Assembly (NCBI GenBank): GCA_016926595.1
Contig: JAFGOG010000473.1
Location: 1-32,863, forward strand
Source of the DNA: Anaerolineae bacterium
GTDB taxonomy: Bacteria; Chloroflexota; Anaerolineae; JAAYZQ01
Direction of reading: 5' to 3'
DNA: 32,863 bases
In this document: positions 1 to 32,863 of the stretch, piece after piece
How the letters are laid out: every line of letters starts with the position of its first letter
How positions within the stretch are numbered: position 1 is the first letter of the stretch
Notes under the pieces: model-generated
The model's input: only the letters and a program-made list of their open reading frames with translations
Database searches by the model: none
What the model was told of the DNA's origin: nothing
Translations under genes and position numbers: made by a program

Positions 1-30
1 ACTTGTTGGGGTCACTTGGAGCTACCAAGT

Positions 31-60
31 AGAACAAACCCGAACAAGCTCGGGGATCCG
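31..60 (-). terminator. Candidate terminator / palindromic repeat copy after the molybdopterin subunit
   Basis: On the minus strand, about 50 bases past the stop of the molybdopterin-subunit gene, a short stem (CCCGA, six-base loop, TCGGG) is followed by TTTGTTCT, which is the layout of a weak intrinsic terminator. The same stem with the flanking GGATCCG also occurs at 32772-32793, so it is also one copy of an interspersed repeat. A second stem (ACTTGG/CCAAGT) lies at 14-30. Terminator function is an inference. Confidence 0.4.
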
Positions 61-111
61 AACCATCATGGCCGGGCCGCAGCTGCATTTTGCACCAGAA
101 ACTGGCGCGTT

Positions 112-2454
112 TTATACATCGTGTTCCTGCAAAGCCATGTAGATCTTTTCCGCGGTCAGCGGCATATCGTTAAAGCGGATGCCCAGCGCATCCGAGATGG
201 CGTTGGCGATCGCCGGCGCCGTGGCGATCATGGGATGCTCGCCAACCCCGCGCGCGCCCCACGGGCCGTCATCCTGCGGCTCCTCGACGTAATCGCTGAT
301 GATCCGCCGCGGCGCGTCCACGCTGGTCATGATCCGGTAATCGGTAAACGACGGGTTCAGCGGCTGCCCCTGGCGCAGCTGCAGCGCCTCCAGCAGCGCT
401 GAACTAGCGCCCTGCACCACCCCGCCCTCCAACTGGGCGTACACCTGCTCGGGGTTGATCGCCTTGCCCACGTCGTACACCGCCGCCAGGCGCAGGATCT
501 CTACCTGGCCTGTCTCGGTATCGACCTCCACCTCGACCGCCTGGGCGCCGGTGGTATAGTGCACCACGGCGCGCTGGCCCTGCCCCGTCTCCGCGTCCAG
601 GCCGGTGACATAGGTGGGCATAAACTTGCCGCGGCCGATGATCGGCCCGCCGATCCAACCCGCGTCGTCGGGCAGCGGCAGGCCATAGATAACCATCTTG
701 TCCAACGGGAGCGACTGCTCGCTGCGGTACGAGATCACCTCGCCCTCCCGGATATCCAGGTCCGCCGGCTCCTCGCCCCAATAGCGGGCTACGACCTCGA
801 GGATCTGGGCGCGCGCATCCTCGGCCGCGGCCTTGATCGCGTTGCCCATCGACCACGTGATCCGGCTGGCGACGGTCTGCCACTCATAGGGGCTGTACCT
901 GGTGTCGACCGGCTGCGAGATGCGCACCCACTCGTAAGGCACACCCAGCGCCTGGGCCGCGACCTGGGCGGCGACGGTGAACGCCCCCTGCCCCAACTCC
1001 TGCCCACCCAGGCCGACGCTGACCGTGGCGTCCTCGTTGAAACGCACCCAGGCCTCGGAGCCGGGGTTGGGCGGCATGGCCGGCGCCTTCCAGCAGGCGG
1101 CCATGCCCTTGCCGCGCCGCTTGTGCGGCGCCGATGGGACAGCCGACGCGCCCCACTCCACCGCCCGCGCAGCCTTTTCGATGCACTCGGAGAGCCCGTT
1201 AGGATGCATCTGCATGCCGGTGACGATGATGTCGCCGCCCTTGAGGCAGTTGCGCAGCCGGAACTCGACGTCGTCAACGCCCAGCGCCTCGGCCAGGCGA
1301 TCGACCGACTGCTCGATGCTCCAGTGGATCTCGGGCATGCCAAAGCCGCGCATCGGGCCGCCGACGGGATGGTTGGTGTACAGGCAGTAGGAATCAGTCT
1401 TGACGTTGGGAATGTGATAGGGGCCGGTCGAGGAATAACCCGCCGCGCGCACAATGTTGACCCCGTACTCGGTATAAGCCCCGGCATCCCAATAATACGC
1501 CACCTGCAGGGCCAGGATCTGGCCCTGGCGGGTGCCGCCGATCTTGACTTGAGCCAGCAACCCCTGGCGCACAAAGCAACAAAAGAACTCTTCTTCGCGG
1601 GTCATGCGAACCTTAACCGGCCGCCCACGCACCTTTTGGGCCATCGCCACGGCGAGGGCTTCCATCGAGACCCCGGCCTTGGACCCGAACCCACCGCCGA
1701 CATAGTTGCCAATAACCCGCAATTCGCCCTGCGAGATGCCCAGCGTCTGGGCGATCAGGTCACGCTGGGCAAAAGGCGATTGGGTGCTGCTCCACAGCGT
1801 CACCTCGCCCGAGACATCCCAGCGGGCCACGGCCACGTGCGGCTCGATCGGCACGTGCTGGATCTGCGGCACGTGGTAGGTTTCCTCGACGACGGCATCA
1901 CAACAAGCCCAGGCCGCGTCGGTGTCGCCCTTGCGCACGTGAAAGACGTTCGACACGTTGGTGCCGGGCTGAGGGAAGATAAAGGGCACCGCCTCATACG
2001 ATCCCAGGTCAGGGTGCAGCAGCGGCGCGCCGGGGTCCAGCGCCTCCAGCGGGTCAAAGATCGCCGGCAGCGGTTCATAGCTGACCTCGATCAGGCGCAG
2101 CGCATCCTCGGCGATCTCTTCGCTCACCGCCACCACGCCGGCGACCGGGTCGCCCACATAGCGCACGCGATCGGTGCACAAGATGTGGCGATCCTTGAGA
2201 TAGAGACCAATAAACCCAGGTGTGTCCTGACCCGTGATCACGGCTTTGACGCCAGGCAGGGCCAGCGCCTTGCTGGCATCGATGCCCGTAATCAGGGCGT
2301 GCGGGTGCGGGCTGCGCAGGACGCGCCCATAAAGCAGACCAGGCCCAAACTGCAGATCATCGGTGAACTGGGCCGCGCCGGTGACCTTGTCAAAGCCGTC
2401 GACGCGGGGGACGCTCTTGCCCACCGGTTCGAAAGTGAGTTTTTCGCGTGCCAT
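112..2454 (-). CDS. Xanthine-dehydrogenase-family molybdopterin-binding subunit
   Basis: Large catalytic subunit of a molybdenum hydroxylase, which inserts a water-derived oxygen into an aromatic N-heterocycle in the cytoplasm and passes electrons to the 2Fe-2S and FAD subunits encoded just upstream. The protein is about 780 residues, normal for the separate large subunit. The N-terminal third is the a/b hammerhead domain (VDGFDKVTGAAQFTDD). The molybdopterin domain shows the GGGFGSK loop, and GARGVGEHP near the C-terminus contains the glutamate (about residue 740) that serves as the catalytic base in this family. ATG codons lie at 2460 and 2454; the second is seven bases from GGGAG and is preferred. 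It is the last gene of the operon, separated from the 2Fe-2S gene by a repeat-filled gap. The substrate cannot be read from the sequence: purine, pyrimidine, nicotinate or another heterocycle are all possible. Confidence 0.95.
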   Translation of the reverse strand: MAREKLTFEPVGKSVPRVDGFDKVTGAAQFTDDLQFGPGLLYGRVLRSPHPHALITGIDASKALALPGVKAVITGQDTPGFIGLYLKDRHILCTDRVRYVGDPVAGVVAVSEEIAEDALRLIEVSYEPLPAIFDPLEALDPGAPLLHPDLGSYEAVPFIFPQPGTNVSNVFHVRKGDTDAAWACCDAVVEETYHVPQIQHVPIEPHVAVARWDVSGEVTLWSSTQSPFAQRDLIAQTLGISQGELRVIGNYVGGGFGSKAGVSMEALAVAMAQKVRGRPVKVRMTREEEFFCCFVRQGLLAQVKIGGTRQGQILALQVAYYWDAGAYTEYGVNIVRAAGYSSTGPYHIPNVKTDSYCLYTNHPVGGPMRGFGMPEIHWSIEQSVDRLAEALGVDDVEFRLRNCLKGGDIIVTGMQMHPNGLSECIEKAARAVEWGASAVPSAPHKRRGKGMAACWKAPAMPPNPGSEAWVRFNEDATVSVGLGGQELGQGAFTVAAQVAAQALGVPYEWVRISQPVDTRYSPYEWQTVASRITWSMGNAIKAAAEDARAQILEVVARYWGEEPADLDIREGEVISYRSEQSLPLDKMVIYGLPLPDDAGWIGGPIIGRGKFMPTYVTGLDAETGQGQRAVVHYTTGAQAVEVEVDTETGQVEILRLAAVYDVGKAINPEQVYAQLEGGVVQGASSALLEALQLRQGQPLNPSFTDYRIMTSVDAPRRIISDYVEEPQDDGPWGARGVGEHPMIATAPAIANAISDALGIRFNDMPLTAEKIYMALQEHDV

Positions 2455-2484
2455 AGCCATTCTCCCTATGAATGATGGGGCAGA

Positions 2485-2574
2485 TGTCGTTCGTCAAACG
2501 TCATTCGTCAAGACGTCATTCGCCAAAGTGCTGTGACGGATGACGTATCACGTTTGACGCATCACGTTTGACGC
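2485..2574. repeat. Interspersed palindromic repeat (CACGTTTGACG family)
   Basis: The gap between the 2Fe-2S and molybdopterin genes is filled with alternating copies of GTCAAACGTCATTCGTCA and its reverse-complement form TCACGTTTGACG. The same family forms a perfect inverted repeat at 29498-29537, and a looser relative lies at 6115-6142. The right end of this element runs into the 3' end of the 2Fe-2S gene. It encodes no protein. A role in mRNA stability or as a passive repetitive element is a guess. Confidence 0.75.
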
Positions 2575-3018
2575 CTTTTGCACCGCCTTGACGATGCGCA
2601 CGTACCCCGTGCAGCGGCAGAGGTTGCCCAGCAGCGCCTCGCGGATCTCGGCTTCGCTCGGGTCCGGGTTGCGGGCCAGCAAGGCATACGACGAGATCAA
2701 CATGCCGGGCGTGCAGAACCCGCACTGCACGCCGCCCTCGTCGATAAACGCCTGCTGGAGAGCGCTCAACCGGCCGTCCTCTGACAGTCCCTCGACGGTC
2801 ACGATCTGGGCTCCGTCGGTCTCCACCGCCAGGACCATACACGCATTGACCGGCTCGCCGTCCATCAGCACCGTGCACGCCCCACACTCGCCGGCGCCGC
2901 AGCCGTTCTTGGCGCCGGTCAGGGCCAGTCGGTCGCGGAGCAGTTCCAGCAAGGTCAAATTTGAGGGTACGTCTACGGTTTCCTGGTCGCCATTGATGGT
3001 CACCACGATGGAATGCAT
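2548..3018 (-). CDS. Xanthine-dehydrogenase-family 2Fe-2S subunit
   Basis: Small electron-transfer subunit of the molybdenum hydroxylase, carrying two [2Fe-2S] clusters. The N-terminal plant-ferredoxin-like domain has CGAGECGAC and a further Cys at NACM. The C-terminal helical domain has QCGFCTPGM and NLCRCTGY, so all eight cluster cysteines are present. The start at 3018 is chosen because GAGGAGG lies six bases upstream; a longer reading from 3048 would overlap the preceding gene. The stop of the Arr-like gene and this ATG are one base apart, implying translational coupling. The last eight residues (ASNVMRQT) and the stop codon are encoded by the TCAAACGTGATGCG repeat that fills the downstream gap, so the native C-terminus (probably ending near VQKA) has been replaced. 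Confidence 0.95.
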
Positions 3019-3019
3019 C

Positions 3020-3415
3020 TCAATCCTCCTCTGGCGGGCGTGCCGCACCTCGATCCCGGCGAGCGAGCCTCTCCTGGATCATCGCCATCTCGACGAGCGT
3101 CAGCCGCTCTGTTTCCCGGATGGCGACCAGGCCGATCAACTCGATCCGCAGCTCGCGCCGGGTCAGCCACTCCAGGCCGGGGGCCATCGACGAGCGCGGG
3201 TGCGGATAGACGTCGTCGGCGCCGACCGGCTCGGCGATGCGGTACAGCAGACCGGGCTGCGTGCCGTCGTGGCGGATGGCGCCGTCATCGTCCATGGACA
3301 CGATCGCCGGCTTGTGCGAAAAGATTTCGGCCAGGTGTCGATCGCGCGTGATCGTGCTGCCCGGGCGCAAGACGGTCAGCTCGAGCGGGGCGCCGTGATA
3401 CCAGGTCTCACCCAT
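3020..3415 (-). CDS. Small Arr-like (ADP-ribosyltransferase-like) protein inside the dehydrogenase operon
   Basis: A 131-residue protein of uncertain role. The start YHGAPLELTVLRPGS and the later segment GLLYRIAEPVGADDVYPHP resemble the opening HGT/YHG motif and the YxVEPxGPxxxDP segment of rifampin ADP-ribosyltransferase (Arr)-type folds; this likeness is by eye and not proven. A charged helical tail (residues about 100-131) follows. GGAGG sits six bases before its ATG, the ATG overlaps the FAD-subunit stop by eight bases (ATGGGTGA), and its own stop is one base before the 2Fe-2S start. It is therefore translated together with the two redox subunits and is unlikely to be a chance neighbour. 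It might modify a substrate or a subunit, or act in assembly. It could also be a fold relative without transferase activity. Confidence 0.75.
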   Translation of the reverse strand: MGETWYHGAPLELTVLRPGSTITRDRHLAEIFSHKPAIVSMDDDGAIRHDGTQPGLLYRIAEPVGADDVYPHPRSSMAPGLEWLTRRELRIELIGLVAIRETERLTLVEMAMIQERLARRDRGAARPPEED

Positions 3416-4325
3416 CGCGCGCCTCCAACCCGGCCCACACGTCGCGCAGCGCGCGCACGGTCAGCGTGCGCACCATCGCCGTGCGATAGGCGGCACCGGC
3501 CCGCACGTCGTCGATCGGCGTCGCGGACCGCGCCGCCTCTTCGGCCGCCTGGGCAAACAGCGCTGCCGACGGCGGGCGGGAGGCCAGCAGCGTCTCTGCC
3601 TGGGGCACGCGCAGCGGCACCGGCGCCACCGCGCCCAGGGCCAGGCGAAAGCGAGCGCCGCCCGGCGCGCTCGCGTCGGGAAAGCCCAGGGCCGCCACGC
3701 TGACCAACGCCAGGTCGCCGGCCTTGTTGCGTCCCAATTTCAGATAGCGGCCCACGCTCCCGGCCGGCGGCGTGGGAAAACGCACGGCGATCATGAATTC
3801 GCCGGCCTGGATCGCGCTCTGGCCCGGCCCCACAAAAAACGCGTTCGCGTCCACTAGGCGTTCCCCCGCCGGGTGGTCTGTACCCGCCGAACCATACAGC
3901 ACGATCTCACCGTCGAGCACCAGCGTAGCCGGCGCACCGTCAGCACAAGGCGACGCGTTGCAGAGGTTACCGCCCAACGTGGCCCGGTTGCGGAGCTGGT
4001 AGGAGGCGACCAAGCCGGCGGCCTCGGCCAGCAGTGGAAAGTGAGCCAGCACGTCGGCGTGGTTGGCCAATTGGTTCATGGTCACCGCCGCCCCAACCGC
4101 CAGCCCTTCTGCCGGCGCAAACGAGATGTCTCTCATACCCGGCAGGTATTTGACGTCGATCACCACCTTGGGCCGGACGGCGCCATTGCGCATACGCACC
4201 AACAGATCGGTGCCGCCCATCAACAGCCGGGCTGCCGGCCCGTATTCGCCCAGCAGGCGAACCACCTCGCCAGGCGTAGCCGGCCGGATGTACTCAAAAC
4301 TCGGGAGTCCGGGTCTGGCCAACAT
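3408..4325 (-). CDS. Xanthine-dehydrogenase-family FAD-binding subunit
   Basis: Medium subunit of the molybdenum hydroxylase. It binds FAD and hands electrons from the iron-sulfur clusters to an acceptor. The protein is about 305 residues, typical for the family. FAD-contact motifs are visible: LLMGGTDLLVRMR near residue 35 and ATLGGNLCNASPCADG near residue 115, both characteristic of the PCMH-type FAD domain; the C-terminal CO-dehydrogenase flavoprotein domain follows. The ATG at 4325 is chosen because GAGGAGG lies seven bases upstream; the frame stays open to 4445 but that extension lies in a palindrome-rich gap. Its 3' end overlaps the Arr-like gene. The gene order FAD, Arr-like, 2Fe-2S, Mo is a normal dehydrogenase order with one extra gene inserted. 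Confidence 0.94.
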   Translation of the reverse strand: MLARPGLPSFEYIRPATPGEVVRLLGEYGPAARLLMGGTDLLVRMRNGAVRPKVVIDVKYLPGMRDISFAPAEGLAVGAAVTMNQLANHADVLAHFPLLAEAAGLVASYQLRNRATLGGNLCNASPCADGAPATLVLDGEIVLYGSAGTDHPAGERLVDANAFFVGPGQSAIQAGEFMIAVRFPTPPAGSVGRYLKLGRNKAGDLALVSVAALGFPDASAPGGARFRLALGAVAPVPLRVPQAETLLASRPPSAALFAQAAEEAARSATPIDDVRAGAAYRTAMVRTLTVRALRDVWAGLEARDG

Positions 4326-4370
4326 GGCGCTTACCTCCTCTACCCGCATCATCGCAGGACACGTTCCATA

Positions 4371-4444
4371 CCTGCCAGGCCTGCCGCCTGTCGAGAGGCA
4401 GCCTGCGCCGTTGCGGGACACGGCTTTCCGTGCCAGGCCTGGCA
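4371..4444. repeat. Palindromic TGCCAGGCCTG repeats in the gap before the FAD subunit
   Basis: The 142-base gap between permease and FAD subunit contains CTGCCAGGC at 4372 and a perfect 14-base palindrome TGCCAGGCCTGGCA at 4431-4444 that abuts a run of A on the plus strand. The elements resemble the tandem GACCTGGCAGGTC units inside the DUF2877 gene at 10609-10644. The A/T run is on the wrong side of the palindrome to form an intrinsic terminator for the minus-strand operon. Confidence 0.6.
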
Positions 4445-4467
4445 AAAAAAACCAAGCGATCCACCGC

Positions 4468-5859
4468 CTATTCTGCGGACACCTGCGGCGGTTTAAAGAT
4501 CAAAAAGATGGCATTTAGCAAAATGCCGGCCACGGCGCCGGTGGCGATCGCCGGCCAACCGTAAGGAAAGACGCCCGGCAGCAGACGGATGGGCAGAAAT
4601 CCATCCGGGTAGCCGATGTGCCCGCCCACGCCGATGATCAGGATCACCGCCCCGACGGCAAGCTGCCGAGGGTCGAACAGGTTGACCTTTTCGGCCATCA
4701 TCAGGGCTACACCCTGCATGCCGATCACGCCAAAGAGATAGATAGCCAGGCCGCCGCTGACCGCGGTGGGCACACTTTGCACGATGCCCGCCAGCGTGCC
4801 GCTAAAGGAAAGCAAGATGGCAATGACCCCGCCGGCGATAAGCGCCGGCCCGGAATAGTTGCGGGTGATCACCATCAGCGAGTTGTTTTCGCCATAGTTG
4901 GTCCCCGCCACGCCGCCGAACAAGCCGTTGATCATGTCACCCAGTCCATCCAGGATCAGGTTAAAGCCAATGTATTCGCTCAATCCATATGCTTTGCGCT
5001 TCATCCGCGCTGCCAGCTCGTCCACGTACAGGCTGATCTGGTACAGGTGCGCAGTCGACTCGGGAATGGTGGCGATGGCCATCACGGCGATGCTGATGAT
5101 CGCCGTGGCCGTCATCTCGTGGCCGAAAGTAGGGAAGGTGATGTGCGGCGCCTGGATGATCTTGGCCGAGGTAATGGCGCTGAAATCGACCAGGCCCAGC
5201 GGGATGGCGACGATGTAACCGACGATGGCCCCCAGCAAGATCGGGATCATGCCGATGAACCCCTTGCCCTGCAGGTAGACTGAGAACATGATCGTCGCCA
5301 ACAGGGTGATGATGGCCACGAACCACCACCTGAGGTGGGCGTCGGGGGTGCAGCACAGGCCGGACGCCATATCCAGGGCCGACTTGCCCAGCGCAAAGCC
5401 GATGACCGCCGCCACCGACCCGGTCACGACCGGCGGCAGGATCTTGTCGATGGTCTTTTTGCCGCCTGCAAAGCGGATGATCGCGCCGACGATGATGTTG
5501 ACCAGGCCGGTGACGATAATACCGCCCTGCGCCACCCGGATCAGTTCGTCGGGCGCCGGCACCCCATAGCTGGCCTTGGTGATGGCCAACGTGGCGGCGA
5601 TATAGCTGAAACTGGAACCATAGTAAAGAGGAATGAACTTGCCAATCCGCCAGCGGGCGAGGATCAAGGCAACGATGGTTGCCACGCCGGAAGCGAACAA
5701 CACCGTGCTGACGTGAAAACCGACCAACAGCGCGACCAGCACCGTCGCCGGGAACATGGTCAGCACGTGCTGGAAACCCAATAGAATCAGCTGCCCGATC
5801 GGCGGAACGTCGTTAGGTAGATAGCCGAGCAGTTTTGTCTTGCTCTGTGAAGCGGCCAT
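4468..5859 (-). CDS. NCS2-family nucleobase (uracil/xanthine) permease
   Basis: Polytopic membrane transporter of about 463 residues, the usual NCS2 length, with roughly a dozen or more hydrophobic helices. It starts with LLGYLPNDVPPIGQLILLGFQHVLTMFPATVL, the hallmark opening of UraA/PurP-type permeases (the QHVLTMF segment), and contains FSYIAATLAI and VVTGSVAAVIGFALG, matching the TM3 and central half-helix regions. Members import uracil, xanthine, uric acid or related bases, probably with protons. The start at 5859 (MAASQSKTK) has GGAG eight bases upstream; an upstream TTG at 5892 in frame is less likely. Its place between ring-attacking enzymes and the molybdenum hydroxylase indicates that it imports the substrate of the pathway. 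Uracil versus purine specificity cannot be decided by eye. Confidence 0.93.
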   Translation of the reverse strand: MAASQSKTKLLGYLPNDVPPIGQLILLGFQHVLTMFPATVLVALLVGFHVSTVLFASGVATIVALILARWRIGKFIPLYYGSSFSYIAATLAITKASYGVPAPDELIRVAQGGIIVTGLVNIIVGAIIRFAGGKKTIDKILPPVVTGSVAAVIGFALGKSALDMASGLCCTPDAHLRWWFVAIITLLATIMFSVYLQGKGFIGMIPILLGAIVGYIVAIPLGLVDFSAITSAKIIQAPHITFPTFGHEMTATAIISIAVMAIATIPESTAHLYQISLYVDELAARMKRKAYGLSEYIGFNLILDGLGDMINGLFGGVAGTNYGENNSLMVITRNYSGPALIAGGVIAILLSFSGTLAGIVQSVPTAVSGGLAIYLFGVIGMQGVALMMAEKVNLFDPRQLAVGAVILIIGVGGHIGYPDGFLPIRLLPGVFPYGWPAIATGAVAGILLNAIFLIFKPPQVSAE

Positions 5860-5980
5860 AGAATGGACTCCTTTCTCGTGCTCATAAGACAACGTCGATT
5901 TGATCCTTCTCTTGCCGTACGGTACCTGTCAATCCTCTCCGCTGCCCCTCCTTTCTGCACCCCACAAAGAACACCAGCCA

Positions 5981-5995
5981 TTGTCTGGCAGACAA
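5981..5995. promoter_or_regulatory. Perfect 15-base palindrome, candidate operator
   Basis: TTGTCTGGCAGACAA is a perfect inverted repeat around a single central base, 122 bases upstream of the permease start. It has the size and TTGTC/GACAA ends typical of operators of FCD-type GntR regulators. No regulator gene is in the window, so the binding protein would be encoded elsewhere. The regulatory role is inferred. Confidence 0.4.
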
Positions 5996-6114
5996 ACGCT
6001 TCTAGCTGTGGAATCCGTTTCGTCACCACGCCAAATTGCCTTATCGCCACCGGATCGTAGACATCCTGCCTGGCCCAACTGCCTAAACCTGCGCCTGACG
6101 ACTGGCAGACCACA

Positions 6115-6142
6115 TCTCACGAATCACGCTTCACGTCTCACG
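6115..6142. repeat. Short CACG-type repeat
   Basis: Four successive units of the form TCACG(N)nCACG occur just past the cyclase stop codon. They resemble in spacing the TCACGTTTGACG repeats of 2485-2574 and 29498-29552 but are more diverged. Confidence 0.45.
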
Positions 6143-6160
6143 CCCAAGACCCCCAAGAGG

Positions 6161-7039
6161 CTAGGAGACCCTTGTCAACCGGCTGATCTGCTCCACGTGC
6201 CGGGGCTCGAAACAGTCGCCGAATCGTGTCTTGGGCAGCGCAGCCTTGCGCGCCATCAGCGCCTCATACTCCTCATCCTCGACAAAGGCCACACAGCGCC
6301 CGATGCACGACTCGCCGTCGACAAAGCGCCACGGGAAAAAGCCGATCGTTGTCCGCCGGTTGGCCAGCAGGTCGATATCGCCGCCGATGCATTCGGCGTG
6401 GATGATGTGATGGGGAAACATCTCGATGTGCATCAACTGGTACTTGTCGGGCGTAAAGCGCCTGGCCAACGTCGTGTCGTACATCTCTTGAAAGACACGG
6501 TCGGCCTCGGCAGCCTGGCGCGGCATCCAATCGCGGATGATCGTGTTCATAGGATGATCGGCGCTGCCACAGTCGACGCCGATCCAGCGGATCCCTTTGC
6601 GCCTGGCCCACAGGGCGAACTCGCGGTCTGGCCCCGGGTGCTTGACCATGTAGCGGATCTCGTCGGCGGTGGGCATATCCCAGCCAAAGTGGTGGTAGCC
6701 GGTGTGGACGATCAGGATGTCGCCCGTTTTGACCTCGACCCGCTCCTCGATCATGCTGGAGGTATAGATCTGATAGTCGCCCACCGCGTCCGACAGGTCA
6801 ACCACCACGCCCGGCCCCACCAGGAAATCGTTCAGGTCCAGCGCGGCGATGTCCTTGCCGGGGGTGAAAAAGTGGATCTCGCCGTCGAGGTGGGTGCCGA
6901 GGTGATTGGAATGGGTCACCACCTGCCCGTTGGCCCCGTTGGGCGCCAGCCGCTTGAAATACTTGATCTGCAGCGGCTCATAGGTGGGCCAGGGCGGGGT
7001 GCCGATGCCCAGGGGAATGGTCAAATCTACAAGTTTCAT
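6161..7039 (-). CDS. Cyclase-family (kynurenine-formamidase-like) metal-dependent hydrolase
   Basis: Predicted cytoplasmic amidohydrolase of the cyclase superfamily (PF04199), which includes kynurenine formamidase and isatin hydrolase; members use a divalent metal to hydrolyse cyclic or formyl amides. Residues 45-57 read SNHLGTHLDGEIH, the family's HxGTHxDxPxHF metal-binding signature with Pro replaced (GEIHF). At 292 residues it is longer than bacterial KynB (about 210), like the larger cyclase subgroup. AAGGAG lies seven bases before the ATG. In this operon it is the best candidate for opening the ring that the molybdenum hydroxylase has oxidised, and could replace the unrelated barbiturase or dihydropyrimidinase. 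The exact substrate is unknown. Confidence 0.88.
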   Translation of the reverse strand: MKLVDLTIPLGIGTPPWPTYEPLQIKYFKRLAPNGANGQVVTHSNHLGTHLDGEIHFFTPGKDIAALDLNDFLVGPGVVVDLSDAVGDYQIYTSSMIEERVEVKTGDILIVHTGYHHFGWDMPTADEIRYMVKHPGPDREFALWARRKGIRWIGVDCGSADHPMNTIIRDWMPRQAAEADRVFQEMYDTTLARRFTPDKYQLMHIEMFPHHIIHAECIGGDIDLLANRRTTIGFFPWRFVDGESCIGRCVAFVEDEEYEALMARKAALPKTRFGDCFEPRHVEQISRLTRVS

Positions 7040-7055
7040 CGTCTGGCTCCTTTTT

Positions 7056-7099
7056 CAATCCTGCAAATCCCGAAAATCCTGTTCATCCTGTCAAATCCC
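7056..7099. repeat. AATCCTG-type short tandem repeat
   Basis: The gap between the DUF1116 and cyclase genes holds five imperfect units of ATCC(T/C)G about nine bases apart. A second array of the same kind lies at 21111-21148 after the dipeptidase gene. Both are outside genes. Confidence 0.6.
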
Positions 7100-7101
7100 A
7101 C

Positions 7102-8517
7102 TCACCGGCACAGCGCCCGCACCGCCTCAAAGGCCTCAGCAAAACAGGGCGCCGGGGCGCGCAGCACGCCCGCGCCGACCATGCCGATCCCGGGCTCTTT
7201 GTGGGCAATGCCGGTGTTCAGGCGGGGCAGGATGCCCGTCTCGGCCACTTTGCGCACGTCGATGCCCAGCGGCGTGCCACGAAACCCAAGAGCGGGAATG
7301 GTAAAATGGGCGTGCTCGGCGAAACAGATCTCGTGCATTTCCAACGTCGCCTGCAGCGCCTCCTGTGGCGTGCCGCCGACAAAACGGGCGATCGCCGGGG
7401 CGGCAGCCATGGCCACGCCGCCAAAGCCCGCCGTCTCGGTGATCGTGCTGTCACCGATGTCGGGGTTGGCGTCCTCGGCGCTGAAACCCGGCAGGTATAA
7501 CCCTTCGACGATCCCGGCCGGGGCGACAAACCAGCGCTCGGGCATACACGCCACGCGGATGCCAAAATCGGTGCCGTTGCGGGCCATCACCGTGAGCAGC
7601 GTCGCCCCCTCGATCCCCTCCGCGGCCTCAAGCATCGCCTTGGCGGCGGCCATGGACAGGTTGAGGAAAAAGTGGTCGTTGCCCTCGATGAACTCAAACA
7701 CCTCCGCCGCCCGTTCGCGATCCGGGCAGGTGCGCAGGATCGCCGGGGTAATCGCCCGCAGAAAAAGCGAGGTGCCGGCCCGGTTGCGGTTGTGACACTC
7801 GTCGCCCATGTGCAGCGCCTGGGCGATCAGCGCCCGCAGGTCGATCCCGCCTCCAGGGCCGTTCGCGATCGCGGCAATGGCCGTGGCGAGGGTAGGATAG
7901 AGCGTCTGTTCCATCCAGCGCAGCCGCTCGTAGACGTCCGGCCCGAACGCGCCATAGCGCAGCACCCGCCCGAGCCCCTCGTTCTGGGTGGCATAGGCGA
8001 TGTTGCCAAACGCCGCGTTTTTGACGACAAAGACCGGCATAGAGGGCGACATGATCCCCGCCATCGGCCCAACGGCGTGATAATGGTGGCAGGGGGCGAA
8101 CGTGATCTCGCCGCTGGCCGCCAGCTCGGCCGCCTCGCGCTCGTCTTTCGCCCATCCCTCGTAGACCAGCGCGCCCATCACCGCGCCGCGCTGCGGGCCG
8201 CACATGCGCTGCCACGTGATCGGCGGCCCGGCGTGCAAGATCAACCGCTCGTGATAGCCAGGGATCGTCTCGCGGGCGATGCCCATGCCCACCAGCATGG
8301 GCCGCCCTTCCATGATGCGGGTGGCGGCCTCGTGGTTCGCCGCCTCGATCTCGATCCCGCTGCGCGTCACCTGCAGGCGAGGGGCGCGCGGCGGCTGCCA
8401 ATCAACCTGCACCACCGGCACGCCCTGCGCTTCCAGGCTGTTCGCGAACGCGCTCAAGCCGACGTTGACGACGTTGAGCGGCGCGCCAAAGAACGATTGC
8501 ATCTCTTGTTCGGCCAC
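7102..8517 (-). CDS. DUF1116 protein (YlbE/AllG-like), predicted carbamoyltransferase subunit
   Basis: 471-residue protein of the DUF1116 family, to which E. coli YlbE belongs. YlbE, FdrA and YlbF were shown in E. coli to form oxamate carbamoyltransferase (renamed AllFGH), which splits oxalurate with phosphate to oxamate and carbamoyl phosphate in anaerobic allantoin use. No textbook catalytic motif is recognised; the conserved-looking segments are GPPITWQRMCGPQRGAV (about residue 110) and a Gly-rich stretch ETAGFGGVAMAAAPAIARFVGGTPQEAL (about 365-395). The GTG start at 8517 follows AAAGGGA with suitable spacing. All three partners are present consecutively here (DUF2877, FdrA, DUF1116), which strengthens the assignment. 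Whether the acceptor is oxamate or a related amide is open. Confidence 0.9.
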   Translation of the reverse strand: MAEQEMQSFFGAPLNVVNVGLSAFANSLEAQGVPVVQVDWQPPRAPRLQVTRSGIEIEAANHEAATRIMEGRPMLVGMGIARETIPGYHERLILHAGPPITWQRMCGPQRGAVMGALVYEGWAKDEREAAELAASGEITFAPCHHYHAVGPMAGIMSPSMPVFVVKNAAFGNIAYATQNEGLGRVLRYGAFGPDVYERLRWMEQTLYPTLATAIAAIANGPGGGIDLRALIAQALHMGDECHNRNRAGTSLFLRAITPAILRTCPDRERAAEVFEFIEGNDHFFLNLSMAAAKAMLEAAEGIEGATLLTVMARNGTDFGIRVACMPERWFVAPAGIVEGLYLPGFSAEDANPDIGDSTITETAGFGGVAMAAAPAIARFVGGTPQEALQATLEMHEICFAEHAHFTIPALGFRGTPLGIDVRKVAETGILPRLNTGIAHKEPGIGMVGAGVLRAPAPCFAEAFEAVRALCR

Positions 8518-8538
8518 GGTCTGTCCCTTTCGCGCGCT

Positions 8539-8575
8539 TTAGAAACCGGGCTTTTGACAAAAGCCCGGTTTCTAA
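8539..8575. repeat. Perfect 17-base-pair hairpin spanning the fdrA stop codon
   Basis: TTAGAAACCGGGCTTTT at 8539-8555 and its exact complement at 8559-8575 enclose a three-base loop. The fdrA stop codon (8572-8574) lies inside the right arm. The hairpin occupies most of the fdrA-DUF1116 gap, leaving the DUF1116 ribosome-binding site just beyond it. It is probably a dispersed palindromic element; it may also serve as an mRNA-processing or partial-termination site within the operon. Confidence 0.85.
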
Positions 8576-10119
8576 GCCACAATAAACCCCGCCAGCCGGG
8601 TGGCGGCGGCGTTGCACGAGGCAACGATCGCCCCCGCCCCCTCCAGGGCTTGCACCTGGCGGCTCAACCGCTGCGGATCCGCTTCCGTGCCGGTCACCGA
8701 CGCGACGACGATCAGCTCGCGCCCAGCAGCAGCCGCCAGCGCGCGCGCCTGGCCGATCGCCGGCGCCAGCTCGCCCGCCGGGTCGGGGTGCGCGCCATAG
8801 CCCAGCACCACGTCGAGCACGACCACCGCCACCTCTGGATCGGCGGCCTCTTGCAGCAGGCGGCGAATACGCAGGTCGTTGTCGATCATCGGGTGGGGCC
8901 GGCCGACGGTGAATTCGTCTTCACCCAGGTCCACGGCGCAGTGCCCCACGCTGCGGGTCGCGTTTGCCAGCGGCCTGGCGCCGGACACGTTAGAGGTGAG
9001 ACCCTCCAGACTCTCCTGCCAGATCACCAGCGCCTCGGCGGCCAACGTGCCCCCGCTGAACAGCCCGCGCAGGTAAACCTGTCCCGGCCGCAGGCGTCCC
9101 TTCCATTCGCCAGCACGGGCGAGCAGCTCTGCCCTCTCGCGCTCGATGACCTCGTCGGCCTCCATATCGATGGCACCCGCCAGCCGTGCTGCCAGGTAAG
9201 CCGCTTGCTGCAGCGTGCGCGCCGGGATCAGGCCAGCTTCGATGACAGGCGCGGGATCGCCCCCCAGGAAACAAACCACCGTTGGCCTGGCGCCCTGCCT
9301 CGCCTGGGCCAGGACGCGCCTGGCAACCTCAGGCGCAGGTGGCTTGGAGACGAGCAGCAAGATCCGCGTCTGCGGATCGGCCTGCAGGGCGGCGATGCCA
9401 TGCATCATCATCATCCCGCCGACCTGCGGTTTGAGGTCGCGCCCGCCGACGCCGATCCCGTGGCTGATCCCGACGCCAAGCCGGGCCAGCAGCGTGCTCG
9501 CCTCTTGCAGGCCGGTCCCGGCGGCGGCGACAATGCCCACCGGCCCGCGCGGGACGGCGTTGGCAAACCCTAGCGCCACGCCATTGAGGATCGCCGTGCC
9601 GCAGTCGGGCCCCATCATCAGCAGGTCGTGGGCGATAGCATAGCGCTTGAGCGCCACTTCCTGCTCGATCGGCACGTTGTCGCTGAACAAGAGCACGTGC
9701 AGCCCGCTGTGCAGCGCCTCCCACGCCTCGGCAACGGCATAACGCCCGGCTACCGAGATGATCGCCAGGTTGGCGCCGGCATGGCTGTGTACCGCACCGC
9801 GGATCGTGCGTGGTTGAAAAACGGTTCCTGTCGCCGACGTTTGGGGACGCCGGGCCAACTGCGCCTGGACGTGTGCGATCGCCTGTTCGGCCGCGTCGTC
9901 ATCCTCGGCGCGGACGACGACAACCAGGTCATTGGCCGTAGCGCTTTCGATCTCGGGGAGGAGCAAGCCGGCCTCGCGTAGAATGGACAGGTTGGCCGGG
10001 GTGGCCATGACCGCGGCGGCGTCGAGCACGCCAGGCAGCCGGGTCAGCTCACGGGCCGTTTCCATCAGCCTGACCGAGTCGTGGTATTCGCTGTTCCTGA
10101 TCATCGATCGGGTACTCAC
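8572..10119 (-). CDS. fdrA: FdrA-family protein, predicted carbamoyltransferase subunit
   Basis: 515-residue protein with the succinyl-CoA-synthetase / NDP-forming acyl-CoA synthetase fold. Seen: MGPDCGT at residues 169-175, GTGLQEAS at 201-208, and GISHGIGVGGRDL with His220, at the place of the phosphohistidine loop in succinyl-CoA synthetase alpha subunits. A C-terminal domain with a Gly-rich VVVLDVVLGYGAHPDPAGEL segment follows. In E. coli FdrA is one of three subunits of oxamate carbamoyltransferase; the fold suits a phosphoryl or carbamoyl phosphate intermediate. The GTG at 10119 is chosen because AAGGAGG lies just upstream (five-base spacing); the frame itself is open to 10209. The stop lies in a perfect hairpin. 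The 5' end overlaps the DUF2877 gene by 71 bases. Confidence 0.92.
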   Translation of the reverse strand: MSTRSMIRNSEYHDSVRLMETARELTRLPGVLDAAAVMATPANLSILREAGLLLPEIESATANDLVVVVRAEDDDAAEQAIAHVQAQLARRPQTSATGTVFQPRTIRGAVHSHAGANLAIISVAGRYAVAEAWEALHSGLHVLLFSDNVPIEQEVALKRYAIAHDLLMMGPDCGTAILNGVALGFANAVPRGPVGIVAAAGTGLQEASTLLARLGVGISHGIGVGGRDLKPQVGGMMMMHGIAALQADPQTRILLLVSKPPAPEVARRVLAQARQGARPTVVCFLGGDPAPVIEAGLIPARTLQQAAYLAARLAGAIDMEADEVIERERAELLARAGEWKGRLRPGQVYLRGLFSGGTLAAEALVIWQESLEGLTSNVSGARPLANATRSVGHCAVDLGEDEFTVGRPHPMIDNDLRIRRLLQEAADPEVAVVVLDVVLGYGAHPDPAGELAPAIGQARALAAAAGRELIVVASVTGTEADPQRLSRQVQALEGAGAIVASCNAAATRLAGFIVA

Positions 10120-11104
10120 CTGTCCCTCCTTCGGGTGGACTATACCACGTGCGGCAGCCGGCCAGGCACAAGAAACCGAGCAACGCATCGGCGCCCGAAC
10201 TCGCGCCACAAGCCAGGATGCGATGCGCAGCCTGCGCCAAGCGAACCTCCCGGGTTTGCGCGTCGCCCCCGCTGCGCGGCCCGGCCACGGCCGCCAACAG
10301 CGACTGCCACGCGGCGCTGCACTGCCCTCCTGCCGCGGCGCGCAGAAAGGCAGCCGAAAGGGCCGTGGTCAGCGGCGCCGCCATCCCGGCAAGCGTGCAG
10401 CAAAACGCGCCGGGCTCCGGATGAGCCAGCCAGGCCCACAGCATCGCACCGACGAGGAAATCATCCCCGGCCGGGGTCAGACCGCCGCCCAAGCCGGCCA
10501 AAGCAGTCGCGCCCGCGCGCAGGCGCCGTCGATCGCCCTGCCAGCCGGCGCACAGATCGACCCGGGCTTTACGGGCGCGATCCAGTGTGGCTGCCTCAAG
10601 TGCGCTTTCAGACCTGGCAGGTCTGGCAGACCTGGCAGGTCTTGAGCTGTCCGTGGTGCAGCCATCAAGCAGTGGCGCAAATACGCTGTGTCTGGCGTGA
10701 CGCGCACAGATCTGGTACAGATAGTCTATGCAGGCAGGCCTACTGCACGAACCCAAGGGCAAACATGAGACGCAGCGGGCACGCAGCACCTGCCAATCGG
10801 GACACGGTTCCCACACCGCCGCCGATTCGAGATCGATCTCGAGACGGCCAATGGTGATCCGCTCTGGCGCCGACGTCACATGGGCGCCACCGTCGATCGC
10901 GTTCAAATCAGCCGTTTCTTCGAGCACGACGTTGAGCGGCCCGTCGCCCACCTCGGGCGTCACCAGCGCGACGATCTCGCCACCATCGGTGACCAGGTTG
11001 CAGGCCGAACGGAAAACAGAGAGCGTCTGGACGATGGACTGCCCTTCATCCAGCCACGTTTTCGCCTGCCGGCTGATCGATCGTGCGGCAACCTGTGCGG
11101 TCAT
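10049..11104 (-). CDS. DUF2877 protein (YlbF/AllH-like), predicted carbamoyltransferase subunit
   Basis: 351-residue protein, first gene of the operon. The family signature GGGLTPAGDDFLVGAML is at residues 206-222. DUF2877 proteins accompany FdrA and DUF1116 proteins; the E. coli set makes oxamate carbamoyltransferase. ATG at 11104 follows GGGAGAAGG. Two oddities are visible. Residues about 154-166 (RPARSARPARS) are encoded by two tandem 18-base palindromic repeats that keep the frame, in a region that looks like a surface loop. The last 23 or so residues overlap the start and ribosome-binding site of fdrA and look unlike a folded protein end, so either the C-terminus is a disordered extension or a frameshift near 10140 has moved the stop. 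Confidence 0.88.
   Translation of the reverse strand: MTAQVAARSISRQAKTWLDEGQSIVQTLSVFRSACNLVTDGGEIVALVTPEVGDGPLNVVLEETADLNAIDGGAHVTSAPERITIGRLEIDLESAAVWEPCPDWQVLRARCVSCLPLGSCSRPACIDYLYQICARHARHSVFAPLLDGCTTDSSRPARSARPARSESALEAATLDRARKARVDLCAGWQGDRRRLRAGATALAGLGGGLTPAGDDFLVGAMLWAWLAHPEPGAFCCTLAGMAAPLTTALSAAFLRAAAGGQCSAAWQSLLAAVAGPRSGGDAQTREVRLAQAAHRILACGASSGADALLGFLCLAGCRTWYSPPEGGTGEYPIDDQEQRIPRLGQADGNGP
10609..10644. repeat. Two tandem 18-base palindromic repeats inside the DUF2877 gene
   Basis: CAGACCTGGCAGGTCTGG is followed directly by CAGACCTGGCAGGTCTTG. Each unit is a near-palindrome (AGACCTG/CAGGTCT). Total length 36 bases, so the host reading frame is kept, encoding an Arg/Pro/Ala/Ser repeat. 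Related TGCCAGGCCTG elements lie at 4371-4444. Confidence 0.85.
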
Positions 11105-11273
11105 CCTTCTCCCAATAATAGAACAACAAAAGGACCTTGAGGGTTATGCTTGATTTTGCGAAACTGGGACGTTTGCCCGGCCGCTTCCTGATGATCGATC
11201 CAGACCCGGGCTTGATCTGGCCTAGAGGGACCGTTTTCCGGCACAGCGAACATGCCAACCAGTCAACGCGCCT

Positions 11274-11279
11274 ATCATA
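11274..11279 (-). promoter_or_regulatory. Candidate extended -10 promoter of the nine-gene operon
   Basis: On the minus strand the hexamer TATGAT is preceded by TGG, giving an extended -10 element. No good -35 is present at 17 bases (TTTGCC). The same TGG-TATAAT-type pattern occurs upstream of the DUF433 gene, the dipeptidase and at 16251. Predicted transcript start near 11267. Confidence 0.5.
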
Positions 11280-11366
11280 CCACAGATCCGACCTGCGGCA
11301 AACTTGGGTCACACGCCAACGCGAGGCCCGCCCCCAACCCAGGGCTGTTGCATTGTCCCTTGACAG

Positions 11367-11464
11367 AGGTGCGACGCACTTGGTCTAGGGACCGCGGCAT
11401 AGCATCGAGTTGCGGTGAACATCGCATGTCGACTCGGACTGGTTCACGCAAGTGCGTCGCACCT
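11367..11464. repeat. Nested inverted repeat (cruciform-like) in the divergent region
   Basis: AGGTGCGACGCACTTG at 11367-11382 is repeated exactly in inverse orientation at 11449-11464. Inside, TTGCGGTGAAC (11410-11420) pairs with GTTCACGCAA (11442-11451) apart from one extra base. Each outer arm is itself nearly palindromic (GTGCG-A-CGCAC). The loop has no coding potential. A shortened copy (GACGCACTTG) lies at 16216-16225, after the CSLREA gene. It may be a non-autonomous mobile repeat or a structured regulatory site. Confidence 0.75.
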
Positions 11465-11500
11465 GACTTTGCAGCAGCCGTACCCCCAACCGCTTTGCTC

Positions 11501-11529
11501 TTGACAAGGCGGCCAATTCGCTGTATGCT
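11501..11529 (+). promoter_or_regulatory. Sigma70-type promoter for the GNAT-GH3-CSLREA operon
   Basis: TTGACA (11501-11506), a 17-base spacer and TATGCT (11524-11529) form a near-consensus housekeeping promoter. Transcription would start near 11536, giving a leader of about 68 bases before the GNAT gene. Confidence 0.75.
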
Positions 11530-11556
11530 CTAAGCATGCCAATGATGAACCTGCCC

Positions 11557-11588
11557 AACAGCGCGCGTGCCGGCGGCACGCGCCTGTT
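11557..11588 (+). promoter_or_regulatory. GC-rich hairpin in the GNAT leader
   Basis: AACAGCGCGCGTGCC (11557-11571) pairs with GGCACGCGCCTGTT (11575-11588) except for one bulged base. The loop is three bases. It ends just before the AAAGGGA ribosome-binding site, so it could affect translation of the operon's first gene. It could equally be another palindromic repeat. Confidence 0.5.
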
Positions 11589-11603
11589 CCAAAGGGATGC
11601 TCT

Positions 11604-12086
11604 ATGACCATCCGTCGTTATGTCAAAACTGATTGTGAGGCGCTGCAGACGATCACGGCGGTCTGCTTTGCGGGCGTCTCTGTTGACTGGGCCATCGAGG
11701 CCCAATACGGCCCGGTCGCGGGCAAGGATTGGCGCTGGCGCAAGGCGCGGCACATTGATGCCGACATTGCCGCTAACGCAGAGGGGATCTTTGTCGCCGA
11801 GGAGGGAAACCAGGTCGTCGGCTATGTCACCACGCGTGTCGACCAGGAGACCCAGATCGGTCAGATTCCGAATCTGGCTGTCTTGCCCGAATACCAACAG
11901 CGCGGCCTGGGCAAAGCGCTCATCGAGACCGCGCTGGCCTACCTGGCGGAGCAAGGGATGCGCTACGCCCGCATCGAGACCCTGGCCAACAACGCGGTCG
12001 GGCAGCACGTCTATCCCGGCATGGGCTTTGAAGAGGTGGCGCGGCAGATTCACTACATCAAGCCGTTGAGAAAAAAGGAGGTATGA
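11604..12086 (+). CDS. GNAT-family N-acetyltransferase
   Basis: 160-residue acetyl-CoA-dependent acetyltransferase. The acetyl-CoA pyrophosphate loop is visible as VLPEYQQRGLGKALIE (about residues 93-108), preceded by the beta-4 strand IGQIPNLAVL; FEEVARQIHY is a typical C-terminal strand. The substrate is unknown. The start at 11604 follows AAAGGGA. The stop codon overlaps the start of the GH3 gene, whose ribosome-binding site (AAGGAGG) forms the last codons of this gene, so the two are translationally coupled. It might acetylate an amino sugar released by the glycosidase, but this is only context. Confidence 0.92.
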   Translation: MTIRRYVKTDCEALQTITAVCFAGVSVDWAIEAQYGPVAGKDWRWRKARHIDADIAANAEGIFVAEEGNQVVGYVTTRVDQETQIGQIPNLAVLPEYQQRGLGKALIETALAYLAEQGMRYARIETLANNAVGQHVYPGMGFEEVARQIHYIKPLRKKEV

Positions 12087-14311
12087 TGGACGTCAAGATG
12101 AACACAGGGAGCCTCTCGGAGGCCGAGGTCGCGGCGCGTGTCGAGGCGCTTATGGAGGGACTGAGCCTCGCGGAAAAGGTCGGGCAGCTCACCCAGATTG
12201 GCGGCTTGCCTTTTTTGCCGGGTCCGGAGCCCGAGGAGATCATCCGCCAGGGCGGGGCCGGGTCGGTGCTGTGGGTGAACGACACGGCGCGGTTCAACGC
12301 GCTGCAACAGATCGCCGTGGAAGAAAGCCCGTCCAAGATCCCGCTGCTCTTTGCCCTCGATGTGATCCACGGCTACCGCACGATCTTGCCCGTGCCGCTG
12401 GCCATGGCCTCGTCGTGGGATCCGGCAGTGGTCGAACGAGCGCAGGCCGTGGCGGCCAAGGAGGCCCGCGCCGCCGGCCTGCATTGGACCTTTGGCCCGA
12501 TGCTCGACATCGCCCGCGACGCGCGCTGGGGCCGCATCGTCGAGGGCGCCGGCGAAGATCCCTTCCTGGGCGCGGCTATGGCGGCGGCCCAGGTGCGCGG
12601 CTTCCAGGGACTGTATCTCGGCGCACCCGATCGCGTCGTGGCCTGCGCCAAGCACTTTGCCGGCTATGGCGCGGCCGATGGCGGGCGCGACTATGACCCG
12701 GTCTACCTGCCGGAGGGCCTGCTGCGCAACGTCTACCTGCCGCCCTTCCAGGCGGCGGTCAAGGCCGGCGTGGGCACGTTTATGAGCGCCTACATGGACC
12801 TCAACGACGTGCCGGCGAGCGGGAACCGCTTCCTGCTGACCGGCATCCTGCGGGACGAATGGGGATTTGAGGGCTTTGTGGTCAGCGACGCGTTTGCCGT
12901 CGCAAACATGGTCACCCAGGGCTTTGCCCGCGACGGGCGCGACGCGGCCTTGCGCGCGCTGAGCGCGGGCCTGGACATGGACATGGCCAGCAATACCTAT
13001 CTCCAGCACCTCGCCGGGCTGGTCGAGGACGGCACGCTCAAGCTGGATGAGATTGACGCGGCGGTGCGGCGCATTCTGGCGATCAAGGTGCGCATGGGGC
13101 TCTTTGAGCAGCCCTACGCCGACGCGTCCAGGCTGGCCCAGGTGGTCGCCCTGCCCGAGCACCGCGAGGTGGCGCGGCTCGCCGCACGGCGCGCGATGGT
13201 GCTGCTGCGCAACGAGGGTGGGCTGCTGCCGCTGGCCAAGAGCCTGAACAACGTGGCCGTGATCGGCCCGCTGGCCGACTCGAAAGAGGGCACGGAGGGG
13301 TCGTGGATGGTCTTTGGCCACACGCCGGCGGCGGTCACCGTCCTCGAGGGCATCCGCGCCAGGCTGCCGGGAGCCCAGGTGTCCTACGCCCCCGGTCCCG
13401 AGATCCGGCGCGACATTCCGTCGTGGTTCGATAGCATGGACCCCGCGGCCAAAAAGGTCCCGCAGACGCCGGAGGAGGCGGAGGCCGCCTTCCAGACCGC
13501 CGTGGCCACGGCGCGCGGCGCGGAGGTCGTGGTGATGGTCCTCGGCGAGAACGCCGACATGGCCGGCGAGGCCGCTTCGCGCGCCTCGCTCGATCTGCCG
13601 GGGCGCCAGGAGGAGCTGCTCGAGGCGGTCGTCGCCCTCGGCAAGCCGGTGGTCCTGGTGCTCTTGAACGGCCGCCCGTTGAGCATCCATTGGGCGGCGG
13701 AGAACGTGCCGGCGATCCTCGAGGCCTGGGAACCGGGGAGCGAGGGGGGCAACGCCGTTGCCGACATCCTGTTCGGCGATGCCAACCCGGGCGGCAAGCT
13801 GCCCGTCACCTTTCCGCGCCAGGGCAGCCACGCGCCGCTCTACTATGCCCGCAACCTCACCCACTCGCCCGAGGGCAGTCCGATGTACAACCCGCGCTAC
13901 TGGGACGGCCTGCCGACGCCGCTCTACCCCTTTGGCTTTGGCCTCAGCTACACAACCTTTGCGATCACGAACCTAAAACTCTCGGCGCCGCAGGTCAAGG
14001 CGGGGGAAGCGGTCACCGTGACCGTCGATGTGACGAACACGGGCCCGGTCGTGGGTGATGAGGTCGTGCAGCTCTATATCCACCAGCGGGCCGGCAGCGA
14101 CTCGCGCCCGATGCGCGAGCTAAAGGGCTTCCAGCGTCTCACGCTCGCGCCCGGTGAGGCCAGGACAGTCACCTTTGCGCTTGGCCCGGCCGAGCTCGGC
14201 CACTGGAGCACGCGTGCCGGCAAGTGGGTCCAGGACGCGGAGGCTTTCGACATCTGGGTCGGCGCCGACTCGTTGGCGACGCTCCACGCCGACCTCGTGG
14301 TGGTCCGCTAG
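12086..14311 (+). CDS. Glycoside hydrolase family 3 beta-glucosidase-type enzyme
   Basis: About 740 residues with the full GH3 layout: N-terminal TIM barrel (to about 330), alpha/beta sandwich (about 365-590) and C-terminal fibronectin-III-like domain (from about 640). The barrel shows AKHFAGYG (about 189-196) and the nucleophile motif GFVVSDA with Asp269 (numbered from the ATG at 12083). PFGFGLSYTTF marks the start of the Fn3 part, as in BglX-type enzymes. No signal peptide is seen, so it acts in the cytoplasm on imported beta-linked oligosaccharides or glycosides (glucose or xylose units). Two ATGs lie side by side at 12083 and 12086; the second has better spacing (four bases) to GGAGG. Cotranscribed with the GNAT gene upstream and the CSLREA gene downstream. 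Confidence 0.95.
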   Translation: MDVKMNTGSLSEAEVAARVEALMEGLSLAEKVGQLTQIGGLPFLPGPEPEEIIRQGGAGSVLWVNDTARFNALQQIAVEESPSKIPLLFALDVIHGYRTILPVPLAMASSWDPAVVERAQAVAAKEARAAGLHWTFGPMLDIARDARWGRIVEGAGEDPFLGAAMAAAQVRGFQGLYLGAPDRVVACAKHFAGYGAADGGRDYDPVYLPEGLLRNVYLPPFQAAVKAGVGTFMSAYMDLNDVPASGNRFLLTGILRDEWGFEGFVVSDAFAVANMVTQGFARDGRDAALRALSAGLDMDMASNTYLQHLAGLVEDGTLKLDEIDAAVRRILAIKVRMGLFEQPYADASRLAQVVALPEHREVARLAARRAMVLLRNEGGLLPLAKSLNNVAVIGPLADSKEGTEGSWMVFGHTPAAVTVLEGIRARLPGAQVSYAPGPEIRRDIPSWFDSMDPAAKKVPQTPEEAEAAFQTAVATARGAEVVVMVLGENADMAGEAASRASLDLPGRQEELLEAVVALGKPVVLVLLNGRPLSIHWAAENVPAILEAWEPGSEGGNAVADILFGDANPGGKLPVTFPRQGSHAPLYYARNLTHSPEGSPMYNPRYWDGLPTPLYPFGFGLSYTTFAITNLKLSAPQVKAGEAVTVTVDVTNTGPVVGDEVVQLYIHQRAGSDSRPMRELKGFQRLTLAPGEARTVTFALGPAELGHWSTRAGKWVQDAEAFDIWVGADSLATLHADLVVVR

Positions 14312-16200
14312 TGCGCACCCAGTCCAGCCATCCGCTGTCTGTGCCGCCGGCCTATCGCCTCCCTGGGGCCCTGGTCACGGTTTTGTTGGCCGCGGCCTTG
14401 CTGGCCCTCTTTGTTTGCAGCCTGATATCGTCCACGAACGCGGCCGGCGACGTGCTCACTGTGAACAGCACCGGCGACCGGCCAGACGCCAACCCGGGCG
14501 ACGGCCTGTGCCAAACATCGACGCCCGGCGAGTGCACGCTGCGGGCGGCGATCATGGAGGCCAACGCCGGCACCGGCATCACCCACACTATCGCCTTTAG
14601 CCTGAGCGGCGAGGGGCCCTTCACCATCGCCCCACGCTCGGCGCTGCCCGAGGTCACCCACCCGGCAATCGTCGACGGGCTGACCCAGCCGGGGGCCAGC
14701 TGCGACGACTGGCCCCCAACGCTGTTGATCGAGCTGGACGGCACGCACGTGCCCGCCAGCCTGTTCCCACCCCAGCCGCCGATCGGCCTGAGCCTGGCCG
14801 CGGGCAACAGCGTCGTGCGCGGCCTGGTGGTCAACCGCTTTACCAAGGCTATCCTGGGTGGCGACTATGGCACCGGCCTGGCGATCAACCGCAGCGGCAA
14901 CAACCTCATTGTCTGCAATTTTGTCGGCATCGAGCCGGACGGCGACACCCCTGCGCCCAACCAGTTTGGCATCTCGTTGGGCAACGCCAGTGGCAACATC
15001 ATCACCCGCAACCTCATCTCCGGGAACGTCGAAGAAGGGATCGTTATCTCGGTCGACCCGCAGGCCGGCGGCGAGTCCGACGGCAACCGGATCACGGCCA
15101 ACTGGATCGGAACCGACCGGAACGGCACGCGCGATCGCGGCAACGGCGGGGATGGGGTGCTGTTGGTCAACGCCCGCAATACGCTGGTCGAGGGGAATCT
15201 GATCTCGGGCAACGCGGACGATGGCATCGATGTGACCGACACCGACGCGACTCCGGTGCATAGCTGTACCACGCCGCCGTGTGCCACCGGCAACCGGCTG
15301 GTGGGCAACATGATCGGCGCCGCTGCCGGCGGGATCCTCTCGCCCGCCCTGGGCAACGGGGACAACGGCATCGAGTTCAAGGGCGCCCAGGATAACCTGG
15401 TGGCAGACAACCTGATCGTCGCCAGCGGCGGGCACGGCGTACTGATCAACGACCTGGACACGTGCACCAAGGGCACGACGCCGTGCGCAGTCGGCAATAC
15501 CATCCGGGCCAACTCTATCGCTGCCAACGCCGGCCTGGGCATCGACCTGGCAGGCGGCAGCCAGGACAGCTATGGAGTCACAGCCAACGACGCCGGCGAC
15601 GCCGACCGCGGCGCCAACGAGCTGCAAAACACTCCCCTGCTCGACGAGGTCTGGATCGTGGGCAGTGAGCTGGCGATCAGCGGCACGCTCAACAGCCAGG
15701 CGGGCAGTGAATTTGGCCTCGATTTCTATGTCAACGCGACATGCGATCCATCGGGCTATGGCGAGGGGCAGACGTGGCTAACCAGCCACACCGTGACCAC
15801 CGATGACGGCGGGCGTGGCACGTTCCTGGTCACGACGGCTATCCCGCTGGACCGTTTTATCACTGCCACGGCGACCGATGCCAATGGCAGCAGCTCTGAG
15901 TTTGGTGGTTGTGTCGAGGTCAGCGGCGATACGCCGCCGGCCCGAACCCTGACCATTGCCATCGCTGGCAGGGGCAGCGGCAGCGTCAAACCCGCTGAGG
16001 GGCAGCATCTCTATACGATGGGGACAAGCGTTATGCTGGATGCGACGGCCGCCAGCGGTTCGTGGTTCGCCGGCTGGAGCGGCGACCTGGTCACGACCAC
16101 CAACCCGGTCACGGTTGTCCTGATCCAGGATATGGCGATCACGGCCACGTTTGACCTGGTGTACGACGTTTACTTGCCGCTGGTGCTGCGACTGGACTAG
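14311..16200 (+). CDS. Secreted CSLREA / right-handed beta-helix protein with Chloroflexota-type C-terminal tail
   Basis: 629-residue exported protein. The start is a GTG sharing one base with the GH3 stop (TAGTG). Residues 19-45 are a hydrophobic signal segment ending STNA-AG. A CSLREA-type domain follows (VNSTGDRPDANPGDGLC...CTLRAAIMEANA, about 51-86). Then come many NxIxxN-type parallel beta-helix repeats (about 150-430, e.g. GNNLIVCNFVGIEPDG, GNIITRNLISGN) resembling periplasmic copper-binding NosD / pectate-lyase folds. A bacterial InlB-like repeat (TLTIAIAGRGSGSVKP...FAGWSGD, about 555-612) comes next. The protein ends VYLPLVLRLD, a tail seen on many Chloroflexota secreted proteins. Probably surface-bound or polysaccharide-binding; no catalytic residues could be assigned. 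Confidence 0.9.
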   Translation: MRTQSSHPLSVPPAYRLPGALVTVLLAAALLALFVCSLISSTNAAGDVLTVNSTGDRPDANPGDGLCQTSTPGECTLRAAIMEANAGTGITHTIAFSLSGEGPFTIAPRSALPEVTHPAIVDGLTQPGASCDDWPPTLLIELDGTHVPASLFPPQPPIGLSLAAGNSVVRGLVVNRFTKAILGGDYGTGLAINRSGNNLIVCNFVGIEPDGDTPAPNQFGISLGNASGNIITRNLISGNVEEGIVISVDPQAGGESDGNRITANWIGTDRNGTRDRGNGGDGVLLVNARNTLVEGNLISGNADDGIDVTDTDATPVHSCTTPPCATGNRLVGNMIGAAAGGILSPALGNGDNGIEFKGAQDNLVADNLIVASGGHGVLINDLDTCTKGTTPCAVGNTIRANSIAANAGLGIDLAGGSQDSYGVTANDAGDADRGANELQNTPLLDEVWIVGSELAISGTLNSQAGSEFGLDFYVNATCDPSGYGEGQTWLTSHTVTTDDGGRGTFLVTTAIPLDRFITATATDANGSSSEFGGCVEVSGDTPPARTLTIAIAGRGSGSVKPAEGQHLYTMGTSVMLDATAASGSWFAGWSGDLVTTTNPVTVVLIQDMAITATFDLVYDVYLPLVLRLD

Positions 16201-16456
16201 AGGGCCTTTCATTGTGACGCACTTGCTTACCGTACATATGCAAAGTATGGTATAATACGAGTAGGTTGGTGTTCATCAAAAAGTTCGGGATCGATTTGGG
16301 ACAGCCAGATCGTGGCCAGTGCAGTCTGTGCCGGTTGTGCAATATGATACACTGAGGACATGCAAGATGGCTTGGTTGTCGAGGGCACACTGCGTGTCGT
16401 CAATCCGTTCAAGGCAGAAAGGCACCTATGAACTGCCTTGGTTCGTGCCGCCCACT
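16201..16456. other. Convergent gap with an orphan promoter-like element
   Basis: The gap between the CSLREA gene (plus) and the exonuclease gene (minus). It contains a partial copy of the GACGCACTTG repeat at 16216-16225 and a strong extended -10 at 16248-16256. A 23-codon plus-strand frame (16360-16431) has a poorly spaced GAGGA and is not called as a gene. No clear terminator was found for either neighbour. Confidence 0.5.
16248..16256 (+). promoter_or_regulatory. Orphan extended -10 promoter element (TGG-TATAAT)
   Basis: TGGTATAAT is a perfect extended -10 on the plus strand with no convincing -35. No plus-strand gene lies downstream before 19966; a transcript from here would run antisense to the exonuclease gene. 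It may drive a small RNA or be a relic. Confidence 0.4.
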
Positions 16457-17014
16457 CTATCTCCTGCACAGCGCCTGCCATATCTTGCTGACGTACCTGG
16501 CCTGGTGAATCGCGTCATCCAGTGCGTGATGGTGGATGCCCGTTCGTTCCGTCTTTTCGGCGGCGTCATCGATCCCCTGGCTGGCTTGTATCTGCCGCCC
16601 CAGTTCCTCGATCGTGCGCACGTCACGGTCATTCTTGTAGGACCACGGACGTTCCAGGCCAACGGCCTGGTAGGCATTGGCTATGATCACATTGTCGAAC
16701 GTCGCCCCGTTGCCCCACACGCAGACCTCACCCAACGCCTGCAGGTAACGCGAGAACTGCCGCAGCGCCTTGTCCAGCGGCAGGCGGTCGCTTAACAAGG
16801 CCATACGCGCCTCCTCGGATCGCTCGAGCCACCACATGACCGTATTACCCTGGATGTGCAAGCCGCGGGCCACGCAGCTCTCCAGGTCGACGTTGCAGTA
16901 GAATGTCTTGCCCATCTCGCCCGTGTCCGGATCAAAGACCACGGCCCCAATGGCCACGATCGCGGCGTTGCTCATCGTGCTCATGGTCTCCAGGTCAAGC
17001 ATCACATGTTTCAT
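16457..17014 (-). CDS. DEDD-type 3'-5' exonuclease / exoribonuclease (Rv2179c-like)
   Basis: 185-residue RNase H-fold exonuclease. The four acidic metal ligands and general base are visible: DLET (Asp7, Glu9), WGNGATFDN (Asp107) and HHHALDDAIHQA (His at 161-163, Asp166/167), which is the DEDDh pattern. This arrangement, with an N-terminal KHVMLDLETM, matches the Rv2179c-like exoribonuclease family, common in phages and bacteria. It would trim single-stranded RNA or DNA ends in the cytoplasm. GAGAGGGGG four bases before the ATG is a strong ribosome-binding site. Stand-alone on the minus strand with the hydrolase gene 34 bases upstream. A phage-derived origin is possible but no other phage gene is nearby. 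Confidence 0.9.
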   Translation of the reverse strand: MKHVMLDLETMSTMSNAAIVAIGAVVFDPDTGEMGKTFYCNVDLESCVARGLHIQGNTVMWWLERSEEARMALLSDRLPLDKALRQFSRYLQALGEVCVWGNGATFDNVIIANAYQAVGLERPWSYKNDRDVRTIEELGRQIQASQGIDDAAEKTERTGIHHHALDDAIHQARYVSKIWQALCRR

Positions 17015-17048
17015 TGTTCCCCCTCTCGCTTCTCGAACAATCCGTCCT

Positions 17049-17789
17049 CTATTCTATCCTCTCAAGCAGGGCGCAAGTCGCCCCCACGATCTGAGCCTGC
17101 TGTGTCTCCCGGTCTATCGCCGCCTCGTTGTCACCAGATTGGCTGCCGTACCAGCCAAACTGAGCATGGTTGCCCCCCTCAATGGCCACCGACGTGGTCG
17201 TCTCTGGCAGCAGCGCCCGTGAGGCATCGATCTTGGCCGTCGTCGCCAGGCCGTCCAACGTGCCGTAAATGCTCACCACCGGCAGGTCGCGCGCCGAGAG
17301 ATCATCGCTGCCGGCCGGATAGGACGCCCACAACACCAGGCCGGCGATCTGGTCGGGGTGCGCGTGGGCATAACGTGCAGCCATCGCTCCCCCCAACGAG
17401 TGCCCGCCGATCGCCCACCGTCGAACCTGATCATAGTGCGCGATCACGGCTCCGGCCCTTTCGGCGCCGAACACAGCCAGGTGCAGCGGCATGGGCACGA
17501 TCACGACCAGGTAACCCTGCCGCGCCATGTCGCGCGCCAGCGGCGCGTAGGCGCGAGGGTCGACGCGCCCACCCGGATACAAAATCAGCCCGACCTGGGG
17601 CGTCGTCTCTGCCGGCACGAAACTGAGCCAACGCGCATCCTCAACCCGCACCTGGTGGTCGCTCTCCAGCACAGCCAGCGCCTGCGCCATCGGGGCCGGC
17701 ACCAACGAGGCCCAGGCCACAAAGCCGCTCGCGGTGAGCACGATCAACAGACCCGGAAAAACCCACCAGCGTCGCTTCAACATAGCCAT
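17049..17789 (-). CDS. Membrane-anchored alpha/beta hydrolase
   Basis: 246-residue serine hydrolase of the dienelactone-hydrolase-like / PF12695 type. The nucleophile elbow is GGHSLGG (Ser131), the acid probably Asp179 (YGTLDG) and the base His208 (EGGNHAQFG). An N-terminal hydrophobic helix (residues 8-30, after KRR) should anchor it in the membrane with the catalytic domain outside or act as a signal peptide. Its HAQFG segment and YPGGRVDPRAY opening resemble a widespread family of uncharacterised carboxylesterase-like proteins in Chloroflexota and Gram-positives. The natural substrate is unknown. A 29-codon frame ends three bases before its ATG and may be coupled to it. Confidence 0.9.
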   Translation of the reverse strand: MAMLKRRWWVFPGLLIVLTASGFVAWASLVPAPMAQALAVLESDHQVRVEDARWLSFVPAETTPQVGLILYPGGRVDPRAYAPLARDMARQGYLVVIVPMPLHLAVFGAERAGAVIAHYDQVRRWAIGGHSLGGAMAARYAHAHPDQIAGLVLWASYPAGSDDLSARDLPVVSIYGTLDGLATTAKIDASRALLPETTTSVAIEGGNHAQFGWYGSQSGDNEAAIDRETQQAQIVGATCALLERIE

Positions 17790-17792
17790 CTT

Positions 17793-17882
17793 TTATGCCA
17801 AGAGCCTTTCCAGGAACGGCCGCAGTCGTCCGGTATCGAACGCCAGGGCATTGTCCCAACAGTGTAACTCGGTCGTGGCCAT
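17793..17882 (-). CDS. Possible 29-residue ORF ahead of the hydrolase
   Basis: Begins MATTELHCWDNALAFD and ends PFLERLLA. AAAGGA lies eight bases before its ATG and its stop is three bases before the hydrolase start, so it could be a coupled leader or small protein. It could instead be the remaining start of a decayed gene: it lies directly beyond the methyltransferase pseudogene and no homologous family was recognised. Uncertain. Confidence 0.35.
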   Translation of the reverse strand: MATTELHCWDNALAFDTGRLRPFLERLLA

Positions 17883-17917
17883 GGTTCCAGTCCTTTCCAT
17901 TTTCTCTTTCTTCTTGA

Positions 17918-18473
17918 GCCGGTTTGTGCCATACGATAGAATAGCGCCACAACAGATGCCGCCTGATACGTGCCCCCGGCAGTTCATCGGCACAGATCCG
18001 GCGTACCTCGGGCAGCATGAGCGGAAAGTCATGTGCGGCATGGTCCGCGGCTGCCTGCCGCATCCGTGCTAGATCTGCTTTTCGCCCAGGCCGCCGGCAT
18101 CGTCCACCGGGGAGTCGCTTCCACAGCCAATCGGTACGGAGCACTCGCAGCGTCCAATGGGCGAGCACGGCTGCGACGTCGATCAGCGTATCCCATATGC
18201 CATGGGACGATTGGACCAGGTCCAACACGACGAGCACGCCGCCCGGTTTGAGTGCCGTGCTCATCCGCGACAGCATGTCCGCCAAGAGCAGATCTCGAGC
18301 ACATCTGCGCTGCGCTGCGGCACATGTCGCAGCAGGAAACGGTGATAGTGGCTGTTGTGATCCCAGCCTTCTTTTGACTGCTCGGCCAGCCGGTCGAAAT
18401 CGGCCTGGATGGTGGATGATGAGGGCAGTAGGACCGGCTTGTTCTGCTCGGGCTCCGGTTCTGTATCTTGCAT
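17918..18473 (-). pseudogene. SAM-dependent methyltransferase with deleted core and frameshift
   Basis: The first 60 codons (from ATG 18473) read as a class I methyltransferase start: FDRLAEQSKEGWDHNSHYHRFLLRHVP...ADVLEI, just reaching the place of motif I (GxGxG). At about 18291 the sequence jumps, in another frame, to LLADMLSRMSTALKPGGVLVVLDLVQ, which is the post-motif III region, and then runs on to the typical C-terminal LLWRYSIVWHKP near 17918. Motif I and the SAM-binding segment (about 70 residues) are missing, so no active enzyme can be made. The second part has no stop in its frame until well inside the next gene, again showing decay. AAGGGAG is still present before the ATG. Confidence 0.75.
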
Positions 18474-18505
18474 CGCCCATTCACTCCCTTGATGGTATCG
18501 CCTCT

Positions 18506-18850
18506 TTATATCGTGAGCAGCGTCTCCTTGTTCTTGAGCACGTTGGTCAGGGCAATGCCCAGGTACTGCACGTCCACCCCCAGCGCGGCCAGTTTGTCAC
18601 TGACCCCCAGTTGGTCGGCGCAGGCCTTGCAGGCGGTGAAGTAAACGCCGGCCTCTTGTGCTTCCTTGATCCGCTGCTGGATGTGGGTGTTCTCGCTCGC
18701 CAGTTGGGCCGTCGCCCCCCAAATCACCAGGGTCACCTTTTCCCACCAACCGTACTTGAGCGCATTGATGGTGTACATAAACACCATCTTGTCGGCCGTC
18801 ACCGGGTTGTCGTTCGTCCACAGCACGTAAAGGTGTGTCTTTTCGCTCAT
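18506..18850 (-). CDS. DsrE-family protein (copy 1)
   Basis: 114-residue protein of the DsrE/DsrF-like fold (small sulfur-relay proteins such as TusD or MTH1491). Seen: N-terminal strand THLYVLWTNDNP, a helix, VTLVIWGATAQLA, and a cysteine loop YFTACKACADQLG (Cys74 and Cys77) followed by LGVDVQYLG. The position of the cysteine before the last helices matches that of the active cysteine in many DsrE proteins. The exact role (persulfide transfer or otherwise) is unknown. It stands between the methyltransferase pseudogene and a GNAT gene. A second DsrE-like protein in the window (29115-29465) has the same ACKACA motif. Confidence 0.88.
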   Translation of the reverse strand: MSEKTHLYVLWTNDNPVTADKMVFMYTINALKYGWWEKVTLVIWGATAQLASENTHIQQRIKEAQEAGVYFTACKACADQLGVSDKLAALGVDVQYLGIALTNVLKNKETLLTI

Positions 18851-18891
18851 GGCTCAGTTCCCTTCCTATTCTAAACCTGGTTCCTTGCATG

Positions 18892-19509
18892 CTATAACAG
18901 CCTGTGTCCCATCACGTCAAAGGCTTCGATCGGCGCCCCTGCCGCTGCGCTCGCCGGATACTCATTCATCAACAGCGTCCAGATCATCGTGTCGCGTGGT
19001 TCACCACCGGCCGTGCGTGTGCGCTGCCGCAGGGTGCCCTCGTAGATATAGCCCAGTTTCCTGGGCACGGCTGCGCTGCGCACGTTGACCGGGTCGCAGT
19101 GGATCTCGACCCGCTCGACCTGGTTCACCTCAAAGGCAACCCTGGTCAGCGCCGCCGCCGTCTCGGTAGCCAGGCCGCGACGGATGTACGTGGCGTGGAT
19201 CCAGTAGCCGATCTCGAGCGCACCCTCACCCGCCCGGGTGTGCAGGCCGGTCCCGCCCACGACCTCGCTCTCATCGTGGTTCAGGATCCCATAGACATAA
19301 TCGTGATCGAGGTCAAAGTTGGCGCGAAACCGGCGCAGGAGGGCGATCTTGTTTTCAACCGGTTCCGGTTCCCTTTCTGTCCAGGGCATCCATGGGCGGA
19401 GGTGCTCCAGGCTGGCATCGATTGCCGCCTTGAGCAGCGGCGCATCCTGCGGCTGCCAGCAGCGGATGACCAATCGCTGCGTGTGAATCCGGTACGCGGG
19501 ACCTTCCAT
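18892..19509 (-). CDS. GNAT-family acetyltransferase (RimJ/RimL-like)
   Basis: 205-residue RimJ/RimL-type acetyltransferase (PF13302-like). It has the typical opening RLVIRCWQPQDAPLLKAAIDASLEHLRPWMPW, then GGTGLHTRAGEGALEIGYWIHATYIRRGLATETAAAL (acetyl-CoA loop RRGLA), and RVEIHCDPVNVRSAAVPRKLGYIYEGTLR, the family's conserved NxxSxxvpeKLGF segment. Members acetylate protein N-termini, amino acids or antibiotics; the substrate here is unknown. The start at 19509 follows AAAGGA by five bases; the frame is open to 19716 but that part lies in a leader region that carries a separate 19-codon ORF. Confidence 0.9.
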   Translation of the reverse strand: MEGPAYRIHTQRLVIRCWQPQDAPLLKAAIDASLEHLRPWMPWTEREPEPVENKIALLRRFRANFDLDHDYVYGILNHDESEVVGGTGLHTRAGEGALEIGYWIHATYIRRGLATETAAALTRVAFEVNQVERVEIHCDPVNVRSAAVPRKLGYIYEGTLRQRTRTAGGEPRDTMIWTLLMNEYPASAAAGAPIEAFDVMGHRLL

Positions 19510-19666
19510 AGCTGTCCTTTCTGTTCTCGTTCGCGCCCTGGCCCCGGTTGGACCAGAGAAGCTCGGATACCGGCTTGACGAGGATCTAACGATCCTCCTG
19601 GGGCGAATGAGCGTCGCTCCAGCGTGAATAGGATGCATCCCCGGACCGGGCGATGCGGGGACATGG

Positions 19667-19726
19667 TTACAGATAGGATCCGTATCGTTCGATCTTGTCC
19701 AGGAGCCGTTGGCCAAGCTTGGCCAT
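19667..19726 (-). CDS. Possible 19-residue leader peptide upstream of the GNAT gene
   Basis: MAKLGQRLLDKIERYGSYL, with AAGGGAG seven bases before the ATG and a good promoter (TATAAT at 19764-19769) about 40 bases upstream, so it would be the first translated frame of the transcript. The peptide would be an amphipathic helix. Downstream, before the GNAT gene, a stem GAGGATC/GATCCTC lies near 19568-19585. It may be a leader peptide, a small protein, or the start of a decayed gene. Confidence 0.4.
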   Translation of the reverse strand: MAKLGQRLLDKIERYGSYL

Positions 19727-19763
19727 CTTATGTCTCCCTTCCTATGGGTCTGCAGCTCTAGAA

Positions 19764-19792
19764 ATTATACTCCAAAAGCAGAGCAGTACCAA
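19764..19792 (-). promoter_or_regulatory. Candidate sigma70 promoter for the 19-codon ORF and GNAT gene
   Basis: On the minus strand TTGGTA, a 17-base spacer and a perfect TATAAT (19764-19769). Predicted start near 19757, about 30 bases before the small ORF. It lies back to back with the dipeptidase promoter. Confidence 0.6.
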
Positions 19793-19808
19793 AAGCGTGG
19801 ACTTCATG

Positions 19809-19836
19809 TTGCACAGAGTACAGAGTGTGGTACAAT
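19809..19836 (+). promoter_or_regulatory. Candidate promoter of the dipeptidase gene
   Basis: TTGCAC (19809-19814), a 16-base spacer and TACAAT (19831-19836), with TGG directly before the -10. The transcript would start near 19843, leaving a leader of about 120 bases without an obvious regulatory fold. Confidence 0.6.
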
Positions 19837-19965
19837 AGGGCGCTGTGGATAACCGGATGGGATCTCGCCAGCCGCCGGTATCCGCCGTCATATGCCTTCA
19901 TATGCGGTCATGCCACCATAATCGCCGACGTGGTTACGACGAACCAATTGCAAAGGGAGAAGACG

Positions 19966-21027
19966 ATGCTGCTGTTCGATGCACACCTGGATCTGGCCAT
20001 GAATGCGCTTGAGTGGGACCGCGATCTGGACCTGGACGTATACGCGATCCGCCGGGCTGAAGCAACGATGAACGACAAGGGACGCGGCATGGGCACGGTC
20101 AGCCTGCCCGAGATGCGCAAAGCAGAGGTCGGCGTTTCGATCGCCACGGTCATCGCACGCACCAGCCGGCCCGGCAATCCCCTGCCCGGATCGGCGTGCC
20201 AGGAGATCGCGTACGCCAAGGCACAGGGACAACTGGCTTATTACCGCGTCTTGGAAGCGCAGGGCAAAGTGCGCATCCTGGCCGACTGGCCGAGCCTGCG
20301 ACAGCACGTCCGGTCGTGGCAGAAACAGACGGCGCAGGAGCCACTGGGCCTGATCTTGAGCATGGAAGGCGCAGACCCGATCGTGTGGCCCGAGCAGGTG
20401 GCCTCGTGGTGGGAGAACGAGCTGCGGGTGGTGGGGCCGGCCCATTACGGCCGCAGCGCCTATGCCTATGGCACCAGCAGCGAAGGGGGTCTGACCGAGT
20501 TGGGCCGGGCCTTGCTGGCCGAGATGGATGAGGTGGGCATGATCCTGGATCTGACCCACCTGGCCGAGACTGCGTTTTGGCAGGCGCTCGAGCTGTTTGG
20601 CGGGCCGGTGCTGGCCAGCCACAACAACTGCCGGGCCCTGGTCCCCGGTGACCGCCAGTTCTCCGACGCGCAGATCGAGGCCATCGTCCAGCGCGGTGGC
20701 GTGATCGGCGTGGCGTTGGATGCCTGGATGCTCTATCCCGGTTGGGTAAAGGGAGAAACATCGAACCAGGTGGTGAGCCTGGAGGCGGTCGCCGACCAGA
20801 TCGACCACATCTGCCAGGTTGCCGGTAACGCACAGTATGTCGGCGTGGGCAGCGACCTGGATGGCGGCTATGGCACCGAGCAGTGCCCGCACGACCTGGA
20901 CACCATCGCCGACCTGCAGCGCATCCCCGACCTGCTGCGCGCGCGCGGCTACCAGGAGGAGGATATCGAAGCGATCATGCACGGCAACTGGCTGCGTTTC
21001 TTCCAGGAGGCGTGGTGCTCGCTCTGA
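19966..21027 (+). CDS. Membrane-dipeptidase family (peptidase M19) protein
   Basis: 353-residue zinc dipeptidase of the renal dipeptidase family. All metal and catalytic positions are visible: AHLDL (His7, Asp9), LSMEGADP (bridging Glu134), LTHL (His198), ASHNNCRAL (His219) and GVGSDLDG (Asp297). Enzymes of this family split dipeptides, including D-amino-acid-containing ones, in the cytoplasm. No signal peptide. The ATG at 19966 follows AAGGGAG and lies downstream of the predicted promoter, whereas the open frame starting at 19825 would begin upstream of the -10 element and can be excluded if that promoter is used. It is the only plus-strand gene in the right half of the window and is flanked by divergent and convergent minus-strand genes. 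Confidence 0.95.
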   Translation: MLLFDAHLDLAMNALEWDRDLDLDVYAIRRAEATMNDKGRGMGTVSLPEMRKAEVGVSIATVIARTSRPGNPLPGSACQEIAYAKAQGQLAYYRVLEAQGKVRILADWPSLRQHVRSWQKQTAQEPLGLILSMEGADPIVWPEQVASWWENELRVVGPAHYGRSAYAYGTSSEGGLTELGRALLAEMDEVGMILDLTHLAETAFWQALELFGGPVLASHNNCRALVPGDRQFSDAQIEAIVQRGGVIGVALDAWMLYPGWVKGETSNQVVSLEAVADQIDHICQVAGNAQYVGVGSDLDGGYGTEQCPHDLDTIADLQRIPDLLRARGYQEEDIEAIMHGNWLRFFQEAWCSL

Positions 21028-21110
21028 CAGTAAACGATCTGATTGCAGGTGAGATCGACCATACAAGCCGGACCGGACAACCCAGGATGAGCTGGACCAA
21101 CCACATCTGA

Positions 21111-21148
21111 AAAGTCCTGTGCACCCTGCTTATCCTGTCAATCCTGTT
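21111..21148. repeat. ATCCTG-type short tandem repeat (second array)
   Basis: Units TCCTG, CCCTG, ATCCTG, ATCCTG at about ten-base spacing in the convergent gap between the dipeptidase and GH10 genes, similar to 7056-7099. Confidence 0.55.
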
Positions 21149-21157
21149 GGTCTTGTA

Positions 21158-22423
21158 TTATGCCCGCCGCAGCACGATCTCGAGGCTTTTCGCCCCCTCA
21201 CGTTCACACTCGAACATCCCAGCCAGGCTCGCGCCTCCCGCCGTTCGGCCTTCGACCTGATGCTGACCAAAGAAACAGCGCAGGCGAATTCGCCCGCCCT
21301 CGTCGCTGGTCGCCTGCACGTCGGTGCGCCACTCCTCCCACGCCAACTGGTGTAGTCTTTCGTACAGCGGCTTGGGGCTCATATCGACGCGCAGCAAGCC
21401 CGAGGGCGCGCCCTGCCAGCTGGCATAGTCCGAGAAATCCCACCAGGTCACCGCCTCGACCGCCGGGTGGCTAAAGAGCAGGGTGTACAGCGCCGCCCCG
21501 TACTCGGCCTGGGCGCGCTCGCCCGCTTCGGTGCTCGGCCAATCAGTGTGCCGGAAATGCCAGTCGTTGTCGTCCGCGGCTTTGAGCGCCCCGGACAGCA
21601 CGGTCAGCTCGGTCCAGTGCAGCGGCAGGCCAAACCGCGCATACGTCTCGCACGCCTGCCAGGCCTTTTCCAACGGCCAGGCGCCCTTGTGCATGTGGCT
21701 CTGGATGCCGATCGCGTCCAGCGGCACGCCCCGGTCGAGCAGGTCGGCGACCAGGGTCTCAAACTCAGGCGCCAGGTTAAAGTCGTTGTACAGCAGCGTG
21801 GCCTCCGGGTTCGCTTCCCACGCCCAGCGCATCACCTTCTCTACGCACGCCGCCGCGCCCTGGGCAGCCACCCAACGGCCGATGGCGTTGTCAAAACGGT
21901 GGGACACGGTGGCCTCGTTGACCACGTCCCAGATGTCAACCTTGCCCCGGAAACGCGAAACGATCTCGTGCACCCGCTTTTCCAGCCGCGCCACGACCTT
22001 GTCATCGGCGCAGGCATGGGCCCACTGCGGAAAGACCTCGTGCCAGGCCAGAGGATGCCCCTTGGTCGCGATCTGCTGGTGTGCGCACCAGCCGGCCATG
22101 TCCAGCAGGCGCTGTTCCTGGGTCTCGCCCTTGGTGCGTTCGTAATAACCCCAGTAAAATGGCAGGGTGGCATAGTTGAGCAGGCTGACAAAGCGCTCCC
22201 GGTAGCCACGCTGGAGGGCCTCGTCGGCGACCCCGTCGATCAGAAAGGCGTTGCAGCCCAGCTTGAAGGCGTGGCGGGCGAGCTGCACGCGCACCTGCGC
22301 GCCCGGCAGCGGCGCGCCTCGCTCATCGACCAGGCACAGCTCGACCTCGGCCGTCCGGTGCTGGCGGATGCGCTGCGGTGCGGATGAAAGGATCTCCTGC
22401 ATTGCACCATTTTGCTCGTTCAC
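21158..22423 (-). CDS. Glycoside hydrolase family 10 (endo-beta-1,4-xylanase type), cytoplasmic
   Basis: 421-residue GH10 enzyme. The N-terminal 60 residues form a small beta domain (TAEVELCLVDERGAPLPGAQVRVQL), then the TIM barrel carries GHPLAWH (about 122-128), the acid/base motif DIWDVVNEA (Glu170) and the nucleophile LHWTELTV (Glu272), with GIQSHMH and TWWDFSD also conserved in GH10. No signal peptide is present, so it probably acts inside the cell on short xylo-oligosaccharides or aryl-xylosides. The GTG at 22423 is chosen because AAGGAG lies six bases upstream; the open frame extends to 22516. It stands alone on its transcript and fits with the GH3 and GH127 enzymes in hemicellulose use. 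Confidence 0.94.
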   Translation of the reverse strand: MNEQNGAMQEILSSAPQRIRQHRTAEVELCLVDERGAPLPGAQVRVQLARHAFKLGCNAFLIDGVADEALQRGYRERFVSLLNYATLPFYWGYYERTKGETQEQRLLDMAGWCAHQQIATKGHPLAWHEVFPQWAHACADDKVVARLEKRVHEIVSRFRGKVDIWDVVNEATVSHRFDNAIGRWVAAQGAAACVEKVMRWAWEANPEATLLYNDFNLAPEFETLVADLLDRGVPLDAIGIQSHMHKGAWPLEKAWQACETYARFGLPLHWTELTVLSGALKAADDNDWHFRHTDWPSTEAGERAQAEYGAALYTLLFSHPAVEAVTWWDFSDYASWQGAPSGLLRVDMSPKPLYERLHQLAWEEWRTDVQATSDEGGRIRLRCFFGQHQVEGRTAGGASLAGMFECEREGAKSLEIVLRRA

Positions 22424-22561
22424 AGTAGTCTCCTTCTGTTGCACAGAGTTTATTTTAGATGCGGTCCAACCACGCGTACGCCAGATCGCGCGAGAAACGA
22501 GGAAAAGGTTGATCATTGCCGTGTATCAGGTAGGCAAAATTGAAAGCACAATAACGACAGA

Positions 22562-22924
22562 TCATAAAGGCAAAGCAGTTAATCGAAGCCGTTTTCTGTC
22601 CACGACACAGATCGATTGGGCGATCTTGGCTGGCGGCACCATTTCCAGCACGCGTTCCAACAGCCGGCACATCTCCTCGTCGGAATAGTTGCCGCCTCGG
22701 AAAAGAATCAGGCCCGGTCCCTGTGCCGAGCTCAGTGCCAATAAGCGAGGAAAGTCGAGATCAGCCGTAATCAAGACGCGATCCTCATCTCGTGCAATTG
22801 CCAGCAGTTCTTGATCTGACGCTCGCGCTTTGCCGATATGATAAGCGTGAACACCCTCATGACCATAGGCATTGAGCGTGTCCAGCAACAGCATAGAAAC
22901 CGGCATATCAAGCAGGAATTTCAT
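22562..22924 (-). CDS. DUF5615 PIN-like toxin of a type II toxin-antitoxin pair
   Basis: 120-residue PIN-like protein (Mut7-C/DUF5615 type). It begins MKFLLDMPVS with the first acidic residue (Asp6), then GHEGVHAYHIGKARASDQELLAIAREDRVLITADLDFPRL-type sequence in which the DxELLxxA and TxDxDF motifs carry the remaining acidic residues of the PIN centre. Predicted RNase toxin. The start at 22924 overlaps the antitoxin gene by 17 bases, the usual arrangement in DUF433-DUF5615 pairs. Confidence 0.9.
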   Translation of the reverse strand: MKFLLDMPVSMLLLDTLNAYGHEGVHAYHIGKARASDQELLAIARDEDRVLITADLDFPRLLALSSAQGPGLILFRGGNYSDEEMCRLLERVLEMVPPAKIAQSICVVDRKRLRLTALPL

Positions 22925-23144
22925 CCGCAAACTCGACGATCTGTTCATCGGCTAGACATGCCGCGTAGGACAACGCTTCTTGAATGTCTGCGAATTCCAG
23001 GTAGGGATACGCTCTGACAATCGCATCAGGCGTTTCACCTGAAGCCAGTAATCCCAACAGCCGCGACACCGGAAAACGCAACCCACGGATGCATGGCTTG
23101 CCGCCGCAGACCTCCGAGTTGACCGTAATTCGTTGAAAAGTCAT
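22908..23144 (-). CDS. DUF433 antitoxin
   Basis: 78-residue DUF433 protein, a small winged helix-turn-helix domain: ITVNSEVCGGKPCIRGLRFPVSRLLGLLASGETPDAIVRAYPYLEFADIQEAL is typical throughout (GGKPCIRGxRxPV, LxxGxTpdeIxxxYPxLexxDI). It neutralises the DUF5615 toxin encoded downstream and probably represses their promoter. The ATG at 23144 follows GGAG by seven bases. An extended -10 promoter lies 40 bases upstream. Confidence 0.92.
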   Translation of the reverse strand: MTFQRITVNSEVCGGKPCIRGLRFPVSRLLGLLASGETPDAIVRAYPYLEFADIQEALSYAACLADEQIVEFADEIPA

Positions 23145-23176
23145 CACCAAACTCCAGTGAAAAATTGACTCCGTCT

Positions 23177-23211
23177 GTATGCCTATTATACCATACAACG
23201 TCAAGTATGCC
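23177..23211 (-). promoter_or_regulatory. Promoter of the DUF433/DUF5615 pair with flanking direct repeats
   Basis: On the minus strand TGG-TATAAT (TATAAT at 23185-23190) is an extended -10 about 40 bases before the antitoxin gene. GGCATAC occurs at both edges of the element (23177-23183 and 23205-23211), 28 bases apart, and could be the antitoxin's binding half-sites. Confidence 0.55.
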
Positions 23212-23234
23212 ATTTCTGGCCTGCAAAGCTAGGC

Positions 23235-23687
23235 TCACGGTCCCCGGCCTCTCAGCCGTTGGTTGAGTTCCCACAATGCGGTCTTGTTGCCATCGTATTT
23301 GAGCAAAGCGCGCGCCTGCTCGTACCTGAGCCAGCGATATTCGGAGTGCTCGCGCGAGAGCAACAGCGTTCTTCCGGTGACCAGTACGCCAAACCAATAT
23401 TGGGGGATCACATAGATGTCCTCGCCCCACAGAGAGCTGGCCCTGAACTCGATCACCGGTATGGGCTCGACGGTATCCAGCTGCAGGAAGGTCGAATCCG
23501 ATGGGATCCCCGTCTCTTCAAGCGTCTCTCGCCTGGCTGCCTCAAGCGGCGTTTCGCCGCCCTCCCCGCCGCCGGACACACCCTGCCAGAACCCGGCATC
23601 GGCTCTTTTGAGCAAGGCATACTCGAACTCGCCGCTGCCCACCGCGCGGTAGGGATAGACAGCCACGTTAAACGGCGCTCTGGACAT
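23235..23687 (-). CDS. NUDIX hydrolase (dihydroneopterin-triphosphatase / NudB-like)
   Basis: 150-residue NUDIX pyrophosphohydrolase. The box GGGEGGETPLEAARRETLEETGI (residues 39-61) is complete, with the metal-binding REXXEE core. The context FWQGVSGG before the box and the C-terminal SREHSEYRWLRYEQARALLKYDGNKTALWELNQRL match the NudB/dATP pyrophosphohydrolase subgroup, which hydrolyses dihydroneopterin triphosphate in folate synthesis or cleans nucleotides. Ribosome-binding site is weak (GGAAG). It lies 19 bases after the DUF1801 gene in the same direction. Confidence 0.9.
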   Translation of the reverse strand: MSRAPFNVAVYPYRAVGSGEFEYALLKRADAGFWQGVSGGGEGGETPLEAARRETLEETGIPSDSTFLQLDTVEPIPVIEFRASSLWGEDIYVIPQYWFGVLVTGRTLLLSREHSEYRWLRYEQARALLKYDGNKTALWELNQRLRGRGP

Positions 23688-23706
23688 CGTGAACTTCCAG
23701 ACAGTG

Positions 23707-24138
23707 TCAGCCCGAGTTGCTGGCGCTATTCCCCGCTGCCAAGTGGTTCATCGACTGTTTGATCAGTTCGCGCAAGACGTCGAGATCGAGATCCTCTAGC
23801 CTCTTGACATATAGGCAGGATTGACCAGTTTTGTACTTGCCAAGGCCGGCCAGCAGGGTATCGTAAGCGGCAAATCCTGACATAACATAGATGGTCAGGT
23901 TCTGCTTGCGCGGTGAGAACCCGACCTGGAACCACTCGCCTTCGCGCCCGGAAGCATACCGGTAACGATAGCTGCCAAAGCCCACGATGCTGGCGCCCCA
24001 CATGGCCGGCTCTTGCCCGGTCACCTCACGCATCAGATCGAGCAGCACAAAACTGTCGTGACGCTTTTTCTCGTCTGGCACGCCGTTGAGAAAGGCCTCG
24101 ACGCTGGCATCGTTTTTCTGCGTTTTCAGCTCGCTCAC
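23707..24138 (-). CDS. DUF1801-domain protein
   Basis: 143-residue protein of the YdhG/DUF1801 type: KRHDSFVLLDLMREVTGQEPAMWGASIVGFGSYRYRYASGREGEWFQVGFSPRKQNLTIYV is typical of the family, with C-terminal GQSCLYVKRLEDLDLDVLRELI. The biochemical function is unknown; the fold is related to frataxin-like domains. The start is a GTG at 24138 with only a weak upstream G-rich stretch; it is ten bases after the hydrolase stop, so cotranscription is likely. Confidence 0.85.
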   Translation of the reverse strand: MSELKTQKNDASVEAFLNGVPDEKKRHDSFVLLDLMREVTGQEPAMWGASIVGFGSYRYRYASGREGEWFQVGFSPRKQNLTIYVMSGFAAYDTLLAGLGKYKTGQSCLYVKRLEDLDLDVLRELIKQSMNHLAAGNSASNSG

Positions 24139-24148
24139 TGTCAGGTAC

Positions 24149-24997
24149 CTACCCCCTGAGATATCGATCAAACCAGGCCAGGATCTCGGCGGCGATCTCT
24201 GGGGCATCGACCAGGCCGGGGCCGTGGACGCCGCCGGGCACGCGCCGGTGTTTGACCGGCACGCCGGCCTGGCGCAGCGCCTCGGCCATCGTTTCGGTTT
24301 GACCAACGGGCACCACGTCGTCCGCGTCGCCGTGGATGAAAAAGAAAGGTGGGTCGTCCGGTGTAACGTGGGCGATGGGCGAGGCCTGCAGCGCCCGCCG
24401 GTACTCGGCCGAGCCGGGGTCGGCGTCGGGCGGCACCGCCGCTCCCAGGAACAGCGCGGGCGCGCCATGGGGCCACGAGGCTTCGCCCTTGGCGACGAAA
24501 CTGCACGGCGCGGCCCGGGCGACCACGCACTGCACCTTGGCGCTGAGGCGGTTGATCGGGCTTTCGTCATCCGGATCGCCCTGCCCGTCCAGCACGCCGA
24601 GCATGCTGACCAGATGCCCACCCGAGGAGCCGCCGATAGCCCCGATGCGCGCTGAATCGATACCATAGTCCGCGGCGTGATAGCGGATAAAGCGCACCGC
24701 GCGCTGCGCATCCTCGACGGGCGCGGGGTAGTGAAAGCGCGGCGTGGCCCGGTGGTTGATCGTAAACAGGGTATAGCCGGCCTTGACCAGGGGCAAACCC
24801 TCGATCCTCACATGCGCGCTTGCCTTCAGCGGCACCGCATCCAGACCGAGCGGCGCGGCCCACCCGCTCCCGGAAATGTGGATGATGCTGTAGCCATTGG
24901 GCTGCTCCGGGTGATAGACGTCCATCAGCAGCGCCAGGCCAGAGATCATGCCGTACACGACCTTGGTTTCTATACTGCGGGTTTTCCTCTCTGTCAT
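24149..24997 (-). CDS. Alpha/beta hydrolase (carboxylesterase / BD-FAE type)
   Basis: 282-residue serine esterase-like protein. Triad candidates are clear: GGSSGGH (Ser125), HGDADDVVP (Asp226) and GGVHGPG (His258). VVYGMISGLALLMDVYHPE, then INHRATPRFHYPAPVEDAQRAVRFIRYHA, are typical of the hormone-sensitive-lipase-like / BD-FAE family, in which the oxyanion hole is formed by a loop after strand 3 (HISGSGWAA here). Cytoplasmic, without signal peptide. Its ATG overlaps the stop of the 77-residue protein upstream (ATGA). Substrate possibly acetylated sugars or small esters, in keeping with nearby glycosidases, but this is inference. Confidence 0.92.
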   Translation of the reverse strand: MTERKTRSIETKVVYGMISGLALLMDVYHPEQPNGYSIIHISGSGWAAPLGLDAVPLKASAHVRIEGLPLVKAGYTLFTINHRATPRFHYPAPVEDAQRAVRFIRYHAADYGIDSARIGAIGGSSGGHLVSMLGVLDGQGDPDDESPINRLSAKVQCVVARAAPCSFVAKGEASWPHGAPALFLGAAVPPDADPGSAEYRRALQASPIAHVTPDDPPFFFIHGDADDVVPVGQTETMAEALRQAGVPVKHRRVPGGVHGPGLVDAPEIAAEILAWFDRYLRG

Positions 24998-25227
24998 TCT
25001 TGCCGATTGAGAACGCCTCCAGTACGCGACTGATCTGCCAGACGACTTTTCATCGCCATCTCACTCAGCTCTTTTATGCTCTTATCGCTCCAAAGATTAC
25101 GCTGCCACTGGATATAGTCAAATGGCTCTCGCAAAAGCAGCGTGATAAAGCGCTCTGCATTCAATTCGCCCAACGCCTTGATCAGTATTTCTATGCCCTT
25201 TGCTCTTATTTCGGTATCTGTTATCAT
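24994..25227 (-). CDS. Small protein, partner (antitoxin-like) of the PIN protein
   Basis: 77-residue protein: EIRAKGIEILIKALGELNAERFITLLLREPFDYIQWQRNLW followed by IKELSEMAMKSR. This pattern is familiar from small proteins encoded next to PIN toxins in Cyanobacteria and Chloroflexota, so an antitoxin role is likely but not proven. The ATG overlaps the PIN stop by four bases (ATGA) and its stop overlaps the hydrolase start in the same way. Confidence 0.75.
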   Translation of the reverse strand: MITDTEIRAKGIEILIKALGELNAERFITLLLREPFDYIQWQRNLWSDKSIKELSEMAMKSRLADQSRTGGVLNRQE

Positions 25228-25502
25228 AAAGCATCCTCCATACGCTTGACAAAATCCAGTAGGCCCACAACGCGTATCCTTTCAAGATCGTGCAGCCTTC
25301 TGATCAAGAGATCATCTGTGGTAATAAAGTAATCCACTTTTGCTTCGATGGCGCAAGCGATGTGTAGTGCATCTTTGCTGCTTATGCCCCACGGCAACAG
25401 AGTGTGAGCGGTATTCAACGCATCTGATCCTATCATACCACCGAATGTGTCCAACAGCAAGCATTCCGGCACAACATTCGCGGCTGCCGCAAAGTACAGA
25501 TA
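25224..25502 (-). pseudogene. PIN-domain toxin, N-terminally truncated
   Basis: The C-terminal half is an intact PIN sequence: GISSKDALHIACAIEAKVDYFITTDDLLIRRL...RVVGLLDFV. The expected start, with the first catalytic Asp (V/IYxDNCxxNRPFDDQ-type), is missing. The preceding residues look like compressed remnants (RLQVYLYF, IGSDALNT). The open frame continues to 25565, but that part is encoded by a perfect 13-base-pair hairpin, so it is not native. The gene is probably inactive as a nuclease although the partner gene is intact. Confidence 0.65.
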
Positions 25503-25515
25503 GACTTGCAATCGA

Positions 25516-25547
25516 GCTCGGCCAGGATCTGACAATCCTGGCCGAGC
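25516..25547. repeat. Perfect hairpin at the truncation point of the PIN gene
   Basis: GCTCGGCCAGGAT (25516-25528) and its exact complement (25535-25547) enclose a six-base loop. It lies between the GH4 stop and the PIN remnant. There is no T-run, so it is more likely a dispersed palindrome than a plain terminator, though it could stop or stabilise the GH4 transcript. Confidence 0.8.
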
Positions 25548-25585
25548 AACGATACCCACCAACATACGCGAGAGCGATATCGCGG

Positions 25586-26974
25586 CTACTTGATGTAGCC
25601 CAGGTAGTCCTTTTGGAGTTCCAGCATCGTATCCAGCAGCTCTTCAGCCGCCTTGCACTTGTCGACGATGGGATCGACCAATAACGCCTGCAGGACCGCG
25701 GCCTTGGAGCCGCTGAGCACCGCTTCGGCGGTCATGTCGTGCACCGCCACCTGGTTCTGCAGCAGCCCCAGCACGCCCCTGGGATAGCCGGGCAGCTCAA
25801 TGCCGTGCACGCCGCCCTTGTTCACCCTTCCCGGCACCTCGACCACCAGCCAGTCGGGCAGGTCGGCGATCGCGCCCTTGTTGGGCACGTTGACCGCCGC
25901 CTCTTCGTAGCCGGAATCGGTCAGGATCCCCTCGATGATCGGGATCACCCGCTCGGTCAGCCGCAGCTCGATCTTACGCGGCTCGACCTGCGACAGGAAC
26001 CCCTTGTAAAAGATATAAAAGTCGAGGATGCCGGCATGATCCACTGCGTCGTACGCCCACTGGATGTACTCGCCGAAATGGCTGTCGGTCGTGATCGGCA
26101 GATAGCCAAATTTCTCCAGGATCACCTTGAACAGGCCGCGCTCCGCCCACTTGTGCGCCGTTTCGATGGTTCCCAGTTCGCGCTGCACGGCCCCTTCATC
26201 GTGCACGGCCTGCTCCCATTCTTCCCCATGCCGCTCACGAGCCTGCCTCAACAACGTGATGACCTGGCGCATCGTCGGCAGATCCTCGAAATAGGCCGGC
26301 GCCTTTTCGCGGATCGCCGGGTACGCATCCTCGCCAGTGTCCTTGTAGGTACATTCCAAAAGTACGCTAAAGTGATTCAGCCCGCCGGCCCGGAACCACA
26401 GCTTGTCGGACGGCACGCCCAGGATCTTGGGCAAATGGCGAGGCAGCGAGCCGATCTCGTGGCACAAACCGGTAAAGCTGAGATCGGGGTACTTGCGGTG
26501 CACGGTGGTGCAGATGCGGCTCATCGGGTTGCTAAAGTTAAAGACGTGCGCCTGCGGGCAGATCTTGACCACGTCATCGCAGATAGCCAGGATGGGCGGC
26601 AGGATGCGCAGTGAGTGGAACAGCCCGCCCGGCCCGCCGTTTTCGCCGTACACCTGGCGGATGCCGAACTGCTGGGGGATGCGCCAATCCTGTTCCCACA
26701 GCTCAAAGCGGTTGCCCACCTCGATCGAGCTGATGCAAAAGTCGGCCCCCTGCAGCGCCTCGGGGCGCGACGTCGTCGCCGACAGCGTGAACGGCAGCTT
26801 GTGCTCGTCGATAAACGCCTGCCCGGCCTTGGCAACCACGGCCAACGTATTAGGATTAATGTCGTGCAGCACGACGTGGCTGCCCTCCAGCACCTTGCTC
26901 TGGAAAATGTCGCCCATCGTGCCGTACCCAAACTGCGCGCTCCCCGCGCCGATCAGAACAATGCGTTTGTTCAC
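25586..26974 (-). CDS. Glycoside hydrolase family 4 (NAD- and Mn-dependent alpha-glycosidase type)
   Basis: 462-residue GH4 enzyme, which cleaves glycosides by an oxidation-elimination route using NAD+ and a divalent metal rather than two carboxylates. The N-terminal Rossmann loop is LIGAGSAQFG (residues 7-16). Conserved family segments are VYGENGGPGG, FNFSNPMSR (146-153), GLCHE with metal-ligand Cys171, and GGLNHF with metal-ligand His201. The CHE signature is shared by alpha-galactosidases, alpha-glucosidases and alpha-glucuronidases of the family, so the sugar cannot be fixed; alpha-galactosidase or alpha-glucuronidase would suit a hemicellulose locus. The GTG start at 26974 follows AAGGAGG. 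Cytoplasmic. Confidence 0.94.
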   Translation of the reverse strand: MNKRIVLIGAGSAQFGYGTMGDIFQSKVLEGSHVVLHDINPNTLAVVAKAGQAFIDEHKLPFTLSATTSRPEALQGADFCISSIEVGNRFELWEQDWRIPQQFGIRQVYGENGGPGGLFHSLRILPPILAICDDVVKICPQAHVFNFSNPMSRICTTVHRKYPDLSFTGLCHEIGSLPRHLPKILGVPSDKLWFRAGGLNHFSVLLECTYKDTGEDAYPAIREKAPAYFEDLPTMRQVITLLRQARERHGEEWEQAVHDEGAVQRELGTIETAHKWAERGLFKVILEKFGYLPITTDSHFGEYIQWAYDAVDHAGILDFYIFYKGFLSQVEPRKIELRLTERVIPIIEGILTDSGYEEAAVNVPNKGAIADLPDWLVVEVPGRVNKGGVHGIELPGYPRGVLGLLQNQVAVHDMTAEAVLSGSKAAVLQALLVDPIVDKCKAAEELLDTMLELQKDYLGYIK

Positions 26975-27004
26975 AGTTCCTCCTTGAACTAGAAAACTCA
27001 GGTA

Positions 27005-27044
27005 GGGACACCCCCAGCAGTGAACTTGACTGCAGTGGGTGCCC
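27005..27044. other. Hairpin in the GH4-SDR gap
   Basis: GGGACACCC (27005-27013) pairs with GGGTGCCC (27037-27044) with one bulge, and GCAGT (27017-27021) with ACTGC (27029-27033). It could be an attenuating or stabilising structure between two genes on the minus strand; no T-run follows. Confidence 0.45.
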
Positions 27045-27066
27045 GCCGCTCAGACAGATACAGTCA

Positions 27067-27903
27067 TCAGGCCGCGATCCACCCGCCGTCGACCAGCAGC
27101 ACGTGCCCGTTGACAAAGTTGGATGCGTCCGAAGCCAAAAACACCACCGGCCCAAACAGATCGTCCAGCTCGCCGACGCGTTTCATCGGGATACGGCTCA
27201 GCACCCAGGCGCTTTTGGCCGGATCGTCGAGAAAGGGCGCGGCCATCGCCGTGCGGGTGAACACCGGGGCGATGGCGTTGACGTTGACCCCCTGCGGCCC
27301 CCACTCGATAGCCAGCGAACGCGTCAGCTGGTTCACCGCGCCCTTGCTGGGCGCATACGCGGCGTCCTGGACCCGCCCCTGAAAGCCGCGAACCGACGAG
27401 ATGTTGATGATCTTGCCCTTGCCCTGCGCCAGCATCACGCGGCCCACGTGCTTGCAGCATAGAAACAGCGATTTGACGTTGGTGTCCATCACCCGCTGCC
27501 AGGTCTCGCTGTCAAACTCGGCGATCGGCCGCAAAGCCACGATCCCCTGGCTGTTGACCAGGATGTCGATGCGCCCGTACGTGTCACACACAAACGCCAC
27601 CATCCGTTCCACCTGCGCTTCGTCGGTGGCGTCGAGGGCAAAATAGCTTCCCTTTGGATGGCCGGCGGTTGAGCCCCCGCGCATATCCGCGCGCCCCAGG
27701 CCGGTGATGGCCTCAGCCGTCTCTTCCAGCCCTTCTGGCCCCCGGCTGGCCACACAGACATCAGCCCCGGCGGCAGCCAGGGCCAGGGCCATCGCCTGCC
27801 CCAGGCCTTTCGTCCCCCCCACCACCAGCGCCGCTTTGCCATCGAGCCGGAAGCGATCTAGCGTCGACGGCGCCAACTCTACGATCCTCTGCAGATCATC
27901 CAT
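27067..27903 (-). CDS. SDR-family oxidoreductase
   Basis: 278-residue classical short-chain dehydrogenase. The cofactor loop is GGTKGLG (29-35), NSQG (117-120) replaces the usual NNAG, the catalytic Ser is at 169/170 (INISS) and the Tyr-Lys pair is YAPSK (Tyr183, Lys187). VDGGWIAA at the end is typical of the family. Resembles gluconate/2-deoxygluconate-type dehydrogenases of sugar acid pathways. An unusual insert of about ten residues (DMRGGSTAGHPKG, 73-85) lies between the second and third strands. It begins 15 bases after the PPC gene, so it is cotranscribed with PPC, RraA and DsrE genes. It likely oxidises or reduces a sugar or sugar acid released by the glycosidases. Confidence 0.93.
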   Translation of the reverse strand: MDDLQRIVELAPSTLDRFRLDGKAALVVGGTKGLGQAMALALAAAGADVCVASRGPEGLEETAEAITGLGRADMRGGSTAGHPKGSYFALDATDEAQVERMVAFVCDTYGRIDILVNSQGIVALRPIAEFDSETWQRVMDTNVKSLFLCCKHVGRVMLAQGKGKIINISSVRGFQGRVQDAAYAPSKGAVNQLTRSLAIEWGPQGVNVNAIAPVFTRTAMAAPFLDDPAKSAWVLSRIPMKRVGELDDLFGPVVFLASDASNFVNGHVLLVDGGWIAA

Positions 27904-27918
27904 CCTCCCCGCCTTTAC

Positions 27919-28374
27919 TTATTCGGCTAACACGATGTCGGTAAGACGCGTTTCCGGATCGGTTATCCGCCTGGTCTTGACCCCATCGAGCACGATCAGC
28001 CCCAGCTCGGCGCGAAAACAAACCCGCGAGCCCTCTTCCAGATGCCCAACCACCATTGCGTCCCTGGCTACATCGTGGACCACGACGTGAATGTGCGGTT
28101 CGCCGCCGGCCACCGAGCCTTGCAGCGAGCCAACCTCGATTGGCCCTTCCAGCGTCAGGTAGCGCTCCTCGGGTGGCAAGCCGGTATTGGTGATCGTGTG
28201 CAGCTTGCAGATATCAAACGAGCCGATGCCGGAGGTGATCAACGCCGCGTCGATCCCGTCTTGCTGGAAAAAGGCGCGCAGCTCCTCGATCAGGTAATCG
28301 CCGCGCCGGAAAGAGACCATCATCGTGCGCACGTACGGGATGCCGTCCACAAGATACGCAGGAATGACCAGCAT
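27919..28374 (-). CDS. PPC / DUF296-domain protein
   Basis: 151-residue protein with the PPC domain (plant and prokaryote conserved). Seen: SFRRGDYLIEELRAFFQQDGIDAALITSGIGSFD, EGPIEVGSLQGSVAGGEPHIHVVVHD with His94, His96 and His100, and VVGHLEEGSRV. The histidines match the metal site of bacterial PPC proteins. Bacterial members lack AT-hooks and are not established DNA binders; their function is unknown. It lies between RraA-family and SDR genes in one transcript, so a metabolic role connected with sugar-acid breakdown seems likelier than regulation. The ATG follows GAAAGGAG. Confidence 0.88.
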   Translation of the reverse strand: MLVIPAYLVDGIPYVRTMMVSFRRGDYLIEELRAFFQQDGIDAALITSGIGSFDICKLHTITNTGLPPEERYLTLEGPIEVGSLQGSVAGGEPHIHVVVHDVARDAMVVGHLEEGSRVCFRAELGLIVLDGVKTRRITDPETRLTDIVLAE

Positions 28375-28392
28375 ATGCCTCTCCTTTCAGAA

Positions 28393-29088
28393 CTAGAGAA
28401 CCGTATCGTCCAACTCCATGCCCATCGCCTCGTACAACCGGCGCCGCCCCGCCTTGTCGCTGCGCAGCTCCTGGTGGGCATAGCGGGCTACGTCAAACGC
28501 AATCTGGCGCGGCACAACGATCACCCCGTCGCCGTCGGCGACGACGACATCGCCAGGGCAGACGATCACCCCGCCGACGCTGACCGGGACATCCATGCTG
28601 TCAAATTGCACCCGCCCCTGGACCATGCCATGCGAGACCATCGCCGACCAAAAAGGCACCTTTTGCAGGATCAGCTCATCGGTGTCGCGCACGCCGCCGT
28701 TACACACATAACCACACGCGCCGTCGCGTACGCCGGCCAGCGAGTTATTGGAGCCCATCAGGCCCACATCCACGCCGCTCTGATCGATCACGCAAAAATC
28801 GCCGGGCTGGATCTCTTTCATCCACGGGTAGGTGCACACATTGCCGTAATACCAGCCCGACCACCTGGTATACTCCTCGGGCGTCATCTTGGGCATCGGC
28901 CCCTGGAAGGGCAGGTAGCGCGCCGTGCGGGCGATGCCACAGGCACGCGTCCGCCACAGCGGGCGGATCGCCGGTGACATCGAGCCATAGTGGTGCATCA
29001 TACACCAGTCCATCCCGTCGCGCACGTCGGCGACGCGCAGTGGCGCGTACAATTCGAGCAGCTTTTCTCGTTCGTTCACCTCTGCCAT
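28393..29088 (-). CDS. RraA-family protein (HMG/CHA aldolase or related lyase type)
   Basis: 231-residue RraA-fold protein. The family signature is CNGGVRDTDEL with Arg134 and Asp135, preceded by the GSNNSLA loop (112-118) that matches the family's G(E/N)xLA segment. Enzymes of this family are divalent-metal-dependent aldolases or decarboxylases of 2-oxo acids such as 4-hydroxy-4-methyl-2-oxoglutarate; others inhibit RNase E. The length and WMKEIQPGDFCVIDQSG segment favour an enzyme. The ATG at 29088 follows AAAGGAG by nine bases; the open frame to 29241 overlaps the DsrE gene. With the SDR and PPC genes it suggests a pathway that oxidises a sugar acid and cleaves a 2-oxo acid, though the substrate is unknown. 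Confidence 0.9.
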   Translation of the reverse strand: MAEVNEREKLLELYAPLRVADVRDGMDWCMMHHYGSMSPAIRPLWRTRACGIARTARYLPFQGPMPKMTPEEYTRWSGWYYGNVCTYPWMKEIQPGDFCVIDQSGVDVGLMGSNNSLAGVRDGACGYVCNGGVRDTDELILQKVPFWSAMVSHGMVQGRVQFDSMDVPVSVGGVIVCPGDVVVADGDGVIVVPRQIAFDVARYAHQELRSDKAGRRRLYEAMGMELDDTVL

Positions 29089-29114
29089 CCTGACCGGCTC
29101 CTTTCGGGTGTCAC

Positions 29115-29465
29115 TCACAGGGTGACGATCTGGAATCCCTGCTCGACAAACGGGGCCAGGCTGACGTGGCCGAACGCGTCGTCGATCAGCGGGATCCCTT
29201 CCGCCTGGGCGGCCTCCACCGCCTCGGCCTGCAGCGCGCACGCCTTACAGGCCCCGGCGATCAACCCTTCCCGCTTGACCTTGGCGTACAGGGCGTGCAT
29301 CTTGTGCGCTGGATCCGGCAGACTGAGCAGCAGCTCAGGCGCGGCTCCTTCGAGCACGATCCGTGCCTCCCCGCCCCGCGCCTTGATGTCGCGGGCAAAG
29401 ACAAAGGCATGCATCACCTTGCAAGGCGGCTCCGGCCCGGCAAACAACACGATCGCTACTTTCAT
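29115..29465 (-). CDS. DsrE-family protein (copy 2)
   Basis: 116-residue DsrE-fold protein: MKVAIVLFAGPEPPCKVMHAFVFARDIKARGGEARIVLEG, then a cysteine loop LIAGACKACALQAEAVEAAQAEGIPLIDD (Cys at 73 and 76) and a final VSLAPFVEQGFQIVTL. It has the same ACKACA motif as the DsrE-like protein at 18506-18850, but is otherwise only distantly similar. The extra cysteine in PPCKVMH is also notable. GAGGAGG precedes the ATG. It lies 26 bases upstream of the RraA gene and is cotranscribed. A sulfur relay or redox function is possible; why it stands in a sugar locus is unclear. Confidence 0.87.
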   Translation of the reverse strand: MKVAIVLFAGPEPPCKVMHAFVFARDIKARGGEARIVLEGAAPELLLSLPDPAHKMHALYAKVKREGLIAGACKACALQAEAVEAAQAEGIPLIDDAFGHVSLAPFVEQGFQIVTL

Positions 29466-29497
29466 CCCTTTCCTCCTCTTACCTTGACACCTGGCAT

Positions 29498-29552
29498 GTC
29501 AAACGTCATTCGTCAAACGTCACGAATGACGTTTGACTCATCACGTTTGACG
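29498..29552. repeat. Perfect 16-base-pair inverted repeat (CACGTTTGACG family)
   Basis: GTCAAACGTCATTCGT (29498-29513) and its exact complement (29522-29537) enclose eight bases that are themselves another partial copy; one more TCACGTTTGACG unit follows to 29552. Same family as 2485-2574. It sits ten bases past the end of the uroporphyrinogen-decarboxylase-like gene. Confidence 0.85.
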
Positions 29553-29561
29553 CTCTCCCTC

Positions 29562-30671
29562 TCACCTGCCCGCATCCACCTGCTTGAGCATCTTGAGAAA
29601 CGCCGCCGCATCCTCCGGCTCGTTTAGCTGGCCGATGTGCGAGACCACCAGCATAAACCCCTTGCCCCCCAGGTTCTCGACGATCGTCCTGGCCCCGTCG
29701 GGGCTGACAAACACCTGGCACAGCTTGCCGCCGTCGCGGATCCGGCTTAGCAAGGGCAGCCATTGATCGGGCGGAGGCTGACCGTCGCCCGGGATCCACT
29801 GGACGCCGCGCAGCCGGTCGATCGCCAGCAGCATATCGAGATGAGGAATTTCACCTATGCCGTCGAGATGGTAAAAGCCGTGGTCCAGGTGCGCGCAGCA
29901 CGCTTCCAGGTCGGGCACCACAAAATGTTCAAACATCGCCGGCGAGATCATGTAGGAAAAGTCGCACTGCAGCATATAACACTTGCCCGGCGACCAGATC
30001 GGCGTCCAGCAGCTCGTGCCGCGACATGGCGGGCGAATGACCGCTTCCTGCTCGTCGTAATAACGCAGCCACAGCGCCGTGATCTCACCCACCAACCGCT
30101 CGACCTCCTGCGGTTGGTCGATCAGGTCAACCAGCAGCTTGTCGGTCGCGCGAAGGGAGGCCAGGATGTCGAGGTTGCCGCCCAGGTCGGTGTGCCCAAC
30201 CGCCACCTGGCCCTGCCAGCGCGCGGCGACCTCGGCGGTCACGGCCTGCACCCGCTTCCACCATAGGTTGTGGGCATCATACTCAAGATGGATGTCCGGC
30301 AGGTCAGCTTCACGCGCCGGGCTGAACCAGGTGGTTTCCGAGGGCTCGGTCATACAATTGACTGTCGCGCCGACAAACCCGGCCATGATCCCCGGCCCAA
30401 AGTTGATCCACAGCCACGGAAACGCGTCGCCGTAGAAACGGGTTGCTGCCAGTACAGGTTCATACAGATCGACGACCTCGTTTGCCGGCATGGATAGGGG
30501 ATAGTTGCTCATGAACCCGTAACGTTTGCCCGATGGTTGCGAACCCATGCGGTGCGATTCAACCGCCCCCGAGAACAAGACCAGGGGGCGATCCAGTTCT
30601 CCCCCCCACCAGGCGACTGTGTCACGTTCGACCCGTTCCCAATCTTGCTGGGTAAAATGCAGTTCGGCCAT
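29562..30671 (-). CDS. Uroporphyrinogen-decarboxylase-like (MtaA/CmuA-superfamily) protein
   Basis: 369-residue TIM-barrel protein of the URO-D superfamily. Seen: WINFGPGIMAGFVGATVNCMTE, VAVGHTDLGGNLDILASLRATDKLLVDLIDQPQEVERLVGEIT (typical of the superfamily), SPAMFEHFVVPDLEACCAHLD and FYHLDGIGEIPHLDMLLAIDRLRGVQWIPGDG, where the HLDG segment matches the central H-x-CG metal region of methyltransferases (His, Asp here). It is unlikely to be the haem enzyme HemE, because the conserved HemE N-terminal Arg segment is missing. Relatives are methyltransferases that use methyl-corrinoids, or proteins of unknown role in sugar clusters. No corrinoid-protein gene is nearby. The start follows GAGGGA. 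It stands between GH127 and DsrE genes. Confidence 0.82.
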   Translation of the reverse strand: MAELHFTQQDWERVERDTVAWWGGELDRPLVLFSGAVESHRMGSQPSGKRYGFMSNYPLSMPANEVVDLYEPVLAATRFYGDAFPWLWINFGPGIMAGFVGATVNCMTEPSETTWFSPAREADLPDIHLEYDAHNLWWKRVQAVTAEVAARWQGQVAVGHTDLGGNLDILASLRATDKLLVDLIDQPQEVERLVGEITALWLRYYDEQEAVIRPPCRGTSCWTPIWSPGKCYMLQCDFSYMISPAMFEHFVVPDLEACCAHLDHGFYHLDGIGEIPHLDMLLAIDRLRGVQWIPGDGQPPPDQWLPLLSRIRDGGKLCQVFVSPDGARTIVENLGGKGFMLVVSHIGQLNEPEDAAAFLKMLKQVDAGR

Positions 30672-30737
30672 ATTCCCTCACTAGGTTAGCGAAAACGAAA
30701 CTGGTGTCATGATAACTGTTCTGCCTGCCTTGTCAAA

Positions 30738-32705
30738 TCAGGTCCTTGCGCGGATCCACACCATCATCTCGCCCGGCTCGCGGTTGGCCCAGGCGTAATA
30801 GGGCACGGCCAGGAACGGTACCTCTTGTACACCCCCTTCCACCGGGCGGTACAGCGCCTCCCCCCACCCATCCGCCGCGCGCCGCTGCGCCCGGCCGGTA
30901 AGGGTGACCACGCCGCCCAACAGCGTGCCATCCCAGGCCGCCTCCAGCGGCGTGTCGCGCCGCAGCGCCAGGTCGGCCAGGTGGGGGCCGTTGTCGACCT
31001 CCTCCAGGCAGTAGACCAGCGGGCCGCGCTGCAGCGCCACCCGCCCCGCGTCCTCGTGCACCGCCGGGTGGGCCTCGATCCGCTCCACCGGCATGGCCAG
31101 GTCGAGTACGACACCATCGCCCGGCGCCCACCTGCGCTCAACGCGGATATAGCCGGCCGCCAACAACGGCTCAATCGCAACCCCCTCGCCGTTCACCTGC
31201 AGCGCCGCCTGGCGGCACCAGCCGGGCAGGCGCAGCGCCAGCGTAAACGTGCTGGCTTGCTCAGGATGGACGGCAATCTCGATCTTGCCATCCCAAGGGT
31301 AGTTGGTCCGCTGCTCGATCTCGACCTGATGCCCGCCAACCTCGAGCTCACCTCGCCCCTGCACGTAGAGATGCACGTAAGCGGCCTCGTCGCCCGGATG
31401 GGATGTATCCGTCTGCGAATAGACAACCTGCCCCAACGAAGCCAGCGTGCGCAGCACGTTGGGCGGGCAGCAGGCGCAGCCAAACCATTCCTGGCGCTGC
31501 GGCGCCACCGCCGGCCAGTGCAGCAGGTCCGGGCGATGGTCGAACTTCTTCGGGTCGACGGTCAGCGGGTTGCCGTAGAAAAAGCGCCGGCCGTCAAGCG
31601 AGACCCCGCTCAATACGCCGTTGTACAGCGCACGCTCCATGACATCGGCATAGGCGGCATCCCGCTCGAGCTGCAGCATGCGGTGCGCCCACAGCACCAG
31701 GCCGATCGCCGCGCAGGTCTCGGCATAGGCCAGCTCGTTGGGCAGGTCGTAATCGTAGGTAAAGCGCTCGCCGCTTGACGACGAACCCACCCCGCCGGTG
31801 ATATACATCCGCCGCCGGGTGACGTTGTCCCACAGCCGCCGGCAAGCCGCGATCAACGTCTCGTCGCCCGTCTCGGCGGCGACGTCGGCCATGCCGCTGA
31901 ACAGGTACATCGCCCGCACCGCGTGCCCCTCGGCCGTCGTCTGCTCGCGCACCGGCCGGTGGCTCTGGTTATACTCGTGGCTCCGGTACCACGGCGCGGC
32001 CGTGTCGCCCCGCGCCTGGGCTTCCTGGTCAAAGTAATGCGGAAACCGCCCCCGCTCGTCGACAAAATAGCCGGCCAGGTCGAGATACCGTTTCTCACCC
32101 GGATGGTTTGTATCCGCGGTGGCCCGGTACAGTTTGACCAGCCCCAGCTCGATCTCTTCGTGCCCGGGGTAGCCGCGCTTTTTGCCCCTCCCCCAGCCAA
32201 ACACCCGGCCGATGTGGTCGGCGTAACGGCACAACACGTCGAGCAGCGTGCGCTTGCCTGTGCCAGTGTAATAGGCCACCGCCGCTTCCATCAGGTGGCC
32301 GGCGCAGTACAGCTCGTGCCAGTCGCGCAGGTTCGTCCAGCGTTTTTCCGGCTCGACGACGGTAAAGTGGACGTTCAGGTAGCCGTCCTCCTGCTGAGCC
32401 GCGGCGATGTCGTCGATCACGGCGTCGGCCAGCGCCTCCAGCTCCGCGTCGGGATGCACGGCCAGGCTATAGCCCACGGCTTCCAGCCACTTGGCCACAT
32501 CCGAGTCCCAGAAAATGTGCGGCGGGTTGGGATCGCCCGGCTTCCAATTCAGCTTCCAGGCGTCGATGCGTCCCGTCTGTTTGCTCTGTTCATAAGCGAC
32601 GGGGATGGTCACCGTGCGGTTGATCTCTTGCCGCGGCGCCCAAAACCCATCCTGCAACTTGACCTTTGTAAAAGGCACAGGGACAAGGCGTTGTACGTTT
32701 GACAT
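30738..32705 (-). CDS. Glycoside hydrolase family 127 (beta-L-arabinofuranosidase)
   Basis: 655-residue GH127 enzyme, cytoplasmic, that frees L-arabinofuranose from plant cell wall or glycoprotein oligosaccharides. The catalytic centre of the family is a zinc held by one Glu and three Cys, with a cysteine as nucleophile. In this protein the matching residues are Glu329, Cys331, Cys412 and Cys413 (AYAETCAAIG and CACCPPN), and Glu313 (SGERFT) matches the acid/base Glu of the characterised enzyme HypBA1. An (alpha/alpha)6 barrel covers residues about 1-430 and beta-sandwich domains follow. The ATG follows GGAGG by seven bases. It is the first gene of the sugar locus on the minus strand. Confidence 0.95.
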   Translation of the reverse strand: MSNVQRLVPVPFTKVKLQDGFWAPRQEINRTVTIPVAYEQSKQTGRIDAWKLNWKPGDPNPPHIFWDSDVAKWLEAVGYSLAVHPDAELEALADAVIDDIAAAQQEDGYLNVHFTVVEPEKRWTNLRDWHELYCAGHLMEAAVAYYTGTGKRTLLDVLCRYADHIGRVFGWGRGKKRGYPGHEEIELGLVKLYRATADTNHPGEKRYLDLAGYFVDERGRFPHYFDQEAQARGDTAAPWYRSHEYNQSHRPVREQTTAEGHAVRAMYLFSGMADVAAETGDETLIAACRRLWDNVTRRRMYITGGVGSSSSGERFTYDYDLPNELAYAETCAAIGLVLWAHRMLQLERDAAYADVMERALYNGVLSGVSLDGRRFFYGNPLTVDPKKFDHRPDLLHWPAVAPQRQEWFGCACCPPNVLRTLASLGQVVYSQTDTSHPGDEAAYVHLYVQGRGELEVGGHQVEIEQRTNYPWDGKIEIAVHPEQASTFTLALRLPGWCRQAALQVNGEGVAIEPLLAAGYIRVERRWAPGDGVVLDLAMPVERIEAHPAVHEDAGRVALQRGPLVYCLEEVDNGPHLADLALRRDTPLEAAWDGTLLGGVVTLTGRAQRRAADGWGEALYRPVEGGVQEVPFLAVPYYAWANREPGEMMVWIRART

Positions 32706-32744
32706 TCATCATCCTCCATGATCATCCATCAAAATCCTCAAGCA

Positions 32745-32793
32745 CCGGATCCCCCAACTTGCTGGGGAGCACCCGAACAAGTTCGGGGATCCG
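32745..32793. repeat. Palindromic repeat copy at the right edge
   Basis: CGGATCCCCCAACTTG (32746-32761) pairs with CAAGTTCGGGGATCCG (32778-32793) apart from one position. The right half, CCCGAACAAG(T)TCGGGGATCCG, is the same as 39-60 of this window apart from one base, and the sequence after it is also loosely similar to 61-110. Only 40 bases from the GH127 start, so it may overlap its promoter region. Confidence 0.8.
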
Positions 32794-32863
32794 ACACCCT
32801 CTGGTGCGGCAGCGGCTGAATTCTGCGCCAAACACTCCTAGTTCTTCCGGAACACAAGAATAT

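Follow-up and report, generated by a model that had tools for sequence, protein, structure and literature searches.

Organization of the locus

The window, the whole 32,863-nt stretch of Anaerolineae DNA that was analyzed, has nine open frames in tandem on its minus strand, from position 11104 to 112. Gene families were assigned with Pfam and NCBIfam models. The first three frames encode an AllH-like subunit (DUF2877, PF11392; 10049..11104; E 3.4e-19), which matches E. coli AllH at 27.5% of 287 aligned positions, an AllF (FdrA) subunit (8572..10119), which scored 480 bits on NF004760 (cut-off 433) and is 38% identical to E. coli AllF, and an AllG subunit (DUF1116, PF06545; 7102..8517; E 2.5e-96), 49% identical to E. 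coli AllG. All three subunits of an E. coli-type carbamoyltransferase are therefore encoded together in contiguous genes, as the earlier note had claimed. Next come a PF04199 cyclase, CYC-A (6161..7039; E 2e-31), a predicted ring-opening hydrolase, and an NCS2 permease with UraA-type uracil-binding residues (4468..5859; PF00860, E 3.9e-58). The remaining frames include the FAD subunit (3408..4325; FAD_binding_5 and CO_deh_flav_C), the 2Fe-2S subunit (2548..3018; Fer2 and Fer2_2) and the molybdenum-cofactor subunit of the MoCo-A type (112..2460; Ald_Xan_dh_C and MoCoBD_1/2) of a molybdenum hydroxylase, a predicted uracil hydroxylase. The MoCo, FAD and 2Fe-2S subunits of a xanthine-oxidase-family enzyme are thus all present, and the Pfam and NCBIfam matches bear out the transporter, hydroxylase and ring hydrolase families read earlier in this operon.

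The starts given in the open reading frame list for AllF, NCS2, FAD and FeS were probably too early, and better ones are 10119 (for AllF, a likely GTG start with GGAGG upstream), 5859, 4325 and 3018. A Shine-Dalgarno-like stretch precedes eight of the nine chosen starts, the exception being AllG. With these starts, AllH and AllF overlap by 71 nt and FAD and orf131 by 8 nt, while gaps of 54 nt (AllF-AllG), 62 nt (AllG-cyclase), 1 nt (orf131-FeS) and 87 nt (FeS-MoCo) separate other neighbors. The widest gaps are 301 nt (cyclase-NCS2) and 142 nt (NCS2-FAD). The description of nine same-strand genes with short gaps or overlaps was therefore right as to strand and most spacings, save for these two gaps. 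No tRNA was found in the window, nor any Rfam match above the gathering score.

The remaining frame, orf131 (3020..3415), is a passenger outside the system, because it had no Pfam or NCBIfam family match and tblastn at E≤0.01 found no counterpart in any of the 128 loci retrieved. Its predicted model weakly resembled rifampin ADP-ribosyltransferase (E 0.019, with nothing at E≤0.001). The view that all nine genes form one system was not upheld on this account.

Conservation of the gene cluster in Chloroflexota

The gene grouping is not due to chance, since gene order is kept among relatives and the neighbors share a strand. One locus (L079) has all eight genes other than orf131 in identical order, and two others (L003 and L006) have seven of the eight in the same order, without AllH; other genes are inserted in all three. 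Of 346 confirmed cyclase loci, the best 80 were surveyed for neighboring genes; 374 of 385 recognized neighbor matches in them lay on the cyclase strand, after matches with less than 30% coverage or 28% identity had been dropped. Looser cut-offs (25% coverage, 25% identity) were applied in a screen that included L123, L124, L127 and L128. Front genes found in the best 80 of 346 were AllF or AllG (40 loci), MoCo-A (36), NCS2 (23) and AllH (21).

AllG matches of 1,100 nt or less were left out of one of the AllG comparisons. Among 150 genomes of one class, 52 had AllG, 55 the cyclase and 49 both (Fisher 5e-29, a value that treats genomes and loci as independent although related ones are not). The cyclase thus accompanied AllG in 49 of 52 genomes, and the co-occurrence called for earlier was found; six of the 55 cyclase genomes lacked AllG. 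In a phylum sample of 301 genomes, the counts were 56, 60 and 42. A second cluster type, with a double cyclase and a different hydroxylase, likewise carries AllFG, so AllFG is not bound to one hydroxylase.

Sequence features of the cyclase, hydroxylase and permease

The cyclase matched PF04199 alone in Pfam, and not the AtzD/barbiturase family PF09663, a result that does not bear on its proposed barbiturase-like function. The latter was matched in none of the 150 class genomes, and likewise in none of the control genomes. The cyclase carries HLGTHLDGEIHF, an HxGTHxD...H stretch that we take to be a metal-binding-type motif, and H46, G48, T49, H50, D52 and H56 were invariant in 18 of 18 sequences. 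Its nearest solved relatives are kynurenine formamidases (E about 1e-8).

The MoCo-A alignment comprised the window and 13 of the 36 loci. The catalytic Glu (GxGE) is present in all 12 rows that reach this site, two rows ending before it. At the site of Glu802 of bovine xanthine oxidase, a residue expected in purine-type xanthine dehydrogenases, all 14 rows have Ala; E. coli XdhA has Gln there. A different type of hydroxylase, whose top-scoring model is that of PucD-type xanthine dehydrogenase, stands beside the cyclase in L029.

For the permease, the alignment took in the window's protein, that of L119 and those from 19 NCS2-bearing loci out of 23, after dropping matches of 1,200 nt or less. 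E. coli UraA Phe73, Glu241, His245, Gly289 and Glu290 are kept in 21 of 21 members, whereas the corresponding residues are F, E, D, A and Q in XanQ and F, E, M, S and Q in UacT. The binding residues of the permease are thus of the UraA (uracil) type, and not of the XanQ/UacT type. Its identity is 36% to UraA versus 24% to XanQ, and the uracil-permease NCBIfam model was its best scorer yet stayed below cut-off (240.9 bits versus 477). The uracil-binding roles of the five UraA residues are given in PMC5539350.

Downstream modules in relatives

No amidase, CoA-transferase or decarboxylase tail gene was found in the window. Among the best 80 of 346 cyclase loci, an amidase was present in 15, a type III CoA-transferase in 8 and decarboxylase genes of the methylmalonyl/malonyl-CoA type (biotin, Na+) in 16. 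These genes would fit a sequence from malonamate to malonate, malonyl-CoA and acetyl-CoA. In L017, a span of 7.2 kb holds the carboxyltransferase, biotin carrier, cyclase, AllF and amidase in one orientation and the CoA-transferase in the opposite one. In L127, an OAD beta match ends 46 nt before the AllF match on the same strand. On the model for the beta subunit of Na+-translocating decarboxylases, the OAD beta of L032 scored 447.6, above the cut-off of 190.6, while the carboxyltransferase, with mmdA as its best NCBIfam model, fell below cut-off (734 versus 998.8), as did the CoA-transferase against its best model (415.8 versus 750).

A thiolase/OB-fold/GNAT module occurs in other relatives. 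Its thiolase is nearest to acetyl/acetoacetyl-CoA thiolases, and the GNAT fold was supported by a predicted model. Within the best 80 of 346 loci, the thiolase was present in 34 and the tail genes in 29, but never in the same locus, so the thiolase module is apparently an alternative tail. Another 17 of these 80 had no tail module, some of them on cut contigs.

Proposed pathway

We propose, with a probability of about 0.6, that the genes of this operon provide the first half of an oxidative breakdown of pyrimidines that conserves energy. The basis is the observed gene families, synteny, co-occurrence, permease residues and module exclusivity, from which we infer all substrates and reactions. 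The NCS2 permease would import uracil, and possibly thymine. The MoCo/FAD/FeS enzyme would hydroxylate uracil to barbiturate, and the PF04199 cyclase would hydrolyze this to ureidomalonate (3-oxo-3-ureidopropanoate); the uracil-dehydrogenase and barbiturase activities of these families are predicted. AllFGH would then use phosphate to split the acyl-urea ureidomalonate, releasing malonamate along with carbamoyl phosphate, from which a carbamate kinase with its gene at another site would make ATP. In relatives, and here presumably from other loci, an amidase would make malonate from malonamate, the type III CoA-transferase malonyl-CoA, and a biotin-dependent Na+-pumping decarboxylase acetyl-CoA and CO2. 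The thiolase/OB-fold/GNAT module may replace this tail in other relatives.

The 29 window ORFs scanned with Pfam contained no carbamate kinase, no E. coli-type allantoin gene and no E. coli-type adjacency of allD and carbamate kinase, in agreement with the earlier note. The search for the kinase suggested there succeeded in relatives, with matches above cut-off in 27 of 29 cluster genomes; inside the locus it was found in only one of the best 80 of 346. The kinase is a weak marker, because strong matches are also frequent without AllG (74 of 98 genomes, versus 47 of 52 with AllG; p 0.03).

Comparative evidence supports the logic of import, hydroxylation, ring opening and phosphorolysis, with one of the nine genes set outside it. 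The uracil version is favored over oxalurate because of the UraA-type residues, the C3/malonyl-type tail, the lack of AllD above cut-off in 150 class genomes and the carbamate kinase in relatives. Overall, the earlier interpretation was partly supported, since the activities are predicted, the class is rich in the kinase with or without this cluster, and one of the nine genes lies outside the system.

The same scheme might serve another ring, with thymine, a modified pyrimidine or another six-membered ureide as the main substrate, yielding methylmalonamate, propionyl-CoA or similar. The methylmalonyl-CoA decarboxylase model preferred by the carboxyltransferase would suit this, and the two cluster types could represent a uracil and a thymine version, as their hydroxylases differ while both have AllFG and, in the case of L119, the permease is also of UraA type. 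However, the front enzymes carry no sequence evidence for a methylated substrate, and we consider this unlikely.

A C2 route is less likely than the uracil route and, in our view, improbable. Here a hydantoin- or parabanate-type substrate would be hydroxylated and opened to oxalurate, AllFGH would give oxamate and carbamoyl phosphate, and the amidase and CoA-transferase would lead to oxalate and oxalyl-CoA. Oxalurate is the substrate of the only tested AllFGH that we found in the literature (PMC11326118), and oxalate CoA-transferase belongs to the type III CoA-transferases (287 bits). One genome (G001) has a sub-cut-off AllD-family match (201 bits) at a distance of about 3 kb from AllG. On the other hand, where decarboxylase genes occur (16 of the best 80 of 346 loci), they are of the biotin-dependent methylmalonyl/malonyl-CoA type rather than oxalyl-CoA type, and the permease residues are of uracil type. 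AllD (ureidoglycolate dehydrogenase) exceeded the cut-off in 0 of 150 class genomes, with sub-cut-off matches in 77; the controls gave matches in 4 of 14 genomes, E. coli first, and one of 14 above cut-off. An origin of oxalurate from allantoin was set aside because of this result and the lack of allantoin genes among the scanned ORFs.

AllFGH attack at the other carbonyl, giving malonyl phosphate (or malonyl-CoA) and urea, seems very improbable. AllF does match succinyl-CoA synthetase alpha, and GNAT and thiolase, which are CoA-linked folds, adjoin AllF in many loci; but in four loci (L002, L123, L124 and L128) AllF and AllG flank the amidase, as expected for an amide product, and carbamoyl phosphate is the product of the E. 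coli enzyme. Least probable is purine catabolism, in which a xanthine dehydrogenase, a member of the hydroxylase family and resembled by the L029 enzyme, would precede a cyclase acting on a purine breakdown product, given the MoCo-A Ala at the Glu802 position in 14 of 14 rows and a permease not of the XanQ/UacT type.

Returning to the uracil route, we tentatively extend it, as a possibility rather than an expectation, to the idea of a new oxidative route through which Chloroflexota would ferment uracil. It would have two energy-conserving steps, AllFGH phosphorolysis with ATP formation and a Na+-pumping malonyl-CoA decarboxylase. The PF04199 cyclase would be a new barbiturase and MoCo-A a uracil dehydrogenase, with the tail after malonamate swapped at least once for thiolase/OB-fold/GNAT. 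If true, genes would be named for uracil oxidation to barbiturate, a second barbiturase family unrelated to the known one would be added, AllFGH would be extended from oxalurate to a pyrimidine product, and Chloroflexota would have a route of energy gain from RNA bases. As AllG occurs in 52 of 150 class genomes, the pathway could be of importance to the recycling of nucleic acids in places rich in Chloroflexota.

Relation to known systems

Our literature search, covering titles and abstract openings of open-licence PMC papers, found no description of the proposed pathway. The oxidative pyrimidine pathway shares barbiturate and ureidomalonate with it. As described in PMC3758960, the AtzD-family barbiturase Bar opens the ring and ureidomalonase forms malonic acid and urea, whereas a PF04199 cyclase and phosphorolysis are proposed here. 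The E. coli uric acid cluster XdhD-YgfK-SsnA-HyuA-YgeW-YqeA (PMC12507026) likewise combines a molybdenum enzyme, ring openers, a phosphorolytic carbamoyltransferase and a carbamate kinase for ATP, but differs in its purine substrate, reductive direction and carbamoyltransferase YgeW, which AllFGH does not resemble (PMC11326118).

The Na+-pumping methylmalonyl-CoA decarboxylase (MmdA, TIGR01117) has in common with relatives' clusters the carboxyltransferase, biotin carrier and OAD beta and gamma. None was found in the window, the relatives' carboxyltransferase is below the mmdA cut-off and its substrate is predicted. In comammox Nitrospira, and also some Nitrososphaerales, allFGHK stands beside triuret genes, again with allFGH outside an allantoin operon; the excerpt of PMC12625717 consulted proposes oxalurate use and describes no operon with Mo hydroxylase, cyclase and uracil permease.

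The closest parallel in subunits is the E. coli oxamic transcarbamylase AllFGH with carbamate kinase AllK (PMC11326118), whose three subunits are all encoded here in contiguous genes. No adjacent AllK and no allantoin gene was found here among the ORFs scanned, and AllFGH is instead accompanied by molybdenum hydroxylase, cyclase and uracil-type permease genes. Solved relatives are 3dmy for AllF and 3clq for AllG, and a segment that E. coli AllF has in its C-terminal tail is located near the N-terminus of AllG here.

Gene organization and proposed pathway

The nine genes that the earlier note had grouped into one same-strand operon with a hydroxylase and AllFGH all lie on the minus strand between 11104 and 112, confirming that observation. 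They run in the order AllH, AllF, AllG, PF04199 cyclase (the predicted ring opener), NCS2 permease, FAD subunit, orf131, 2Fe-2S (FeS) subunit and molybdopterin (MoCo) subunit. The intergenic gaps are shorter than 100 nt, except for two of 301 and 142 nt, and Shine-Dalgarno-like stretches shifted the starts of AllF, NCS2, FAD and FeS to 10119, 5859, 4325 and 3018, respectively.

The earlier interpretation was an energy-conserving oxidative pyrimidine pathway from uracil through barbiturate to ureidomalonate, which with phosphate would give malonamate and carbamoyl phosphate. The pathway type was well supported by our analysis and the substrate moderately, all reactions being putative. In the classical oxidative pathway described in PMC3758960, an enzyme of the AtzD family opens barbiturate, and malonic acid and urea are then formed by ureidomalonase. 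In contrast, the window cluster has a different ring opener and a proposed phosphorolytic, energy-saving cleavage. The same energy logic is reported for uric acid with a different carbamoyltransferase (PMC12507026), a purine module with a ureidoglycine carbamoyltransferase has been proposed (PMC4016543), and allFGHK adjoins triuret genes in nitrifiers (PMC12625717). No description of the present gene combination was found in the open-licence literature, as judged by titles and the beginnings of abstracts. On this reading, the cluster combines a transcarbamylase complex and a pathway idea that are both known with another ring opener and a putative phosphorolytic cleavage.

Conservation of the cluster

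Among 3,658 candidates, 2,946 were cyclase homologues at E<=0.001. One genome per species was scanned, and the best 80 of 346 confirmed cyclase loci, mostly titled Chloroflexota or Anaerolineae, were kept. Within these best 80 of 346, AllF or AllG was present in 40 loci, a window-type MoCo subunit (at least 55%) in 36, NCS2 in 23, AllH in 21 and a nucleoside-type ABC importer (Bmp and ATPase) in 12. Twenty of them combined the cyclase with a MoCo subunit and with AllF or AllG, and 374 of the 385 recognised neighbour matches shared the strand of the cyclase. In one locus (L079), the eight genes other than orf131 were all present and ordered as in the window, interrupted by a GNAT/thiolase/OB-fold set, and two others (L003 and L006) kept seven of these genes with other inserts. 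The typical cluster also appeared in loci titled Burkholderiales and Herpetosiphon (L035, L064), for which mis-binned contigs are a likely cause. An aldehyde ferredoxin oxidoreductase-family gene adjoined the cyclase in L045, L067 and L075, possibly a further cluster variant.

The co-occurrence that the earlier note had proposed to seek in other genomes was found. Of 150 genomes sampled within the class to which an Anaerolinea thermophila MAG belongs, 52 carried AllG, 55 the cyclase (E<=1e-40) and 49 both (Fisher p 5e-29, a value too small because the genomes are related), leaving three AllG genomes without the cyclase and six cyclase genomes without AllG. When only the window-type cyclase was counted (E<=1e-150), 39 of the 150 had it, 35 of these with AllG. 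In the phylum sample of 301 genomes, the counts were 56, 60 and 42 for AllG, cyclase and both, and all eight genomes with the window-type cyclase had AllG. Carbamate kinase, also to be looked for, exceeded the cut-off in 27 of 29 cluster genomes, and stood inside the locus in only one (L013) of the best 80 of 346 cyclase loci. Strong matches occurred in 47 of 52 class genomes with AllG and also in 74 of 98 without it; the enzyme is therefore available, not diagnostic.

Permease, hydroxylase and transcarbamylase subunits

The window permease is 36% identical to UraA, 27% to UacT and 24% to XanQ. UraA binds uracil through Glu241, Glu290 and the backbone amides of Phe73 and Gly289, with His245 interacting with Glu241, according to PMC5539350. 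Phe73, Glu241, His245, Gly289 and Glu290 were retained in all 21 aligned sequences (the window, L119 and 19 loci with long enough matches), while these positions read F, E, D, A, Q in XanQ and F, E, M, S, Q in UacT. The top-scoring model was uracil permease, yet the score fell under that model's cut-off. These residues and the top model point to a uracil-like substrate.

The nearest solved relative of the molybdenum hydroxylase is 4-hydroxybenzoyl-CoA reductase. The residue after GG[FV]GxK, which we take to be the position of bovine xanthine oxidase Glu802, was Ala in 14 of 14 window-type MoCo rows and Gln in E. coli XdhA and XdhD. The catalytic Glu (GxGE) was kept in all 12 rows reaching that site. 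The enzyme therefore belongs to the family but does not resemble a typical xanthine dehydrogenase. L029 and L058 had yet another, third type of hydroxylase close to the cyclase, in which Glu follows GGAFGG[KR]; its top-scoring model in L029 was PucD. A cytosine-deaminase-like amidohydrolase was present in L021, L024 and L029, the last also with a TadA-like deaminase.

Identity to the corresponding E. coli subunit is 38% for AllF, 49% for AllG and 27.5% for AllH, and the E. coli trio is described as the purified oxamic transcarbamylase (PMC11326118); solved structural relatives are 3dmy for AllF and 3clq for AllG. A stretch in the AllG N-terminal region (8390-8517) matched the C-terminus of AllF from E. 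coli (44% across 27 residues). It corresponds to FdrA model positions 502-539, past the end of the window AllF's own match, which suggests that a piece may have moved between the two subunits. AllF and AllG were apparently fused in one long frame in some relatives, as in L015:5159-8254 and in long AllG frames of 995 (G056), 1169 (G011) and 929 aa (G446).

Candidate genes for later steps

Some loci carried additional genes that fit the steps expected after malonamate. Among the best 80 of 346 cyclase loci, a carbon-nitrogen hydrolase (amidase) was found in 15, a type III CoA-transferase in eight, and carboxyltransferase, biotin carrier or OAD beta genes in 16. The carboxyltransferase scored best with mmdA (734 bits, under the cut-off of 998.8) and the CoA-transferase with succinate--glutarate CoA-transferase (415.8, under 750), and OAD beta of L032 exceeded the cut-off for the Na+-translocating decarboxylase beta subunit. 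Gene order supports a link between this tail and the cluster. The amidase lay between AllF and AllG in L002, L123, L124 and L128; in L127, carboxyltransferase, biotin carrier and OAD beta matches were followed after 46 nt by AllF and AllG matches; and the 7.2-kb L017 held carboxyltransferase, biotin carrier, cyclase, AllF and amidase on one strand and the CoA-transferase on the opposite strand. From known chemistry, a malonyl-type decarboxylase would be expected after a six-membered pyrimidine, with its C3 unit, and not after the oxalurate of the rival route, with its C2 unit.

Other loci had a different set after the cyclase, apparently an alternative tail: a thiolase in 34, its OB-fold partner in 31 and a protein of 229 residues in 30, again among the best 80 of 346. 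All three were present in 27 of the 34 thiolase loci when both forms of the 229-residue protein were counted. The model of this protein (pLDDT 86) has a GNAT fold with 209 PDB matches at E<=0.001, and nearly all of the 50 listed were N-acyltransferases. The 34 thiolase loci and the 29 amidase/CoA-transferase/decarboxylase loci did not overlap (p 4e-10), and 17 had neither tail (best 80 of 346). Both tail kinds fell within one supported AllG clade (22 rows, 99/95), and therefore the tails were exchanged on the same front end.

A second cluster type

In other loci, AllF and AllG accompanied a fused double cyclase, whose open frames were mostly 550-610 residues long, together with another hydroxylase that shares 31-35% identity with the window's. 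Among the nine such regions retrieved (L119-L126, L128), an amidase was present in three and a CoA-transferase in two. Their AllG formed a separate clade (20 rows, 100/100), which also included L015 and L113, where no double cyclase was seen, and L125, with a single 42% cyclase. Both types were adjacent on one contig of the A. thermophila MAG (L119, L072), and the permease of its second-type cluster is of the UraA type and shares 67% identity with that of the window. This shows that AllFGH-type genes stand beside two related front ends.

Inserted genes and flanking region

None of the 128 fetched loci contained a match to the passenger gene orf131 at E<=0.01. This gene has 61 other homologues, none with a precomputed Pfam domain, and its structure model (pLDDT 80) weakly resembled Arr-type ADP-ribosyltransferase (E 0.019). 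Lone small genes, namely a PDDEXK_3 family member, a Uma2 protein and orf131, lay between cluster genes in different Chloroflexota (L006:10882-11313, L043:12067-12435, L053:12470-13213 and window 3020-3415). In the rest of the window, a 369 aa protein (29562-30671) was without a Pfam match. Polysaccharide genes (GH3, GH10, GH4, GH127 and a BD-FAE esterase) abound in the region 11604-32705, which also contains GNATs, an SDR, an RraA-like protein and a PCC-domain protein.
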